Origin: Ruminococcus sp.
Lineage (GTDB): Bacteria > Bacillota > Clostridia > Oscillospirales > Ruminococcaceae
Direction: 5' to 3'
Assembly: GCA_021200415.1 (NCBI GenBank)
Contig: JAJQGO010000013.1
Location: 206,016-270,015, forward strand
DNA: 64,000 nt
Below the pieces are notes generated by a model, which was given only the letters and a program-made list of their open reading frames with translations, was not told the origin of the DNA and made no database searches. The translations under genes and the position numbers were made by a program. Positions 1-64,000 of the stretch are shown piece after piece; the first letter of the stretch is position 1; each line of letters starts with the position of its first letter.

Positions 1-695
1 TAAAGACAGAATGAATATGAAAAAACTCCCAGCCACGCCGAAAGAGATGACAGCTCCTTTACATCCATAGAGCTGACCGCCGAGTAAAGCATATACAAAT
101 TGTCGGCAAATATGACCTTTTTCGCCAGACCCTTGATAAAAAGCGAAGCTCCTGCCCCAACCTCGGATAAGCCCATGATTCGGTTTTTCAGCATACTCCT
201 GAATCTTGCGTATCCCACAAGAGGCCCCATCGGGAGCTTCGGGAAAAACATCATGTAGGCGGAAAAATTCAGGATATTCCTCTCCGCGCTGATTCGCTCT
301 CTGCAAACATCAAGAAGATAGCCGACTGCCGATAAAACAGTGAACGAGATTCCTATGGGAGCTATGCTGCCGATAAATCCAAATCTGCCGACATATACGT
401 CAAGCATATTCTCCCTCAAAACGAGAAACGCCAGAGCATCCGCCGCAATGCCGATAAAGGCAAATGCTCCCGATAGAAATTTATGCTTCCGCAGCGAACC
501 GCATATAAGCCCGAAGGCGTAGTTCCACAATGTGTACAGTATCATGAATATGAGAAAGCTTAATCCGCACATTCCGCAATAAGCGATATTCAGGACAAAG
601 AGAGCGTAATTTCTGTATTTCGCGGGCGTGATATAATACAGCAGAACCGACACGGGAAAAAACGCATATATGAACAGCAGACTGCTAAATATCAT
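1..695 (-). CDS. MBOAT family O-acyltransferase (AlgI-like), partial
   Basis: This reading frame begins at an ATG at 695 behind an AAGGAGGG ribosome site and runs off the left edge; about 231 codons are visible without a stop. The protein is hydrophobic from residue 1 and contains the MBOAT signatures GISFTVLSAVGYLLDV and FPKLPMGPLVGYARF. These match AlgI/DltB-type membrane-bound O-acyltransferases, which transfer acyl groups to exported polysaccharides or teichoic acids. The start overlaps the end of rnmV by 11 bases, so it belongs to the same transcript. The C-terminal half with the conserved catalytic His is outside the window, so the substrate cannot be judged. Confidence 0.8.
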   Translation of the reverse strand, partial: MIFSSLLFIYAFFPVSVLLYYITPAKYRNYALFVLNIAYCGMCGLSFLIFMILYTLWNYAFGLICGSLRKHKFLSGAFAFIGIAADALAFLVLRENMLDVYVGRFGFIGSIAPIGISFTVLSAVGYLLDVCRERISAERNILNFSAYMMFFPKLPMGPLVGYARFRSMLKNRIMGLSEVGAGASLFIKGLAKKVIFADNLYMLYSAVSSMDVKELSSLSAWLGVFSYSFCL

Positions 696-1284
696 TATTG
701 CCCTCCTTAACTGCCCTCGTCCTGCGTGCAAGCTCGGCTGAATCCATCATGGTGTTAAGCACCTCTATAAGCGAGGAGGCGGACATAAGACTCGGAAGTC
801 CCAGACTTTTCTGAAGCTTTTTGCGCAGCTCACGGCTGCCGTTTCCTCCGCTCAGTCCCAGCTCATATAGCGTGCAGCTTGTTATATCCTTCGCAGTGCT
901 GCTCTCAGATGACGTAATACCTGACTTCTCAAAAGCCTCCGTCAGCAGCTTTGGACTGATTCCCTCAACTCCAAGCTTTCCCTCCGCGGAAGGCTTGACC
1001 TTGCGCTTTTCCTTGCCGAAAACATCGGGAATATACACGTTCACTATTCTTCCGTCCCTGACAGCTCCCCTGATGTATCCACGTATCTTAGCTCCGGCGC
1101 TGTCGGAATCCGTCAGAATGATTATTCCTGTTTTTTTTGCGTAGTACCGTATCAGCTCCAGCTTTTCCCTGTCCTTGAAGATTCCGAATCCGTTTGTTAC
1201 GATTATTACGGCGTCCACAATGGAGCAAAGCTTTATTTTGTCATATTTTCCCTCAACTATTATCGCTTCGTTTATCTTTATCAT
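685..1284 (-). CDS. rnmV: Ribonuclease M5-like Toprim protein
   Basis: A 199-residue protein with an N-terminal Toprim domain: acidic residues E11 (VEGKYDK) and D59/D61 (LTDSDSAG) sit where Toprim enzymes bind metal, followed by a second domain from about residue 110. Length and layout fit ribonuclease M5, which trims 5S rRNA precursors; many clostridial copies carry the name DUF4093. The start overlaps the end of holA by four bases (1281-1284), and the end overlaps the MBOAT start, giving tight translational coupling. Family assignment rests on the motifs; the exact RNA substrate is inferred. Confidence 0.8.
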   Translation of the reverse strand: MIKINEAIIVEGKYDKIKLCSIVDAVIIVTNGFGIFKDREKLELIRYYAKKTGIIILTDSDSAGAKIRGYIRGAVRDGRIVNVYIPDVFGKEKRKVKPSAEGKLGVEGISPKLLTEAFEKSGITSSESSTAKDITSCTLYELGLSGGNGSRELRKKLQKSLGLPSLMSASSLIEVLNTMMDSAELARRTRAVKEGNNDI

Positions 1285-2336
1285 AAGCTCCTCCGACGGT
1301 CGTTTGTCATAAGCATCTGTGTAACAGCCTTTTCAAGCATTATCTTCTCATCCGCTGAGGTTGAATTAAGCTGAGCAGCTGTGTTCCGCAGTATAGCTAT
1401 GCATTTTCTCAAACGCTGCACCGATATTCTTGAGCTGTCACGAAAGGCGTTCCTGACTGCAAATTCACGCTTATAGTCAAAATCACCCATAACATCTGAA
1501 ATGCTTCTGCCCGACTGCCTTGCGCAGGCGGCTCTGTATAAATCCAGAAAGGAATTTGATATAGTTCCGAGAATTATTCCTCTGTTCACACGCTGCTCCA
1601 TCAGCTCGTCAAGAGCGTCAAATGCGGCCTTTTGATTGAATGAGCAGACTGCGCCCGCAAGCTTGTATACCGTAACGTCCCTCTGCCGTGAAACAAGCTT
1701 TTCCAGCATTTCGCCCGTGATTTCACGTCCATCGGCATAAGCGCACAGCTTTTCAATTTCATTGTTTATCAGCAGCGTATCCGACAGACACATTGCCGCA
1801 AGCTCCTGTGCGTTGTTCAGGGAAATCATTCCGCCTCGTGACGAAACCTTTGCCGTTATCTCCTTCGCAAGCTCAGCGGGAGTTTTTATTCCCTGTTCGC
1901 AGACGATTCCGTTTTTTGCCGCAAAGTCAATGAGCTTCTTATTTTTCCCCGAAACAGTTTTCCTGCCGTTTTTCACATCAAATCCCGTGACATTGAAAAT
2001 AACAACCGTATGCGGAGGAATCTCCCGAAGAGCTTCAATGAGCTGCTTCGTCTTGTCCTCCTTCTGCTCATCGCAGTTGTAATCATTCACAAGAATGCAG
2101 TTATAATCCGACATCATGGGAATCATTTCCGTCATATCACGGAAATCCGAAACATTCAGCTCCCTGCCGCTTAGCTTGTTGAGCGCGAATTCCTCATTGT
2201 CGCCGACTGCCTTTTTTATTATTGCCTTTGTCAGAAGCTCCACACCGCTGACGTTTTGTCCGTACAGATAGTACAGATTATGCAGCTCGCCCTTTTTCAG
2301 CTGAGCCGTTATTGTTTTTACATCTGCCTGCGCCAT
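1281..2336 (-). CDS. holA: DNA polymerase III delta subunit
   Basis: A 351-residue protein with the layout of HolA, the clamp-loader subunit that opens the beta sliding clamp. The start (LKKGELHNLYYLYGQN) and middle (TLLINNEIEKLCAYADGREIT) are typical, and the C-terminal collar helices include the LRKCIAILRNTAAQLNSTSAD segment. As in other Firmicutes it sits directly after comEC: the stop of comEC and the ATG of holA overlap (TAATG). It is expected to act with DnaX and HolB at the replication fork. Confidence 0.9.
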   Translation of the reverse strand: MAQADVKTITAQLKKGELHNLYYLYGQNVSGVELLTKAIIKKAVGDNEEFALNKLSGRELNVSDFRDMTEMIPMMSDYNCILVNDYNCDEQKEDKTKQLIEALREIPPHTVVIFNVTGFDVKNGRKTVSGKNKKLIDFAAKNGIVCEQGIKTPAELAKEITAKVSSRGGMISLNNAQELAAMCLSDTLLINNEIEKLCAYADGREITGEMLEKLVSRQRDVTVYKLAGAVCSFNQKAAFDALDELMEQRVNRGIILGTISNSFLDLYRAACARQSGRSISDVMGDFDYKREFAVRNAFRDSSRISVQRLRKCIAILRNTAAQLNSTSADEKIMLEKAVTQMLMTNDRRRSL

Positions 2337-4426
2337 TACAGCCTCCTGATTTCTGCTCCTCCGCTGTCGGAAGAAAATATTATCTCAAAATTGTTCATAT
2401 CGGAATTTACATTTGCTTCATCCTCGGCCGCGTCAAGATAAATGCAGCCCTCACCTGTATTCAAAACCGTTTTCTCGGTTATATTTCCGTAGTACACCGA
2501 AATATCCCCACTGCCGGAGCCTTCGCTGCCTGCCTTTTCTATCAGGACAGTCACGCCGCCATAGGTAATCTCCAATGCTCCGTCAGCGTAATTGACATAG
2601 TAGTCCTTATTTATCAGCTCGACTGACGTATCGTTAAAATAAATTATATCGTCTGTATTATCATCGGGCAGACCAAGTGTGCCGCCCGACATTATCTGAT
2701 CTATATCGAAAAGCTCAAGCTCCGCAAGATATGCGGCATACTGGGAGGGAGCTTTCGATGTGAGGGAAAGTGTTCTGATGTCCTCGGTACCGTTCATGGT
2801 CAGATATTTCCGCACATACTCCGGAGATTTATAATGTCCGCTCAGATCTATAACATCGGCGCTGCCATTGTACGAAATCACAACTGCCGCATTTGAGCCT
2901 CGTCCCAGAACGGCAACCTTAAATTTATTTTGCTCAATTTTTCCCATTACAGCCGAGCTGAAAACAAAAACAGTCAGCGCGCCTGCCACAGCCAGCGATA
3001 TATAACGCCTGTTTTTGATGACTGCCGCGGCAAAAATAACAAATGCCACACATATAAGGGATATAAAAAACAGCTTTTTGTTTCCGCATGAAAAATGCGT
3101 GAACTGTATTCTGCCGAGCTTATCAGCTGCCGCAAGAACAGCATCTGTCAATATTTCCGCCACGGAAAGCAGCGATACGATTCCGCCTGTTATTACGTAG
3201 ATGAACCCGATTATCATTGCGGCAACCGTCAGCGGAACAAGAACAATATTTGTTATGGGAGATATTACCGACGTTTCATCAAAGTACAGAATGCTCAGGG
3301 GCATTACCGTAAGCGTCACGCACAGCATTGCCGCCATGCTTTTCACAAGACGCTGAAAAATATTTTCCGTTTTCATTCCCGATGTCATAAACGGCGCAAA
3401 AACTCCCACTCCGAATGTTCCCGCAGCTGAAAGCAAAAATCCCGAATCCTGCACGGCATAAGGATTCATAAGACATATTATCAGGACTGCTCCCGAAAGA
3501 GAATTGAAGGTGTCATTCTGCCTTCGGAAAAGCCTTGCCGAATACATGAAATCAAGCATTATAGCTGCTCTGATTGCCGAAACGGGAGATTTCACCATGA
3601 TTATCATAAGCCCGAGAAATACATTCAGCGCGGCAAATGAAGCAAGCTTTCCTATTCTCAGCTTTTTCAGCAGAAGCATGAGAAGCGCCGCGGCAATTGA
3701 TACATGAAGTCCCGAAACCGCCATGATGTGTCCTATTCCGCAGCGATACATAATCGACTTCTCATCTGTGTCAAGTCCCGATTTTTCGCCGAAAACAATG
3801 CTTGCGAGAAAGCTCCCGTCCGTGTTTCCCATTTTCACCCTGAACTCCCATATGACCTTTTCACGATAGCTGCTTATCAGCCGTCTTAGCCTATGGGAAT
3901 CAGTATGCTCAACGGAAAATCCGCTTATATTTTCAGCCGTCAGGAAAATTCCCCGAGATTTATAATACCCCTCGGAATCAAATAAAAAATCCGAATCGGG
4001 TATACTGAATGTACAGCTTTCAAGAGTTACCACATCGCCCACGGAAACATCACACGAATCGCCGAAAAATACGATTTTCGCATTCTGAACGCCGTTTATG
4101 CTGCCATCAAGCGTGTAGAGCGCCTTGTCATTGTCATAGTACCCGACATCGTCCACCTCGCCGATAAAGCTGCCCTCCGTTCCGCTGTAGGACGTTATTT
4201 TGCCATACACGCAGTTATTGTACGTTACTCCCACTGCACCGGCAGCAAAGAAAAATACGGCAAGCATTATTATATCCGAGGTGTGAATCTTCAGCGGCTT
4301 TGCCGCTATAAAAAGGACGGGAAGCAGTCCTGCAAGCAGCAGCAAATCGCTTCCCTCCGTACAAAAGGAAGCGAAAAACAATCCCGACATATATGCAGCT
4401 GCCGCACCAATCATTTTTCGCTTCAT
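2336..4426 (-). CDS. comEC: ComEC/Rec2-type DNA uptake channel with degenerate C-terminal domain
   Basis: A 696-residue membrane protein. The N-terminus has membrane segments plus an OB-like DUF4131 region (about 1-200); the Competence domain follows, with the family signature CGIGHIMAVSGLHVSI near residue 240 and many helices to about 500. The C-terminal region lines up with the metallo-beta-lactamase domain of ComEC, but the metal-binding HxHxDH is absent: the aligned stretch reads LTSKAPSQYAAYL, and the first motif GQGD reads GRGSN. ComEC passes single-stranded DNA across the membrane during transformation, and the missing domain is the putative nuclease. The gene lies between apt (10-base gap) and holA. 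No other competence gene is in the window. Confidence 0.85.
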   Translation of the reverse strand: MKRKMIGAAAAYMSGLFFASFCTEGSDLLLLAGLLPVLFIAAKPLKIHTSDIIMLAVFFFAAGAVGVTYNNCVYGKITSYSGTEGSFIGEVDDVGYYDNDKALYTLDGSINGVQNAKIVFFGDSCDVSVGDVVTLESCTFSIPDSDFLFDSEGYYKSRGIFLTAENISGFSVEHTDSHRLRRLISSYREKVIWEFRVKMGNTDGSFLASIVFGEKSGLDTDEKSIMYRCGIGHIMAVSGLHVSIAAALLMLLLKKLRIGKLASFAALNVFLGLMIIMVKSPVSAIRAAIMLDFMYSARLFRRQNDTFNSLSGAVLIICLMNPYAVQDSGFLLSAAGTFGVGVFAPFMTSGMKTENIFQRLVKSMAAMLCVTLTVMPLSILYFDETSVISPITNIVLVPLTVAAMIIGFIYVITGGIVSLLSVAEILTDAVLAAADKLGRIQFTHFSCGNKKLFFISLICVAFVIFAAAVIKNRRYISLAVAGALTVFVFSSAVMGKIEQNKFKVAVLGRGSNAAVVISYNGSADVIDLSGHYKSPEYVRKYLTMNGTEDIRTLSLTSKAPSQYAAYLAELELFDIDQIMSGGTLGLPDDNTDDIIYFNDTSVELINKDYYVNYADGALEITYGGVTVLIEKAGSEGSGSGDISVYYGNITEKTVLNTGEGCIYLDAAEDEANVNSDMNNFEIIFSSDSGGAEIRRL

Positions 4427-4436
4427 AATATAATTC

Positions 4437-4976
4437 CTATTTAAAGAAAAGCGGCAGCTTCTCCAGATAAACTATGTCATCTCTATCGGCAGCGTCGCCC
4501 TCGGCGAGAACAGCAGCCTTGCATTCAATCGCTCCGCCCGCGCTTTCAACAAGCTTCTCAAGAGCTTTAAGAGATTCGCCCGTACTGATAACATCGTCAA
4601 CAATGAGAACCTTTTTTCCCTTTATCATCTCCGCCTTTTCCTCGGAAAGATAAAGCGTCTGCTCCGCTGCCGTTGTTATGGATTTTACCGTAACCGATAT
4701 GGGATCGGTCATGTAAAGCTTAACTGATTTTCTTGCCACAACATAGGGGATTCCAAGCTGTCTTGCCATTTCGTAGGCAAGCGGAATGCCCTTTGATTCA
4801 GCCGTTATAATTACATCGCACTCGGGACACCTCTTTGCAAGCTCCTCCGCGCACGCAACAGTCAGCTCCACATCCGAAAACATAACAAATGCGGCAATAT
4901 CCAGTTTATCATTCAGCGGACATATGGGAAGCTCCCTTGTAAGTCCCGCTACCTCAAGCTTATATGTATTGCTCAT
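4437..4976 (-). CDS. Adenine/xanthine-type phosphoribosyltransferase
   Basis: A 179-residue type I phosphoribosyltransferase. The PRPP-binding loop VLIVDDVISTGES is near residue 122-134, and an upstream TAESKGIPLAYEMARQLG segment is typical of the APRT group. The family transfers a purine base onto PRPP for salvage. Substrate choice between adenine and another purine cannot be settled from sequence alone. It sits 9 bases after the hit gene and 10 bases before comEC in the alaS run. Confidence 0.8.
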   Translation of the reverse strand: MSNTYKLEVAGLTRELPICPLNDKLDIAAFVMFSDVELTVACAEELAKRCPECDVIITAESKGIPLAYEMARQLGIPYVVARKSVKLYMTDPISVTVKSITTAAEQTLYLSEEKAEMIKGKKVLIVDDVISTGESLKALEKLVESAGGAIECKAAVLAEGDAADRDDIVYLEKLPLFFK

Positions 4977-4985
4977 AATACGCTC

Positions 4986-5342
4986 CTATTCAACAGCATT
5001 GACAGATTCCTTGCCCCAGCCCATTTTAACTCCGGCAAGAAGGTGGAAATGCAGATGCTTAACCGTCTGACCTGCGTCCTCTCCGCAGTTTGTGATGATT
5101 CTGAATCCGTTTTCGATTCCCTCAGCCTTTGCGATTTTCGCAGCAGCCTCAAATACCTTTGCCACAAGTCCGGAATTTTCCTCGGTTATTTCAGATGCTC
5201 CGCTTATGTGAGCCTTCGGGATAACAAGATAATGAATCGGGGCAATTGGATCAATATCCTTAAAGCAGTAAACATACTCGTCCTCATACACCTTAGTGCT
5301 GGGGACCTCCCCATCAACAATTTTACAGAACAAACAATCCAT
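4986..5342 (-). CDS. HIT family nucleotide hydrolase (HinT-like)
   Basis: A 118-residue histidine-triad protein. The triad HLHFHLLAG gives H96, H98 and H100, and an N-terminal CxxC (Cys3, Cys6) is common in the branch that binds zinc. HinT-type enzymes hydrolyse purine phosphoramidates and aminoacyl-adenylates. Its position 12 bases after alaS is notable, because HinT enzymes can clear aminoacyl-AMP formed by tRNA synthetases; that functional link is inference. Confidence 0.88.
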   Translation of the reverse strand: MDCLFCKIVDGEVPSTKVYEDEYVYCFKDIDPIAPIHYLVIPKAHISGASEITEENSGLVAKVFEAAAKIAKAEGIENGFRIITNCGEDAGQTVKHLHFHLLAGVKMGWGKESVNAVE

Positions 5343-5354
5343 GTTCAGACCTCC

Positions 5355-7982
5355 TTATATAAATTCTTTTACCAGTGATTTGAACGCTATAAGCGCTTCA
5401 TCTACCATGTAGGTTTTTCCGATACCTGCCATAGCTCCGTCAGGACGTCCGCCGCCCTTTCCTCCGGTTATTGCGGCTACACGCTGAACTATCTTTCCTG
5501 CGTTAGCTCCCTTCCTAACAGCTCCGGAGGTGCATACGCAGTAGAATGTTCCCTTATCCTCACTGACTCCCGCAAAGAGGGCGATAATATCCTCCTGCTT
5601 ATCCTTTACGCTGTCGCCGATTTTACGCAGCATATCGGGAGTTGCTCCTGTCATCATCGCAGAGACAATCTTTACGCCGTTTATCTCCTCCGCATTCTCG
5701 AATATTGACGAAAGACGGGCATTTGCAAACTGTTGATTCAGACTTACGATTTTCCTATTAATTTCCTTTAATTCGGCAAACACAGCCGCACACTTTTCGG
5801 GAAGCTCACTTGTATTTGCAAGCTTGAGTGCCTTTGCCGACCTTGAAATAACGCTCTTGTAGTCGTTGATGAGGCTGATAACTCCTGTTCCCGTAACGGC
5901 TTCGATTCTTCTTACACCTGCCGCAACCGAGCTTTCCGATACGATTTTGAACAAGCCAATCTGCGATGTATTTGAAATATGTGTACCGCCGCAGAATTCA
6001 ATTGACTTGTCGGCTGTTACAACTCTTACGGTATCGCCGTATTTTTCGCCGAACAGTGCCATAGCTCCGAGCTTACGTGCCTCGTCAATGGGCATTTCAC
6101 GCATTGTTACGGGATAAGCGTTCATGATTTCGGAATTGACGATTTCCTCAACTCTGCTGATTTCCTCATCCGTCATGGCGCTGAAATGTGAGAAGTCGAA
6201 ACGGCAATGCTCCGCGTTGACGAGCTGACCTGCCTGATGAACATGGTCACCGAGAACGGTTCTGAGCGCATACTGGAGGAGATGAGCCGTTGTGTGGTTG
6301 CGCATGATAGCCATTCTGCGCTCTCTGTCGATTTTCGCAAGGACTCTGTCACCCTTTGAAAGACCTCCCTGAGTTATTTCGGCAACGTGCAGGAAATGTC
6401 CCTCTGACTTTATGGTATCGCCCACGGAGGCAATATTCTCTCCGCAGGAAATTATACCCGTATCACCAACCTGTCCGCCGCTTTCGGCATAGAAGGGTGT
6501 CTTATCAAGGAGAATAACAACATCCTCGCCCTCGGCGGCAATCTCAACCTCCTGTCCGTCCTTGTAAATGGCGAGAATCTCGGCATCCCCGGCTTCAAAA
6601 TCTGTATAGCCCGTGAAAACGGTTTTCGGAGCTTCGATTTTTATGCTGTTGTCCGCCCACGAAGAGCCTGCCTTCGCAAGATGATCGGCTCTTGCCTTTT
6701 CACGCTGCTCCTTCACAAGAACGCTGAATCTGTCGGTGTCGACGGTAATTCCCTTTTCGCCGCAGATTTCAATTGTAAGGTCGATGGGGAATCCATATGT
6801 GTCGGACAGCTTGAATGCGTCGTCGCCCGACAGAACAGTTTTGTTATCGGCGGAAAGCTTATCCGTGAACTGATTGAGAAGCTCTGAGCCTTTATCTATT
6901 GTCTTTGCGAATGCCTCCTCCTCAACGCCGATAATTTTCTTGATATATTCACGCTTTTCGGCAAGCTCCGGATAAGCGGACGCGTTTTCATTTATAACAG
7001 TGTCGCAGACCTCGCAGAGGAACGGTTTTTCAATACCGAGCAGTCTTCCGTGACGTGCAGCACGTCTGAGCAAGCGTCTGAGGACGTAGCCTCTGCCCTC
7101 GTTGGACGGCATAATTCCATCCCCGACCATAAATGTTGTGCTTCTGATGTGGTCGGTTATAACACGGAGTGAAACGTCCGTTTTTGCGTTTGTTTTATAC
7201 TCAACACCTGCAATTTTTGATATGTGCTTCATAATATTCTGAACGGTGTCAACCTCAAAAATATTATCAACGTCCTGCATTACACAGGCAAGACGCTCAA
7301 GTCCCATGCCGGTATCAATATTCTTGCTCTTCATTTCAGCATAATTGCCGTTGCCGTCGCTGTCGAACTGGCTGAAAACGAGATTCCAGATTTCAATAAC
7401 ACGGTCGCATTCGCTTGCCTGTTCAAAGCTCTCAAACGGGCCGTAGCTCTCGCCTCTGTCGAAGTGTATCTCCGAGCAAGGTCCGCATGGACCTGAACCA
7501 TGCTCCCAGAAATTATCAGCCTTGCCGAGGCGGATTATTCTGTCATGAGGGATGCCGATATTATTTTCCCAGATCTGTTCAGCCTCATCATCGCTTTCAA
7601 AAATTGTAATCCAGAGTCTGTCAGCGGGAATTTCAAGAACGCCTGTGAGAAATTCCCATGCCCATGCAATTGCGTCTGTTTTAAAGTAATCGCCGAATGA
7701 GAAATTGCCGAGCATTTCAAAATATGTACCGTGACGTGCGGTTTTGCCCACGCTCTCAATATCGGGAGTTCTGATACATTTCTGGCAGGTTGTAACTCTT
7801 TTGTTGGGAGGAACAGCCTGTCCGAGAAAATACTTTTTAAGGGGCGCCATACCCGAATTTATAAGAAGCAGACTCTTATCCCCCTGAGGAACAAGAGATG
7901 CGCTTGCCATTCTCGTATGGTTTTTGCTCTCAAAAAATGACAAATACTTTTCACGAAGTTCATTCAAACCTGTCCACTGCAT
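5355..7982 (-). CDS. alaS: Alanyl-tRNA synthetase
   Basis: An 875-residue class II synthetase. The catalytic core starts MQWTGLNELREKYLSFF and includes QKCIRTPDIESVGKTARH. The editing domain has NHTTAHLLQYAL and the zinc-binding CGGTHISNTSQIG, and a C-terminal DHHA1 domain carries the GGKGGGRPDGAMAG motif. The open frame extends 31 codons upstream, but the ATG at 7982 has an AAAGGAG site at good distance and matches the family N-terminus; the upstream codons are inside the T-box leader. The gene charges tRNA-Ala and heads a run that also contains hit, apt, comEC, holA and rnmV. Confidence 0.97.
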   Translation of the reverse strand: MQWTGLNELREKYLSFFESKNHTRMASASLVPQGDKSLLLINSGMAPLKKYFLGQAVPPNKRVTTCQKCIRTPDIESVGKTARHGTYFEMLGNFSFGDYFKTDAIAWAWEFLTGVLEIPADRLWITIFESDDEAEQIWENNIGIPHDRIIRLGKADNFWEHGSGPCGPCSEIHFDRGESYGPFESFEQASECDRVIEIWNLVFSQFDSDGNGNYAEMKSKNIDTGMGLERLACVMQDVDNIFEVDTVQNIMKHISKIAGVEYKTNAKTDVSLRVITDHIRSTTFMVGDGIMPSNEGRGYVLRRLLRRAARHGRLLGIEKPFLCEVCDTVINENASAYPELAEKREYIKKIIGVEEEAFAKTIDKGSELLNQFTDKLSADNKTVLSGDDAFKLSDTYGFPIDLTIEICGEKGITVDTDRFSVLVKEQREKARADHLAKAGSSWADNSIKIEAPKTVFTGYTDFEAGDAEILAIYKDGQEVEIAAEGEDVVILLDKTPFYAESGGQVGDTGIISCGENIASVGDTIKSEGHFLHVAEITQGGLSKGDRVLAKIDRERRMAIMRNHTTAHLLQYALRTVLGDHVHQAGQLVNAEHCRFDFSHFSAMTDEEISRVEEIVNSEIMNAYPVTMREMPIDEARKLGAMALFGEKYGDTVRVVTADKSIEFCGGTHISNTSQIGLFKIVSESSVAAGVRRIEAVTGTGVISLINDYKSVISRSAKALKLANTSELPEKCAAVFAELKEINRKIVSLNQQFANARLSSIFENAEEINGVKIVSAMMTGATPDMLRKIGDSVKDKQEDIIALFAGVSEDKGTFYCVCTSGAVRKGANAGKIVQRVAAITGGKGGGRPDGAMAGIGKTYMVDEALIAFKSLVKEFI

Positions 7983-8019
7983 AAAAAATTTATCTCCTTT
8001 TAATAAAAGTTCAAAGTAA

Positions 8020-8250
8020 AGTACAACAGAAAAAGCCCCGCCGCCATAATGGGACGAAGGCTCTCGTGGTACCACCCAAATTCAAAAGAACGGCGCAGAA
8101 CCGTACTTTTCTCATTACCCTTAACGCGGGAAAACGCTTCGGTTTCCCAAAGAGGTTCAGGGGCAGCACCCGCAGTATGCCGAAAAGCTCGCACCGAACA
8201 CTTTCTCTCTGAACGGCATTTCAAACGGTCATTCCCATCGCTACCTATCT
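8020..8250 (-). promoter_or_regulatory. T-box leader of alaS
   Basis: The leader between the promoter and alaS holds the T-box consensus TGGGTGGTACCACG at 8078-8065. It is preceded by the conserved GAACCTCTTTGGG-like segment near 8157-8143, and followed by a GC-rich hairpin with TTTTTC near 8033 as the terminator. T-box leaders sense uncharged tRNA and allow read-through when the cognate amino acid is scarce; tRNA-Ala is expected from the downstream gene. I did not assign the specifier codon with confidence. Confidence 0.9.
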
Positions 8251-8253
8251 TAT

Positions 8254-8281
8254 ATTATACCAAATTACGTGAGAATGTCAA
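8254..8281 (-). promoter_or_regulatory. Sigma-A type promoter of alaS
   Basis: Perfect TTGACA (8281-8276) and TATAAT (8259-8254) hexamers are spaced by 16 bases. The TGA inside the -35 box is also the stop codon of the upstream penicillin-binding protein gene, so the alaS transcript starts immediately after that gene. Confidence 0.85.
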
Positions 8282-9879
8282 TCCTTTTCTTCCAATTTTG
8301 CAATCTCATCGGCAATTTGTCTGAAAACAGGAGCTGCGTAGTCGTTGCCGTAGCCGCTGTCCTCCACGAGAACGGTAACTGCGTATTCCGGATCATCAGC
8401 AGGAAAAAATCCCGTAATCCACGCATTGTAAAGCTCGTTTCCGTCATCGTCATATCTGCCTGTCTGCGCTGTGGACGTCTTAGCTCCTGCTGTGACACAA
8501 GACGGTCGGGCACTTGAGCTGTCGTTTTCATTAACTGCCGAAATCATCATTTCCTTCAGCATATCCGCCGTATCCTCCTCAATTGCGTAGGAATATCGGG
8601 GTTCCTTTTCATTTTCAACGGAAATTCCGCTTGTTGTCAGTCCCTTTATAAGGCTGAGGGCAGGCATTTTTCCGCCATTTGCTATGGCACAGGTCAGCTG
8701 GGAAATATGCAGAGGCGTTGCCGTAAGCTTGCCCTGCCCGAAGGAAAAATTAGCAAGCTCCGCAGGAACAAGAAGCTCCTCAACTGTGGGCAGAACGCCC
8801 CCCGAGGCTGTCATTCCCGAACAAAGATGAATCTCTCTGCCAAAGCCAAGATTATATGCTGTTGTGCGGAAATCGGGTATGCTGAGCAGTCGGCTGAGGC
8901 TGATAAAGTATGTGTTGCAGGAATTCACCATTGCGTCAGTCATGGTTTGCATCTCATGACCGTCCAGCTTATGACATCGGAATATTTTTCCATTTACGGA
9001 TATTGAGCCGCCGCAGCTGTAAATGTATCCCCCGTAGCCCTCCTGAATTGCCTCGCACGCCGTAACAAGCTTGAAAATCGAACCAACGCTGTAGGAATAC
9101 AGCGCGCGGTTAATCATGGGACTGTTTTCATCGCTGACAGCCTCCTCAAGCTCATAAACCGAATATTCGGGAAAGCTTGCAAGAGCAAGTATATCGCCTG
9201 TTTTTACTTCCGTGACAACTATAGCTCCCTTTTCGATTTGTTCGCCTGCCTCCTCGCAGATACGCTGTATTCTGCTGTCAATTGAAGCTACAACGCCGCT
9301 GCTTACAGCCTCGCTTCTGACTACGCTTTTTCCCTCTCCGATGAGAACTCTTCCATATCCGTCAGAAGCATATGTCACGCTGTTTTCGCCGCCTGTTCCG
9401 CGCAGAACGCTGTCATAGGCATATTCAATTCCCGACACGCCCTCTCCCTGCGAGGTGTAACCGATAATGTGCTGTGCAATCTGATTTTCCGAATATCTCA
9501 CCGGAACGCAGAATACCGTCAGTCCCTCTGATTCCTCGGTATCCTCCGTACATTCAAAGGTAAAGGGAACTCCCTCGGAATATTTTTCGTAAAAATCCTC
9601 CTTATCGACTGCATATGCGGCAGTTTCCTCCATGTCCACCGCCTGCGGAACAGCAACGGCGATATATTTCGTTTCTGTGTTCACGAGAAGATTCATATTC
9701 CTGTCGTAGATATTGCCATCGCTGCTTTCGACGGTTATGGTAAGGCTGCTTTGCAGAGCGGCTGTTTCGGCATATTTGCTGTCGGCTGCGAGAGTAAAAT
9801 AATTTCCTATAATCACAATAAAAAACATAGCAAAAAACACGCTGAGAATAATAATGCCGCTTTCCATTCTTCTTCTCAT
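8278..9879 (-). CDS. Class B penicillin-binding protein (transpeptidase)
   Basis: A roughly 533-residue membrane-anchored transpeptidase with one N-terminal helix (GIIILSVFFAMFFIVIIGNY), a dimerisation-like region, and a C-terminal penicillin-binding domain from about 200. Motifs are SIFK (Ser near 268), SCN (near 321) and KTS in GAKTSTAQTG (near 468), where KTG is normal. Length and layout resemble the PbpA group that pairs with RodA/FtsW. The frame also allows a TTG one codon upstream (9882). It follows the GH3 gene after about 50 bases. Cross-linking of peptidoglycan is the expected role; the Gly-to-Ser change in the third motif is unusual but may be tolerated. Confidence 0.85.
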   Translation of the reverse strand: MRRRMESGIIILSVFFAMFFIVIIGNYFTLAADSKYAETAALQSSLTITVESSDGNIYDRNMNLLVNTETKYIAVAVPQAVDMEETAAYAVDKEDFYEKYSEGVPFTFECTEDTEESEGLTVFCVPVRYSENQIAQHIIGYTSQGEGVSGIEYAYDSVLRGTGGENSVTYASDGYGRVLIGEGKSVVRSEAVSSGVVASIDSRIQRICEEAGEQIEKGAIVVTEVKTGDILALASFPEYSVYELEEAVSDENSPMINRALYSYSVGSIFKLVTACEAIQEGYGGYIYSCGGSISVNGKIFRCHKLDGHEMQTMTDAMVNSCNTYFISLSRLLSIPDFRTTAYNLGFGREIHLCSGMTASGGVLPTVEELLVPAELANFSFGQGKLTATPLHISQLTCAIANGGKMPALSLIKGLTTSGISVENEKEPRYSYAIEEDTADMLKEMMISAVNENDSSSARPSCVTAGAKTSTAQTGRYDDDGNELYNAWITGFFPADDPEYAVTVLVEDSGYGNDYAAPVFRQIADEIAKLEEKD

Positions 9880-9885
9880 CAAAAG

Positions 9886-9924
9886 AAATCACCTCTCTCG
9901 TATTTTACGCGAAAAAGGTGATTT
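9886..9924 (-). repeat. Inverted repeat covering the PBP ribosome site
   Basis: Eight-base perfect arms, AAATCACC at 9886-9893 and GGTGATTT at 9917-9924, lie between the GH3 stop and the PBP start. On the transcript the second arm contains the GAGAGGTGATTT ribosome site, so the hairpin could hide it; it could equally act as a weak end signal for the GH3 gene. Confidence 0.5.
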
Positions 9925-9930
9925 TATCCA

Positions 9931-12192
9931 TTATCTGTTCAATTCGTCATTTATGCTTTTCACTATATTGTCAATGTCCTCATGAGTAATCGCTCCGTCG
10001 GAAAAGCTTACCATAACTCTAAGGGGATTGTCACGCAGCTGGTGTTCCATCATCAGCTTTGTGCTTTCGCCAAGCTCCGTATTGTCGGATTCAGTCTGCA
10101 TCATCCTTGAGTATTCGTCAATGAGCTTGTCCATATATTTTCTTGCGCAGTCAATTTTCATGAGATCGCCCATTGTGGAATTGGAAGTGCAGATATACGG
10201 CATTTTGTCATCTGACTTAATATTCACCGTTTCAGATAAAACAATATCTCTCGACGACTTGCCTATCATTATTTCAAAATCTCCGCTTTCAACAAACCAG
10301 TCATGAATTTCCGTGCTGTAAAACGCAAATGAACGGCGGTCAAGATGAAATGATACAGTCTTTGATTCGTTCGGCTTCAGCTCAATTTTCTCGAAGCCCT
10401 TCAGCTCCTTTACAGGACGTATTACCGAGCTTTCACAATCATGCACATAGAGCTGTACAACCTCGCATCCTGCGACTGAGCCGGTATTTGTAACCGTAAC
10501 GCTGACCTCGGCATTGCAGCCGTCAGTCTGTACGCTAAGATTGCTGTACTCAAAATCAGTATAGGAAAGTCCGTATCCGAACGGGAACAGCACGTCCATT
10601 TCCCTGAAGTCATAATAGCGGTATCCCACGAATATTCCCTCACGGTACTCAACTCTGTCGCCCTCCCCCGGGAAATTCAGATAAGAGGGATTATCCGAAA
10701 GCTTCCTCGGGAATGTTTCCGCAAGTCTGCCGCTTGGATTCACCTTGCCGAAAAGAACAGCGCATTCCGCCTCCCCGACAGCCTGTCCGCCGAGATAAGC
10801 CTCTACAAGTCCCTTTACATCGTCAATCCAAGGCATCTCCACAGGCGAGCCGTTATGCAGCACGACAACCGTGTTCGACTGAACCTGCGCAACTCTCCTG
10901 ATAAGCTCATTCTGGCACTCCGGCATTTTCATATGGCTGCGGTCAAAGCCCTCGGATTCAAACAAATCAGTAAGTCCGGCAAAAATCACCGCGACATCGG
11001 AGGACTCCGCAAGCCTTACAGCCTCTTCAAGCAATTCGCTGTCCGCTGCGTCCTCATCGGTTCGATAGCCCTGTGCGTAGGAAACATCAGCATACTCGGC
11101 AGCGGCTGCAATTGCTCCCGTAACCCTGAAAGCGTTTATGTGGGAGCTGCCGCCGCCCTGAAATCTCGGTTCATCGGCAAATTTGCCTATAAACGCGATT
11201 TTCTTGTTTTTATCAAGGGGAAGAATTTTATCCTCGTTTTTCAGCAGAACCATGCACTGCGAGGCAATTTCAGCCGCAAGCCTATGGTCGGCTTCCTTAT
11301 CCCAGACAGCATTTTCATTGCGTCCGTCAAGATATTTTTTTACAATTCCGAGTACGTTTTCGCAAGCCTTATTAAGCGCATCCTCGCTGAGCGTGCCGTT
11401 TTTCACAGCCTCAACAATTTTCGCGTCATTGACTCCGCCGCTTGAGGGCATTTCCAAATCAAGTCCTGCCGCAACTCCCTTAACACGGTCGTTTACAGCT
11501 CCCCAGTCGCTGACGACAAAGCCGTCGAAGCCCCACCTGTCGCGAAGCGTATCAGTCAGGGACATTTTATTCTCGGACGAATAAACGCCGTTCACACGGT
11601 TATATGAACACATGACAGTCCACGGCTTGCCCTCTCTTACGGCAGTTTCAAATGCCGCAAAATAAATTTCATTCAGCGTGCGCTCGTCTATTTCCGCACT
11701 TACGCTCATGCGGCGGTTTTCCTGATTATTCGCAAGAAAATGCTTCAGGCTCGTTCCCACATTTTGGCTCTGAACGCCCTTAATATGGCTTGCGGCAATA
11801 TTTGAAGCAAGATAAGGATCCTCCGAGAAATATTCAAAATTACGTCCGCAAATGGGAGAACGCTTTATATTAGCTCCCGGGCCGAGAATAACGCCGACGT
11901 TTTCAGCCTGACATTCGTTGCCGAGAGCCTGTCCCATTCTGTAAATCAAATCACGGTCGAAGGAACACGCCAATGCGCAGGCTGACGGAAAGCATACGGC
12001 TTCTATGCTGAGATTGACTCCGGGATTTTCCGCAGTCAGATCCTGCTTACGGAGTCCGTGAGGGCCGTCGCTGACCATCATCTGCGGGATTCCAAGACGC
12101 TCAACAGCCTTTGTATGCCAGAAATCCGCTCCCGAGCAAAGAGATGCTTTTTCTTCTATAGTCATTTCCGAAATCAATTTTTTAATATCCAT
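9931..12192 (-). CDS. Glycoside hydrolase family 3 beta-glucosidase-like enzyme
   Basis: A 753-residue GH3 protein without a signal peptide, so probably cytoplasmic. The N-terminal barrel has VSDGPHGLRKQ, KHFLANNQE and the nucleophile motif FVVSDWGAVNDR. The second sandwich domain contains LLKNEDKILPLD and an active-site loop SEGFDRSH. A fibronectin-III-like domain follows (EVSVTVTNTGSVAGCEVVQLYVHD), then about 110 extra residues of helical character. The ATG at 12192 has GGAGG in front; upstream in-frame codons overlap a hairpin. It would release glucose or related sugars from oligosaccharides imported by the cell. Confidence 0.92.
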   Translation of the reverse strand: MDIKKLISEMTIEEKASLCSGADFWHTKAVERLGIPQMMVSDGPHGLRKQDLTAENPGVNLSIEAVCFPSACALACSFDRDLIYRMGQALGNECQAENVGVILGPGANIKRSPICGRNFEYFSEDPYLASNIAASHIKGVQSQNVGTSLKHFLANNQENRRMSVSAEIDERTLNEIYFAAFETAVREGKPWTVMCSYNRVNGVYSSENKMSLTDTLRDRWGFDGFVVSDWGAVNDRVKGVAAGLDLEMPSSGGVNDAKIVEAVKNGTLSEDALNKACENVLGIVKKYLDGRNENAVWDKEADHRLAAEIASQCMVLLKNEDKILPLDKNKKIAFIGKFADEPRFQGGGSSHINAFRVTGAIAAAAEYADVSYAQGYRTDEDAADSELLEEAVRLAESSDVAVIFAGLTDLFESEGFDRSHMKMPECQNELIRRVAQVQSNTVVVLHNGSPVEMPWIDDVKGLVEAYLGGQAVGEAECAVLFGKVNPSGRLAETFPRKLSDNPSYLNFPGEGDRVEYREGIFVGYRYYDFREMDVLFPFGYGLSYTDFEYSNLSVQTDGCNAEVSVTVTNTGSVAGCEVVQLYVHDCESSVIRPVKELKGFEKIELKPNESKTVSFHLDRRSFAFYSTEIHDWFVESGDFEIMIGKSSRDIVLSETVNIKSDDKMPYICTSNSTMGDLMKIDCARKYMDKLIDEYSRMMQTESDNTELGESTKLMMEHQLRDNPLRVMVSFSDGAITHEDIDNIVKSINDELNR

Positions 12193-12207
12193 TTTTTCCT
12201 CCAATTC

Positions 12208-12246
12208 AGGGCGCATCTGAAAACCGAGGTTATGCAGATGTGCCCT
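12208..12246. repeat. Inverted repeat between dtd and the GH3 gene
   Basis: Arms AGGGCGCATCTG (12208-12219) and CAGATGTGCCCT (12235-12246) pair over 12 bases with one wobble. The hairpin lies just after the dtd stop and ends four bases before the GH3 ribosome site. It lacks a T-run on the minus strand, so it is more likely a processing or attenuation element, or a small mobile repeat, than a terminator. Confidence 0.6.
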
Positions 12247-12253
12247 TTATTTA

Positions 12254-12688
12254 TTATTCAAGTATAACCGTGAACGGGCCGTCATTCAGCAGCTCAACCC
12301 TCATGTCCGCTCCGAAAATTCCCGTTTCAACGTGCTTGCCCTTTAAGCGGCAGTATTCCACAAAATAATCATAAAGCCTCTCGGCTGCGTCAGGCTTTGC
12401 CGCCTGAACAAAATTCGGGCGGTTGCCCTTGCGGCAGTCCGCGTAAAGTGTGAACTGCGAGACTATAAGAAGCTCTCCGCCGACCTGCTCCAGGGAAAGA
12501 TTTATCTTGTCGTTCTCATCGGAAAAAATACGAAGATTTATTATTTTATCCGCAAGACGTCTGCATTCGGCTTCCGTATCACCCTCGCCGACTCCCAGAA
12601 GCACGAGATAACCCTTCCCAATTTTTCCGCAAACCCTTCCGTCAACGGATACCGAAGCGGAAAGAACTCTCTGTAAAACGATTCTCAT
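12254..12688 (-). CDS. dtd: D-aminoacyl-tRNA deacylase
   Basis: A 144-residue protein with the two diagnostic Dtd motifs: [15 protein letters not shown] near residue 78 and the GP motif [10 protein letters not shown] at the C-terminus. Dtd removes D-amino acids and glycine from mis-charged tRNAs. Its ATG follows the sir2 stop by one base. Full length for the family. Confidence 0.95.
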
Positions 12689-12689
12689 T

Positions 12690-13409
12690 TCAATCTCCTA
12701 TGTTGGCAAATACTTCGCCGATTTTTCCATGTATGAGCAAATCCGCGTTTTTATCGGTGGGTGTCGGCGACATATTGATTATGACGAGATGATTACCTCT
12801 GAAATAGCGGATAAGTCCCGACGCAGGATAAACATTCAGGGAGGTTCCTCCGATTATCAGCGTATCGGCATCGGCAATTGCCTGTACTGCTCCCGTAACC
12901 GTGCTGTCGTCAAGAGCCTCCTCGTACAGCACAACATCAGGCTTTATTATGCCTCCGCAGCTGCATCTCGGCACACCCTCACTGCTGAGCATAAACTGCG
13001 CGTCATATGATTTATGACAATTCATGCAGTAGTTGCGGTGAACGCTGCCGTGAAGCTCGTAAACTCTTCTGCTGCCTGCCGCCTGATGAAGTCCGTCTAT
13101 ATTCTGCGTAACAACAGCGCTGAGAACGCCTTTTTTCTCAAGCCCGGCAAGCTTTATATGCGCCGTATTCGGCTTTGCGTCAGGGCAAAGCATCTTATTG
13201 CGGTAGAAGCGGTAAAATTCCTCTGTTTTATTCATGAAAAATGTATGGCTGAGTATCTGCTCCGGCGGGTAATCATACTGCTGATTATACAAGCCGTCAA
13301 CGCTTCTGAAATCAGGTATTCCGCTTTCCGTCGATACGCCTGCGCCTCCGAAAAAAACGATGTTACGGGAATTGCCGACAATATCGAGAAATTGTTCAAT
13401 CTTATCCAT
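12690..13409 (-). CDS. Sir2-family NAD-dependent protein deacylase
   Basis: A 239-residue sirtuin. The NAD-binding motif [16 protein letters not shown] is near residue 20, the catalytic segment [12 protein letters not shown] and HGSVH follow, and four zinc-binding cysteines are visible as CMNC and CSC. It removes acetyl or longer acyl groups from lysine with NAD. It sits between yjbQ (gap of four bases) and dtd. Confidence 0.93.
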
Positions 13410-13413
13410 AATT

Positions 13414-13809
13414 CTATCCTCTCATCACCTTGACATAAAATTTTCTTTTCCTCGGGCCGTCAAATTCGCAGAAGTATATTCCCTGCCACGTCCCGAGAAG
13501 AGGTCTGCCCTTGGTCACAATAACCGTTTCGCTTGCCCCCACAGATGAGGATTTCAAATGCGCGTCGGAATTGCCCTCGCTGTGGCGGAATTCCTTCATA
13601 TCCGGAAAAATTTTGTCCATGCCGAAAATAAAATCAGCTTTCACATCAGGGTCGGCATTTTCATTTATTGTGACAGCTCCCGTTGTGTGCGGACAGAAAA
13701 TTACGCATATGCCCTCGTCCACGCCGCTTTCGGTTATAGCCTCTCTCACCTCACGCGTTATATCAATCATGCCCTGCGCAGGTGTTTTCAAATCAAACTC
13801 AAACAGCAT
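13414..13809 (-). CDS. YjbQ family protein
   Basis: A 131-residue member of the UPF0047/YjbQ family, identified by CPHTTGAVTINENADPDV, the SDAHLKSSSVGASE segment and the C-terminal GTWQGIYFCEFDGPRKRK. Some members have a weak thiamine-phosphate synthase activity, but the cellular role is not settled. Its start overlaps the nth stop by one base. Confidence 0.88.
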   Translation of the reverse strand: MLFEFDLKTPAQGMIDITREVREAITESGVDEGICVIFCPHTTGAVTINENADPDVKADFIFGMDKIFPDMKEFRHSEGNSDAHLKSSSVGASETVIVTKGRPLLGTWQGIYFCEFDGPRKRKFYVKVMRG

Positions 13810-14456
13810 TATTTTGCCTCCTTAGCGTTTTTTAATCCATATCCGCAAAAATAATTCAGCGCGCACTCTCCGCATTTCGGTGCTCTCGCACGGCAGGTGT
13901 CACGCCCGAACTGCACGATTCTGTGGCAAAAATCCGATGATTTATCCGGCGGAATAAGCTTTACGAGATCCCTTTCAACCTTGGCAGGCTCTTTATTTTC
14001 GGTAAGACCCAGTCTGCCTGTAATCCGTATGAAATGGGTATCGGTGACAATTGCGGGCTTGCCCCATATATCGCCCATTACAAGATTGGCAGTTTTTCTG
14101 CCGATTCCGGGGAGAGTCAAAAGCTCCTCCAACGTTCGGGGGATTTCGCCGCCAAAATCCTCCAGAAGCTTCTGCGCCATTCCCTTGAGGCTTTTTGCTT
14201 TCATTTTGTAGAACCCACACGGCTTCACGTCCTGTTCAAGCTCCTCAAGGTCGGCATTCGCGAAGGCTTCGAGAGTCGGATATTTCACGAACAGCTTTTC
14301 CGTCACGATATTTACACGCGCGTCCGTGCATTGAGCTGAAAGACGTGCGGCAAACATAAGCTCATAGGGCTTTGAAAAGTTAAGTGAGCAAGCCGCTTCG
14401 GGGTAAATTTTTTCAAGCTCCGCACAGGCAAGCTCCGCTTTTTCCTTTTTTGTCAT
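13809..14456 (-). CDS. nth: Endonuclease III
   Basis: A 215-residue DNA glycosylase/AP lyase. The helix-hairpin-helix TLPGIGRKTANLVMGD supplies the catalytic lysine, VTDTHFIRITGRLGL the aspartate, and the C-terminus has the 4Fe-4S cysteine pattern C-x6-C-x2-C-x5-C (within CRARAPKCGECALNYFC). It removes oxidised pyrimidines. The ATG at 14456 sits behind GGTAGGTGAT and fits the family N-terminus; the longer open frame upstream overlaps the promoter. First gene of its run. Confidence 0.95.
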   Translation of the reverse strand: MTKKEKAELACAELEKIYPEAACSLNFSKPYELMFAARLSAQCTDARVNIVTEKLFVKYPTLEAFANADLEELEQDVKPCGFYKMKAKSLKGMAQKLLEDFGGEIPRTLEELLTLPGIGRKTANLVMGDIWGKPAIVTDTHFIRITGRLGLTENKEPAKVERDLVKLIPPDKSSDFCHRIVQFGRDTCRARAPKCGECALNYFCGYGLKNAKEAK

Positions 14457-14486
14457 TTCATCACCTACCATAATTTTACTAATTCC

Positions 14487-14515
14487 ATTATAACACATAT
14501 CGACACTTCTGACAA
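14487..14515 (-). promoter_or_regulatory. Promoter of the nth run
   Basis: TTGTCA (14515-14510) and TATAAT (14492-14487) are separated by 17 bases, about 30 bases upstream of the nth ATG. Confidence 0.7.
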
Positions 14516-14613
14516 TACCGCGGAGCATTACACTTTTTCACCAAAATCGTTTCACAATATTTGTGTATTTATACAATTTTTATTTTGATTATTAAAAAAA
14601 ATAGTGGAAATTA

Positions 14614-14642
14614 TTGCATATCCTTTGAAAACACGATATAAT
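14614..14642 (+). promoter_or_regulatory. Promoter of the mannanase gene
   Basis: TTGCAT (14614-14619) and TATAAT (14637-14642) with a 17-base spacer lie 40 bases upstream of the mannanase ATG. The weak -35 suggests activator dependence. Confidence 0.6.
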
Positions 14643-14681
14643 TGAGGTATCTTGAATTTTTTTAAACTTGGGAGGACTACG

Positions 14682-16943
14682 ATGAAGGTGAAATTTTTCA
14701 AAAAGGCAGGCTCTGCAATTCTCGCAGCAGCTTTAGCCGCAAACTGCTCGGCAATCGGAAGCTCGGTTTTCTCTTCTGTTGCCGCCGACAGCACAAAATA
14801 TGAATTTGAGGACGGAACGCTTTCCGGCGCAACCGTTCAAGAGGAGGGAACTGAAAGATACGCTGAGGGCGCTTCCGGAGATAAGTTCGTTTTCCTTCAG
14901 GACGGCGGCGAAACCGCAGCTGTTACGGTTACCGTGGAAGAAACGGGTATGTACAATATTACCCTGTGCTACTCCGCTCCGTATGGAGATAAAATCCACA
15001 ATCTCTATGTAAACGGCGTTGATCAGGGTCAGTTCAGCTGCGCACAAACCGATACGGGCGAATGGGTTGAGCTTGACCTCGGCTCTGTCAAGCTTACCGC
15101 AGGCGAAAATGAAGTCCTTATAAAAAGCAGCTGGGGCTGGACGGATATTGACTACATTACAATTGAATCAGCCGATCTCCCCGATATAGTTGCTACACAG
15201 GTAACCTGCTGCGACCCTGACGCTACCGAAGAGGCTCAGAACCTCATGTCATATCTTGCAAGCGTTTACGGCGAGCATATCATTTCAGGTCAGCAGGAAA
15301 TCTATATGTACGGCCCGCACGATTTTGAATACGAGTTTGAATACATCGAGAATCTTACCGGCGAGCTTCCTGCTATACGCGGATTCGATTTTCTCAATCA
15401 GGCTAATATTCTCTATGGCAGCGACGACGGCACGACTGACAGAATGATTGACTGGGCAGTAAACAAGGGCGGTATCGTTACGGCTTCATGGCATCTTACA
15501 GTTCCTGTGGACTTCACAAACTATGAGCTTGGCGTAACCTCCGTTGACTGGTCGAACGCTACCTACGCTGTATGGAACGACAACAATGAACCTGCAACTG
15601 ACTTTGATACATCAAATGTTATTATTGAGGGCACTAAGGAATACGAATACTACATGGCTTGCCTCGAAGCGCTTGCAAGCTGCATTCAGGAGCTTGACGA
15701 TGCAGGCGTTCCGCTGATTTTCCGTCCGCTTCACGAAGCTGAAGGCAGCGGCGGTGAAACAGGCTCATGGTTCTGGTGGGGTCAGGACGGCTCTGAGGTT
15801 TACAAGGAGCTTTGGAAGCTTACCTACACTACACTTACCGAAACATACGACCTTCACAATATCATCTGGGAATGGAACAGCTACGCTTACAGCACATCCG
15901 AGGACTGGTATCCGGGCGATGAGTATGTAGACCTTATCGCTTATGATAAGTATAACTGCACAGACTGGTCAACAGGTTCGGCTGTTCTGACTCACAACGA
16001 CAGCGCAATCAGCAGCACCTTCTACACGATTATGGAAAAATATGACAGCAAGAAAATGGTTGCCATGTCCGAAAACGATTCAATCCCCGCACTTGCAAAT
16101 CTCATTGACGAAAAAGCCGGCTGGCTCTACTTCTGCCCCTGGTATGACGGTGGTTCTGACAGCACGAACTTCCTGACGAATGAAGTTTTCAACACACAGG
16201 AAGACCTTATTGAAATGTATCAGAGCGACTACTGCATTACCCTTGGCGAACTTCCTGCCGACCTTTACACAAACGGCGCGGATGTAACAACTACAACTAC
16301 TGCGGAGGGCGATTCCGGAACAACTACAACCACCACAACAACTACTACATCCGATCCCGATGAGTATGTATTCGAGCTTTTCAGCGAAACTGTTGATATT
16401 AGCGGAAGAAACGAAGATACTGAATATTCTCTCGTTATTGAGCTTGAGGGTACACCTGAGGCAAGCGTCGGCGGCTGCGTTGGCTACAGCACAGGTTCAA
16501 CGTCCGATGACTGGGTAAATATCGAATGGAGCGGCAATTTCGATTCCGACGGCAAGCTGACGATAACTGTTCCCCTTGATGATGTCAGCACCGATGTAAC
16601 GACTGCTGAGGTTCAGGTCTGGTGGTCGAATCTCTGGGATTCCGATACGGAAACCGCAAACGATGTTCCATGTGAGATTACCGATATTACAGTTGTAACT
16701 GATGATACTGACATTCTGTACGGCGATGCCGATTTAAGCGGAACAGTCGATGTATCCGATGCTGTTAAGATTATGTCATACATTTCAAATTCCAATAAAT
16801 ATCCTATGACTGACGAGCAGATTAACGTTTCAGACGTAAATCAGCGCGGCAACGGAATTGACAATCTTGATGCTCTTGCAATACAGCGTCTTATCTCAAA
16901 CACTATTAGTTCTCTTCCCGAATCATATATGGAAGATGAATAA
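14682..16943 (+). CDS. Secreted GH26 mannanase with CBM35-like module and dockerin
   Basis: A 753-residue exported enzyme. After a signal peptide (about 1-35) comes a CBM35-like sandwich (about 45-165: YEFEDGTLSGA to DIDYITIE), then a GH26 barrel (about 180-530). The acid/base glutamate is E352 in RPLHEAEG, followed by WFWWG, and the probable nucleophile is E464 in MSENDS. A Thr-rich linker leads to an unassigned beta module with VQVWWS (about 565-680), then a C-terminal dockerin (about 690-750: YGDADLSGTVDVSDAVKI). GH26 enzymes mainly cut beta-mannan, and the dockerin would plug it into a cellulosome scaffold. The gene stands alone between its own promoter and terminator. Start chosen for GGGAGG in front and the basic signal-peptide N-terminus. 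Confidence 0.92.
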   Translation: MKVKFFKKAGSAILAAALAANCSAIGSSVFSSVAADSTKYEFEDGTLSGATVQEEGTERYAEGASGDKFVFLQDGGETAAVTVTVEETGMYNITLCYSAPYGDKIHNLYVNGVDQGQFSCAQTDTGEWVELDLGSVKLTAGENEVLIKSSWGWTDIDYITIESADLPDIVATQVTCCDPDATEEAQNLMSYLASVYGEHIISGQQEIYMYGPHDFEYEFEYIENLTGELPAIRGFDFLNQANILYGSDDGTTDRMIDWAVNKGGIVTASWHLTVPVDFTNYELGVTSVDWSNATYAVWNDNNEPATDFDTSNVIIEGTKEYEYYMACLEALASCIQELDDAGVPLIFRPLHEAEGSGGETGSWFWWGQDGSEVYKELWKLTYTTLTETYDLHNIIWEWNSYAYSTSEDWYPGDEYVDLIAYDKYNCTDWSTGSAVLTHNDSAISSTFYTIMEKYDSKKMVAMSENDSIPALANLIDEKAGWLYFCPWYDGGSDSTNFLTNEVFNTQEDLIEMYQSDYCITLGELPADLYTNGADVTTTTTAEGDSGTTTTTTTTTTSDPDEYVFELFSETVDISGRNEDTEYSLVIELEGTPEASVGGCVGYSTGSTSDDWVNIEWSGNFDSDGKLTITVPLDDVSTDVTTAEVQVWWSNLWDSDTETANDVPCEITDITVVTDDTDILYGDADLSGTVDVSDAVKIMSYISNSNKYPMTDEQINVSDVNQRGNGIDNLDALAIQRLISNTISSLPESYMEDE

Positions 16944-16958
16944 TAAAAGATAAAAAAT

Positions 16959-16991
16959 GGTCACTCTTCATTATGGAGAGTGACCTTTTTT
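16959..16991 (+). terminator. Terminator of the mannanase gene
   Basis: Stem GGTCACTCT/AGAGTGACC followed by TTTTTT, just after the stop. Confidence 0.85.
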
Positions 16992-16996
16992 GCAGC

Positions 16997-17030
16997 AAAA
17001 AACCGAAAGGCGATGTGCCCTTCGGTTTTT
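16997..17030 (-). terminator. Terminator of the PRPP synthetase-like gene
   Basis: Stem AAAAACCGAAGGG/CCTTTCGGTTTTTT read on the minus strand, ten bases after the gene's stop. Confidence 0.8.
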
Positions 17031-17039
17031 GATTTATGC

Positions 17040-18332
17040 TTAGCCGTGATATTTTTTAAGGAGCTGCTGAATTTTCTCATGTGGGTCGATGATGCTTCCG
17101 ACTGATACATCATGATTCAAAGCAGCAATGAAATATGCAATATATTTTGAAACGTCAACCTCATGGAACCACGGTCTGCTGAGCAGCTCGGGAGTTCTGT
17201 AGGTAAGATTTGTTCCCAGAACGCCGTCGATAATTCCATCCTCATAAGCCTTATCGAACTTTTCAAGTCCGTTTGTGAAGATGGTATATGTAGAATAAGC
17301 AAAGATACGTCCCGCTTTTTTGGATTTGAGCGCATATGCCAAATCGAGCATGGATTCACCGGATGAAATAATATCATCGGCAACAAAGACATCCTTGCCC
17401 TCAACGGGGTTTCCGAGATATTCATGAGCGACAATGGGATTTCTTCCGTTGACGATTGTGGAATAATCACGTCTCTTATAGAACATACCCAGATCAACGC
17501 CCAGTACGGATGCGTAATACATATTCCTGTTGAGCGCACCCTCATCGGGGCTTACAATCATGAACTTGTCCTTTGAAAGATCAATATCGCTGAAATCCTT
17601 GAGAAGCGCTTTAAGCACCTGATATGTCGGCATTACGTTATCGAAGCCCATAAGCGGAATTGCGTTATGAACTCTCGGGTCGTGCGCGTCAAATGTAACG
17701 ATATTCGATACGCCCATTGATTCAAGCTCCTGAAGAGCGCAGGCGCAGTCAAGCGACTCTCTGTAGTTTCTGCGGTGCTGGCGTCCGCCGTAGAGAATAG
17801 GCATGATTACATTGATTCGATGCGCCTTGCCGCTTGCAGCCTGAATAATTCTTTTCAGATCCTGAAAGTGGTCGTCCGGTGACATTGAATTTTCCTGCGA
17901 GAACATCTGATACTTGCAGTTATAATTGCCTACATCGACAATAATGAACAGGTCGTAGCCTCTGACTGTTGATTTGATAAGGCCCTTTCCATCGCCTGAA
18001 GCGAATCGCGGGCACTGGCTCTCGATCAGGAAGGTGTCCTTGTCATAGCCCCCCTTACGCGCCCAGTCAACGAGATAACCGTTGATTTTGTCGCCAAGCT
18101 CCCTGACGCTTTCGGTCGCGATAATTCCAAGAGGAGCGACGTTTGTTTCATGATTGAATAAAATTTCACTTGCAGCTGTCATAAGCAATTTTTCACTGCC
18201 CCACGGCAGCGAACTCCTTTCATTTTTAATATAGTCGGCGGTTAAAAGTTTATTACTTGCAGAAGTTTTCAATGTAGCTTTCAATATCGCCTGCGATAAT
18301 ATCCTCAGCAATATCGGCATGCTCAACTTCAT
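17040..18332 (-). CDS. Ribose-phosphate pyrophosphokinase-like protein
   Basis: A PRPP-synthetase homologue of the longer clostridial type. It has DVGNYNCKYQMF, the ribose-5-phosphate region TFDAHDPRVHNAIP and the PRPP loop DVFVADDIISSGES; the C-terminal half is a phosphoribosyltransferase fold. PRPP synthetase makes PRPP from ribose-5-phosphate and ATP. The true start is unclear: conserved sequence begins near LPWGSEKLLMTAASEIL (about 18195), and no ATG with a well-placed ribosome site precedes it. A TTG near 18272 or a rare CTG after AAAGGAG are options, so the given 5' end, which overlaps ppa, is an upper limit. It follows ppa in the same transcript. Confidence 0.82.
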   Translation of the reverse strand: MKLSMPILLRILSQAILKATLKTSASNKLLTADYIKNERSSLPWGSEKLLMTAASEILFNHETNVAPLGIIATESVRELGDKINGYLVDWARKGGYDKDTFLIESQCPRFASGDGKGLIKSTVRGYDLFIIVDVGNYNCKYQMFSQENSMSPDDHFQDLKRIIQAASGKAHRINVIMPILYGGRQHRRNYRESLDCACALQELESMGVSNIVTFDAHDPRVHNAIPLMGFDNVMPTYQVLKALLKDFSDIDLSKDKFMIVSPDEGALNRNMYYASVLGVDLGMFYKRRDYSTIVNGRNPIVAHEYLGNPVEGKDVFVADDIISSGESMLDLAYALKSKKAGRIFAYSTYTIFTNGLEKFDKAYEDGIIDGVLGTNLTYRTPELLSRPWFHEVDVSKYIAYFIAALNHDVSVGSIIDPHEKIQQLLKKYHG

Positions 18333-18783
18333 TTACGGCTGTTGTTTTATTTTCAAGCTCCTTGTACACTTTGAAAAAGTGTGTCATTTCGTCAAAAATA
18401 TGCTTAGGAAGCTCATCAATATCCTTATACATATTATAATTCGGGTCGTTAAAGGGAATTGCAATTATCTTGTCGTCATGATGTCCGTTATCGAGCATTC
18501 TAATAACGCCGATAGGATAGCATCTTACAAGAGTGAGCGGTGCGAGCTTCTCCGAACAAAGCACCAGAACGTCAAGCGGGTCGCCGTCGTCAGAGTAGGT
18601 TCGCGGAATCAGTCCGTAATTAGCGGGATAATGAGTTGACGTGTGCAGGATTCTGTCCATAATTATCATACCTGTTTCCTTATCAAGCTCATACTTTACC
18701 TTACTGCCCTTGGAAATTTCGACAACTGCGACGAAATCCTCGGGTGTAATACGTTTCGGACTTATTTTGTGCCAGATATTCAT
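18253..18783 (-). CDS. ppa: Inorganic pyrophosphatase
   Basis: A 176-residue family I pyrophosphatase with the metal-binding signature DDGDPLDVLVL and the substrate segment ANYGLIPRTY. It hydrolyses pyrophosphate and so pulls biosynthetic reactions forward. The ATG at 18783 has TTGGAGG ahead and gives the normal family N-terminus (MNIWHKISPKRI). It is transcribed together with the PRPP-synthetase-like gene, and its roughly 150-base leader contains an inverted-repeat element. Confidence 0.95.
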   Translation of the reverse strand: MNIWHKISPKRITPEDFVAVVEISKGSKVKYELDKETGMIIMDRILHTSTHYPANYGLIPRTYSDDGDPLDVLVLCSEKLAPLTLVRCYPIGVIRMLDNGHHDDKIIAIPFNDPNYNMYKDIDELPKHIFDEMTHFFKVYKELENKTTAVNEVEHADIAEDIIAGDIESYIENFCK

Positions 18784-18806
18784 AAAACGCCTCCAATAAA
18801 AATTAT

Positions 18807-18920
18807 GGCAATACCGCACAAAAATTGTTGTGCAGATGCGCAGCAAAGCCTTCAGCTGTAACTGCTCCTGTATTTACAACAGGCGGCAGGCAGCTCAGGC
18901 ATGGTTTGTTCGGTGTTGCC
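18807..18920. mobile_element. 114-bp MITE-like element in the ppa leader
   Basis: The ends are inverted copies of one another: GGCAATACCGCACAAA at 18807-18822 and the complement of GGCAACACCGAACAAA at 18905-18920 (14 of 16 matching). The same end sequence bounds a 46-bp element at 52611-52656. TTAT lies directly outside both ends, as a target-site duplication would. No reading frame inside. It is transcribed as part of the ppa 5' leader. Confidence 0.55.
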
Positions 18921-18950
18921 TTATGTAGACCTACATCCCTATAAATAAGT

Positions 18951-18977
18951 ATACCACCTTTTTAAGATTTGTCAATA
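18951..18977 (-). promoter_or_regulatory. Promoter of ppa
   Basis: On the minus strand TTGACA, 16 bases, TATACT. It lies upstream of the inverted-repeat element, so the ppa message carries a leader of roughly 150 bases. Confidence 0.7.
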
Positions 18978-19108
18978 ACAGATGAAATTTTCGGCAATCT
19001 GATATATTTTTCTCATAAATTACAGCATTATTTTCAGTTTTATGCCCTTATCTTTACATAGCGGCTATGGGCTTTACTCGTATTTTACATATTCCGCCAA
19101 TGCGGCAT

Positions 19109-19136
19109 TTGACATTTTCCGACAAAGTGCTATAAT
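19109..19136 (+). promoter_or_regulatory. Promoter of the MATE gene
   Basis: TTGACA (19109-19114), 16 bases, TATAAT (19131-19136), followed by an AAAGGAG site and the ATG at 19169. Confidence 0.75.
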
Positions 19137-19168
19137 ATTACATAGTAAAAAATAAAGGAGAAATCATA

Positions 19169-20554
19169 ATGACAGAACAATCGAAAACAAACCCTCTCGC
19201 ATCAGAAAAAATTTCCAGACTTCTGGTAAAATTTGCAGTTCCGAGTATTGTCGCCATGCTCGTCAGCGCACTGTACAATATCATTGATCAGCTGTTTATC
19301 GGACAGGCTGTCGGAACTCTCGGAAACGCTGCAACGAACATCGCGTTTCCCTTTTCCACATCGTGCGTTGCGCTGGCACTGCTCTTCGGAATCGGCGGAG
19401 CTTCATGCTTCAATCTTTCAATGGGAAAGGGCAACAAGTCAAAAGCTCCATATTACATCGGAAATACCGCACTCATGCTTGTGGTCAGCGGTATTTTATT
19501 ATGCGTTGTCACACTTATTTTTCTGACTCCCCTCCTGAAATTTTTCGGAGCTTCGGATAATGTTCTCCCCTACGCGGAGGAATATGTGCGCATTACCGCA
19601 ATCGGATTCCCGTTCCTCATTCTTACGACAGGCGGAGGTCACATTATACGTGCCGACGGAAGTCCCGGAATGGCCATGGTGTGCAACATCGTGGGAGCTG
19701 TTATCAATACGATACTTGACGCAATTTTTGTAATGGGACTTGACATGGGCATGGCAGGTGCCGCATACGCAACAATAATAGGACAAATTATTTCCGCAGT
19801 CATCGTTATTGTTTATCTGCTCCGCAGCTTTAAAACTGTTCCCCTGAGAAAGGCTCATTATATCCCCAATCGCAAAATAATTTCAAAAATAACCTCAATC
19901 GGCATTGCCTCATGCTTCAATCAGCTTACAATCATGATTGTGCAGATTGTCCTCAACAACGTTCTCGGACATTACGGCGCTTTGTCCGATTATGGCGAGG
20001 ATATTCCTGTCGCCTGCGTCGGAATCGTTATGAAGGTTAACCAGCTTGTTCTTGCAATAATTATCGGTCTTGGACAAGGAATCCAGCCTATAGTCAGCTA
20101 CAACTACGGCGCTGCAAAATACAGCCGTGTGAAGGATTCCTACCGTCTTTCCGTTGCAATCGGAACAGTTGTTTCACTTATCGCGTTTGCACTTTTTGAA
20201 ATCTTCCCACACGAAATTATTTCGCTTTTCGGCACAGGTACTGACAAATATTTTGAATTTGGCGAAAGATTCATGCGCATCTTCCTTTTCTTTACATGGC
20301 TCCTCAGTCTACAGCCTATAACCACAACCTTCTTCACCTCAATCGGAAAGGCTTTCAAGGGACTTTTCCTCTCCCTCACAAGGCAGATTATTTTCTTCCT
20401 GCCCTTCCTGTTTATTTTCACCTATATATTCGGCATAGACGGCGTTGCATATACAGGCCCTGCCGCAGATTTTCTTTCCGCTGTGGTTGCTATTGTTATG
20501 GTTGCCATCGAATTCAAAAATATTAACAGACTTGAAAAAAATCCCGCAAAATAA
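19169..20554 (+). CDS. MATE family efflux transporter
   Basis: A 461-residue membrane protein with about 12 helices. The start (LLVKFAVPSIVAMLVSALYN), the IDQLFIGQAVG segment and the middle GLGQGIQPIVSYNYGA are typical of MATE exporters of the clostridial MepA-like group. It expels cationic compounds in exchange for Na+ or H+; the substrate is unknown. It has its own promoter and terminator. Confidence 0.92.
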   Translation: MTEQSKTNPLASEKISRLLVKFAVPSIVAMLVSALYNIIDQLFIGQAVGTLGNAATNIAFPFSTSCVALALLFGIGGASCFNLSMGKGNKSKAPYYIGNTALMLVVSGILLCVVTLIFLTPLLKFFGASDNVLPYAEEYVRITAIGFPFLILTTGGGHIIRADGSPGMAMVCNIVGAVINTILDAIFVMGLDMGMAGAAYATIIGQIISAVIVIVYLLRSFKTVPLRKAHYIPNRKIISKITSIGIASCFNQLTIMIVQIVLNNVLGHYGALSDYGEDIPVACVGIVMKVNQLVLAIIIGLGQGIQPIVSYNYGAAKYSRVKDSYRLSVAIGTVVSLIAFALFEIFPHEIISLFGTGTDKYFEFGERFMRIFLFFTWLLSLQPITTTFFTSIGKAFKGLFLSLTRQIIFFLPFLFIFTYIFGIDGVAYTGPAADFLSAVVAIVMVAIEFKNINRLEKNPAK

Positions 20555-20574
20555 TCTGCTGGAATCATATCTGC

Positions 20575-20605
20575 AAACCGGCTGTCCACCTTGGATAACC
20601 GGTTT
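20575..20605 (+). terminator. Terminator of the MATE gene
   Basis: Stem AAACCGG/CCGGTTT with inner pairing TGTCC/GGATA, followed by TTTTT. Confidence 0.75.
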
Positions 20606-20618
20606 TTGTCTGTTCGGG

Positions 20619-20647
20619 TTGCAATAAAATTCATATTGTGATATAAT
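20619..20647 (+). promoter_or_regulatory. Promoter of the FHA-RodA-PBP cluster
   Basis: TTGCAA (20619-20624), 17 bases, TATAAT (20642-20647). No other promoter or terminator is seen before the PBP stop. Confidence 0.65.
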
Positions 20648-20698
20648 AGACAAAACGCAGGCATTTATTATATCATATCCGGTCGGGAGGTTTTGTCT

Positions 20699-21115
20699 AT
20701 GGATTCAATGAAATTGATTATGTGCGCGGCTGCCGCAGCCGCTCTCGATATATGCGCTCTTGTAATGATACTTTCGGCTTACCGCGAAAAAAAATTGGGA
20801 AAAAGACGCTGGAATAAAATTTCCGGCTGCATGGAGCTTGTCGAACCGGGAATCACCTATCCCTTGGAGGGCGATGAAATTCTCATCGGCAGACACGCCT
20901 CCGCCGACATCAGGATTCCGGATTTGTCAGTTTCAAGGTATCACGCTGTACTGACCGTTACAAACGGTGTCTGGTCGATTTGCGATATTGGCTCGAAATC
21001 GGGAGTCTACGTCAACGGAAATCTCGTCAAGCAGGCAAGACTTCACGAAAATGACGTTATAAAGCTCGGCAATCACCGCCTGCAAATACGCAGAAGGAGA
21101 GAAACAGATGTATAA
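20699..21115 (+). CDS. FHA domain protein with one membrane helix
   Basis: A 138-residue protein: one N-terminal membrane helix (about 5-28), a short basic stretch, then a cytoplasmic FHA domain (about 55-130) with ILIGRHASADIRI, LSVSRYHAVL and SKSGVYVNG. FHA domains bind phosphothreonine peptides, so it may connect a Ser/Thr kinase to the cell-wall enzymes that follow. The ATG at 20699 has GGGAGG ahead; an ATG two codons earlier is less well spaced. Its end overlaps the next gene by eight bases. No kinase gene is in the window. Confidence 0.88.
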   Translation: MDSMKLIMCAAAAAALDICALVMILSAYREKKLGKRRWNKISGCMELVEPGITYPLEGDEILIGRHASADIRIPDLSVSRYHAVLTVTNGVWSICDIGSKSGVYVNGNLVKQARLHENDVIKLGNHRLQIRRRRETDV

Positions 21116-22409
21116 AAACGGATTAACCTATTTCAGCTCCTCATTCCTTGTACTTATCGCTCACGCCGCTATGCTTCTGAACGTCTTTGTAAACGGCAAT
21201 TATGATTCCACAAACGATGTTTTTATCCTTGCAGGCGCAGTTCTCGGACTGGATCTGATTTACTTCATCGCCATGCTTTTTTTCAAGCAGATGTCCTATA
21301 CAATTGATTTTCTGCTCATTTTTATTCTGAATATGAGTCTTATTTTTCAGTCGTGCTTCGGCGGAGTTCAGCTGTCTTTCAAGCACCTGTTAACCTGCAT
21401 TGCAGCTCTTGTCGCCTGCCGTCTGGGGCACCTCCTTTGCCGCAATCACAGATGGATTCAGCAGCAGAAAAAATATATTTACATTGCAATCGGCATACTT
21501 ATTCTCTGTATCCTCCTGTTTACCGGCAGCCGCGGAATCTGGATTGACATTGGCTCGTTTTCCATTCAGCCCTCCGAATTTTTAAAGCCGCTGCTTGTTC
21601 TTGCCTGCGGAACATCTGTTATGGAGCAGCAGCGAAAGCATAAAATTCTCTGCTTCAATGTGGTTTACGAAAACCTGATTTTATTCGGGATAATTGCCGT
21701 TATCTGCGTTCTTCAATGGTGGTGCAGGGATCTCGGAAGTCTCCCCACATTTGTGGCAATCTACGTTTGCGGACTCTTTTTCCGCCTCTGCTATCCAAAG
21801 GCTAAGCTGTCGAAAAAGACGATTATTGCAGGTGTGGCAGCTCTGCTGGTTGTTGCCGCCCTTGCCATCAAATTTGCTCCGAGCTACGTTCAGGCAAGAC
21901 TTTTTGTTGACATCTGGAACGACAAATCCGGTGACGGCTGGCAGCAGTGTCAGGGACTTATTGCCATTGCCGAAGGAGGCTGGTTCGGAAAAGGCCCCGG
22001 ACAAGGCTTCATGTGCGACGTTTTCGCTCACGAATCAGATATGGTTTTCGCCTCTATCTGCGAGGAGTGGGGAATGCTTTACGCACTTATGATGATTTTC
22101 GCTATTCTTCTGATGCTGGCGATACCGCTGATAAATCCGCCCCGTTCGTATTTCCACGCAACGGTCGCAGCAGGAATCTGCGCCGCGTTTACAGTTCAGA
22201 TGGCTCTCAATATCTTCGGGTCATGCAACCTGATTCCCTTTACAGGCGTTACAATTCCATTTATCTCGCAGGGCGGCAGCTCAATGGCTACAAGCGGATT
22301 TATGATAGGAATGCTGTCAGCTGCACAGTCACCTGTATTTAAGAGATCCAAAAAGCAAAATAATAAGAAAGCTCCTGCAAGGGCATGGAAAAAGGAGGCT
22401 CGTATATGA
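21108..22409 (+). CDS. FtsW/RodA/SpoVE-type glycan polymerase
   Basis: A 433-residue SEDS-family membrane protein with about ten helices. Signatures include SRGIWIDIGSFSIQPSEFLK, GKGPGQGF and the C-terminal NLIPFTGVTIPFISQGGSS. SEDS proteins polymerise lipid II into glycan strands and work with a class B PBP, here the directly following gene. The C-terminus is short and basic. Whether it serves elongation, division or sporulation cannot be decided from sequence. Confidence 0.93.
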   Translation: MYKNGLTYFSSSFLVLIAHAAMLLNVFVNGNYDSTNDVFILAGAVLGLDLIYFIAMLFFKQMSYTIDFLLIFILNMSLIFQSCFGGVQLSFKHLLTCIAALVACRLGHLLCRNHRWIQQQKKYIYIAIGILILCILLFTGSRGIWIDIGSFSIQPSEFLKPLLVLACGTSVMEQQRKHKILCFNVVYENLILFGIIAVICVLQWWCRDLGSLPTFVAIYVCGLFFRLCYPKAKLSKKTIIAGVAALLVVAALAIKFAPSYVQARLFVDIWNDKSGDGWQQCQGLIAIAEGGWFGKGPGQGFMCDVFAHESDMVFASICEEWGMLYALMMIFAILLMLAIPLINPPRSYFHATVAAGICAAFTVQMALNIFGSCNLIPFTGVTIPFISQGGSSMATSGFMIGMLSAAQSPVFKRSKKQNNKKAPARAWKKEARI

Positions 22410-23758
22410 AAAGTATTCGCCGCGGACAACGCATAATGACGCTGTTTATAATTCTTTTTATTGCGGGAATGGTTGTTCTCGTTGTGAAGATTCACAGTGA
22501 ATCCTCCTACTATATGTCAAATTCCGACGATCAGGTTCTCGGAAAGGTTTACGACCGCAGCGGAGATGTGCTTTTTGACGACTCCGGCACGGAATATGAG
22601 GAAAACCACTTTCTCGACGTGGGTAATTTAATCGGCGACGCACAGGGGCAGATGACGAATACACTTGTCGCACGCAACATTGACAAGCTGAATAACTACA
22701 GCTTTGAAACGGGACTTATGGAAAGCGGCGGCAAGGCGGCTATATATACCACACTCGACCACTACGCAAATCAGGCTGTTTATAACGCCTATCAGGGCAG
22801 AAACGGCTGTGCTGTTGCCTACGACTACAAAACAGGCGAAATTCTTGTAAGCGTGAGTCTTCCTTCACTTGACGTAACAAAGGGATATGCGGATATAGAA
22901 AATTTTGAAACAGGTACTCTTATTTCAAAAACGCTTTACGGAACTGTCCCCGGCTCAACCCAGAAAGTTTCTACCCTTGCCGCCGCACTGGAGGTAATGG
23001 GAGCTGATACCCTCTTTTCAAAAAGCTACACCTGCACCGGTGAATATATAAACAAAAGCGGAGATACCATATCCTGCCACAATTCATCGGGTCACGGAAC
23101 TCAGAATATTCAGGAGGCTATTGAAAACAGCTGCAATCCATTCTTTGCGCAGCTCGTTGAGGACGAGGATCTTCCGCTTGACGGCATTAAAAATACCTAT
23201 CGGAAAATGGGATACGCCATTAACGGTGAGGAACAGACAACTATAGATATTGACGGAATCATCTGTGAGACGGCTTCCACGACACTTGAAAATTCCTATG
23301 AATTTCAGACACAATGGGGTTGTATCGGTCAGGGCGACACACTTGTAAGTCCTGTGCAGCTTATGATGTGGCAAAGCGCAATTGCGAACGGCACAGGCAA
23401 AATGACTATGCCACACCTTATTGATTACGTTACGGACGTAAACGGAAAAATCACCGAACAGGCTGAAACAGAATTCAGCGACGAAATTTTTTCCTCTTCA
23501 ACTGCCGAAACAATACGTCAGATTCTGCTTACAAACGGTTCCGACAACTACAGCTATTCAATCAGCGGATATACGATTGGCGTCAAAAGCGGAACGGCTC
23601 AGGTTAAGAACGGTGACGAGGAAAACTCTCTTCTTGTGGGATTTGTTGACGATTCCCGCCACCCTATCGCCTTCTGCATTATGATTGAAGACAAAAACGG
23701 CGGAAGTATTACAACTGAGGAAATCGCGAAAACTATGCTTGACGCTCTGTGTTCATGA
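22406..23758 (+). CDS. Class B penicillin-binding protein (FtsI/PbpA-like)
   Basis: A 450-residue membrane-anchored transpeptidase. One helix (about 12-32) is followed by a short dimerisation region and a transpeptidase domain with STQK (S184, K187), SCN (S242, N244) and KSG (K394-G396), so all three motifs are intact. It would cross-link strands made by the upstream SEDS protein. The ATG lies behind AAGGAGG and overlaps the stop of the SEDS gene (ATGA). It resembles the PbpA partner of RodA in actinobacterial clusters more than the longer FtsI. Confidence 0.92.
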   Translation: MKSIRRGQRIMTLFIILFIAGMVVLVVKIHSESSYYMSNSDDQVLGKVYDRSGDVLFDDSGTEYEENHFLDVGNLIGDAQGQMTNTLVARNIDKLNNYSFETGLMESGGKAAIYTTLDHYANQAVYNAYQGRNGCAVAYDYKTGEILVSVSLPSLDVTKGYADIENFETGTLISKTLYGTVPGSTQKVSTLAAALEVMGADTLFSKSYTCTGEYINKSGDTISCHNSSGHGTQNIQEAIENSCNPFFAQLVEDEDLPLDGIKNTYRKMGYAINGEEQTTIDIDGIICETASTTLENSYEFQTQWGCIGQGDTLVSPVQLMMWQSAIANGTGKMTMPHLIDYVTDVNGKITEQAETEFSDEIFSSSTAETIRQILLTNGSDNYSYSISGYTIGVKSGTAQVKNGDEENSLLVGFVDDSRHPIAFCIMIEDKNGGSITTEEIAKTMLDALCS

Positions 23759-23819
23759 GAAATGGTTAATATCACCAAAGCAATTACAAATGTTTGTGCA
23801 TCATGCTTAATTTATGAAA

Positions 23820-23868
23820 AAATGCTTGTGTTTTTTTGATTATTATGATATAATAATCGCAAGCATTT
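23820..23868. promoter_or_regulatory. Promoter region of hpf inside an inverted repeat
   Basis: A TATAAT box near 23848-23855 is flanked by the inverted arms AAATGCTTG (upstream) and CAAGCATTT (downstream). The arms bracket the whole core promoter and could be a regulator site or form a hairpin at the start of the message. Confidence 0.45.
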
Positions 23869-23901
23869 ATATATTTTCAAATGCTTAAAGGAGGACTAAC
23901 T

Positions 23902-24429
23902 ATGAAAACTACTATTACAGCTAAAAAAATGCAGATTCCACAGAATTTCACCGAATACGCAGAAAAGAAAATTGACTCCAAGCTCAACAAATTCTTTGGC
24001 GATGAAGCTGAGGCGAAGATCGTTATTTCTGAAATCAAAAATCAGATTGTTATAGAGCTTACCGTCAGATACAACAGTATGCTGTTCAGAGCTGAACGCT
24101 CTGCTGTAGATAAAAATGCTGCTCTTGACGACGCAATTGATAAAATTATCAGACAGATTCGCAAAAACAAAACGAAAATTGAAAAGCGCCTCAAGGATAC
24201 CGCATTTAAGGATGCCTTCGCTGAACCAATTCCGGAACAGGTGGATTACGAGGTTATCAAGCACAAGAAATTCACAATGCGCCCTATGGATATTGACGAG
24301 GCTATCCTCCAGATGAATATGCTCGGACACAGCTTTTTCATGTTCACCAATGCGGCTTCCGGCGAAATAAACGTCGTTTACAAGCGCGCGGAGGGAAATT
24401 ACGCAGTTCTTGAACCTGACAATGGCTAA
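23902..24429 (+). CDS. hpf: Ribosome hibernation promoting factor, long form
   Basis: A 175-residue HPF/RaiA protein. The N-terminal ribosome-binding domain (MKTTITAKKMQIPQNF to about 100) is followed by a C-terminal dimerisation domain (VIKHKKFTMRPMDIDEAILQ). The long form joins two 70S ribosomes into an inactive 100S dimer in resting cells. The start at 23902 is preceded by AAAGGAGG. A promoter within an inverted repeat precedes it and a hairpin follows. Confidence 0.95.
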   Translation: MKTTITAKKMQIPQNFTEYAEKKIDSKLNKFFGDEAEAKIVISEIKNQIVIELTVRYNSMLFRAERSAVDKNAALDDAIDKIIRQIRKNKTKIEKRLKDTAFKDAFAEPIPEQVDYEVIKHKKFTMRPMDIDEAILQMNMLGHSFFMFTNAASGEINVVYKRAEGNYAVLEPDNG

Positions 24430-24435
24430 TAATTC

Positions 24436-24459
24436 AGCGGGATACTTCGGTATCCCGCT
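24436..24459 (+). terminator. Hairpin after hpf
   Basis: Ten-base perfect stem AGCGGGATAC/GTATCCCGCT with a TTCG tetraloop; only a modest T-rich tail follows, so termination may be partial. Confidence 0.7.
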
Positions 24460-24519
24460 ATTTACTATTCCGAAAAGGCATGAGTTTATAAATTAAAGCT
24501 TCAAAAGGAGAAATGAATA

Positions 24520-25188
24520 ATGGATAATAATATGAAATCAGTTATCATCAAACGCATAAATAAAACCGGAGAAAGTCTCAAAAAGAACAACATGGAATTT
24601 TACTTTGCCGAAACAAAAAATGATGTGGCAGGCATTGTTGAATCCCTGATCAAGGAGAGTGACGTTATAACAAACGGCGGCACTATGACTATGGCAGAAT
24701 GCGAACTCCCCGAGCTGCTTTCCTCCCCGAAATATAAATACCTCGACCGTACCTGCATGACACCCGATGAAATTCAGAAGCTGTATATTGATTCGTTTTC
24801 CGCCGACGTTTACATCACAAGCTCAAATGCCATAACTGAGGACGGATTGCTCTACAACGTTGACGGAAACAGCAACCGTGTGGCTGCAATTGCCTATGGT
24901 CCGAAGTCGGTTATTGTGATCGCAGGATACAACAAAATTGTAAAAAATCTTGCCGAGGCTGAGCTGCGGGTGAAAAGCATAGCTGCTCCTGCAAATTGCG
25001 AAAGACTTTCCTGTGAAACATACTGCCGTGAAACCGGAGAATGTATGTCGCTGGCGAAACCCGAAAGAGAAATGTGCGACGGCTGCGCAAGTCCCGCAAG
25101 AATCTGCTGCAATTACCTTATTTCCGCATACCAGCGCCACAAGGGCAGAATCAAGGTAATTCTCGTAGGTGAGGAACTGGGATATTGA
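24520..25188 (+). CDS. LUD-domain (LutC/YkgG-type) protein
   Basis: A 222-residue LUD protein with TNGGTMTMAECELPELL and SSNAITEDGLLYNVDGNSNR, typical of the branch called lactate utilisation protein C or DUF162. A cysteine-rich C-terminus (CERLSCETYC, CDGCASPARICC) could bind an iron-sulfur cluster or zinc. LutA and LutB partners are not nearby, so a lactate-oxidation role is unproven. The stop overlaps the start of the next gene. Confidence 0.85.
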   Translation: MDNNMKSVIIKRINKTGESLKKNNMEFYFAETKNDVAGIVESLIKESDVITNGGTMTMAECELPELLSSPKYKYLDRTCMTPDEIQKLYIDSFSADVYITSSNAITEDGLLYNVDGNSNRVAAIAYGPKSVIVIAGYNKIVKNLAEAELRVKSIAAPANCERLSCETYCRETGECMSLAKPEREMCDGCASPARICCNYLISAYQRHKGRIKVILVGEELGY

Positions 25189-25994
25189 TTACATATAATA
25201 TTTATCAATTGTCATCATTTTTTATAATCTACGCTGTATTTGGCTGGTGCCTTGAGGTTATCTATGAAGCTGTCGAACAGGGAAAATTTATTAACCGTGG
25301 CTTCCTGAACGGTCCATATTGCCCCATTTACGGATTCGGCGTTATAATTGTAATTTTGTGTCTGAATCCAATTAAAGATAATATTTTAATCCTGTATTTC
25401 GGGTCAGTTATTTTAACGTCTGCACTTGAATTCTTCACAGGCTTTATTCTTGAAAAAATTTTTCACCAGAAATGGTGGGATTACTCTGATTTGCGCTTCA
25501 ATCTGAAAAGCTACATTTGCCTGAAATTCTCGCTTCTGTGGGGAGTTGCCTGTCTGATTGTTGTCACGATTATTCATCCGCTGATTGAGCGCTTCGTGAA
25601 CTGGATTCCCCACACGTTGGGAGTTGTTATTTTAATTATTTTATTTGCAGGCTTCTTTAGCGACGTTGTGATAACAGCATTTGGAATTATGCATATTAAA
25701 AAGAGACTTCGTATTCTTGATAATATTTCAGCTGAAATGAGAAAAATTTCAGATGTAAGCGGAGAAATGATTTATGGTGCTGTAGCAGGAATACGTGAAA
25801 AAAGCGAGGTAATTTCCGATAAAAATGATGCTGTGAAAGCAAGATTTGATGAGCTGAAGGCTAAATACAAAGCAGAATACGAGAAAAAAAGCAGCAACAG
25901 AAAACGTATTGAAAAGGCATTTCCGCGACTTAAAATCAATTCCGGAAAATCTCTCAAGGAAATTTTTGAGGAATTTAAAAATAATGAAAAATAA
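25185..25994 (+). CDS. PF06541-type membrane protein (putative ABC permease)
   Basis: A 269-residue protein with about five membrane helices in residues 1-170 and a charged, coiled-coil-like tail (about 175-269). FFIIYAVFGWCLEVIYEA and RGFLNGPYCPIYGFG identify the PF06541 family, listed as a putative ABC-transporter permease without a proven substrate. The start is a TTG that overlaps the LUD stop, behind GAGGA; an ATG is not available nearby. Terminator directly after. Confidence 0.82.
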   Translation: MITYNIYQLSSFFIIYAVFGWCLEVIYEAVEQGKFINRGFLNGPYCPIYGFGVIIVILCLNPIKDNILILYFGSVILTSALEFFTGFILEKIFHQKWWDYSDLRFNLKSYICLKFSLLWGVACLIVVTIIHPLIERFVNWIPHTLGVVILIILFAGFFSDVVITAFGIMHIKKRLRILDNISAEMRKISDVSGEMIYGAVAGIREKSEVISDKNDAVKARFDELKAKYKAEYEKKSSNRKRIEKAFPRLKINSGKSLKEIFEEFKNNEK

Positions 25995-25996
25995 GG

Positions 25997-26025
25997 AAAA
26001 TCCACGATTTATTCGTGGATTTTTT
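25997..26025 (+). terminator. Terminator after the PF06541 gene
   Basis: Stem AATCCACG/CGTGGATT followed by a T-run. Confidence 0.85.
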
Positions 26026-26029
26026 CAAT

Positions 26030-26650
26030 AGCGCACAAAAAACCTCAGGATAACCTGAGGTTTAGTTTCTATTAAATTGTATTAAGATTAAGCGACTTTC
26101 ATCACTTAGCTAAAGTTCCCTGTGGACTCACCCTTTCAGATTATTCTTTAATATAGCACCTGAAAAACATTTTCATAATATCACATCTTTCATCAATGAT
26201 ATATATAATATTCATTATCCATTGGTTTCACCTTTTTAAGCTTATTTTAAATCACTAAAAAGCTATTTTCTCATCGGACTCACCTTTATTCGGATTTTTC
26301 AAGCTATTTTCAGCTATTTATCTAAAGACTCAATGTCGTAATTTCAGATAATCCTGTATCCCAAAGAGTTTAGAATAGAAGCCGAAATCCTATACAGCGA
26401 TTTACGTCCGCATCGCATTATAATTAACATTCAACATCACTTATATGGATCAGATTCTTAAAAATCTATAATCCCAAAAACAATATCAATTACTCTGCAA
26501 GCCCGCCGGCTTCACGCTGCTGTTCTTCTGTTCCTTCCATTGGACTCACTCACCTTTCCGCCAATTTCATTTACATTGAGGTTTCCCTCAGACCAAGTAA
26601 ATATAGCTTTGGAAGTTTTGCTCATCTTCGAGCTTTCTCTCCCTTTCCTT
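26030..26650 (-). ncRNA. Candidate large structured non-coding RNA (about 610 nt)
   Basis: A strong promoter (TTGACA, 17 bases, TATTAT) at 26685-26657 reads leftward, and a terminator (CCTCAGG/CCTGAGG then TTTTTT) ends the unit near 26035. No coding frame above 37 codons lies between. The transcript holds many local helices: TGAGG-GAAA-CCTCA enclosed by ATTTAC/GTAAAT, AAGCC/GGCTT, GGAT/ATCC around AGATT/AATCT, GCGAT/ATCGC, CTGTAT/ATACAG, TTTCAG/CTGAAA and AAGTGA/TCGCTT. The motif AAAGGTGAGTCC recurs in four variants. Size and build recall OLE, ROOL or GOLLD RNAs, but I cannot assign it to a class. Short peptides behind the repeated GGTG motifs remain an alternative. Confidence 0.5.
26037..26063 (-). 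terminator. Terminator of the minus-strand RNA unit
   Basis: AACCTCAGG/CCTGAGGTT with a TTAT loop, followed on the minus strand by TTTTTTG. Confidence 0.8.
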
Positions 26651-26656
26651 GACTAT

Positions 26657-26685
26657 ATAATACCACACCCTTAGTTGAATGTCAA
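26657..26685 (-). promoter_or_regulatory. Promoter of the candidate RNA
   Basis: TTGACA (26685-26680) and TATTAT (26662-26657) with a 17-base spacer; transcription should begin near 26650. Confidence 0.75.
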
Positions 26686-26860
26686 TAGTTTTTTTGAGAT
26701 TTTTTGAGAAATTTTGTGGTTTCTATGTATTGCACAAAACACTGTGTCATTTTTTGTGCAGTTTTACATACAATCTTTCAGGGAATATTTACCTGTTTTA
26801 ATACCGTGAATTTTGAATATCCTAAATATAACATTAACATGAGTTTAACCCCGTAATATG

Positions 26861-26889
26861 TTGACATCCCGCGGCAGCGGGATTATAAT
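26861..26889 (+). promoter_or_regulatory. Promoter with a perfect palindrome as spacer
   Basis: TTGACA (26861-26866) and TATAAT (26884-26889) enclose the palindrome ATCCCGC-GGCA-GCGGGAT (26866-26883), which fills the 17-base spacer. A repressor bound there would block polymerase. Downstream, 26901-26981 could encode a 26-residue hydrophobic peptide without a ribosome site, and ATGGC/GCCAT followed by a T-rich stretch lies at 26938-26969. Confidence 0.6.
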
Positions 26890-27019
26890 ATTATTAGATA
26901 ATGTTATTGGATGTTGTCCGCTATCTTTTCCCATTTTATGGCTGCTGTGCCATTTGTTGGTTTTGTTTAATTTTAACATAGCAGAATTATAGCAACTCAA
27001 CAAAAATGCTTCTATGTAC

Positions 27020-27048
27020 TTGACAAAATGTTATTGATATGTTACTAT
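27020..27048 (+). promoter_or_regulatory. Promoter of the V-ATPase operon
   Basis: TTGACA (27020-27025), 17 bases, TACTAT (27043-27048). Confidence 0.75.
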
Positions 27049-27080
27049 ATAGGCACATTCAAAAAATATTTACGATTTTG

Positions 27081-27117
27081 GGAGCTGTCTGTAGAGATAG
27101 CTCCCTTCTGCTTTTTT
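27081..27117 (+). terminator. Attenuator-like terminator in the V-ATPase leader
   Basis: GGGAGCT/AGCTCCC with inner TCT/AGA pairing and a GTAG loop, followed by a T-rich run with TTTTTT. It lies between the promoter and the first gene, so a share of transcripts should stop here unless anti-terminated. Confidence 0.7.
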
Positions 27118-27135
27118 GTGAAAGGAGTGATTTCA

Positions 27136-27450
27136 TTGGCTTCGGATAATGTGAAAAAGGTGCTTGACGCGGAATCTATGTCGGAAAAAAACGTTTCGGA
27201 CGCCAAAAACCGCTGCGATCAGATTATCGCCGACGCTGAAGCATATTCCGAAAATGCGGTGCAGATTAAAATTCAGGAGGCTGAAAAAAAATGTTCCGCT
27301 ATGAAAAATGAAAATCTTGCACGTATCGAAAGCTTTCGTGCGGATATGAAAAATGAATGTTCAAAGCAGAAATTGCTGCTCAAAAAAACTGCCGATGAAA
27401 ATTTCAGCGCAGCTTCCGATATTGTCATTGATTATCTGCTTGAATGCTGA
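27136..27450 (+). CDS. V-type ATPase subunit G/H-like stalk protein
   Basis: About 104 residues of strongly charged heptad-like sequence (ESMSEKNVSDAKNRCDQIIADAEAYSE), as in the AhaH/NtpF peripheral-stalk subunit that pairs with subunit E. The start is taken as TTG at 27136, eight bases behind AAAGGAG; upstream codons fall in the attenuator. As first gene before subunit I its position also fits subunit H. Confidence 0.75.
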   Translation: MASDNVKKVLDAESMSEKNVSDAKNRCDQIIADAEAYSENAVQIKIQEAEKKCSAMKNENLARIESFRADMKNECSKQKLLLKKTADENFSAASDIVIDYLLEC

Positions 27451-27468
27451 AAGGAGGCTTCATAATTT

Positions 27469-29914
<2,446 letters not shown>

Positions 29915-29948
29915 TTCACACGCCAATCAATAAATCGGAGGTATGCTT

Positions 29949-30542
29949 ATGCCCGGACTTAATAAAATTCTCAGCACCATTGAAGAACAAAGCAGACGGC
30001 AGGCTGACGCTCTTATAGGTGAAGCTGAAAAAAAAGCACAGAAAATCCGCACAGATGGAGACGCTGCGGCTCAATCCGCTTACGACAGACGCATTGAAGA
30101 CTGCAAAGTCGAATGTGAGCATGAATACGCCGCTGCCTGTTCTTCCGCCGAAGCCGGCATGAAAAGAGAATTGCTCGCGTATAAAATCAAATATATCGAC
30201 GCTGTTATAAACAACGCAATCGAGAAAATAAATTCTATGCCCGAGGAGGAATATTTTTCCGCAGTCCTCAGGCTTGCGGGAGCTAATATGCGAAAGGGAG
30301 ACGGGATTATGTATTTCAGCTCCCGTGACCTTGCAAGGATTCCGTCTGATTTCGGGAAGAGGCTGAATCTGCTTGCTTCCGTTGACGGCTCATCCCTGAA
30401 AATATCGGATGAACCTGCCGACATCGAAAACGGATTTATTCTTCAATACGGCAGCATTTCGGAAAATTGCAGCTTCAGCGCAATTGCCGAAGCCGATCGG
30501 GATGTTCTCCGTGATAAGGCTGCCGCCCTGCTCTTTAAGTGA
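29949..30542 (+). CDS. V-type ATP synthase subunit E
   Basis: A 197-residue peripheral-stalk subunit: a charged N-terminal helix (about 1-95: LNKILSTIEEQSRRQADALIGEAEKK) and a globular C-terminal domain ending near SFSAIAEADRDVLRDKAAALLF. The ATG at 29949 has GGAGG at workable distance; the ATG two codons earlier is too close to it. Pairs with the G/H stalk subunit. Confidence 0.88.
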   Translation: MPGLNKILSTIEEQSRRQADALIGEAEKKAQKIRTDGDAAAQSAYDRRIEDCKVECEHEYAAACSSAEAGMKRELLAYKIKYIDAVINNAIEKINSMPEEEYFSAVLRLAGANMRKGDGIMYFSSRDLARIPSDFGKRLNLLASVDGSSLKISDEPADIENGFILQYGSISENCSFSAIAEADRDVLRDKAAALLFK

Positions 30543-30550
30543 GGTGTGTC

Positions 30551-31522
30551 ATGAGTTCTGTTAAATATGCAAGCGCAGTTGCCGCTGTCCGCGCTATGGA
30601 GAGCAGTCTGCTTTCCCAGTCCGATATGGAGGCTATGGCGAATGCCGCAGGCTTCAGGGACGTTGCAGGCATACTCGCTTCAAGCGGAAGAAGAGTTCCC
30701 GAAGAGTATGACGAGCTTCTTGGCTCTCTGGAAAAGGAGCTTTGCGAAATATGGGAGATGATCAGCGGCTATGCGCCCGATTGTAAGGAGCTTGAAATTC
30801 TCCTGTACAGAAATAATTTCCACAATCTGAAGGCTGCTCTGAAGGCTTTGATTATGAATGAAAATCCCGAAAGCATTTTTGTTTTGCCTACAACTCTTGA
30901 GCTTGACAGGCTCACGGAAATTGTATCCTCAAAGAGCTATGAGGAGCTGCCCGAATATATGCGCGGAGCTGCCGAGGACGCCTACTCTATCTTAACTAAA
31001 AGTCTTGACGGTCAGCTTGCGGAGATCGTTATTGATACCGCCTGCCTTGAGGCTATGAAATCCTCGGCAAAAAAATCAGGCAGCCGGCTGATGATGAAAT
31101 ATGCCGATCTGACGGCGGCTCTTTCGGATATTAAAACTGCTTACAGATGCAGCATTATGAATAAAACGGATTCCTTCATGCAGCTTGCTATTTGCGGAAG
31201 CTCCGGGCTTGACAGGGAATCCCTGATACGTGCGGCTCTGGGAGGGGCTGATAATCTCCTCTCCTACCTTGACGGCACTCATTTTGCCGAGGCTGCTGAA
31301 AAGCTCCGTGAATCCACTGCCGCATTTGAAAAATGGTGCGACGATGAGCTTTTGTCTGTTTTCGACGAGGCTAAAATGCAGTCGTTCGGCGCAGCTCCCC
31401 TTGCGGCATACTTCGTCGCAAAGGAAACGGAAATAAAAAATCTGAGGATACTTCTCGTATGCAAGAACTGCGGAGCTGCAAAGGAAACTATTATGGAAAG
31501 GATGCGGAGGCTCTATGTATAA
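30551..31522 (+). CDS. V-type ATP synthase subunit C
   Basis: A 323-residue mostly helical protein (KYASAVAAVRAMESSLLS; LLYRNNFHNLKAALKALIM; EIKNLRILLVCK). It is the funnel-like subunit that joins the central stalk to the membrane ring. The ATG at 30551 follows GAGGTG and begins just after the subunit E stop. Confidence 0.9.
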   Translation: MSSVKYASAVAAVRAMESSLLSQSDMEAMANAAGFRDVAGILASSGRRVPEEYDELLGSLEKELCEIWEMISGYAPDCKELEILLYRNNFHNLKAALKALIMNENPESIFVLPTTLELDRLTEIVSSKSYEELPEYMRGAAEDAYSILTKSLDGQLAEIVIDTACLEAMKSSAKKSGSRLMMKYADLTAALSDIKTAYRCSIMNKTDSFMQLAICGSSGLDRESLIRAALGGADNLLSYLDGTHFAEAAEKLRESTAAFEKWCDDELLSVFDEAKMQSFGAAPLAAYFVAKETEIKNLRILLVCKNCGAAKETIMERMRRLYV

Positions 31523-31826
31523 AGCAGCTGTTATCGGCAGCAAGGAAAGCGTTTCCGGATTTGCCGCACTCGGACTCAGCGTTTTTCCCGAAACCGAACG
31601 TGATAAAATCGCAAGGCTTATTCCTGAGCTTGCGAAAAAAGATTTCGCGGTAATATTTATAACCGAAGCCGCCGCATCGGGAGTCGGCGATATTATCGAC
31701 AAATACAGAAGCTGCAAGCTGCCCGCAATTATCATGATTCCCGGCATTACAGGCAATACCGGCGACGGCATGAAAAATCTCCATGTATCCGTTGAAAAGG
31801 CAGTCGGCACTGATATTCTGAAATAG
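31515..31826 (+). CDS. V-type ATP synthase subunit F
   Basis: A 103-residue Rossmann-like subunit (AAVIGSKESVSGFAALGLSV; FAVIFITEAAASGVGDII) ending in a short helix. Central-stalk component that partners subunit D. Starts eight bases inside the subunit C gene. Confidence 0.92.
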   Translation: MYKAAVIGSKESVSGFAALGLSVFPETERDKIARLIPELAKKDFAVIFITEAAASGVGDIIDKYRSCKLPAIIMIPGITGNTGDGMKNLHVSVEKAVGTDILK

Positions 31827-31847
31827 GAAAGGAGCGTATTATCGGAA

Positions 31848-33617
31848 ATGAACAGCAAAGGCACTATTGTTAAAATTGCAGGTCCGCTTATTGTTGCGGA
31901 GGGTATGCGCGACGCAGATATGTTCGACATGGTTCGTGTCAGCAGTCAGCGTCTTATCGGCGAAATAATTGAAATGCACGGAGATCGCGCGTCTATTCAG
32001 GTTTATGAGGAAACATCGGGACTTGGCACGGGAGAAACGGTTGAATCTATCGGCGAGCCTATGAGCGTTGAGCTTGGCCCCGGACTTATCGGCAGCATTT
32101 TCGACGGCATACAGCGTCCGCTGGACGATATAAGAAAGCTTTCGGGAAATAATCTGAAAAGAGGCGTTGAAGTTCCATCCCTCAAGCGTGACAGACTCTG
32201 GAGCTTCACCCCTGCTGTAAAGGCAGGCGATAAGGTTGTCGGCGGAGATGTTATCGGAACAGTTCCCGAAACCGATATTGTTATTCAAAAAATTATGGTT
32301 CCCAACGGCATAAGCGGTACTGTTAAATCAATCTCGGAAGGAAATTTCCACATAACCGATACAGTCTGCGTAATCGAAACGGATAAGGGCGAAAGAGAAC
32401 TGACGCTTATGCAGAAATGGCCTGTCAGACGAGGCAGACCGTACAGGAAAAAGCTTTCACCGGATATGCCGCTTGTTACAGGTCAGCGAGTAATTGATTG
32501 CCTGTTCCCTATTGCCAAGGGAGGCGTTGCGGCAATCCCCGGACCCTTCGGCAGCGGTAAAACTGTAACGCAGCATCAGCTGGCGAAATGGGCGGATGCG
32601 GATATTATCGTTTACATCGGCTGCGGCGAACGCGGCAATGAAATGACTGACGTTCTGAACGAATTTCCCGAGCTGATTGACCCGAATACGGGAAAATCCC
32701 TTATGGAGCGTACCGTTCTTATTGCGAATACCTCTGATATGCCTGTTGCGGCGCGTGAGGCTTCGGTTTACACCGGAATCACAATTGCCGAGTATTTCAG
32801 GGATATGGGCTATTCTGTCGCTCTTATGGCGGACTCCACATCACGTTGGGCGGAGGCTCTCCGAGAAATGTCGGGACGTCTTGAAGAAATGCCCGGCGAG
32901 GAGGGCTATCCTGCTTACCTCGGAAGCCGTCTTGCGCAGTTCTACGAACGCGCAGGCAGAATCATCTCAACCGGAGCTGAGGGCAGAGAGGGCGCACTCT
33001 CCGTTATCGGAGCTGTTTCACCTCCCGGAGGCGATATTTCTGAGCCTGTTTCACAGGCAACTCTGCGTATTGTCAAGGTTTTCTGGGGACTTGATTCAAA
33101 TCTTGCGTATCAACGTCACTTCCCCGCTATCAACTGGCTGACCAGCTATTCGCTGTATACCGATTCCCTCGCAGGCTGGTACGAGAAAAATGTATCCCCT
33201 GACTGGATGAAGCTCCGCGGAAGATTTATGGAGCTGCTCCACGATGAATCCGAGCTTAAAGAAATAGTAAAGCTTGTGGGAATGGACGCTCTCTCCCCTT
33301 CGGACAGACTGAAGATGGAAACCGCCCGCTCAATTCGTGAGGACTTCCTGCATCAGCTTGCCTTCCATGAGGTCGATACCTACACAAGCCTGAAAAAGCA
33401 GCTTTGTATGATGAAGATAATTCTCGCCTTTCACGATGAATCAAATGACGCTGCGGAAAAGGGCGCTGACCCCGAAAGGCTTTCTTCCCTTCCCGTCAGA
33501 GAGAAAATCGGACGTTTCAAATATGTTCCCGAAAACAAAATTGATGAGGAATATGAAAATATCCGCACTGAAATATCTGACGAAATCAACAAAATTTTAC
33601 GTGAGGAGGCTGTCTGA
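31848..33617 (+). CDS. V-type ATP synthase catalytic subunit A
   Basis: A 589-residue catalytic subunit. N-terminal barrel [16 protein letters not shown], the A-specific insertion near 115-190, P-loop GPFGSGKT near 235, catalytic [14 protein letters not shown] and the [14 protein letters not shown] segment are all present. It hydrolyses or makes ATP in the A3B3 head. The start lies 21 bases after subunit F, behind AAAGGAG; the stop overlaps subunit B. Confidence 0.98.
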
Positions 33618-34990
33618 TGCCAAGAGAATACAGAACTATCGAAGAAGCCGCAGGCCCGCTTCTTCTCGTTAAGGACGTTGAAAATGTAAAGTACAATGAG
33701 CTTGCGGAAATCCGCCTGAGAAACGGCGAAAAGCGACGCTGCCGTGTGCTTGAAATAGACGGCACGAACGCTCTCGTTCAGCTTTTTGAAAATGCGGCGG
33801 GAATCAATTTGCAGGACAGCAGCGTTGTATTTTCCGGACGACAGATGGAGCTGGGCGTATCTGATGATATGCTGGGAAGAGTCTTTGACGGACTCGGACG
33901 TCCCATTGACGACGGCCCCGAAATAATTCCCGAAATGAGAATGGATGTAAACGGTCTGCCGATGAATCCGGTTGCACGTAAATATCCGCAGGAATTCATT
34001 CAGACGGGCGTTTCCGCAATTGACGGTCTGAATACTCTTGTAAGAGGTCAGAAGCTACCGATTTTCTCCGCAAGCGGTCTGCCTCATGCACAGCTTGCGG
34101 CTCAGATTGCGCGTCAGGCTAAGGTTCGCGGCAAGGATGAGCAGTTCGCCGTTGTATTTGCGGCTATGGGCATTACCTTTGAGGAATCGGAATTCTTCAT
34201 CGACAGTTTCCGCAGCACAGGCTCTCTCGACAGAACAGTGCTGTTTATAAATCTTGCAAACGATTCGGCAATCGAACGTCTCGCGACACCTAAAATGGCT
34301 CTCACAGCTGCCGAATATCTCGCGTTTGAGAAAAATATGCACGTACTCGTAATTCTTACGGATATTACCAACTATGCGGACGCTCTGCGTGAGGTTTCAG
34401 CCGCACGTAAGGAGGTTCCCGGACGAAGAGGCTATCCCGGATATATGTATACCGACCTCGCTTCAATCTATGAGCGCGCAGGGCGTCAGGAGGGCAAGGA
34501 CGGCAGTATTACTATGATTCCGATTCTGACAATGCCGGAGGACGACAAAACTCATCCTATCCCCGACCTGACGGGATATATTACGGAGGGTCAGATTATT
34601 CTTTCACGTGACCTTTACCGCAAGGGAATCAATCCTCCCATTGACGTTCTGCCGTCACTTTCAAGACTCAAGGATAAGGGTATCGGCGAGGGCAGAACGA
34701 GAGCTGACCATTCCGACACTATGAATCAGCTTTTCTCCGCCTACGCACGAGGAAAGGACGCAAAGGAGCTTATGGTTGTCCTCGGTGAAGCGGCTCTTAC
34801 CCCAACTGACAGAATTTACGCGAAATTTGCCGATGAATTTGAGAAAAGATACATCTCACAGGGCTTTGACAACAACCGTACAATCGAAGATACGCTTTCA
34901 ATCGGCTGGGAGCTTCTGAGGCTTCTGCCGCGCAGTGAGCTTAGACGTATTCACGAGGAGTATCTACAGATGTACTACGATCAAAAATAA
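33617..34990 (+). CDS. V-type ATP synthase subunit B
   Basis: A 457-residue non-catalytic subunit. It starts [16 protein letters not shown], has the degenerate P-loop region [20 protein letters not shown] near 150, and the conserved [20 protein letters not shown]. Forms the hexameric head with subunit A, whose stop codon it overlaps. Confidence 0.98.
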
Positions 34991-35006
34991 AGCGAGGTGA
35001 TTTTCT

Positions 35007-35657
35007 TTGGCCCGACTGAATGTTAATCCCACACGTATGGAGCTTACAAACCTGAAGAAAAAGCTTAGCTCCGCCCGAAAGGGGCATAAGCTCCTGAAGG
35101 ATAAACGTGATGAACTGATGCGGCGCTTTATGGATATGGTTCGTGAAAATCAGCAGCTCCGCAGGGAGGTTGAGGCGGCTATCCGCAGTGCCGATGCTCA
35201 TATGGCTGTTGCAGGATCTGTAATGAGCAGCGAGCAGCTCCAGACCGCGCTTATGCTGCCGAAGCAGGAGCTTGAGCTTGATATTCGTGAGCAGAATGTA
35301 ATGAGCGTTAAGATTCCCGTTTTCGATACAAAATACAAGACGAGCAATGCGGGAGATATTTATTCCTACGGAACTGCCTTTACCTCCTGCGACCTCGACG
35401 ACGCAGTGAAGGCGCTGAGCGATATTTTCCCGAAGATGATTCGCCTTGCCGAAATTGAAAAGTCCTGCCAGCTGCTGGCGGACGAAATCGAAAAAACAAG
35501 GCGAAGAGTCAACGCACTCGAAAATATTATGATTCCCGATTATGAGGAAACCATAAAATATATCACAATGAAGCTTTCGGAAAACGAACGAAGCAACACC
35601 GCAAGCCTTATGAAGGTTAAGGATATGGTTCTGGACAAGGCTCATAATTATTCGTAA
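35007..35657 (+). CDS. V-type ATP synthase subunit D
   Basis: A 216-residue rotor-stalk subunit: two long helices at the ends (NPTRMELTNLKKKLSSARKG at the start; RRVNALENIMIPDYEETIKY near 170). The start is a TTG at 35007, seven bases behind GCGAGGTG. Last gene of the operon, followed by a strong terminator. Confidence 0.95.
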   Translation: MARLNVNPTRMELTNLKKKLSSARKGHKLLKDKRDELMRRFMDMVRENQQLRREVEAAIRSADAHMAVAGSVMSSEQLQTALMLPKQELELDIREQNVMSVKIPVFDTKYKTSNAGDIYSYGTAFTSCDLDDAVKALSDIFPKMIRLAEIEKSCQLLADEIEKTRRRVNALENIMIPDYEETIKYITMKLSENERSNTASLMKVKDMVLDKAHNYS

Positions 35658-35664
35658 ATAAAAA

Positions 35665-35695
35665 AGCGCCGCATAAAGCTTCATGCGGTGCTTTT
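35665..35695 (+). terminator. Terminator of the V-ATPase operon
   Basis: Stem AGCGCCGCAT/ATGCGGTGCT followed by TTTT, eight bases after the stop. Confidence 0.85.
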
Positions 35696-35702
35696 CCATA
35701 AA

Positions 35703-35733
35703 AACAGGACTGATTTCTCAGCCCTGCTTTTTA
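35703..35733 (-). terminator. Terminator of the beta-helix dockerin gene
   Basis: CAGGGCTGA/TCAGTCCTG read on the minus strand, followed by TTTTTAT; it may work in both directions. Confidence 0.75.
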
Positions 35734-35751
35734 TTTATGCCTTAAATTTTA

Positions 35752-38700
35752 TCAGCCCCAAGGATTTGTTGAACCGCCCGAGCTGCTGCCTGTCAGCTGT
35801 GTGCCGCCGGAAAGTGTTCCGCCGTATGCTGCAAGCTGTGTATCGTCAATAGTCTGGAAGTAGGTCGAACCACTGAGTGTTCCGCCTGTGTAGACTGATG
35901 CGCCTGAATATGCGATGCAGCCTGCAACTACGCTGCTGACTGACTTATCAGCAATGAACGATACGATTACATTGCCCGAACCGTCGGTAAGAGTAATTCT
36001 CGTGCCTGCGCTGATTGAACCTGATACTGAAACAGATTCTGTCAAGCTGCTGCTTGTGCCGCCCATGCCGCCCATTGAGCTTGTTGAGCTTGTATCCTTA
36101 ACATAAACGCCGCCTGTGTATGTCATGCTGTAGCCATCGCCGCAATCGAAAGGCTCGTTTCCGTTTGAAATAACGATACCGCCTGTAATATCAAGTGATC
36201 CGTTTGAATCGAAGCCGTCGTGGTCGCCGTCAGATGCATTTGCAAGTACAAATCCGCCGTTAATGTTGAGTGCCATTGTGCTTGAGGTAGAAGTATTACC
36301 CTGATTTCCGCCCCAGCCTCCGGGTGAGGTTGTACCTGAACCGTCTGCGCCGCCTGCTGCGTTGTAGCTGTCATCCTCTGAGTTTACGATAACTGTACCA
36401 CTGTTCTGGTTGATTATCATACCCTCAACGCCTTCGTAGCAGTCATTGATAATTATTGTAAGGTCGTCATATGTGGAGGAAGATCCCTGACCGATTGTAA
36501 CATTAGCGTCTGAGTGAATACCATCATCGCCCGATGTGAGCTGAAGTGTTCCGCCGACAACTGTAATATCACCGCTTGCGTGAACTGAGTCATCTGTAGA
36601 ATCTACAGTGATATTTCCGCCGCTGATGTCGATAGTGCCGACAATTTCAGTACCTGTATCATCGTCTGTGCAGCCTGCCTTGAGTCCCTTTGCGCTGACC
36701 TCAGTTGAAGATGTGTTTCCTTCATCTGTGTTGCCACCCATGTTGCCCATACCTCCGGGACCGCTTGATGAGCTTGAAGATGAGCTGCTGCTTGTTGCGG
36801 GACAGGTTGTTTTAACAGTAATATCGCCGTTGAGGATATTCAGTGCCTGTGAAGCCTGGAATCCGTCAGAGTAAGCTGTAACATTGATTGTACCGCCGTT
36901 TACGGTAATAACGCCGTCACCTGATGTTGTATCGGTTTCAGTGGACTTGATTCCATCGCCGCCCTGAGTATTAACAGTAATGCTGAGTGTGCTGAAATCT
37001 GTATCATCGGAGTTGCCGATTGTTACGCTGTCCTTGCCTCTGATACCATCATCAACTGCGTTAACGATAAGAGTTCCGTTGTAAATCTTAATATCGTTCT
37101 TGCAGACAATTGCGTCCTCAGAGTTTCCGTTGACTGTAAGAGTTCCCGAGCCTTTAATCTTAATATCGTCGCAGGCATAGATTGCGCCAACGCTGTCGTC
37201 AGCATTAGTGTAGCTTGTGCCATCGGAGATAGTGTTCTCGTAGCCGTTCTTTGCTACAATCTGAACCTCATCGCCGATTGAAGCAACATAAATCGGGGAA
37301 TCAGATGAATTTGAAAGGTTTACGCCCTTGAGGTCAAGCTCTACAACGCCTTCGGGATATGTAGTCTTGTCAACATCAACTACAATCTGTCCCTCGGACA
37401 TTTCACCTGTAACGGTAAATACAGCGGGCTGAATGATTGTGCAAACGCCGTCGCTGATTGTTGCAACGCTTGAAGGTGCGTTAGTTTCAATGCCTGTGGT
37501 TGAAAGGGTAATTGTATATTCGCCGTCAACTGTAGTATCAGTACCGGTATCAGAATCACTCGAGCCGCCGGGGTTTACGCTGTCAAAAGTTGTAATGGTA
37601 CCTGTCATTGTGAATGTTGTTGCTGCGGGTGTTGATATTTCCTGAGTAACAGTTGCGCCTGTGCCTATGTTTGTGAGAGTGTAGGTGCTTCCGCTGGAAA
37701 TTGAAGAATCGCTGATAAGAACATACTTATACTTCTTGTTGAATACGGAGCTGCTGACTGACGTATTGTCAACGCCGATAGCATTAGCCTTCTTCCAGCA
37801 TCCATCGGACTGAGTTGTATCATCGATACAATTGAGAAGCATAGTTCCCTGAGTTGCAGTAAGCAGAGTTGAATCAGTCTGGTTATCTGTAGCTGTAGCA
37901 ATTACAGAGCCGCCTGTGATATTAACGCCTGTGCCGCCTGTAAGACCTCTGTCGCCGCTTGCAACAACCGAGCCGCCTGAAATGTCGATAGTAGTTTCAG
38001 CCTGAATTGCGTCATTGCCTGCCTTAATGCTTACAGTGCCGCCCTCGATTGAAACATTGCCCTTTGTGGACTTAATGCCGTCGCCTTCACTGTCGATAGT
38101 GATAACTGCATCGTCCTTGACGGTTACAGATGTCTTGCCTCTTACAGCGTCCTCAAGAGCAGTTGTAATATTTACAGTACCGCCTGTGAACTTGATGTCG
38201 TTGTTGCACTGGATAGCATACTGGGTATTTGCTGTGATTTCGAGAGTTCCCGAACCCTTGATTGTGATGTCATCCTTAGCCTCAATAACAGCCGTGTCAA
38301 GGTAATCGCCTGAATAAGCAGTATCGCCGTCAGAAAGAACATTTTCTGTTCCCTCAACGAGATTGATTGAGGTATTTTCCGCATTTACTACATAGATTGC
38401 AGGTGCGGAAAGTCCTGTAATGCTTACGCCGTTGAGGTAAATCTTAACTGTGTCGGGATCTGCAACCTCATCGGGAACATTTACAATAATCTGACCGTCG
38501 TTAAGAGTTCCGTCTACATAATATGTACCGGAAGCCGTAATTGTAACTGTTGTTCCGTCAACTGTTACGTTGTCGCCTTCAGTTGTGATTGCGGTGTACT
38601 GCAGGTGAATGTAGGTGATGTCGCTCTGCGTGTCGTCATCGCTGCCGCTTGATGGCGAGTAGGATTCAGGAAGCTCTGACAAAACCTGAGAAATATATTT

Positions 38701-38991
38701 CTGGACTGCAAGAGCATCCATATTGCTGAGTCCGTCGCCTCTTGCGTATACGTCAGCTGCATCAAGCTGCTCTTCCGAAAGCGGATACTTTTCATTATTT
38801 GATACGTAGCTGAGAATTTTAACTGCGTCGTCAATAGTGATCTGTCCGTCTCCGGTGACATCTCCGTACATGATGTCGCTTTCAGCGGCAGCCGTCTGAG
38901 CAAGAGGGCTCATGGGGAGTGCGCTTGCCATAACGCACAACGATGACATACTTGCAAGGAACTTCTTCAAAGTATACTGTTTCATTTTCAA
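35752..38991 (-). CDS. Secreted Cthe_2159-type beta-helix protein with N-terminal dockerin
   Basis: A 1079-residue exported protein: signal peptide (about 1-36), then a dockerin (about 39-110: DIMYGDVTGDGQITIDDAVK and GLSNMDALAVQK), then two Cthe_2159-type repeat regions (about 150-450 and 500-1070). The repeats show recurring steps such as EAKDDITIKGSGTLEI, CNNDIKFTGGTVNI and GDGIKSTKGNVSIEGG, typical of a right-handed parallel beta-helix. A Ser/Gly/Met stretch interrupts the second region near 735-755. The Cthe_2159 founder binds polygalacturonate; binding rather than cutting is therefore expected. A dockerin at the N-terminus is unusual. The promoter carries a box shared with the divergent operon. 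Confidence 0.85.
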   Translation of the reverse strand: MKMKQYTLKKFLASMSSLCVMASALPMSPLAQTAAAESDIMYGDVTGDGQITIDDAVKILSYVSNNEKYPLSEEQLDAADVYARGDGLSNMDALAVQKYISQVLSELPESYSPSSGSDDDTQSDITYIHLQYTAITTEGDNVTVDGTTVTITASGTYYVDGTLNDGQIIVNVPDEVADPDTVKIYLNGVSITGLSAPAIYVVNAENTSINLVEGTENVLSDGDTAYSGDYLDTAVIEAKDDITIKGSGTLEITANTQYAIQCNNDIKFTGGTVNITTALEDAVRGKTSVTVKDDAVITIDSEGDGIKSTKGNVSIEGGTVSIKAGNDAIQAETTIDISGGSVVASGDRGLTGGTGVNITGGSVIATATDNQTDSTLLTATQGTMLLNCIDDTTQSDGCWKKANAIGVDNTSVSSSVFNKKYKYVLISDSSISSGSTYTLTNIGTGATVTQEISTPAATTFTMTGTITTFDSVNPGGSSDSDTGTDTTVDGEYTITLSTTGIETNAPSSVATISDGVCTIIQPAVFTVTGEMSEGQIVVDVDKTTYPEGVVELDLKGVNLSNSSDSPIYVASIGDEVQIVAKNGYENTISDGTSYTNADDSVGAIYACDDIKIKGSGTLTVNGNSEDAIVCKNDIKIYNGTLIVNAVDDGIRGKDSVTIGNSDDTDFSTLSITVNTQGGDGIKSTETDTTSGDGVITVNGGTINVTAYSDGFQASQALNILNGDITVKTTCPATSSSSSSSSSSGPGGMGNMGGNTDEGNTSSTEVSAKGLKAGCTDDDTGTEIVGTIDISGGNITVDSTDDSVHASGDITVVGGTLQLTSGDDGIHSDANVTIGQGSSSTYDDLTIIINDCYEGVEGMIINQNSGTVIVNSEDDSYNAAGGADGSGTTSPGGWGGNQGNTSTSSTMALNINGGFVLANASDGDHDGFDSNGSLDITGGIVISNGNEPFDCGDGYSMTYTGGVYVKDTSSTSSMGGMGGTSSSLTESVSVSGSISAGTRITLTDGSGNVIVSFIADKSVSSVVAGCIAYSGASVYTGGTLSGSTYFQTIDDTQLAAYGGTLSGGTQLTGSSSGGSTNPWG

Positions 38992-39045
38992 TAATCTCCT
39001 TTACATAAAGTGTAATTAACAGTACCATTGCCTTTTGATGCTTCT

Positions 39046-39078
39046 ATTATAGTTACACAATCTTAAAATAATCTTAAG
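39046..39078 (-). promoter_or_regulatory. Direct-repeat operator and -10 box of the beta-helix dockerin gene
   Basis: Read on the minus strand: CTTAAGATTATTTTAAGATT (39078-39059), seven bases, TATAAT (39051-39046). The box is two TTAAGAT heptamers in an 11-base register and replaces a -35 hexamer, as for OmpR/PhoB-type activators. Confidence 0.65.
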
Positions 39079-39215
39079 TTTTAAAGAATTTATATGAAAA
39101 TTGCCAAAGTTTTTTATGCGCAGACCCCCTATATACATTATATAAAGGCGGAATGTAAAGTCCATGTAAAACGCGGATAAAATTCTTTGGAAGTTTTGTC
39201 TGAATTTATAAAAAC

Positions 39216-39248
39216 CTTAAGATTATTTTAAGATTTATGTATTATAAT
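39216..39248 (+). promoter_or_regulatory. Same operator and -10 box for the VTC operon
   Basis: The identical 20-base CTTAAGATTATTTTAAGATT (39216-39235), again seven bases before TATAAT (39243-39248). The 137 bases between the two boxes contain no other feature I can name. Confidence 0.65.
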
Positions 39249-39335
39249 AACAACAAATCCAAGGAAAGGAGTTGAAACCCTAAATACTGTTCTGATTTCG
39301 GGTAATTCCGGCTTCGGAAAGTATTTTCGGAAATT

Positions 39336-40085
39336 ATGGCTATTAACACTTTTGCACGTAAAGAAGTTAAGTTTCTCCTTAACATTGAGCAATACGAAAA
39401 CTTAATGCAAGAGATTCCCAAGTACATGAATCCTGATAAATTCTGCGTGGGTGGCAAGGAATACGGAGTTTATAACATTTACTATGACACCTACGACGAC
39501 TTTCTTATCAGGGAATCACTCAGCAAGCCATACTACAAGGAAAAAATACGTCTGCGCAGCTATTTTTCACCTGCAAAGCCTGATGACATTGTTTTCCTTG
39601 AAATCAAGAAAAAAATCGGAGGAATTGTCGCAAAGAGGCGTGTGACGATGACTCTCGACGAATCCTACGAATACCTGAGAACCCGCGAGAAACCTCAGTC
39701 GAGCAAGTTTATTACAAATCAGGTTTTCCACGAACTCGACGCTTTTCTTGATATGTATGATGTTTCACCGAAGCAGTACATAAGCTATCAGCGTACCGCC
39801 TTTTTTGGCAAGGATAACAGCGATTTCCGCGTCACCTTTGACAGGCAGATTACAGGAAGACGAGTAGACCTGTCGCTTGATCTGCCCAGCTACGGAGATC
39901 AGCTTATCGGCGAAGACCAGAGGCTTATGGAAATTAAAATCTCGGATTCCGTTCCGGAATGGCTTATTGAAAAGCTTTCTGAACTTCATATCTATAAAAC
40001 AAGTTTTTCTAAATACGGCAAAGCTTATCAGGATTATATCCAACAAAAAATTTTAATGAATCGGAGTATACTTGCAAATGTTTGA
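39336..40085 (+). CDS. VTC-domain (polyphosphate polymerase-like) protein
   Basis: A 249-residue VTC/CYTH-fold protein. The tunnel residues are visible: RKEVKFLL near 6-13, YNIYYDTYDD, KEKIRLRSY near 67-75, VFLEIKKKIGGIVAKRR near 86-102, RVTFDRQI and LMEIKI near 192-197. The fold in yeast Vtc4 makes polyphosphate from ATP; bacterial copies next to DUF4956 have no proven product. The ATG at 39336 has a weak upstream site, while a better AAAGGAG lies 70 bases earlier in the leader, so the start or leader deserves care. It overlaps the DUF4956 gene. Confidence 0.87.
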   Translation: MAINTFARKEVKFLLNIEQYENLMQEIPKYMNPDKFCVGGKEYGVYNIYYDTYDDFLIRESLSKPYYKEKIRLRSYFSPAKPDDIVFLEIKKKIGGIVAKRRVTMTLDESYEYLRTREKPQSSKFITNQVFHELDAFLDMYDVSPKQYISYQRTAFFGKDNSDFRVTFDRQITGRRVDLSLDLPSYGDQLIGEDQRLMEIKISDSVPEWLIEKLSELHIYKTSFSKYGKAYQDYIQQKILMNRSILANV

Positions 40086-40830
40086 TCACGGATTTTTCGG
40101 AAATGTTTTATCTAAAAATTATTCTGAGGACAGCACTGATTTCCTCACAAATTCCTCATCAACCTCAATCCTCAGCAACATCAAAGCCAGCGAATTCTTT
40201 TTATGCGTAATCACCTCTCTTGTTCTCGGCTTTTTAATCAGCAGCATCTACATGATAACTCATAAAAAGGAAGGCTATTCCCAGAGCTATGTTCTCACAA
40301 TCATAATGCTCCCGTCAATCGTAACGCTTATTCTGCTTCTCATTAACACAACCTCCGGCGCTCTCAGCCTTGCAGGTGCGTTTACGTTAGTCAGATTCAG
40401 AAGCGTCCCCGGCGACCCGAAGGACATCACATACGTGTTCTACGCAATGGCTACAGGTGTTGCCTGCGGTATGGGCTACATCGGATTCGCAATCGTTTTC
40501 TTCATCATTCTCGGAATTATAGTATTTGCCCTGAACGTTGTTAATTTCGGCGGCTGTAAGCTCAATCATATGACTCTTAAAATCACTATTCCCGAAAACC
40601 TCGATTATAAGGGTGTATTTGATCCTGTGCTTAAAAAGTATACAAGCTATCACAAGCTCAGAAGAATCAAAACAACAAATTACGGCACGCTCTTTGAGCT
40701 GATTTACAGCGTTGACGTTTACGAAGATATGAACACAAAGGAATTCATTGACGAGTTGAGGACATTGAACGGAAACCTCAACATCAACCTCGTATTCTTC
40801 AAGTACGACGACAAGGTATACGAAAATTAA
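40078..40830 (+). CDS. DUF4956 membrane protein
   Basis: A 250-residue protein: a soluble N-terminal segment of about 40 residues, four membrane helices (about 42-165) and a soluble C-terminal domain (about 170-250). The strongly conserved GAFTLVRFRSVPGDPKDITYVF lies between helices 2 and 3. The family is of unknown function and repeatedly sits next to VTC-domain genes. The ATG at 40078 is preceded by CGGAG; a TTG two codons earlier is also possible. Confidence 0.87.
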   Translation: MFDHGFFGNVLSKNYSEDSTDFLTNSSSTSILSNIKASEFFLCVITSLVLGFLISSIYMITHKKEGYSQSYVLTIIMLPSIVTLILLLINTTSGALSLAGAFTLVRFRSVPGDPKDITYVFYAMATGVACGMGYIGFAIVFFIILGIIVFALNVVNFGGCKLNHMTLKITIPENLDYKGVFDPVLKKYTSYHKLRRIKTTNYGTLFELIYSVDVYEDMNTKEFIDELRTLNGNLNINLVFFKYDDKVYEN

Positions 40831-40843
40831 AAGTAAAAAAGCT

Positions 40844-40868
40844 GTCAGGCTGATTTATTCAGCCTGAC
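40844..40868 (+). terminator. Hairpin between DUF4956 and the beta-helix lipoprotein gene
   Basis: Ten-base perfect stem GTCAGGCTGA/TCAGCCTGAC without a clear T-run; may stabilise the upstream message or reduce expression of the next gene. Confidence 0.6.
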
Positions 40869-40913
40869 TATGCTGTTTTATAAGAAATTCACCATAAAGG
40901 ACAGTGATTCATT

Positions 40914-42386
40914 ATGAAAGTAAACAAATTTTTAACCCTCGCAATTGCAGCAGCTCTTATAACCGGTACATATTCCTGCGGTCAGACCGACGTTCAGGAC
41001 TCGGAGGACTCGTCTATTTCAGTAAATTCAGTAAGCGGAAATGATTCACTAAGCGAAATAAGCGATGATGATGAAGCTTCTGACGGCAGCTCCTCTAAAA
41101 CAACAACCACTAAAACCACAACCACATCAACTGCAAAAAATTCTTCTGCATCTACCTCAACCGTTACAACCACCAAAAACAGCAGCAGCTCAAGCTCGAG
41201 TTCAGGCAGCTCGGGCAGCTCTTCCGGAAGCTCTTCTGATTCAGACAGCAGCAGTTCATCCTCGGGCGGAAGCTCATCAGGCTCGTCAGGCGGAAACTCC
41301 TCGTCCTCATCAGACAGCAGCAGCTCTTCGGGAGGTTCATCAGGCAGCTCTTCTTCAAACAGCTCAGGCGGCAGTTCATCATCTTCAGGCAGCAGCAATT
41401 CAAGCAGCTCAGGCAGCTCGTCCTCCTCATCCTCACAGGACAGCTCGTCCGATTCGACAGATGATACTGCCAGCGAAGAAAAGGTTTACGCAGCTGAAAT
41501 AGTTCTTGGCTCGTCACCTCAGATAACCGGCAGCAATGCAACTGCGGACGGTTCAAGAGTTGTCATTACGGGCGGCGGAGATTATCTCGTGTCAGGCTCG
41601 GTTGACGATGGTCAGATTGAAATAAACACAACCGAAAAGGTTAAGCTTTATTTTAACGGCGTCAGCATCACAAATTACTCCGGCCCTGCAATTCAGGTTA
41701 CGGACGCAAAGAGATTTATTCTCGTTCTCATGGAGGGAACAACCTCCTATCTTCAGGACGTAAACAAGGATTCTGTCAACGATGGCGTTATCTGCTCCAA
41801 CGATACGGTTGAAATAAAGGGAAAAGGCTCTCTCAATATTGTGGCAGGAAATGCTCACGGAATCAGCTCTGACGACGATGTTGTAATTGAAAACGGAACG
41901 ATCAATATTACCTCCGTCAAGTCGGGCATTATTGCAAATGACGACATAACCATAAATGCGGGAACGCTGTATATTTACGGCGGCACAAACGGCATCAAGT
42001 CAAAGGGCACGCTTAATATCAACGGCGGATATACCGTTGTTTCCGGCGGCGCAAAGGAGGAGAAAAGCTCAATTTACGCTGTCAGCGATTTCATTTATAC
42101 CGGCGGATATGTTTTCGCGGCAGGAAATACGGTAACAGCTCCCACACAGACTGCTTATCCCTATGTTGTCGCAGGCTTCAGCACCTCACAGGCGGCAGGC
42201 AGCACCGTTTCATTGCAGCTTGACGGATACGAAATGATTTCAATGGTTCCCCACAACAATTTTAAGTGCGTTATGATGCTTGCGCCTGATATTTCCATTG
42301 GCAGCTCCTTTGCCGTGGACGTTAACGGCAGCTGGTACGGCGACCTTGCAGTTACGGATTTGCAGAATGTATTCACTTTATCTTAA
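40914..42386 (+). CDS. Cthe_2159-type beta-helix lipoprotein
   Basis: A 490-residue exported protein. A signal peptide ends in the lipobox-like TYSC (Cys22), then Thr/Lys- and very long Ser/Gly-rich linkers (about 50-185), and a Cthe_2159-type domain (about 190-490) with IVLGSSPQITGSNATADG, IEIKGKGSLNIVAGNAHGIS and SDDDVVIENGTINI. The layout suggests a cell-surface-anchored binding domain on a flexible stalk. It shares its domain type with the divergent dockerin protein and follows VTC and DUF4956 in one direction. Confidence 0.85.
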   Translation: MKVNKFLTLAIAAALITGTYSCGQTDVQDSEDSSISVNSVSGNDSLSEISDDDEASDGSSSKTTTTKTTTTSTAKNSSASTSTVTTTKNSSSSSSSSGSSGSSSGSSSDSDSSSSSSGGSSSGSSGGNSSSSSDSSSSSGGSSGSSSSNSSGGSSSSSGSSNSSSSGSSSSSSSQDSSSDSTDDTASEEKVYAAEIVLGSSPQITGSNATADGSRVVITGGGDYLVSGSVDDGQIEINTTEKVKLYFNGVSITNYSGPAIQVTDAKRFILVLMEGTTSYLQDVNKDSVNDGVICSNDTVEIKGKGSLNIVAGNAHGISSDDDVVIENGTINITSVKSGIIANDDITINAGTLYIYGGTNGIKSKGTLNINGGYTVVSGGAKEEKSSIYAVSDFIYTGGYVFAAGNTVTAPTQTAYPYVVAGFSTSQAAGSTVSLQLDGYEMISMVPHNNFKCVMMLAPDISIGSSFAVDVNGSWYGDLAVTDLQNVFTLS

Positions 42387-42516
42387 GGCAGCAAATATAA
42401 TCAAACAAATTGTGTCCTAAGGATATGTTATTACTTGTTAACTAAAAATTAACAGAAGTTTTTTAAAAAAATCCCTCTATAATACACTATCTTTCAGTTT
42501 TGTATACTTTTGTTTA

Positions 42517-42545
42517 TTGCATTGTTCTGCTGTTTGCAATATAAT
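42517..42545 (+). promoter_or_regulatory. Promoter of the 42.55-kb small RNA
   Basis: TTGCAT (42517-42522), 17 bases, TATAAT (42540-42545). Confidence 0.6.
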
Positions 42546-42551
42546 ATGGGT

Positions 42552-42805
42552 AACAGATACGGAATTTAGTGTGCAATATCAAGTATCCTCCCCTCTCATG
42601 TGCTTGATAGTGAATATTAAATGCGCCTGTTTGCTGTAGATGGTTATATGTTTAATTTGTTAATTAGAAGCATTTTCCATTGTCTTTTCCTACTCATGAA
42701 CGAGATTTGTTTTATTTTTAATAATCGTTTGCAGCATTGGTCTATAGTGCTGTGCGGCAATTGCCGTAAAGACCGAATTAGCATCCCGAATGGGATGCTT
42801 TTTTT
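42552..42805 (+). ncRNA. Small non-coding RNA, 6S-like
   Basis: A unit from a promoter at 42517-42545 to a terminator at 42780-42805, with no coding frame behind a ribosome site. The ends pair: TTAGTGTGCAA (42566-42576) with TTGCAGCATTGG (42729-42740), 11 pairs with one bulged G, enclosing about 150 bases. That is the closed-rod plan of 6S RNA, and the 5' stretch TCATGTGCTTGATAGT resembles Firmicutes 6S. A second hairpin (GGTCT/AGACC around CGGCAATTGCCG) follows at 42739-42774. The RNA identity is inferred; 6S RNA binds housekeeping RNA polymerase in slow growth. Confidence 0.45.
42780..42805 (+). terminator. Terminator of the small RNA
   Basis: AGCATCCC/GGGATGCT with a GAAT loop, followed by seven T. 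Confidence 0.85.
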
Positions 42806-42843
42806 CGCCGAAAAAAATTTGCAAGGAAAATTATATAAACCCC

Positions 42844-42871
42844 TTGACAAATTATATAATTGTGATATAAT
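42844..42871 (+). promoter_or_regulatory. Promoter of the RHH-like gene and possibly clpB
   Basis: TTGACA (42844-42849), 16 bases, TATAAT (42866-42871). Confidence 0.75.
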
Positions 42872-42902
42872 ATTATTAGAAACAGCAAAGGAGGTTTGTA
42901 GG

Positions 42903-43550
42903 TTGAAGAAAAGTGTATATAGTCTGGTGCTTATGGACGATGTTATCAGAGCCGTCGATGAACAGGCATACAAACTCGGCACAAGCCGATCTAATCTCAT
43001 CAACCAGATTCTCGCGGAACACCTCTCCTGCGTTACACCTGAAATGCGTATGAGGGATATTTTCACCGCAATCACAGATATGGTTAATGCGGATTTTCAG
43101 ATTCAGCAGCGCCGCTCCGATTCGCTCATGACGCTGAGAACAGCCCTCGAATATAAGTACCGTCCCACAATAAATTATAAGGTTGAGCTTGAACGCTCTC
43201 CTGCAAAATATCTCGGCACGCTTCGTGTGCAGATACGCAGTCAGAGTGTCTCGCTTATCAACCTGTTCAACAGCTTTTTCTCGTATTGGATAAGCCTTGA
43301 AGCGGAAACGCTCAGGCAGCTGTCTATGGATGATTATTATGATTATGAGCTATCCTCCGGCAGCTTTACAAGAAGTCTTATAAATACCGGTACACTTTCG
43401 GACGAGGAAACGGGTGAGCTGATTTACGCCTATATCATGTTTCTCGATAAGACTGTCAAGCTCTTTTTCTCCGCGCCCAATTCCTTTTCTCAGGCTGAAC
43501 CGGAGATAAGAAGCGAATATAAACATTTACTTGAACAAAAAATAATATAG
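42903..43550 (+). CDS. Ribbon-helix-helix-like N-terminal domain protein
   Basis: A 215-residue protein. The first 45 residues (KKSVYSLVLMDDVIRAVDEQ, YKLGTSRSNLINQILAEHL) look like a ribbon-helix-helix DNA-binding motif; the rest (about 55-215) is a domain I do not recognise, rich in aromatic residues. The start is a TTG at 42903 behind AAAGGAGG. It lies 12 bases before clpB and may regulate it, which is inference from position. Confidence 0.65.
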   Translation: MKKSVYSLVLMDDVIRAVDEQAYKLGTSRSNLINQILAEHLSCVTPEMRMRDIFTAITDMVNADFQIQQRRSDSLMTLRTALEYKYRPTINYKVELERSPAKYLGTLRVQIRSQSVSLINLFNSFFSYWISLEAETLRQLSMDDYYDYELSSGSFTRSLINTGTLSDEETGELIYAYIMFLDKTVKLFFSAPNSFSQAEPEIRSEYKHLLEQKII

Positions 43551-43562
43551 GAGGTTTTATTT

Positions 43563-46157
43563 ATGAATGCTGAAAAATTAACACAGAAATCCGTTGAAGC
43601 CGTAAGAAAGGCACAGGATATTGCCGTTGCGCAGAGCAACAATCTTATTGAACCAATTCATATGCTCGCAGGTCTTGTTAAGCAGGAGAACGGTCTTATT
43701 CCCCAGCTGCTGAAAAAGATGGACATCGACGCCGATGCATTTGAATCGGATTGCGACAAAAAAATCAACGCTCTCCCTAAAATTACCGGAAGCGGCAGAA
43801 GCAGCAATATCGGAATTTCCGCTGATACCGACCGCATTTTCATCGAAGCCGAAAAAATCGCTTCAAATATGAAGGACGAGTTCATTTCAGTTGAGCATAT
43901 TATGCTCGCTCTCATCGAATCAAGAAATAGGGACGTAAATCAGCTGTTCAGCTCGTTTGGCGTTACAAAGGATAAGTTCCTGAACGCTCTTAAATCCGTC
44001 AGAGGCAATACACGCGTAACATCTGAAAATCCCGAGGATACCTATGATGTCCTCGCTAAATACGGTCAGGAGCTTGTAGGACTTGCACGTCAGAATAAGC
44101 TTGATCCCGTTATAGGACGTGACAGCGAAATAAGAAACGTAATTCGTATTCTTTCACGTAAAACTAAAAATAACCCCGTTCTTATCGGCGAACCCGGCGT
44201 GGGCAAAACGGCTATTGCGGAGGGACTTGCGCAGCGTATTGTCGCAGGCGATGTGCCCGATAACCTGAAGGACAGAAAGGTATTTTCACTTGATATGGGT
44301 GCGCTTGTTGCAGGCGCTAAGTACCGCGGCGAATTTGAGGAGCGTCTGAAGGCCGTGCTGAATGAAATAAAAAACAGCAACGGAAATATCCTCCTCTTTA
44401 TTGATGAGCTGCACACTATCGTCGGCGCAGGAAAAACTGACGGCGCTATGGATGCGGGAAATATTCTCAAGCCAATGCTGGCAAGGGGCGAGCTGCACTG
44501 TATCGGCGCAACTACACTCAACGAGTACAGACAATACATCGAAAAAGACCCTGCCCTTGAACGCCGTTTTCAGCCTGTTATGGTGGACGAACCGTCCGTT
44601 GAGGATACTATATCCATACTTCGCGGACTGAAGGAGCGATACGAGGTTTTCCACGGAGTTAAAATTAACGATAACGCCCTTATTTCCGCAGCTACTCTCT
44701 CCAACAGGTATATCACCGACCGCTTTCTTCCGGATAAGGCTATCGACCTTGTTGATGAAGCCTGCGCTACCATCAAGACGGAAATGGACTCAATGCCAAC
44801 TGAGCTTGATGTGATTTCACGCAAAATCGTTCAGCTTGAAATCGAAGAGGCAGCACTCAAAAAGGAAAGCGATAACATCTCGCAGGAACATCTTGAAGAG
44901 ATTCAGAAAGAGCTTGCGGAGCTGCGTTCGAAGTTCAATGAGATGAAGGCAAAATGGGAAAATGAAAAAACCGATATTACTGCCGTTCAGAAGCTCCGTG
45001 AGGAAATCGAATCCGTGGGCGGTGAAATTGAAAAGGCTGAGCGTGAATACGACCTGAATAAAGCTGCCGAATTGAAATACGGTAAGCTGCCGCAGCTTCA
45101 GAAGCAGCTTGAGGAGCTTGAACAAAAGGCTGAGCATGACGTTGAAAACGGAAAGCTCCTGCGTGATAAGGTTACGGAGGATGAAATTGCCGAAATTGTC
45201 TGCCGCTGGACTGGTATTCCTGTTTCAAAGCTCATGGAGGGCGAAAAGGAAAAAATTCTCGGTCTGGAAAATCTCCTCCACAAACGTGTTATCGGTCAGG
45301 ACGAAGCCGTTACAAAGGTAAGCGAAGCAATTCTCCGTTCACGTGCGGGCATTCAGTCCCCCGACAGACCCATAGGCTCGTTCCTCTTCCTCGGCCCTAC
45401 AGGTGTCGGCAAAACAGAGCTTGCAAAGGCACTTTCGGAGATTCTCTTTGACGATGAGAGAAATATCATTCGTATTGATATGAGTGAATATATGGAGAAA
45501 TTCAGCGTCAGCAGACTCATTGGAGCGCCTCCCGGATATGTGGGATACGATGAGGGCGGTCAGCTGACTGAAGCTGTCAGAAGAAAGCCCTACTCGGTTA
45601 TTCTGTTTGATGAAATTGAAAAGGCTCACCCTGATGTGTTCAACATTCTTCTTCAGGTTCTGGACGATGGCAGAATTACTGATTCACAGGGACGCACGGT
45701 CGATTTCAAAAACACAATCATTATCCTCACATCAAACCTCGGCTCACCGTATATTCTCGATGGAATTGACGCAAACGGCGAAATTACAGATGACGCCCGC
45801 AGCAAGGTTGACGCGCTCTTAAAGCAGCAGTTCCGTCCGGAATTTCTCAACCGTCTTGATGAGATAATTTTCTTTAAGCCGCTGGCTAAAACTGAAATTA
45901 TCAGTATCGTTGACCTTATGCTTAACGATTTGCAGAAACGCCTTGACGATAAGCACATTAAAATCAATGTTTCCGACAGCGCAAAGGAATACATCGTTGA
46001 CTGCGGCTACGACCCGAACTTCGGTGCGCGTCCGCTGAAAAGATTTATACAGCGCAGCGTTGAAACTCTTGCGGCAAAGAGAATAATCGAATGCAATCTC
46101 TCCGCAGGCGACACCATTGACATCACCTATGAAAACGGCGTATTATCGGCTGATTAA
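43563..46157 (+). CDS. clpB: ATP-dependent chaperone ClpB
   Basis: An 864-residue disaggregase. N-terminal Clp repeat domain (about 1-145), first AAA+ module with GEPGVGKT near 207, the long coiled-coil middle domain (about 410-520), and the second AAA+ module with GPTGVGKT near 612 and [22 protein letters not shown]. The middle domain distinguishes it from ClpC. It resolves protein aggregates with DnaK. No CIRCE or CtsR-type operator was found upstream. Confidence 0.97.
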
Positions 46158-46240
46158 GACGATTTTATTAGAGATTTTCAATAAAAAAATACCTCCCTGC
46201 AAGGCTATATCAGTTGAAATGTCATTTTTTTATTTATTTC

Positions 46241-46269
46241 TTGACAAAATTACCTCAAAGGTATATAAT
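46241..46269 (+). promoter_or_regulatory. Promoter of the DUF6465 gene
   Basis: TTGACA (46241-46246), 17 bases, TATAAT (46264-46269). A leader of about 160 bases follows with small hairpins (CTGCC/GGCAG at 46315-46331; GTTCCG/CGGAC at 46363-46385) and no obvious riboswitch. Confidence 0.75.
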
Positions 46270-46437
46270 TCAAGTATGGTAATATTATTGGCGGATATAA
46301 AAACGTCATAATATCCTGCCAAAAAGGCAGAATATGGCATTTATTCCCAAACAAGAAATAATTGTTCCGGCATTTATGTTCGGACAAGCTATTTAGGCAA
46401 GATACTCTAAAAAAATAATTTTATCGGAGGTATTATC

Positions 46438-46767
46438 ATGGCAATTAAAAAAACTGAGGCCGATGCAGCTATAGAAGCTGCTGCAAAGGAAGTAAAGGAT
46501 GAAGCTGTAAAGAAGGCTCCCGCAAAGAGAACAACAGCTGCTAAGAAAACAACAACCACTAAGAGATCAACAGCTGCTAAAAAGACTGCTGAGAATATTG
46601 TCATTCAGCAGGGCGGCGCTGAAATCAGCACAGCTGAGCTTGTTGAAAAGGCAAAGGCTGAATCAGGAGTTAAGGCTCCCAAGTCAGTAAACATCTATGT
46701 TAAGCCTGAAGAAAACATGGTTTACTATGTTGTTGACGACGAAAAGGGCAGCTTCTCACTCTGCTGA
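46438..46767 (+). CDS. DUF6465-like small protein with histone-like basic tail
   Basis: A 109-residue protein: residues 1-55 are Ala/Lys/Thr-rich (KKAPAKRTTAAKKTTTTKRS) like bacterial histone-H1-type tails, and 56-109 form a small acidic domain (AEISTAELVEKAKAESGVKA, NIYVKPEENMVYYVVDD). Strong promoter, long leader and own terminator suggest high expression. Nucleic-acid binding by the tail is inferred. The family name is my best match and not certain. Confidence 0.7.
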   Translation: MAIKKTEADAAIEAAAKEVKDEAVKKAPAKRTTAAKKTTTTKRSTAAKKTAENIVIQQGGAEISTAELVEKAKAESGVKAPKSVNIYVKPEENMVYYVVDDEKGSFSLC

Positions 46768-46789
46768 AATCTATATCCGAACGATTACA

Positions 46790-46820
46790 AAAATCCCCTT
46801 TAATGCAAAGGGGATTTTTT
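46790..46820 (+). terminator. Terminator of the DUF6465 gene
   Basis: AAAATCCCCTT/AAGGGGATTTTTT. Confidence 0.9.
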
Positions 46821-46828
46821 GTATACGA

Positions 46829-46855
46829 AAACGCTCCTGAATTTCAGGAGCGTTT
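46829..46855 (-). terminator. Terminator of the GH31 gene
   Basis: Perfect stem AAACGCTCCTGAA/TTCAGGAGCGTTT; works for the minus-strand GH31 gene whose stop is at 46864. Confidence 0.75.
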
Positions 46856-46863
46856 ATTCTTAT

Positions 46864-49179
46864 TTATTTGTTTATTACAATATTGAGTCCCTGTGAGCTT
46901 TCAGCAGTGAATGGCTTATCAGTTCCCGAAACGGTTACTGTTATTGTATCTCCGCTGCGTACTGCCTTTACTGACGCAACAAGCACTGCGTCCTTGTCAT
47001 ATACCTCGCATTCAGCTGTTTTGCCGTCCTCAAGTCCATAGATAACAAGCTTCATGCCGTCAGCGTAGTCATATTCAACTGTCTTTTCAAAGTTTCCGAA
47101 AGCTATAATCGAATTCGGCTTTGCGTACAATGGCATTCCAAAGTAATCGTACTTCTTTGTATACCAGCTTCCGCCCTCAAGCTGCTCGCCTGTCTGTATG
47201 TCAGTCCAAGTGCCGCATTTCGGCAGATAGAAGCTGCACACGCCGTCCTCGCTGAATACGGGAGCTACAAGGAGGCTGTCGCCAAGCATATACTGCGTAT
47301 CCACTGTAAGAGCAGATCTGTCATAGGAATAATCCACAACCATTGCTCTCATCATAGGAACACCCGTCTTATGCGTCTTAACTGCATTTGCAAAAAGATA
47401 CGGCATAAGTCTGCCCTTCAGCTTTACAAAGTGACGTGCGACATCACAGCTCTCCTCGTCAAAATTCCACGGAACACGATATGACGAGCTGCCATGATAA
47501 CGTGAATGTGTTGACATAAGACCGAATGCAGTCCATCTCTTATAGAGGTCAGGAGTACCTGTTGCCTCGAATCCGGAAATATCGTGAGAGAAGAATCCGA
47601 ATCCCGACAGGCAAAGTGAAAGTCCGCCGCGGATTGTTTCCCACATTGAATCATAGTTCGAGAAGCAGTCGCCGCCCCAATGTACAGGGAACTGCTGTCC
47701 GCCTGCTGTTGCGGAACGCGCAAAAAGGCAGGCATTATTCATTCCCTTAGCCTCCTGAAGAGCCTCAAAGACAGTCTTGTTGTAGAGGTAGGTGTAGTAA
47801 TTATGCATCTTGTACGGGTCGGAGCCGTCATAATAAACCACGTCTGTGGGGATTCTCTCGCCGAAATCCGTTTTGATAGCATCAACGCCCAATGCGGCAA
47901 GCTCCTTGATTTTTCCCGCAAACCATTTGCGTGCCTCGGGATTGGTGAAATCTATAATCGCAAGTCCCGGCTGCCACAGGTCGCACTGGAATATAGAGCC
48001 GTCCTTTTTCTTGATAAAATATCCCTTTTCGGCGCAGTCCTTGAATATGGGAGCGCGCTGACTCACGTAGGAATTGATCCATACGCATATTTTAAGTCCT
48101 CTTTCCTTAAGACGGGTGATAAGTCCCTTCGGGTCGGGGAACATACGGTTATCCCATTCAAAGCTGCACCACTGGAATTCCTTCATCCAGAAGCAGTCGA
48201 AGTGGAATACCTCAAGAGGAATATCACGTCTCTCCATTTCATCAATAAAGGACGTAACAGTTGCCTCGTCATAATTTGTTGTAAATGAGGTCGAAAGCCA
48301 GAGTCCGAATGTATATGCAGGAGGAAGCGCAGGCTTGCCTGTAAGATTTGTATAATTTGAAAGCACGTCCGCAACGGAATTTCCGCCGAAAATAAAATAT
48401 TCCAGATGCTGACCCTGTACCATGAACGCAACCTTTGAAACAGTTTCGCTTGCAACCTCAAATGTAACCTTTTCGGGATGATTTACAAACACACCGTAAT
48501 TGCGTGACGATACGTAAAAAGGAATTGATTTATAGCTCTGCTCGGAGCACGTTCCTCCGTCGTTATTCCATACCTCTACAGTCTGACCGTTCTTTACAAA
48601 TGTGGAGAACTTCTCGCCGAAGCCGTAAATGTACTCGCCGACTGAGATATTCAGCATTTCTCTGATAAATGTGTTATCATCACTTTCCGAATCCGCATAG
48701 AAACGTGAACCGCTTTTTCCTGCTATTCTCTTTTCAGTCTGCCACTCGTCCTCTTCAATGAGAGATGTTGTTCTCCAGCCCTCCTTGGTGAGAAGCTTGT
48801 CCTCGTACCAGTAGGATATGTCCCATGCTCCGCCCTGCTGACCGACCTTTACCATAGTCTTGCCGGAAATAAGCTCATATCCGTTTTCTGTTTTGTTTAC
48901 AACCGGCTTGAAGCCCTCGTCCTCATAGAGAGTGAAGGCAGGACCGTTCTGTACTGCTCCCTGAAAATGGTCGATTGTAACCTTGATGCTGTTTTCAAGA
49001 GTTGATGTGAATTTCACCGTGAACATAGGACCTGCAAGAGTCATACCCCTGTTCCCGATCCACTGATTTGTCGCATATACGGTAATCGAGCTGTCGTCAG
49101 CTTCAATTTCGTACATCTGCGTTGCGTAGTTAATGCTGTAGCCCGGCTTGTTGAGCCAGAATCCGTCAGAAAATTTCAT
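46864..49179 (-). CDS. yicI: GH31 alpha-xylosidase (YicI-like)
   Basis: A 771-residue GH31 enzyme without a signal peptide. The nucleophile motif AIKTDFGERIP and the following HWGGDCFSNYDSMW and HDISGFEATGTPDLYKRW match YicI-type alpha-xylosidases, as does the N-terminal start MKFSDGFWLNKPGYSINYA. It removes alpha-1,6 xylose from xyloglucan oligosaccharides. A divergent AraC regulator shares the upstream region. Full length for the family. Confidence 0.95.
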   Translation of the reverse strand: MKFSDGFWLNKPGYSINYATQMYEIEADDSSITVYATNQWIGNRGMTLAGPMFTVKFTSTLENSIKVTIDHFQGAVQNGPAFTLYEDEGFKPVVNKTENGYELISGKTMVKVGQQGGAWDISYWYEDKLLTKEGWRTTSLIEEDEWQTEKRIAGKSGSRFYADSESDDNTFIREMLNISVGEYIYGFGEKFSTFVKNGQTVEVWNNDGGTCSEQSYKSIPFYVSSRNYGVFVNHPEKVTFEVASETVSKVAFMVQGQHLEYFIFGGNSVADVLSNYTNLTGKPALPPAYTFGLWLSTSFTTNYDEATVTSFIDEMERRDIPLEVFHFDCFWMKEFQWCSFEWDNRMFPDPKGLITRLKERGLKICVWINSYVSQRAPIFKDCAEKGYFIKKKDGSIFQCDLWQPGLAIIDFTNPEARKWFAGKIKELAALGVDAIKTDFGERIPTDVVYYDGSDPYKMHNYYTYLYNKTVFEALQEAKGMNNACLFARSATAGGQQFPVHWGGDCFSNYDSMWETIRGGLSLCLSGFGFFSHDISGFEATGTPDLYKRWTAFGLMSTHSRYHGSSSYRVPWNFDEESCDVARHFVKLKGRLMPYLFANAVKTHKTGVPMMRAMVVDYSYDRSALTVDTQYMLGDSLLVAPVFSEDGVCSFYLPKCGTWTDIQTGEQLEGGSWYTKKYDYFGMPLYAKPNSIIAFGNFEKTVEYDYADGMKLVIYGLEDGKTAECEVYDKDAVLVASVKAVRSGDTITVTVSGTDKPFTAESSQGLNIVINK

Positions 49180-49210
49180 AAAAATTTACCCCTTTTTTCA
49201 TTATTTGGAC

Positions 49211-49278
49211 TTGACGCTTCCGTTGTCATCAGCTATAATAATAACAGCAATTCACATATTTTTCTATCATAATATGTG
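49211..49278 (+). promoter_or_regulatory. AraC promoter and inverted repeat in the GH31/AraC divergent region
   Basis: TTGACG (49211-49216), 17 bases, TATAAT (49234-49239) serve the AraC gene. The inverted repeat CACATATT (49253-49260) / AATATGTG (49271-49278) downstream is a likely operator between the two genes. Confidence 0.55.
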
Positions 49279-49322
49279 CAGAAATTATAAAAATCCTCCC
49301 GAACAATTGAGGTGAATCTACA

Positions 49323-50240
49323 TTGAATGATGATATTTCAGATTTTGCCGACCGCAAAAACATAAAGCAGTTCCGTGAGGCTGCTTCACATGGCAATCCG
49401 CAGTTCCCTATGAAGATTTATAAAAACGATTTTTCATGGTACGTCAACCGTACAATTGACTGGCATTGGCATCCGGAAATTGAAATCGCGGCTGTAATTT
49501 CCGGCAGAGTCACGTGCTTCATTAACGATACGAAAATTGATCTTCACGAGGGCGAGGGCTTTTTCATCAACTCAAACACCATGCATAAGGAAATACCCTT
49601 TGACGACTCCGAGCAGCCTATTATGACGACTGTATGCTTTCTCCCTGACTTTATCGGCGACTGCGGCTCAGATCTTATTTCACGCAAGTATATACGTCCC
49701 ATCGTCAGCGACAGCTCACTAAAGGGCATAAAGCTTTCAGATGAAATTCCCTGGCAGGGTGAAATGCTCGATATTGTGAAGAGAATGCTGGAGCTTTCCG
49801 ACTGCAAATCGTGGGGATATGAGCTGAAATGCCGAAATATGCTCAGCGAGCTGTGGTATAGCCTTGCCCTGAACCTTCACAAGGAGCCTCCCAATACAGC
49901 TGTAAATCATAAAATGAACGTAAATGAAAAGCGCCTGAAGGATATGCTTTCGTTTATACATTCCAATTTCCAGAGGGATATAACGATTGACGAGATTGCA
50001 AAATCCGCCAACATCAGTAAAAGCGAATGCTTCCGCTGCTTCAAAAGCATGATTGACAAAAAACCCGTTACATATCTTAACGAATACCGGCTGAAGCACG
50101 CTGTGGATTTGCTTCTGACCACGGATATGCAGATAACGGAAATCTGCTTTGCCTGCGGATTCAATCACATAAGCTACTTCGGCAAGGTTTTCCGGCAGTA
50201 TTACGGCATGACTCCGAAGCAATTCAGGAAAAATAACTAA
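49323..50240 (+). CDS. AraC family transcriptional regulator
   Basis: A 305-residue regulator: N-terminal cupin (about 25-150: DWHWHPEIEIAAVISGRVTC) and a C-terminal double helix-turn-helix (about 205-303: IDEIAKSANISKSECFRCF; ITEICFACGFNHISYFGKVF). The start is a TTG behind GAGGTG. Divergent from the alpha-xylosidase gene, which it probably controls in response to a sugar bound by the cupin. Confidence 0.92.
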   Translation: MNDDISDFADRKNIKQFREAASHGNPQFPMKIYKNDFSWYVNRTIDWHWHPEIEIAAVISGRVTCFINDTKIDLHEGEGFFINSNTMHKEIPFDDSEQPIMTTVCFLPDFIGDCGSDLISRKYIRPIVSDSSLKGIKLSDEIPWQGEMLDIVKRMLELSDCKSWGYELKCRNMLSELWYSLALNLHKEPPNTAVNHKMNVNEKRLKDMLSFIHSNFQRDITIDEIAKSANISKSECFRCFKSMIDKKPVTYLNEYRLKHAVDLLLTTDMQITEICFACGFNHISYFGKVFRQYYGMTPKQFRKNN

Positions 50241-50254
50241 ATTACAAAAAATAA

Positions 50255-50282
50255 AATCCTCCGCCTTAAAAGACAGAGGATT
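50255..50282. terminator. Bidirectional hairpin between AraC and DacF-like genes
   Basis: AATCCTC/GAGGATT stem between convergent genes. Confidence 0.6.
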
Positions 50283-50286
50283 CATC

Positions 50287-51696
50287 TTATTTGCCGCTGT
50301 TTTTGTTTCTCTTCTTCTTTTTCACCTTCGGAATCGCATATCTGGAGGAGGCAGGCTTTGTATCCCTCTTATATGCCACAAAGGAGCAAATGCATATAAT
50401 TACATATGCAAGACAAATCGATGCGGATATTATCAGCGCTTTGTTGAACCATCTTGACTCATGAAATCTTTTCGCTACATACAAATTGTATTTTGACGCG
50501 GAACGCTTTACATCTGAAACCGCCACAAGCTCGACTGTTCCAAGAACCTCGCCCGAATATGTAAGCGTTACCGTCCCAAGCCTGTCGCCCTTTTTTATGG
50601 GCGCCTGAAATGACGTCTGGTCAAATTGTATGTTGTCGCCATCTCTCTTTATGAGCGACGTGTCAATTTCATCGTACCACAGCATTGTGAATTCTTCCTT
50701 CGGTCGGGCAAGAACATAATCATTGCCCTCCGCAAGAGTTACCTTTACTTCGTCAATTTCCGCGGTTTCGCTGAGGATAACCTGATAGGAAAAATGATTG
50801 AACGCCCAGTCAAAAATGGATATAGCGTCCTCAAGGTGATAGAACTGACTTTCGCCCTCCGAGTCCCTTATAGGAGCTTTAAGCAGCACCACAAGGTAAT
50901 TATTTCCGTCCTTGCTCGCCATAGTGACAAGATTTCGTCCTGCGGCACTCAGATTGCCTGTCTTGATTCCCTTTGCTCCGTTGTAGTAATATTCGCTCTG
51001 CGAATCCATCATCAGATTGGAATTCGTCCAGACCCATTCATCGGCATCAGGATGATTCTGAGCATTCTGAATAGAGGGTACATATTCAGCCGTTGTGGCA
51101 ATTGTTTCAAACATCGGAACCTCAAGAGCATACTCCGTAAGCACAGCAAGATCCCTCGCTGTGGTGTACTGGTTAATATCATACATTCCCGTTGGATTTT
51201 CAAAATTAGTTGAGGTGCAGCCGATTTCAGCCGCTTTCTCATTCATCATATCAACGAATGCCTCCGTATCGCCGTCACTTACGTAATACGCAAGAGTTTC
51301 GGCAGCCTCAACCGACGATGTAAGCATCATCGCGTAAAGCAGATCGCTGATTGTCAGCACATCTCCGTCCTCTATATCGGCATATCGCAGATCCTCCGGA
51401 TACTCAATTGAATACAGGTAGGAATAAACCGATGAATCAATTGTTATCTCCTCACTCAGGTCATCGCAGCTTTCAAGACAGATCACCGCCGTCATTATAT
51501 TTACAAGAGGCCCCGGCATCTGCTGAATGTCAGCATTTTTTTCATGTATTATCATATCCGAATCAAGGTTTATAACAATTGCCGATTCGCTTTGTATCTG
51601 AGTATTAAGAGGAAAGCTGATTGCTCCCGCATTCATGGAATTGACAAAGGGCAAAAGCATAACAGCGCCTGATATTGCGGCAAGAAATTTTTTCAT
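50287..51696 (-). CDS. Degenerate D-alanyl-D-alanine carboxypeptidase (DacF-like)
   Basis: A 469-residue exported protein with a signal peptide, a PBP5-type domain (about 35-300), a second beta domain, and a C-terminal membrane helix (IISASICLAYVIICICSF) with a basic tail. The catalytic SxxK is replaced: where the family has PAS-x-x-K-IMTA it reads PGPLVNIMTA (P63, N66), and SxN reads SVE (S128, E130). KTG (K245-G247) is intact. It therefore should not cut peptidoglycan and may bind it as a regulator. The ATG at 51696 has AAAGGAG ahead. Confidence 0.85.
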   Translation of the reverse strand: MKKFLAAISGAVMLLPFVNSMNAGAISFPLNTQIQSESAIVINLDSDMIIHEKNADIQQMPGPLVNIMTAVICLESCDDLSEEITIDSSVYSYLYSIEYPEDLRYADIEDGDVLTISDLLYAMMLTSSVEAAETLAYYVSDGDTEAFVDMMNEKAAEIGCTSTNFENPTGMYDINQYTTARDLAVLTEYALEVPMFETIATTAEYVPSIQNAQNHPDADEWVWTNSNLMMDSQSEYYYNGAKGIKTGNLSAAGRNLVTMASKDGNNYLVVLLKAPIRDSEGESQFYHLEDAISIFDWAFNHFSYQVILSETAEIDEVKVTLAEGNDYVLARPKEEFTMLWYDEIDTSLIKRDGDNIQFDQTSFQAPIKKGDRLGTVTLTYSGEVLGTVELVAVSDVKRSASKYNLYVAKRFHESRWFNKALIISASICLAYVIICICSFVAYKRDTKPASSRYAIPKVKKKKRNKNSGK

Positions 51697-51898
51697 AATA
51701 ACTCCTTTGGCTTTATTGCTGATAACAAATTCAAACATGGCGGCACCTGAAGCTTATGTGAGATACAGCCATATCATAATTATAGCAGATTCTTCCGGAT
51801 TTTAAAAGCCCTTTCAAAAAATTTTTTTATGCCCTTTACCTTTTTCAAATTATATGGTACAATAATAGGGAACTATCTTTTTTTCGGAGGTAATTGCT

Positions 51899-52564
51899 TT
51901 GATTTACGTGACAGGTGATACGCACGGCGATTTGAGCAGATTCAAGGACTCTGCTTTAAAAAAACTAAAAAAAGGGGACATTCTCATTATATGCGGTGAC
52001 TTCGGCTTTATCTGGGACGGCTCAAAACGTGAAAAATCCGTACTGAAAAAGCTTGAGGAAAAGGATTATACCATAGCGTTTATTGACGGCTGCCATGAGA
52101 ATTTTGATATTCTCGAAAGCTATCCCGTTACCGAATGGAACGGCGGAAGCGTCCATATGGTCGGCAGAAATATTATTCATCTTATGCGCGGTCAGGTTTA
52201 TGATATTGAGGGCAAAAGGATTTTCACCTTCGGCGGAGGTCACAGTCAGGATTACGATTTCAGACGTGACAGCGATAATTGGTGGGAACGCGAACAGCCG
52301 ACTCATGCCGAAATAATTGACGCTATCAGCAATCTCAATGAGGTTTCAAATGAGGTTGACTACATAATCACTCACGAACCGCCCGCATCTCTTAAGGATT
52401 GCCTTGGAGTTGATGTATTTCAGCGTCTTGAGGTTCATGCCTTCTTTGAGGATATAATTAAAATGTGCAGCTACAAAAAATGGTTTTTCGGAAAATGTCA
52501 TATTGATAAGCATATCCCCTTGAAGTTCTACGCCGTGTTTAATTCACTTATGACTCTCAACTGA
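51899..52564 (+). CDS. Metallophosphoesterase
   Basis: A 221-residue calcineurin-like phosphoesterase with GDTHGD near the N-terminus, GDFGFIWDG, the GCHEN version of GNHD, GGGHSQDYD and THEPP. All five metal motifs are present. Substrate unknown. The start is a TTG behind CGGAGG. Confidence 0.88.
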   Translation: MIYVTGDTHGDLSRFKDSALKKLKKGDILIICGDFGFIWDGSKREKSVLKKLEEKDYTIAFIDGCHENFDILESYPVTEWNGGSVHMVGRNIIHLMRGQVYDIEGKRIFTFGGGHSQDYDFRRDSDNWWEREQPTHAEIIDAISNLNEVSNEVDYIITHEPPASLKDCLGVDVFQRLEVHAFFEDIIKMCSYKKWFFGKCHIDKHIPLKFYAVFNSLMTLN

Positions 52565-52573
52565 AACAAAATT

Positions 52574-52605
52574 ACCCGAAGCATTTAAATTTGCTTCGGG
52601 TTTTG
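52574..52605 (+). terminator. Terminator of the phosphoesterase gene
   Basis: ACCCGAAGCA/TGCTTCGGGT followed by TTTTG. Confidence 0.85.
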
Positions 52606-52610
52606 TTTTA

Positions 52611-52656
52611 GGTAACACCGCACAAAGATTGCCTAACGGATTTGTGCGGTGTTGCC
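52611..52656. mobile_element. 46-bp MITE-like inverted repeat after pyrB
   Basis: Arms GGTAACACCGCACAAA (52611-52626) and TTTGTGCGGTGTTGCC (52641-52656) pair at 15 of 16 positions. The same end sequence flanks the larger element at 18807-18920. It sits between convergent genes, seven bases after the pyrB stop, and could also end transcription. Confidence 0.55.
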
Positions 52657-52662
52657 TTAACC

Positions 52663-53745
52663 TTATATCAGCTTTCTCTCATCGCAGTATTCGCATTCAA
52701 GCAGCGTACCGTCACCGCTTGAACGGAAGCTCTTGGGGAGGTATTCCTCATGATTGGTGATGCATCTCGGATTATCGCAGCGTACACCATTGTAAACTCT
52801 GCCCTTGAGCAGCTCCGTTGGGCTTTGATTTTTCAGAATCGTCATAATCAGCGCCATTCTCGCGTAAACTCCGTACTTTGCCTGAGTAAAATACATTGCC
52901 CGCTTATCTGAATCAACGTCGACCGTAATTTCATCAACTCTCGGCAGCGGATGAAGAACTATCATATCCTGCTTTGCGTCAAGCATTTTCTTTCTGTCGA
53001 GTATGTATGTATTCTTCTGGGCGAGATACTCCTCACGGCTTGCAAAGCGTTCCTCCTGAATTCTCGTCATGTAAAGCACATCAAGTCTGCCTATAGCCTC
53101 TTCAAGTGTATCAACCTCTTCAAAGGTGCTGCCGTTGGCTATTATAACGTCCTTCACATACGCCGGCATTCTAAGCTCCGGCGTGGAGATGAAAATGAAC
53201 TTATTATCCTTAAAGCAGCTTATCGCCCTGCAGAGAGAATGAACTGTTCTTCCGTTAATGAGATCGCCGCACATACCGATTGTAAGTCCGGATAATCTCC
53301 CCTTTTCGATTTTAAGGGTGAGCAGATCGGTAAGCGTCTGTGTCGGGTGGAGATGTCCGCCGTCACCTGCGTTAATTACCGGACAGCCTGCCGTCAGGGC
53401 AGCTCCCTTTGCAGCTCCGCCGACAGGATGGCGAATCACAAGAATATCGGCATAGCTGCTGACAATTTTTGTTGTATCCTTGAGCGTTTCGCCCTTTGAT
53501 ACAGATGAATTTGACGGATTGTCAAATCCGATGATTTTGCCGCCGAGCCTGAGCATAGCCGTCTGGAATGACATCTGAGTTCGGGTTGACGGCTCATAGA
53601 AAAGAGTTGCCATGATTTTTCCGTCACACTCATGAGCAAAGCCGGAGGGGTCGTTCTTTATCCTCTCCCCAAGCTCTATAATCTCATTCCACCACATAGG
53701 CGAATAGTCGTTAAGGTCGATAAGATGCTGATAATCTGAATACAT
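52663..53745 (-). CDS. pyrB: Aspartate carbamoyltransferase with PyrI-like zinc tail
   Basis: A 360-residue protein. The catalytic part (1-315) has the carbamoyl-phosphate motif FYEPSTRTQMSFQTAMLRLG, GDGGHLHPTQTLTDLL and VLHPLPRVDEI. The last 39 residues contain C323-x4-C328-x22-C351-x2-C354, which matches the zinc-binding C-terminus of the regulatory chain PyrI (C-x4-C-x23-C-x2-C). The N-terminal nucleotide-binding domain of PyrI is absent, and no pyrI lies nearby. It makes N-carbamoyl-aspartate for pyrimidine synthesis. Allosteric control by CTP is therefore doubtful. Confidence 0.93.
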   Translation of the reverse strand: MYSDYQHLIDLNDYSPMWWNEIIELGERIKNDPSGFAHECDGKIMATLFYEPSTRTQMSFQTAMLRLGGKIIGFDNPSNSSVSKGETLKDTTKIVSSYADILVIRHPVGGAAKGAALTAGCPVINAGDGGHLHPTQTLTDLLTLKIEKGRLSGLTIGMCGDLINGRTVHSLCRAISCFKDNKFIFISTPELRMPAYVKDVIIANGSTFEEVDTLEEAIGRLDVLYMTRIQEERFASREEYLAQKNTYILDRKKMLDAKQDMIVLHPLPRVDEITVDVDSDKRAMYFTQAKYGVYARMALIMTILKNQSPTELLKGRVYNGVRCDNPRCITNHEEYLPKSFRSSGDGTLLECEYCDERKLI

Positions 53746-53770
53746 AAAATTAAACCTCCGAAATTTTGCC

Positions 53771-54439
53771 TTATAGAACCTTGCTGCCGTTTACAAGCAT
53801 TTCAAAGCGCACGCCAAGCCGCTGTGAAGCCTTCTTGCAAAGAAGCATACGATCTAAAAATATTTCAAAATACTCAAGCACAGACGATATTTTTGTATCA
53901 ATCTGAAGCTCCAGTATTATTGAAGTTTTGTCCTCATTGAAGCGCACATTTGACATCTGAACAGCGTAATTCACACGGTCGTGAATATCAAACGTCAGCA
54001 GGTCGGAATTGCGCACTCTGCTGCGGCGCACATCTGTTTTGTCCCCGATAATCAGCGCCGCTGAAATCGGGTCAAGAGGCAGCCCCGTGCCCTCGTCATG
54101 ATTGCCGATTGCCGAGATAACCGAGCATATTTCACTTGCGGGCATTCTGAGATTATCAAGAAGCCTGAACGCCATTACAGCTCCGCTCTGAGCGTGGTCT
54201 ACACGGTTTATCACATTTCCGATGTCGTGCATTATTCCCGCTATTCTCGCAAGCTCAACAGTTCTCTCGTCATATCCCAGCTCCTCAAGAATCATTGACG
54301 CAACGTGTGCCACTCTTTCCACATGAGCAAAGGAATGCTCTGTATATCCCTGCGCCTCAAGAGCCTTGTCGGCACGCCGGATATACTCCATAATATCGGG
54401 ATTCTGCTTAATGTACTTATAGGTTACTACACTTGCCAT
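53771..54439 (-). CDS. HD-domain phosphohydrolase
   Basis: A 222-residue HD protein: HSFAHVERVAHVASMILEEL near 36-55, HDIGN near 71-75, and GNHDEGTG near 113-120 provide the metal ligands. The C-terminal part is an unassigned alpha/beta domain. It lies 25 bases ahead of pyrB on the same strand. Substrate unknown. Confidence 0.82.
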   Translation of the reverse strand: MASVVTYKYIKQNPDIMEYIRRADKALEAQGYTEHSFAHVERVAHVASMILEELGYDERTVELARIAGIMHDIGNVINRVDHAQSGAVMAFRLLDNLRMPASEICSVISAIGNHDEGTGLPLDPISAALIIGDKTDVRRSRVRNSDLLTFDIHDRVNYAVQMSNVRFNEDKTSIILELQIDTKISSVLEYFEIFLDRMLLCKKASQRLGVRFEMLVNGSKVL

Positions 54440-54448
54440 AAAATCTCC

Positions 54449-56323
54449 TTAATATTTTCCGTCGTTCTCAAAATATACCTTGTACCAGACAAGGAAGATA
54501 TAAACTGTCCAGATTTTTCTGCTGTTGTCGGCTTTACCTGATTTGTGATCGTCAAGAAGCTTTATCAGGGGAGCGGTATTAAAGAATTTCCTGCCGCTTT
54601 CGCTTTCAAAGGCGCTGCGGACTATGCTGTAATACTTATCCTCCTTCAGCCACACACGAATGGGAACGGGGAATCCCAGCTTCTTTTTGGCGGCAGTCTT
54701 AGCCGTCTGCTTGGGAGTATCCTTTTTTGCGGCAAGCCTCATGGCGTATTTCGTAATGTACCTCGTGTTCTCGTCAGTTATTTCCTTATGTGTAACTCTG
54801 TAGCGCAGAGGTATTTTCTCCGCCAAGGACATAACCTCCTTATCGAGGAAGGGCACACGCAGCTCAAGGGAATTAGCCATGCTCATCTTGTCGGCCTTCA
54901 GGAGAATATCGCCTGCCATCCAGAGATGAAGATCAAGGTACTGCATCTTTGTAACGTCGTCCATGCCCTGAACATTGTCGTAAAACGGCTTTGTGATTGT
55001 CTGAGGCATAGGAGCGTCGGTTTTTATTTTAAGGAGAGCCTTGCGCTCCTCAGGAGTAAACATATAGGCGTTGCCGATAAAGCGTTCCTCAAGGTCTTTT
55101 CCCTTGCGGACGAAGAAATTCACTCCGCGCTTTGCGGGCAGCTTCTGTGCTATGCCTCCGATACCCCTTTTCAGACCTCTCGGGAGTCTGTCGTAGAAGG
55201 TTCCGTCAGGTTCGCTGTAGACGTTATATCCGCCGAAAATTTCGTCTGCTCCCTCTCCGGAAAGTACAACCTTGAGCTTCTCGGAGGCAATATTGCAGAC
55301 AAAATAAAGGGCTACTGCGGCAGGGTCAGCAAGAGGCTCATCCATATGGTACTGTATCTTCGCAAGATTTCCCCAATATTCCTCGGCGGATATTACCTTG
55401 CTTGAATTTTCCTTGCCAATCGCCTTAGAAAATTCCTTTGCCCAGCCGATTTCATTGTACTTCTCATCGCTGCCGAAGCCTACGGTAAAGGTTTTGTCAA
55501 CATCGGCAACTGCCGCAACGTAGCTTGAATCAACTCCGCTGGAAAGGAACGAGCCAACCTCAACATCGGCAATTTTATGCGCCTCAACCGAATCATGGAA
55601 CGTATCGGAAATTCTGTTTACCCATTCGTTCAGGTCGGGCTTTTCATCAGGACTGAAATGAACGTCCCAATAGCGCTTGACGCTGAGCTTGCCGTCCTTG
55701 TATGTGAAGTAATGGGCAGGCGGAAGCTTGAACACGTTTTTGAAGAAGGTTTCATTCGTGGGCGAATACTGGAACGTCAGGTAGCTTTCAAGGACGCTTT
55801 CATTAAGCTCCTTCCTGAAATTCGGGTGAGCGAGAAAGCTTTTGATTTCCGAGCCGAACATAAATGTACCGTTCATCTGAGCGTAGTACATGGGCTTAAT
55901 TCCAAAGAAATCACGGGCGCCGAAAATTTCCTTTTTGTTCTTGTCCCAGATAATGAACGAAAACATTCCCCGAAGCATATCAAGCAGTCTTGCGCCGTAT
56001 TCCTCATAGCCGTGTATGAGAACCTCAGAATCCGTTTTTGTCTTGAATTTGTGACCTGCGGCGACAAGCTTTTCACGTATTCCCTGAAAATTATAAATCT
56101 CGCCGTTAAACACAAGCACAACCGAACCGTCCTCGTTGAACAAGGGCTGGTCGCCCTGAGAGCTTACATCTATGATGCTGAGTCTGCGGTGACCGAGAGC
56201 AATATCCTCGTCAATATATTTGCCCTCCGCATCAGGTCCTCTATGCTTTATTCTGTCCATCATTTCGCCGATTACGACGTTAGAATTGTCGATATTATTT
56301 GTGAAGCCTACGATTCCGCACAT
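54449..56323 (-). CDS. asnB: Asparagine synthetase (glutamine-hydrolysing)
   Basis: A 624-residue enzyme. Cys2 (MCGIVGFTNN) is the glutaminase nucleophile, RLSIIDVSSQGDQPLF and NGEIYNF follow, and the synthetase domain starts near 230 with FLSSGVDSSYVAA and LSGEGADEIFGGY. It makes asparagine from aspartate, ATP and glutamine. Promoter and GGAGG directly upstream; the last gene before the HD protein on the minus strand. Confidence 0.96.
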   Translation of the reverse strand: MCGIVGFTNNIDNSNVVIGEMMDRIKHRGPDAEGKYIDEDIALGHRRLSIIDVSSQGDQPLFNEDGSVVLVFNGEIYNFQGIREKLVAAGHKFKTKTDSEVLIHGYEEYGARLLDMLRGMFSFIIWDKNKKEIFGARDFFGIKPMYYAQMNGTFMFGSEIKSFLAHPNFRKELNESVLESYLTFQYSPTNETFFKNVFKLPPAHYFTYKDGKLSVKRYWDVHFSPDEKPDLNEWVNRISDTFHDSVEAHKIADVEVGSFLSSGVDSSYVAAVADVDKTFTVGFGSDEKYNEIGWAKEFSKAIGKENSSKVISAEEYWGNLAKIQYHMDEPLADPAAVALYFVCNIASEKLKVVLSGEGADEIFGGYNVYSEPDGTFYDRLPRGLKRGIGGIAQKLPAKRGVNFFVRKGKDLEERFIGNAYMFTPEERKALLKIKTDAPMPQTITKPFYDNVQGMDDVTKMQYLDLHLWMAGDILLKADKMSMANSLELRVPFLDKEVMSLAEKIPLRYRVTHKEITDENTRYITKYAMRLAAKKDTPKQTAKTAAKKKLGFPVPIRVWLKEDKYYSIVRSAFESESGRKFFNTAPLIKLLDDHKSGKADNSRKIWTVYIFLVWYKVYFENDGKY

Positions 56324-56378
56324 ATCTGCATTACCTCCGAAACTTGTTACTACTATATTTATTTATCATCTTCTGAAT

Positions 56379-56407
56379 ATTATACTACAATTCCCGATTT
56401 TTTGCAA
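56379..56407 (-). promoter_or_regulatory. Promoter of asnB
   Basis: On the minus strand TTGCAA (56407-56402), 17 bases, TATAAT (56384-56379). Confidence 0.65.
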
Positions 56408-56450
56408 TATGAACCTACAAATTTTTGCAATTTTATTGTAAAGAAAGAAA

Positions 56451-56473
56451 AAACAGCCTGTTACGGCTGTTTT
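56451..56473 (-). terminator. Terminator of the second AraC gene
   Basis: AAAACAGCC/GGCTGTTT stem with T-rich tail on the minus strand. Confidence 0.75.
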
Positions 56474-56478
56474 TGAAA

Positions 56479-57255
56479 TTATTTCTTTCTGTAGGCTGTG
56501 GGGGTTACTCCAACAAGCTTCTTGAACTGCCGCATAAAATGCTCCTCGTTATCATATCCGCACATTGCGGCAATCTGTGAAACGGTACATGATGTTTCGC
56601 TTAAAATTTCCTTTGCCTTCTCGATTTTTGCGCTTATGACGTCGGAAATGCACGAAACGCCGAAAAGCTCACGGTAAACGTGCTGAAAATACGACCGTGA
56701 CATATTTACGTTTGCCGCCATAACGTCAACATTCCATTTCAGCTGAGGATTGCGGTAGATTTTTTCCCTAAGCTCCACAAGAATGTTGTAATGGGGATCA
56801 ACATTCTGCTGTATATTTTCCCTTGTGAACTGCGCCTCGCTTATTTTAATCAGAAGCGTTTTCAGCAGCGAATCTATCATCTTAACACGCCTTGCGCTGA
56901 CTGAATAAAATTCGTTTGCGATGCTGCGTATAATTCCGCTTAAAAAGTCGGCATCGGTATAGCGTATGAGCGTGTTTACGGGGATTTCAAGGGACTCCAG
57001 AAAATCAGCGTCCCCGTCCGCGTCAAATTTTATCCAGTCGTATATAAGCATTCCGCCGTCCGCCCTGTAGCTCTGTTCGGAGCTGCCGTCATAGACGATA
57101 ACCGTATCCCTGTCCGCCTCCTCATCGGAGCCGTTTATGCTGAATATTCCGCTGCTTTTCAGAAGTATCAGCATATATCCGTCATCGGCAGGCTGACGTG
57201 AAATTTTATAGCTGCTGTCGTGGAAGGAATTCCAGCCAATGCAGTGAACATTCAT
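56479..57255 (-). CDS. AraC family transcriptional regulator
   Basis: A 258-residue regulator: an N-terminal sensor region (about 1-140, a cupin-type fold without clear histidines) and a C-terminal double helix-turn-helix (about 155-258) with VDVMAANVNMSRSYFQHVYR and VSQIAAMCGYDNEEHFMRQF. It lies three bases after the 3-methyladenine glycosylase gene. Target unknown. Confidence 0.9.
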   Translation of the reverse strand: MNVHCIGWNSFHDSSYKISRQPADDGYMLILLKSSGIFSINGSDEEADRDTVIVYDGSSEQSYRADGGMLIYDWIKFDADGDADFLESLEIPVNTLIRYTDADFLSGIIRSIANEFYSVSARRVKMIDSLLKTLLIKISEAQFTRENIQQNVDPHYNILVELREKIYRNPQLKWNVDVMAANVNMSRSYFQHVYRELFGVSCISDVISAKIEKAKEILSETSCTVSQIAAMCGYDNEEHFMRQFKKLVGVTPTAYRKK

Positions 57256-57258
57256 TTT

Positions 57259-57777
57259 CTACCTCACCTCTGCTATAAACCGCCATTCGACGTTTTTCCA
57301 GTATTCGCCCGCATAATCAATTCCAACTCTTGGGGCAGTTTTTATTTCAGGCGCAAATCCGTCGTCCTCAATCCATATATCCGGATTATCATAAATAGGC
57401 TGACCGTTGCATTCTCCGTTAAGCATCAATGCCTTTGTCAGCTTCGCAGGGCCGTTATGAACCTCTCCCGCACGTATAAGAATACCCTGCGGATTACCCT
57501 CATCTCCCGTAATTACGTTCATGAGCCAATGCATTCCGTAGCAGAGGTAAATATAAATCACGCCCGATTTCCCATAGAGAAGCTCCGTCCGCGGAGTTCT
57601 GCCCCTTGAGGCATGACAGGCAAGATCCTCTTCGCCCCTGTACGCCTCCGTTTCAGCTATGCGCTCACGCAGCTCCGTACCATCGGGGAGTCTGTGCACA
57701 AGAATCTTCCCCACAAGCTCCGGTGCGGCTTCAAGCGCGTCACGGCTGAAAAAATCCATTCCAAGCTTTTTATTCAT
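57259..57777 (-). CDS. 3-methyladenine DNA glycosylase (AAG type)
   Basis: A 172-residue glycosylase of the mammalian-type AAG fold: RIAETEAYRGEEDLACHA, the catalytic Glu in this segment, GVIYIYLCYGMHWLMNVIT and GILIRAGE. It removes alkylated purines such as 3-methyladenine and hypoxanthine. Slightly short for the family. It follows the NFACT gene by three bases. Confidence 0.93.
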   Translation of the reverse strand: MNKKLGMDFFSRDALEAAPELVGKILVHRLPDGTELRERIAETEAYRGEEDLACHASRGRTPRTELLYGKSGVIYIYLCYGMHWLMNVITGDEGNPQGILIRAGEVHNGPAKLTKALMLNGECNGQPIYDNPDIWIEDDGFAPEIKTAPRVGIDYAGEYWKNVEWRFIAEVR

Positions 57778-57780
57778 CTG

Positions 57781-59535
57781 TTATTTCACCCTCAGACTTT
57801 GTTCAAGCTCAATATCTGGCTTTACAAACGCAGTTGAATAATTCGTGAAGATTACCTTTCCCGGTTTTGCTCCGGAGGGCTTTTTCACATACCTTGCAAG
57901 ACAGTAGTCAACCGGAACAAGATTCGAATCCTTGCCGCGGCTGTTTACGGCAGCTATAACTGCCGCCTCCTCAATTGTCCTGTCCGGCGGCACTGCACCG
58001 TCTGTGAGAATCAGAACGTGCGAGCCTGTAATGGATTGTGTATGAAGCCACATATCGTTCTTTTCCGCAAATTTAAGCGTAAGCTGATCGTTCTGATGAT
58101 TATTGCGTCCCACGAGTATAGTAAAGCCGTCGCTTGATTTATACTCAATCGGCGGAAGTGCCTTTGGGGGCTTGCCCTTGCGCACGCCCGACCTGATATA
58201 CCCCTGTTCCTGAAGCTCCAGACGAAGCTGAATAATATCGTTTTCGGAAACGGCTCGTGTCAGGGCGTCAAATACGCTGTCGAGATATTGCAGCTCCTCT
58301 TCGCCCTTTTCAATTTGCTCGGCAAGCTTTCGTTCGGCAGTTACAGCCTTTTTGTACTCGCTGTAATAATGCTGCGCGTTCTGCGACGGAGTTTTCCGAA
58401 CGTCCAGTTTAATTTCAATCTGCGGACAATTTTCATCATAGAAATTTTCCGCCTCAACAGAGCTGTCACCCTTCTGAATACGGTACATATTGGCGGATAT
58501 AAGATCGCCGTAAAGCTTGAATCTGTCCTTGTCGGCGCAGGCTGAAAGCTCCTCGCGCTGAACTGAAATTCTCCTTGAGGTGCGCTCGGTCAGATTCATC
58601 AGCAGCTTAAACAAATCGTTGGCACGCTGCTTCGTTCTGGCTGCCCTGTCACGCTCAAAATAGAAGTAGTCCAGCAGCTCCGAAGCCGAGGCAAGCTCCT
58701 TTGTATACATAAGCGTTCCGAACTGTGAAAGACGTATAAAGGAAAAATCCTTCAGCACTCCATCCTTGTCGCTTGCAGCCGTAAAGCAGCATTTTTCCTC
58801 TGTAAGCTGCTCCTTGGTACGCTTCACGGTAAAAAGGAGACGGCTCAGCTGATCCTCATTGAGCTTATCGCTTTCGAGATACGCTCCCCTGCCTGCAAAA
58901 AAGGTCCATTCACGGGCAAGGACAGGAGATATTCCCTCAAAAATCCTGATGAGCGCCTTTGAAAGCTCCATGGGCGCAGAGCTTTCCAACGCTTCGGTAA
59001 TCTGATCAGGCTCGCAGCTCAGGAAGCTCAGTCTCTCTCTTCGGGGCGGAAGTGTGTACTTCATTCCGGGCAGAACCATGCGTTCACGCGACATTTCCTC
59101 ATCAACACGTTTAATACTGTCGAGAATTTTTCCCTCGTTGTTTATAATTATCAGATTCGAGCAGCGTCCCATTATCTCGCAGGCAAGCGTCACGGTTACA
59201 ACATCCCCAAGCTCATTGACGCATTCAAAATCAAGAAAGAGAATACGCTCAAGACCATCCTGACGCACGTCAATAAGCTTGCCGCTGCCAAGATGCTTTC
59301 TCAGGAGCATACAGAACATGGGCGGCGTCTGAGGATTATCTACAGCCTTTTCCGTTATATGGACACGGGCACTTCCCGCATTCGCAGAAATGAAGATTTT
59401 CCTGCTGCCCTGACGTGTGCGTATTGAGATAATTACCTCCTCACGTGAGGGTTGATGTATTTTTTCAACTCGCCCTCCCACAAGAGGGAGAAGCTCCGAT
59501 TTTACCGCATAAAGGAATGCTCCATCAAGCGCCAT
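57781..59535 (-). CDS. rqcH: NFACT-family ribosome quality-control protein RqcH
   Basis: A 584-residue protein: NFACT-N domain (MALDGAFLYAVKSELLPLVG to about 200), helix-hairpin-helix and coiled-coil region (about 260-440), and the C-terminal NFACT-R domain with VGRNNHQNDQLTLKFAEKND and MWLHTQSITGSHV. RqcH adds alanine tails to peptides stuck on 50S subunits. Older annotations call it fibronectin-binding protein. Confidence 0.93.
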   Translation of the reverse strand: MALDGAFLYAVKSELLPLVGGRVEKIHQPSREEVIISIRTRQGSRKIFISANAGSARVHITEKAVDNPQTPPMFCMLLRKHLGSGKLIDVRQDGLERILFLDFECVNELGDVVTVTLACEIMGRCSNLIIINNEGKILDSIKRVDEEMSRERMVLPGMKYTLPPRRERLSFLSCEPDQITEALESSAPMELSKALIRIFEGISPVLAREWTFFAGRGAYLESDKLNEDQLSRLLFTVKRTKEQLTEEKCCFTAASDKDGVLKDFSFIRLSQFGTLMYTKELASASELLDYFYFERDRAARTKQRANDLFKLLMNLTERTSRRISVQREELSACADKDRFKLYGDLISANMYRIQKGDSSVEAENFYDENCPQIEIKLDVRKTPSQNAQHYYSEYKKAVTAERKLAEQIEKGEEELQYLDSVFDALTRAVSENDIIQLRLELQEQGYIRSGVRKGKPPKALPPIEYKSSDGFTILVGRNNHQNDQLTLKFAEKNDMWLHTQSITGSHVLILTDGAVPPDRTIEEAAVIAAVNSRGKDSNLVPVDYCLARYVKKPSGAKPGKVIFTNYSTAFVKPDIELEQSLRVK

Positions 59536-59550
59536 ATTATCAGTCCTTTG

Positions 59551-60360
59551 CTATTTATTTTTTCTGTATGTAAGCAGCTCAAAATCAGCCTGCGTTTGAA
59601 GCCTTTCCAGATGCGCAAGGCGTTCCTGCTGCTCCTTGCCGGTTCGGTAGTAATAGGGAGTCATGGAAAACAGCGACTGTATATCCTCCTGAGAATCAAG
59701 GGAAATCATATATCTGATTCGCCTTTTCCCCACAAGCGTGAATCCCTCCAGCTCATACGGTCTGACTTCGTTTTTGTAGGGAGTATCATAAATCGCCTGT
59801 TTCAGCTCCCACAAATGATTTTCCGAAGGAATCGCCATAATCATAATTCCGCCGTCGCTAAGCACCCGACTGAATTCATTTCCGCAATAGGGAGCAAATA
59901 TAGTCAGAAGCATCTGACATGAGCCGTCCGCAAGAGGAATATGAAACACGCTGGCTGCCGCGAAGCTGCCCTTCACACATTTTTTTGCGGCGTATTCCAC
60001 AGCCGTTTTTGAGATGTCAACTCCGTAAATTTCAGCCTGCGGAACGGCTTCGGAAACTGCCGATGTATAATATCCCTCGCCGCAGCCCGCATCAATAATC
60101 ACGCCGCCTTTGAAATATTTTTTCACCGTCATGCACAGGGTATCTCTCAAACGGGAATAATAGCCCTTATCCAGAAAGCTCTTCCGTGCCTGAACCATTA
60201 GTTTATTGTCCCCATGAACGGTTTTTCCGAGGTGCTTTGACAGCAGCAGATTGACATATCCGCTTCTTGCAATGTCAAAGGAGTGATTTTTCGGGCAGAC
60301 GTAGCTTTTATCGGATTTTTCAAGCCTCCCGCCGCAAACCGGACATATAAAAATTCCCAT
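59551..60360 (-). CDS. 23S rRNA (guanine) methyltransferase RlmA-like
   Basis: A 269-residue methyltransferase. The N-terminal zinc finger (CPVCGGRL, then C and H in CPKNHSF) and SGYVNLLLSKH are RlmA hallmarks; the SAM site VIIDAGCGEGYYTSA is near 85-100. It methylates N1 of a guanine in helix 35 (G745 or G748 by E. coli number). It lies 11 bases after the TrmK-Nif3 fusion. Confidence 0.9.
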   Translation of the reverse strand: MGIFICPVCGGRLEKSDKSYVCPKNHSFDIARSGYVNLLLSKHLGKTVHGDNKLMVQARKSFLDKGYYSRLRDTLCMTVKKYFKGGVIIDAGCGEGYYTSAVSEAVPQAEIYGVDISKTAVEYAAKKCVKGSFAAASVFHIPLADGSCQMLLTIFAPYCGNEFSRVLSDGGIMIMAIPSENHLWELKQAIYDTPYKNEVRPYELEGFTLVGKRRIRYMISLDSQEDIQSLFSMTPYYYRTGKEQQERLAHLERLQTQADFELLTYRKNK

Positions 60361-60371
60361 TACGTATCACC

Positions 60372-61829
60372 TCATATATATTCGACAGGGTCAGCGGAGC
60401 ACTCAGAAATTTCCACGTTCAGCTGAGGAAAACGCTCCTCTATAACGCAGCGAAGCTTTCGCAGCACAGGATTTTCCGTATGAAAATGGCCGCAGTCGTA
60501 GAGTGAAATTCCACGATTGTTGGCGTCAATCCACACGTCATGCTTCACATCGCCGGTAATGTATCCGTCGCATTTTTTTTCAATTGCAAGCTCAAGCATT
60601 GAGCCTCCCGAGCCAGAACAAAAGGCAAGACGTTTTATCATGCGCTTGCCGCAGCTGTTCATTTTTACGAAAGCGCAGCCAAAAATCTCCTTGAGAGCTA
60701 CCCCAAGCTCCTCACGGCTGACTGCTTCATTCAGCTCGCAGACCCAACCGATTCCCAAGCCGCCGCCGCATTCTTCGAAAATTTCCGGCTGTCCGCAAAG
60801 CTCAAAGCGTTCCGCAAGCCTTGAAAGTATAACTCCGTTTGTGCCTTCGGGGGATTTGTCAACGTTTGTATGCATACAAATTGCCGCAATATTTTTTTCG
60901 GCAAGACGATATGCAGGTTCATGAACGGAAAGGCGCTTCAGCGGATTGAAAATCACGGGATGATGCGAAATAATCAGCTGCGCACCCATAGCCTCCGCAG
61001 CGGCAACCGCTTGATTTGTTATATCGAGAGTCAGAACAGCCGTGTCACATTTCATGTCATAATTTTCGACAAGAAGTCCCGAATTGTCCCAGCTTTCCTG
61101 CGAATTAAAGGGATAAATTTCGTTAAGATATGAGTAAATTTCGTTTATATCAGCAGACCTGACACCATTTTTCAGCTTATCTGCAAGAGCATAATAATGA
61201 ACCGATTCCTCATGCTTTCCTACACGTTCAAGTGCCGTTCCGATACCTGAAATACGCTCCGATTCCCTGCCGCGGTACTTAGCGGCAAGCTCATCGTTTT
61301 CATCAAAAAATCCTGCATACGACTGCGCTTCCGTGAGAATCTGAGAACAATTATTCATTTCAGCTGCCATAACCACGTAGAGCTTATCGCCGTCCTCGGC
61401 GATTTTTTCGGATGTAATTTTTAATCCGTATTCATACAGCCTTTTGCGCAGAAGCTCCGGCTTGCTCATGGGCTGAAGAATCCAGCGGATACTCTCAAAT
61501 TTCGCCGAATTTGCAGCTGCGTTTCCGACTATTTCCGCAATCGTTTCGCCGCCCATACCTGCAATTACGACATCGCTCACGCCATCAAGGGGAACATTAT
61601 CAAGTCCGTCGGACAAAATCAGCTGAACCCTGTCGGAAATTCCATACCTCTCCACCGTTTTTTCCGCAGCCTCAAGAGGCCCGATATTCACATCGGAGGC
61701 AATGACCCTGCTGCATTTTCCGCTTAATATTAAATCAGCCGCAAGGTAGGCATGATCTGTGCCAACATCGCAGACTATGCCCTCTCCGACAACCATATCC
61801 GCACATAATTTTAATCTTTTGTCAAGCAT
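60372..61829 (-). CDS. Fusion of tRNA m1A22 methyltransferase (TrmK) and Nif3-like protein
   Basis: A 485-residue two-domain protein. Residues 1-225 are a TrmK-type methyltransferase (LDKRLKLCADMVV, CDVGTDHAYLAADLI, VVIAGMGGETIAEIV); residues 228-485 are a Nif3/YqfO-type dinuclear-metal protein (PFNSQESWDNSGLL, LIISHHPVIFNPLKRL, AAICMHTNVDKSPEGTN, HFHTEN). In Bacillus the two are separate neighbouring genes (yqfN, yqfO). The reading frame is continuous across the joint. The ATG at 61829 is behind GAGGTG. TrmK methylates A22 of tRNA; Nif3 has no settled function. Confidence 0.9.
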   Translation of the reverse strand: MLDKRLKLCADMVVGEGIVCDVGTDHAYLAADLILSGKCSRVIASDVNIGPLEAAEKTVERYGISDRVQLILSDGLDNVPLDGVSDVVIAGMGGETIAEIVGNAAANSAKFESIRWILQPMSKPELLRKRLYEYGLKITSEKIAEDGDKLYVVMAAEMNNCSQILTEAQSYAGFFDENDELAAKYRGRESERISGIGTALERVGKHEESVHYYALADKLKNGVRSADINEIYSYLNEIYPFNSQESWDNSGLLVENYDMKCDTAVLTLDITNQAVAAAEAMGAQLIISHHPVIFNPLKRLSVHEPAYRLAEKNIAAICMHTNVDKSPEGTNGVILSRLAERFELCGQPEIFEECGGGLGIGWVCELNEAVSREELGVALKEIFGCAFVKMNSCGKRMIKRLAFCSGSGGSMLELAIEKKCDGYITGDVKHDVWIDANNRGISLYDCGHFHTENPVLRKLRCVIEERFPQLNVEISECSADPVEYI

Positions 61830-61853
61830 ATTGCACCTCATTTACAAAAATAA

Positions 61854-61882
61854 CAGCGTGCCGTGAAAATTACAGCACGCTG
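61854..61882 (-). terminator. Hairpin after the DUF1858 gene
   Basis: CAGCGTG/CACGCTG with a T-rich tail on the minus strand. Confidence 0.65.
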
Positions 61883-61906
61883 AAAAAAATCGTTGCCCAA
61901 TCAATC

Positions 61907-62107
61907 TTACTTATTTGCAAAATGAGCGTTAAGCTTTGCTACAAGCTCATCAGCGTCCGTGCCGTGAACCTCGCAAGCCTGTTCAATTGTTTCACCTCTT
62001 GAGGCGGGGCAGCCAAGACAATGCATACCGATTTCCAGAAAAAACGGAGCTGCATCAAAATCAGCGTCAAGAATATCACCAATGATAGTGTCCTTTGTAA
62101 TCTGCAT
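61907..62107 (-). CDS. DUF1858 small protein
   Basis: A 66-residue DUF1858 protein with MHCLGCPAS (CxxC) in a helical fold. The family is often called hybrid-cluster-protein-associated disulfide protein. Role unknown; the cysteines could do redox chemistry or bind metal. Confidence 0.88.
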   Translation of the reverse strand: MQITKDTIIGDILDADFDAAPFFLEIGMHCLGCPASRGETIEQACEVHGTDADELVAKLNAHFANK

Positions 62108-62170
62108 AATTCACACATCCTTTCATTTTTATATTCTTTGAACATCAGAAAAATTTATACATATTCCCAT

Positions 62171-62203
62171 AAAAAACCCAAAGCACAGCCTTTACGCTGT
62201 GCT
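62171..62203 (-). terminator. Terminator of the zinc-ribbon gene
   Basis: AGCACAGC/GCTGTGCT followed on the minus strand by GGGTTTTTT. Confidence 0.8.
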
Positions 62204-62224
62204 GTCAGGAAAATAATGGAACAA

Positions 62225-62500
62225 TTATGCCTCGTTCATTTTTGCGAAACATTCGCTGCAGTAAACAGCTCTGCCTTCCTTGGGTTCGAAAGGAACCTTA
62301 GCCTCTCCGCCGCATGAAGCGCACGTAGCGGTATACATAACTCTTTCGCTTCTGCCTGCATTCTTTCTTGCGGCACGGCAGCTCTTACATCTCTGCGGCT
62401 CATTTACAAAGCCTTTTTCAGCGTAAAACTCCTGTTCGCCTGCAGTAAAAACGAATTCATTTCCGCATTCCTTGCACACTAATGTTTTGTCTTCGTACAT
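62225..62500 (-). CDS. Zinc-ribbon protein
   Basis: A 91-residue protein with four CxxC pairs: CKEC and CKSC in the N-terminal half, CASC and CSEC in the C-terminal half, giving two likely zinc ribbons. PF13451-like start (TLVCKECGNEFVFTAGEQEF). The family has no proven function; nucleic-acid binding is possible. Confidence 0.85.
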   Translation of the reverse strand: MYEDKTLVCKECGNEFVFTAGEQEFYAEKGFVNEPQRCKSCRAARKNAGRSERVMYTATCASCGGEAKVPFEPKEGRAVYCSECFAKMNEA

Positions 62501-62603
62501 TTTAAATACCTCGCTTAAAATATTTGGACCACGATTGGATTTCCACCAACACCTTTGATAAACAACGCTCTTGAGTTAAGCTACCCGGTCATTTTTGATA
62601 CGG

Positions 62604-63197
62604 TCAGAGCCGCATCAGAGCGCGAATTTTCCTTCTTGCTCTTTGCATAGCGTTATCCACAGATTTCTCAGTAATACCAAGCTTTTCAGCGGCAGCTCTG
62701 TATGAAAGTCCCTGAATGCAGAAATTAAATGCGCTGAGCTCCGTCGGGGACAAAGCAGAACGTATGCTGCTGAACAATTCAGAAAAATACTCTTTACACA
62801 AATAGACACTTTCAGGAGTTTCGTCGGAGGATATATTACTGATCTCGAAAAGCTCGTCGATATTTTCAACCGAAGATGCAAATTTATTTTCCTTAGCAAG
62901 AAGAGATTTCATACGATTTTCAATACAAACCTCAGCAAACGTGGAAAATTTAACATTTTTCTCCGGATTGAAGCTGCCGACTGCGCTCAGCAGACCCATA
63001 AGACCCTCCTGCCGCAAATCATCACTGTTAGTGAAATAATTTGCATAAATTTCTGATTTAATAAAAACAAGTTTTGAGTAGCGGCAGATGAGAGCGTTCA
63101 AAGCAGATTTATCGCTTTTCGCGAGAGCTGCAAGCTCCTCATCATTTATACTGCAGAAATCATTCAAATTAAAATCCAAATCAAGCAAGCCATTCAC
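62604..63197 (-). CDS. Sigma-70 family RNA polymerase sigma factor (SigH-like)
   Basis: A 197-residue factor with region 2 (ICRYSKLVFIKSEIYANYFT, DDLRQEGLMGLLSAVGSFNP, FSTFAEVCIENRM) and region 4 (LSPTELSAFNFCIQGLSYRA, AEKLGITEKSVDNAMQRARR). Region 1.1 and most of region 3 are absent, as in SigH. The strong promoter and the imperfect palindrome near the transcription start are noted separately. Likely role in stationary phase or the start of sporulation; promoter specificity is inferred. Confidence 0.88.
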   Translation of the reverse strand: MNGLLDLDFNLNDFCSINDEELAALAKSDKSALNALICRYSKLVFIKSEIYANYFTNSDDLRQEGLMGLLSAVGSFNPEKNVKFSTFAEVCIENRMKSLLAKENKFASSVENIDELFEISNISSDETPESVYLCKEYFSELFSSIRSALSPTELSAFNFCIQGLSYRAAAEKLGITEKSVDNAMQRARRKIRALMRL

Positions 63198-63201
63198 CTA
63201 T

Positions 63202-63262
63202 CGTTCTGAATGTACACTATACATTACGCAAGCATTATACCACATATTTTGCATTTTGTCAA
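63202..63262 (-). promoter_or_regulatory. Promoter and inverted repeat of the sigma-factor gene
   Basis: On the minus strand TTGACA (63262-63257), 17 bases, TATAAT (63239-63234). The inverted repeat ATGTATAGTGTACAT lies just downstream, between -10 and the ATG, where a repressor could act. Confidence 0.65.
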
Positions 63263-63406
63263 TACCACTATAGTAAAAAAACAAATCTTGTTATTCTTTC
63301 GGCAAAATGGAAGTGATACTAATACTTAACGTTATTATATCACATATTTCTCTCAATTTCAACTACTAATTTGTAGAATTTTGTGTCGAATTTTAGGCGA
63401 TTTTGC

Positions 63407-63443
63407 CAAAAAAACAGAAAGCGATCTCCGTAGAAATCGCTTT
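63407..63443 (-). terminator. Terminator of ftsZ
   Basis: AAAGCGAT/ATCGCTTT followed by a seven-T run on the minus strand. Confidence 0.85.
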
Positions 63444-63458
63444 GCTTCTGATATTTGA

Positions 63459-64000
63459 TCAATTTCCGAGCATTTTGAAAATAGCCTCAAGGTCATCGTC
63501 CTGATTAGAGGAGCCTTTGCTGCCTCCGAGTCCAAGATCGTCAATAAGGGGATTATCAATCTGAATAACGTCATCGCCTTCAGCTGCTGTGGAAAGCTCA
63601 GCATCGGGATCTTCAAATCCTGCTGCGATAACAGTTATAGTCATCTCGTCCTGCATATCCTCCTTGAACGCAGTACCGAAGATAAATTCAACATCCTCAG
63701 CGGCAGTATCGGTAATCATCTTCGTTGCAGCGTCAACATCGGATGAAAGAATATCCTCCGACATAGCGATATTGATGAGAAGTCTTTTTGCTCCTGAAAT
63801 AGAGGTTTCGAGAAGAGGGCTGGAGATAACGGCATTTGCTGCCTCTTTCGCCTTATCCTTGCCTGAGCCGTGACCTATAGCCATATGTGCATAGCCTGCG
63901 CCCTTCATGATTGTGGATACGTCGGCAAAATCAAGGTTTATGTAGCCTTCCTCAACGATAAGGTCGGAAATGCTCTTTACACCTGTTTTGAGGACTTCAT
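63459..64000 (-). CDS. ftsZ: Cell division protein FtsZ, C-terminal part
   Basis: The gene enters from the right edge; about 180 codons are visible. VEEGYINLDFADVSTIMKGA is the conserved H8-S7 region, and GAGYAHMAIGHGSGKDKAKE, the TVIAAGF strand and an acidic linker follow. The C-terminal tail (DDLEAIFKMLGN) is the partner-binding peptide. FtsZ polymerises into the division ring; the N-terminal GTPase domain is outside the window. Confidence 0.96.
   Translation of the reverse strand, partial: EVLKTGVKSISDLIVEEGYINLDFADVSTIMKGAGYAHMAIGHGSGKDKAKEAANAVISSPLLETSISGAKRLLINIAMSEDILSSDVDAATKMITDTAAEDVEFIFGTAFKEDMQDEMTITVIAAGFEDPDAELSTAAEGDDVIQIDNPLIDDLGLGGSKGSSNQDDDLEAIFKMLGN

Follow-up and report, generated by a model that had tools for sequence, protein, structure and literature searches.

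The window, by which we mean the whole 64,000-nucleotide stretch of Ruminococcus sp. DNA that was analysed, carries on its minus strand a unit of about 615 nt that runs from a promoter to a terminator and has a V-type ATPase gene cluster and a PF06541 gene as its neighbours. All features of the RNA described below lie on this strand.

A promoter-to-terminator unit and its surroundings

The promoter, TTGACA-17-TATTAT (26657..26685), matches 11 of the 12 consensus positions at a spacing of 17, with a TG ahead of the second hexamer, and the pattern TTGAC-N16-18-TANNNT was found in 82 of 85 homologous RNAs. The intrinsic terminator (26036..26063) consists of a 10-pair hairpin (26063-26040) followed by T's; a stringent automated criterion recognised terminators in 52/82 homologues, and inspection by eye of 42 homologue rows showed one in 35. 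The longest minus-strand ORF within the unit has 37 codons (26625-26512) and was rejected as a conserved gene, since only 7 of 84 relatives keep this frame open. An earlier note on this DNA had described a near-consensus minus-strand promoter, a strong terminator and no reading frame over 37 codons, all of which is borne out.

A second strong hairpin with a T-run was observed just past the RNA's terminator, at 26023-25997 of the window, between the RNA and the convergent PF06541 gene, and it is possibly a terminator shared by the two. Just upstream of the RNA's own terminator, a ACAAUUGAAUA-like stretch recurs in many relatives, and it is present also in L016, L027 and L032, where no 3' hairpin was found; no pairing partner for it was found.

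The set of 85 homologues leaves out identical copies, loci L069-L101, and L019 and L029, in which the script found no anchor. Since near-duplicates remain in the set (e.g. L102/L103 and L032/L130), 39 cluster representatives were also used. Among the 85 loci, the nearest upstream gene is a divergent DUF1292-type gene in 43 (Pfam was run on one representative), and the nearest downstream gene is a convergent AAA ATPase in 37, others varying. The single ATPase representative matched the Pfam families AAA and RuvB_N, and we take this gene to be RarA/MgsA. Neither gene is a neighbour of the RNA in the window. Because the nearest genes differ between loci, a trans-acting unit is favoured, and comparison of the loci suggests that the RNA has been relocated as an intact unit that does not depend on a particular gene.

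In 13 of the 20 relatives scanned, a 6S RNA gene (RF00013) lies upstream and divergent within the same 3-8 kb locus (L004, L010, L017, L021, L030, L054, L055, L102, L105, L107, L108, L129 and L138); in the window's genome the 6S RNA gene is about 106 kb from the RNA. A plus-strand gene of the window (23881-24429), about 1.6 kb past the RNA's 3' end and thus on the opposite strand, encodes a ribosome hibernation-promoting factor with a Ribosomal_S30AE and a C-terminal domain. Another gene lies closer to the RNA, and this one does not appear in the listed clusters of neighbouring genes in relatives.

Helices and covariation

None of 20 dinucleotide shuffles folded as well as the 619-nt RNA itself (z = -3.0). 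P1 (26611..26643) is a 5' hairpin shortly past the inferred start, identified by folding leaders; a hairpin of this type formed in all 33 leaders folded, with differing sequences and a mean z of -2.9 against mononucleotide shuffles. It is followed by P2 (26569..26602), in which AUUUAC/GUAAAU closes UGAGG-GAAA-CCUCA across an internal loop, UUGG. The earlier note had picked out this GAAA-capped hairpin closed by a second helix, and it covaries in relatives: 8 of its 11 pairs have changes on both sides, and its two helices are paired in 99.8% and 95.7% of cells. Hairpin 3 (26495..26522), CAGCA..UGCAG around AGCC-GGCG-GGCU, lies inside the short reading frame ORF1 described below, with 85.0% and 89.6% of cells paired in its two helices; the outer helix has one mismatch in the window, and by eye the hairpin is altered or lost in several divergent members in which ORF1 is still open. 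Taken together, P2 and hairpin 3 have compensatory changes at 13/20 pairs in 80 distinct sequences, and on all five measures 0 of 500 shuffles were as good, a result that leans towards structure because the alignment was fitted to the model. Alignment A1 leaves out L032, L039, L053 and L057 for their insertions. These four exceed the 129-nt model by 16-49 nt in the 5' domain, with the extra bases mainly in the apical loop of P2, whose tip therefore tolerates inserts.

The P3/P4 domain (26415..26493) consists of a long helix, beginning at the stop codon of ORF1, and the hairpin GGGAUUAUAG..GAUCC enclosed by it, where 13 of the 20 pairs in helices 1-2 have changed on both sides yet are kept. Over the whole middle domain (P3, P4 and smaller helices), 14/35 pairs are compensatory and 95.7% of cells are paired, and again none of 500 shuffles did as well on any of the five measures; alignment A2 was made without L010, L023, L039, L053 and L057. 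P6 (26318..26358) is a highly conserved block, UACAGGAUUAUCUGAAAUU.CGAC..GUCUUUAGAUAA. Its helices 4-5 are paired in 96.8% and 100% of cells and are almost invariant, with no pair showing compensatory change, so that covariation does not probe the pairing of this block. P6 was not recognisable in the short forms L121, L123 and L125, in which ORF1 and one of the modules described below remain.

The last covarying element is the 3' hairpin AAGUGA-UGAAAG-UCGCUU (26090..26107), with compensatory changes at 3 of 7 pairs and 99.6% of cells paired. On four of the five measures 0/500 shuffles were as good, and on the fifth, which counts further pair types, 499/500 were. The hairpin was not found in L016, L023, L027, L032 and L037, and alignment A3 omits these five and L017. 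In XPD3002 (L030/L045) the 3' domain is repeated. By eye, UUGGACU in P2 could pair with AGUCCAA in the modules, a possibility that is inconsistent in divergent members. The covariation check proposed in the earlier note was thus run, with P2, P3, P4 and the 3' hairpin passing, and the covarying helices and the fold agree with that note's description of a large structured RNA.

Micro-ORFs and their ribosome sites

ORF1 (26490..26540), recognised by conservation of its frame, has 16 codons and reads MEGTEEQQREAGGLAE before its stop. A 14-21 codon ORF1 follows P2 in 85/85 homologues (84 by script and L126, with 20 codons, by eye), with a strong ribosome site ahead of it in all homologues examined. 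Starts among the 84 are ATG (77) or GTG (7), and stops are TAA (49), TGA (32) or TAG (3). Within the first 13 codons a stop occurs in none of the 84 in frame 0, in 31/84 in frame +1 and in 68/84 in frame +2. Closure at 13-21 codons is seen in all 39 representatives; the two other frames give 15 and 8, and 500 shuffles never exceeded 16. Over codons 3-7, which are variable, stops occur in 0, 8 and 10 of the 39 in the three frames, and shuffles never gave fewer than 4. The stop is kept despite differing distance and surroundings, and hairpin 3 is read in a shifted frame with early closure retained in L026, L110, L120 and L124 (by script) and L126 (by eye).

The peptide itself is less clearly held. 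In 77 RNAs (of the 84, after exclusion of frameshifts, indels and L104) its pN/pS is 0.79, and the off-frame values are 0.84 and 0.91; for 17 divergent RNAs the figures are 0.75 in frame and 1.01 and 0.61 off frame. Net charge is negative in 73 of the 84 peptides, and synonymous swaps occur, such as TCT/AGT for serine. Conservation of ORF1 is partly structural because it overlaps hairpin 3 and P3. We read these patterns as a constraint that would act mainly on the start, the openness and the stop of the frame, and less on the peptide made.

The ORF1 ribosome-binding site, GGAAAGGUGAGUGAGUCCA (26541..26559), is an extended complement of the standard 16S 3' tail. For duplex energies the tail was assumed, as no rRNA was found in the genomes searched: a search for 16S rRNA in two nearly complete genomes (G034 and G246) gave no match, and rRNA seems to be missing from these assemblies. 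With the tail that we presume, GGAUCACCUCCUUUCU, the ORF1 site has an energy of -18.4 kcal/mol, and none of 343 genes of the same genome, each scored at its best start, is as strong (best, -18.1).

Downstream of the structured domain, the RNAs carry modules of the type AGGUGA-NN-CC-R-AUG, one to five per RNA, in 81/82 RNAs (L121, L123 and L125 were excluded from this count as no P6 was found in them). In the window, module 2 (26263..26287) comprises AAAGGUGAGUCCG and AUG AGA AAA UAG (ORF2, M-R-K-stop), and module 3 (26193..26235) comprises AAAGGUGAAACCA and the 9-codon ORF3, both identified from the module counts. Module 5 (26102..26136), supported by relatives, has AAAGG and GUG AGU CCA ... 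UGA, a possible 9-codon ORF5; the first base of its start is G, A or U in relatives and C in L043, and the GUG is too near AAAGG for an ordinary start. The 2.35-Mb genome has two exact copies of AAAGGTGANNCCRATG, and the RNA contains both.

The 82 RNAs hold 189 raw module sites, of which 21 are starts of ORF4, leaving 168. Most of these ORFs have 2-4 codons: 128/168 close within 4 codons and 164/168 within 12, as compared with 34% of the 1020 other ATGs in the RNAs that close within 4 codons. Among the representatives, 58 of 76 modules reach a stop within 4 codons; shuffles averaged 23.1 with a maximum of 38, and frame +2 gave 14/76. Frame +1 gave 53/76 because AUGA contains UGA, so only frame +2 and the shuffles are informative. 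AGA is the second codon in 96/168 modules and in 5/343 genes, and such an M-R module is present in 76 of the 82 RNAs. The products are often Met-Arg-x-stop, the commonest being MRI, MR, MRN, MRS, MRK and ME, and R. flavefaciens FD-1 (L017; named record L060) has five M-R modules besides ORF4.

Module sites, with a median of -10.9 kcal/mol on the assumed 16S tail, are not stronger than those of ordinary genes (-10.5), and any capture of ribosomes would therefore rest on their number and on ORF1. CC at -3/-2 is present in 163 of the 189 modules, a biased figure since the search rule asked for such bases; the conserved CC may extend pairing to GGAUC of the 16S tail with a one-base bulge. We rejected the module motif as a generic Ruminococcus ribosome site, as CC stands at -3/-2 in 4 of 343 genes.

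ORF4, with its upstream region (26141..26190), was identified by ORF comparison and encodes MKMFFRCYIKE in the window; basic ORFs of this kind, with 7-12 codons, were found in 57/82 RNAs by a rule that set the permitted lengths and favoured a second codon of AAA, AAG or AGA. Net charge is positive in 57/57, which is partly built in by that preference. Its pN/pS is 0.65, compared with 0.82 and 1.00 in the other two frames, and this degree of peptide-level constraint favours a peptide role, against a reading purely through ribosomes. Over the micro-ORFs as a whole, frame-specific constraint is present and peptide constraint is weak. The earlier note's statement that the unit holds no gene is not supported, given ORF1 in all 85 homologues examined and further micro-ORFs in 81/82; the conservation is mixed, neither wholly coding nor wholly structural.

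Distribution, identity and possible function

A covariance model of the 5' domain (R1) found the RNA in 99 of 125 Ruminococcus genomes and in 65 of the 68 of high quality, with one copy per genome except for two in G091; blastn with the RNA gave matches in 79/100 Ruminococcus genomes. Under strict filters, the covariance model had no match in 145 genomes from 104 other genera of the family. Three of the 26 Ruminococcus genomes without a match to R1 are of high quality. When 20 of the 26 were scanned with the P6 pattern, three matches at two mismatches appeared, which we judged to be chance as they had no RNA context. Of the 38 loci from a pattern scan of public genomes, 35 carry the name Ruminococcus, in most cases as R. 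flavefaciens or sp., and three come from metagenome bins labelled only Clostridia, Bacillota or Clostridiales. A phage or plasmid origin was rejected, as blastn of 50,697 phage and 72,556 plasmid records gave no match and viral contigs had 0 exact matches for three patterns.

No Rfam family, out of 4227 in Rfam 15, reached its gathering cut-off anywhere in the window, the criterion for membership being a covariance-model score at or above that cut-off. A lax search of the region (E up to 10) gave 12 sub-threshold matches, with no ROOL, OLE, GOLLD or raiA among them, and in the loci of 20 relatives the only matches were 6S, T-box and tRNA, none on the RNA. On these three scans we rejected membership in any Rfam family; the earlier note could place the RNA in no class, and its suggestion of a divergent ROOL, OLE, GOLLD or raiA member finds no support in them. 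A genome search for raiA also had no match, as did the controls, and is uninformative alone. We also rejected a stand-in for a missing housekeeping RNA, as canonical 6S RNA (RF00013) and tmRNA (RF00023) are both encoded elsewhere in the same genome, and neither covariance model matched the RNA itself.

The RNA was not found in the papers searched, whose supplementary lists could still hold an unnamed entry. The main text of PMC11109978 has no occurrence of Ruminococcus, and that of PMC8040213, which reports 3161 candidates of 27-219 bases, has none of Ruminococc. The RNA is a family new to Rfam and absent from the literature searched. With a promoter, a terminator, covarying helices, genus-wide occurrence and no fixed neighbour, it would, going by sequence, class as a large structured stand-alone RNA, and in kind it is intermediate between the large ornate RNAs and the dual-function RNAs. 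Serial start-stop modules are, to our knowledge, a feature of neither.

ROOL, of about 600 nt, is similar in size and likewise a stand-alone structured RNA of Firmicutes and the rumen, but the present RNA has no covariance-model match to it, carries serial micro-ORFs, was found in genomes of one genus only, and has no blastn match in phage or plasmid records. The raiA/ModT RNA (RF03072) is also structured, stand-alone and from Bacillota, whereas this RNA does not match it, is longer, and was found in one genus. RNAIII, SgrS and SR1 are structured RNAs that also carry a small ORF; the present RNA has several ORFs in succession, many of them 2-4 codons long, and the copy number of the module changes. 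The two-codon ORFs of the lambda bar minigenes, which cause peptidyl-tRNA drop-off, resemble the modules in having a start, one or two codons and a stop, but in this RNA such ORFs are repeated inside a conserved structured RNA. 6S RNA and tmRNA, the latter of which engages ribosomes and has a short ORF, are stand-alone structured RNA genes as well, though both exist separately from this RNA in the same genome.

As judged from these comparisons of sequence, the locus is a transcription unit of its own, conserved and structured, whose micro-ORFs are under constraint of frame. Our preferred reading, held tentatively and at slightly less than an even chance, is that it is a stand-alone, trans-acting structured RNA gene of Ruminococcus that would work through ribosomes, capturing or gauging them. 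The extended Shine-Dalgarno match at ORF1 would load 30S subunits strongly, and ribosomes would stop at the ORF1 stop codon, which is the foot of helix P3, so that translation and folding would be coupled and a ribosome at this stop could decide whether P3 forms. The modules, often continuing as AGA-x-stop, would cycle ribosomes through repeated starts and stops, and the RNA would either hold ribosomes (capture or parking) or read ribosome or initiation status. The RNA itself would be the output, since no gene was seen downstream within the transcript and most of the peptides show poor conservation. It is possible, if on balance doubtful, that this amounts to a new class of structured start-stop RNA, in which serial landing sites, each with an ORF of a few codons and an immediate stop, hold or gauge initiating ribosomes, tandem duplication of modules tunes the dose, and translation rather than its product is the function.

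The lower in-frame pN/pS of ORF4, the positive charge of ORF4 and mostly negative charge of ORF1 and the serine swaps in ORF1 would also be expected of a polycistronic mRNA for functional micropeptides (an acidic 14-21-mer, a basic 7-12-mer and linkers) whose structure served only stability or translation control. We consider this rather unlikely, given that the pN/pS of ORF1 hardly separates the frames and in divergent RNAs falls between the two off-frame values, that five RNAs shift frame across hairpin 3 yet close early, that modules of 2-3 codons cannot encode a folded product, and that ORF4 was found in only 57/82 RNAs with a charge partly produced by the search. The size, the covarying helices, the promoter-to-terminator unit and the near-invariant P6 would also suit a structured non-coding RNA of the ROOL, GOLLD or OLE sort, a scaffold or multimer with incidental micro-ORFs. 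This is unlikely, as the openness and closure of ORF1 exceed the off-frame and shuffled controls, early closure of modules exceeds frame +2 and shuffles, the Rfam families of ROOL, GOLLD and OLE do not match, and L121, L123 and L125 keep ORF1 and one module without a recognisable P6.

CsrB and RsmZ titrate a protein, and by the same logic GG-N5-7-CC-R-AUG motifs might bind a protein that recognises ribosome-binding sites, with no need for translation. The motif is indeed repeated, variable in copy number and rare in the genome, where few genes have CC at -3/-2, but early in-frame closure after it would go unexplained, and we regard such titration as very improbable. Least probable of all, with hardly any weight, is an attenuation or leader RNA of a neighbouring gene: micro-ORFs and structure are typical of leaders, and a same-strand gene of one family does follow beyond the RNA in 14/85 loci, but the RNA has its own terminator, the next gene 3' of it in the window is convergent, and the neighbours seen most often are an upstream gene that diverges from it or a downstream gene that converges on it, the others varying.

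The gene occurs genus-wide in a major fibre-degrading genus of the gut and rumen. The RNA blurs the line between non-coding RNA and mRNA, as lists of ORFs miss those of 2-21 codons and RNA-motif pipelines would class it as non-coding. If it is true that start-stop translation is its function, it would represent a new bacterial means to sense or buffer ribosomes.
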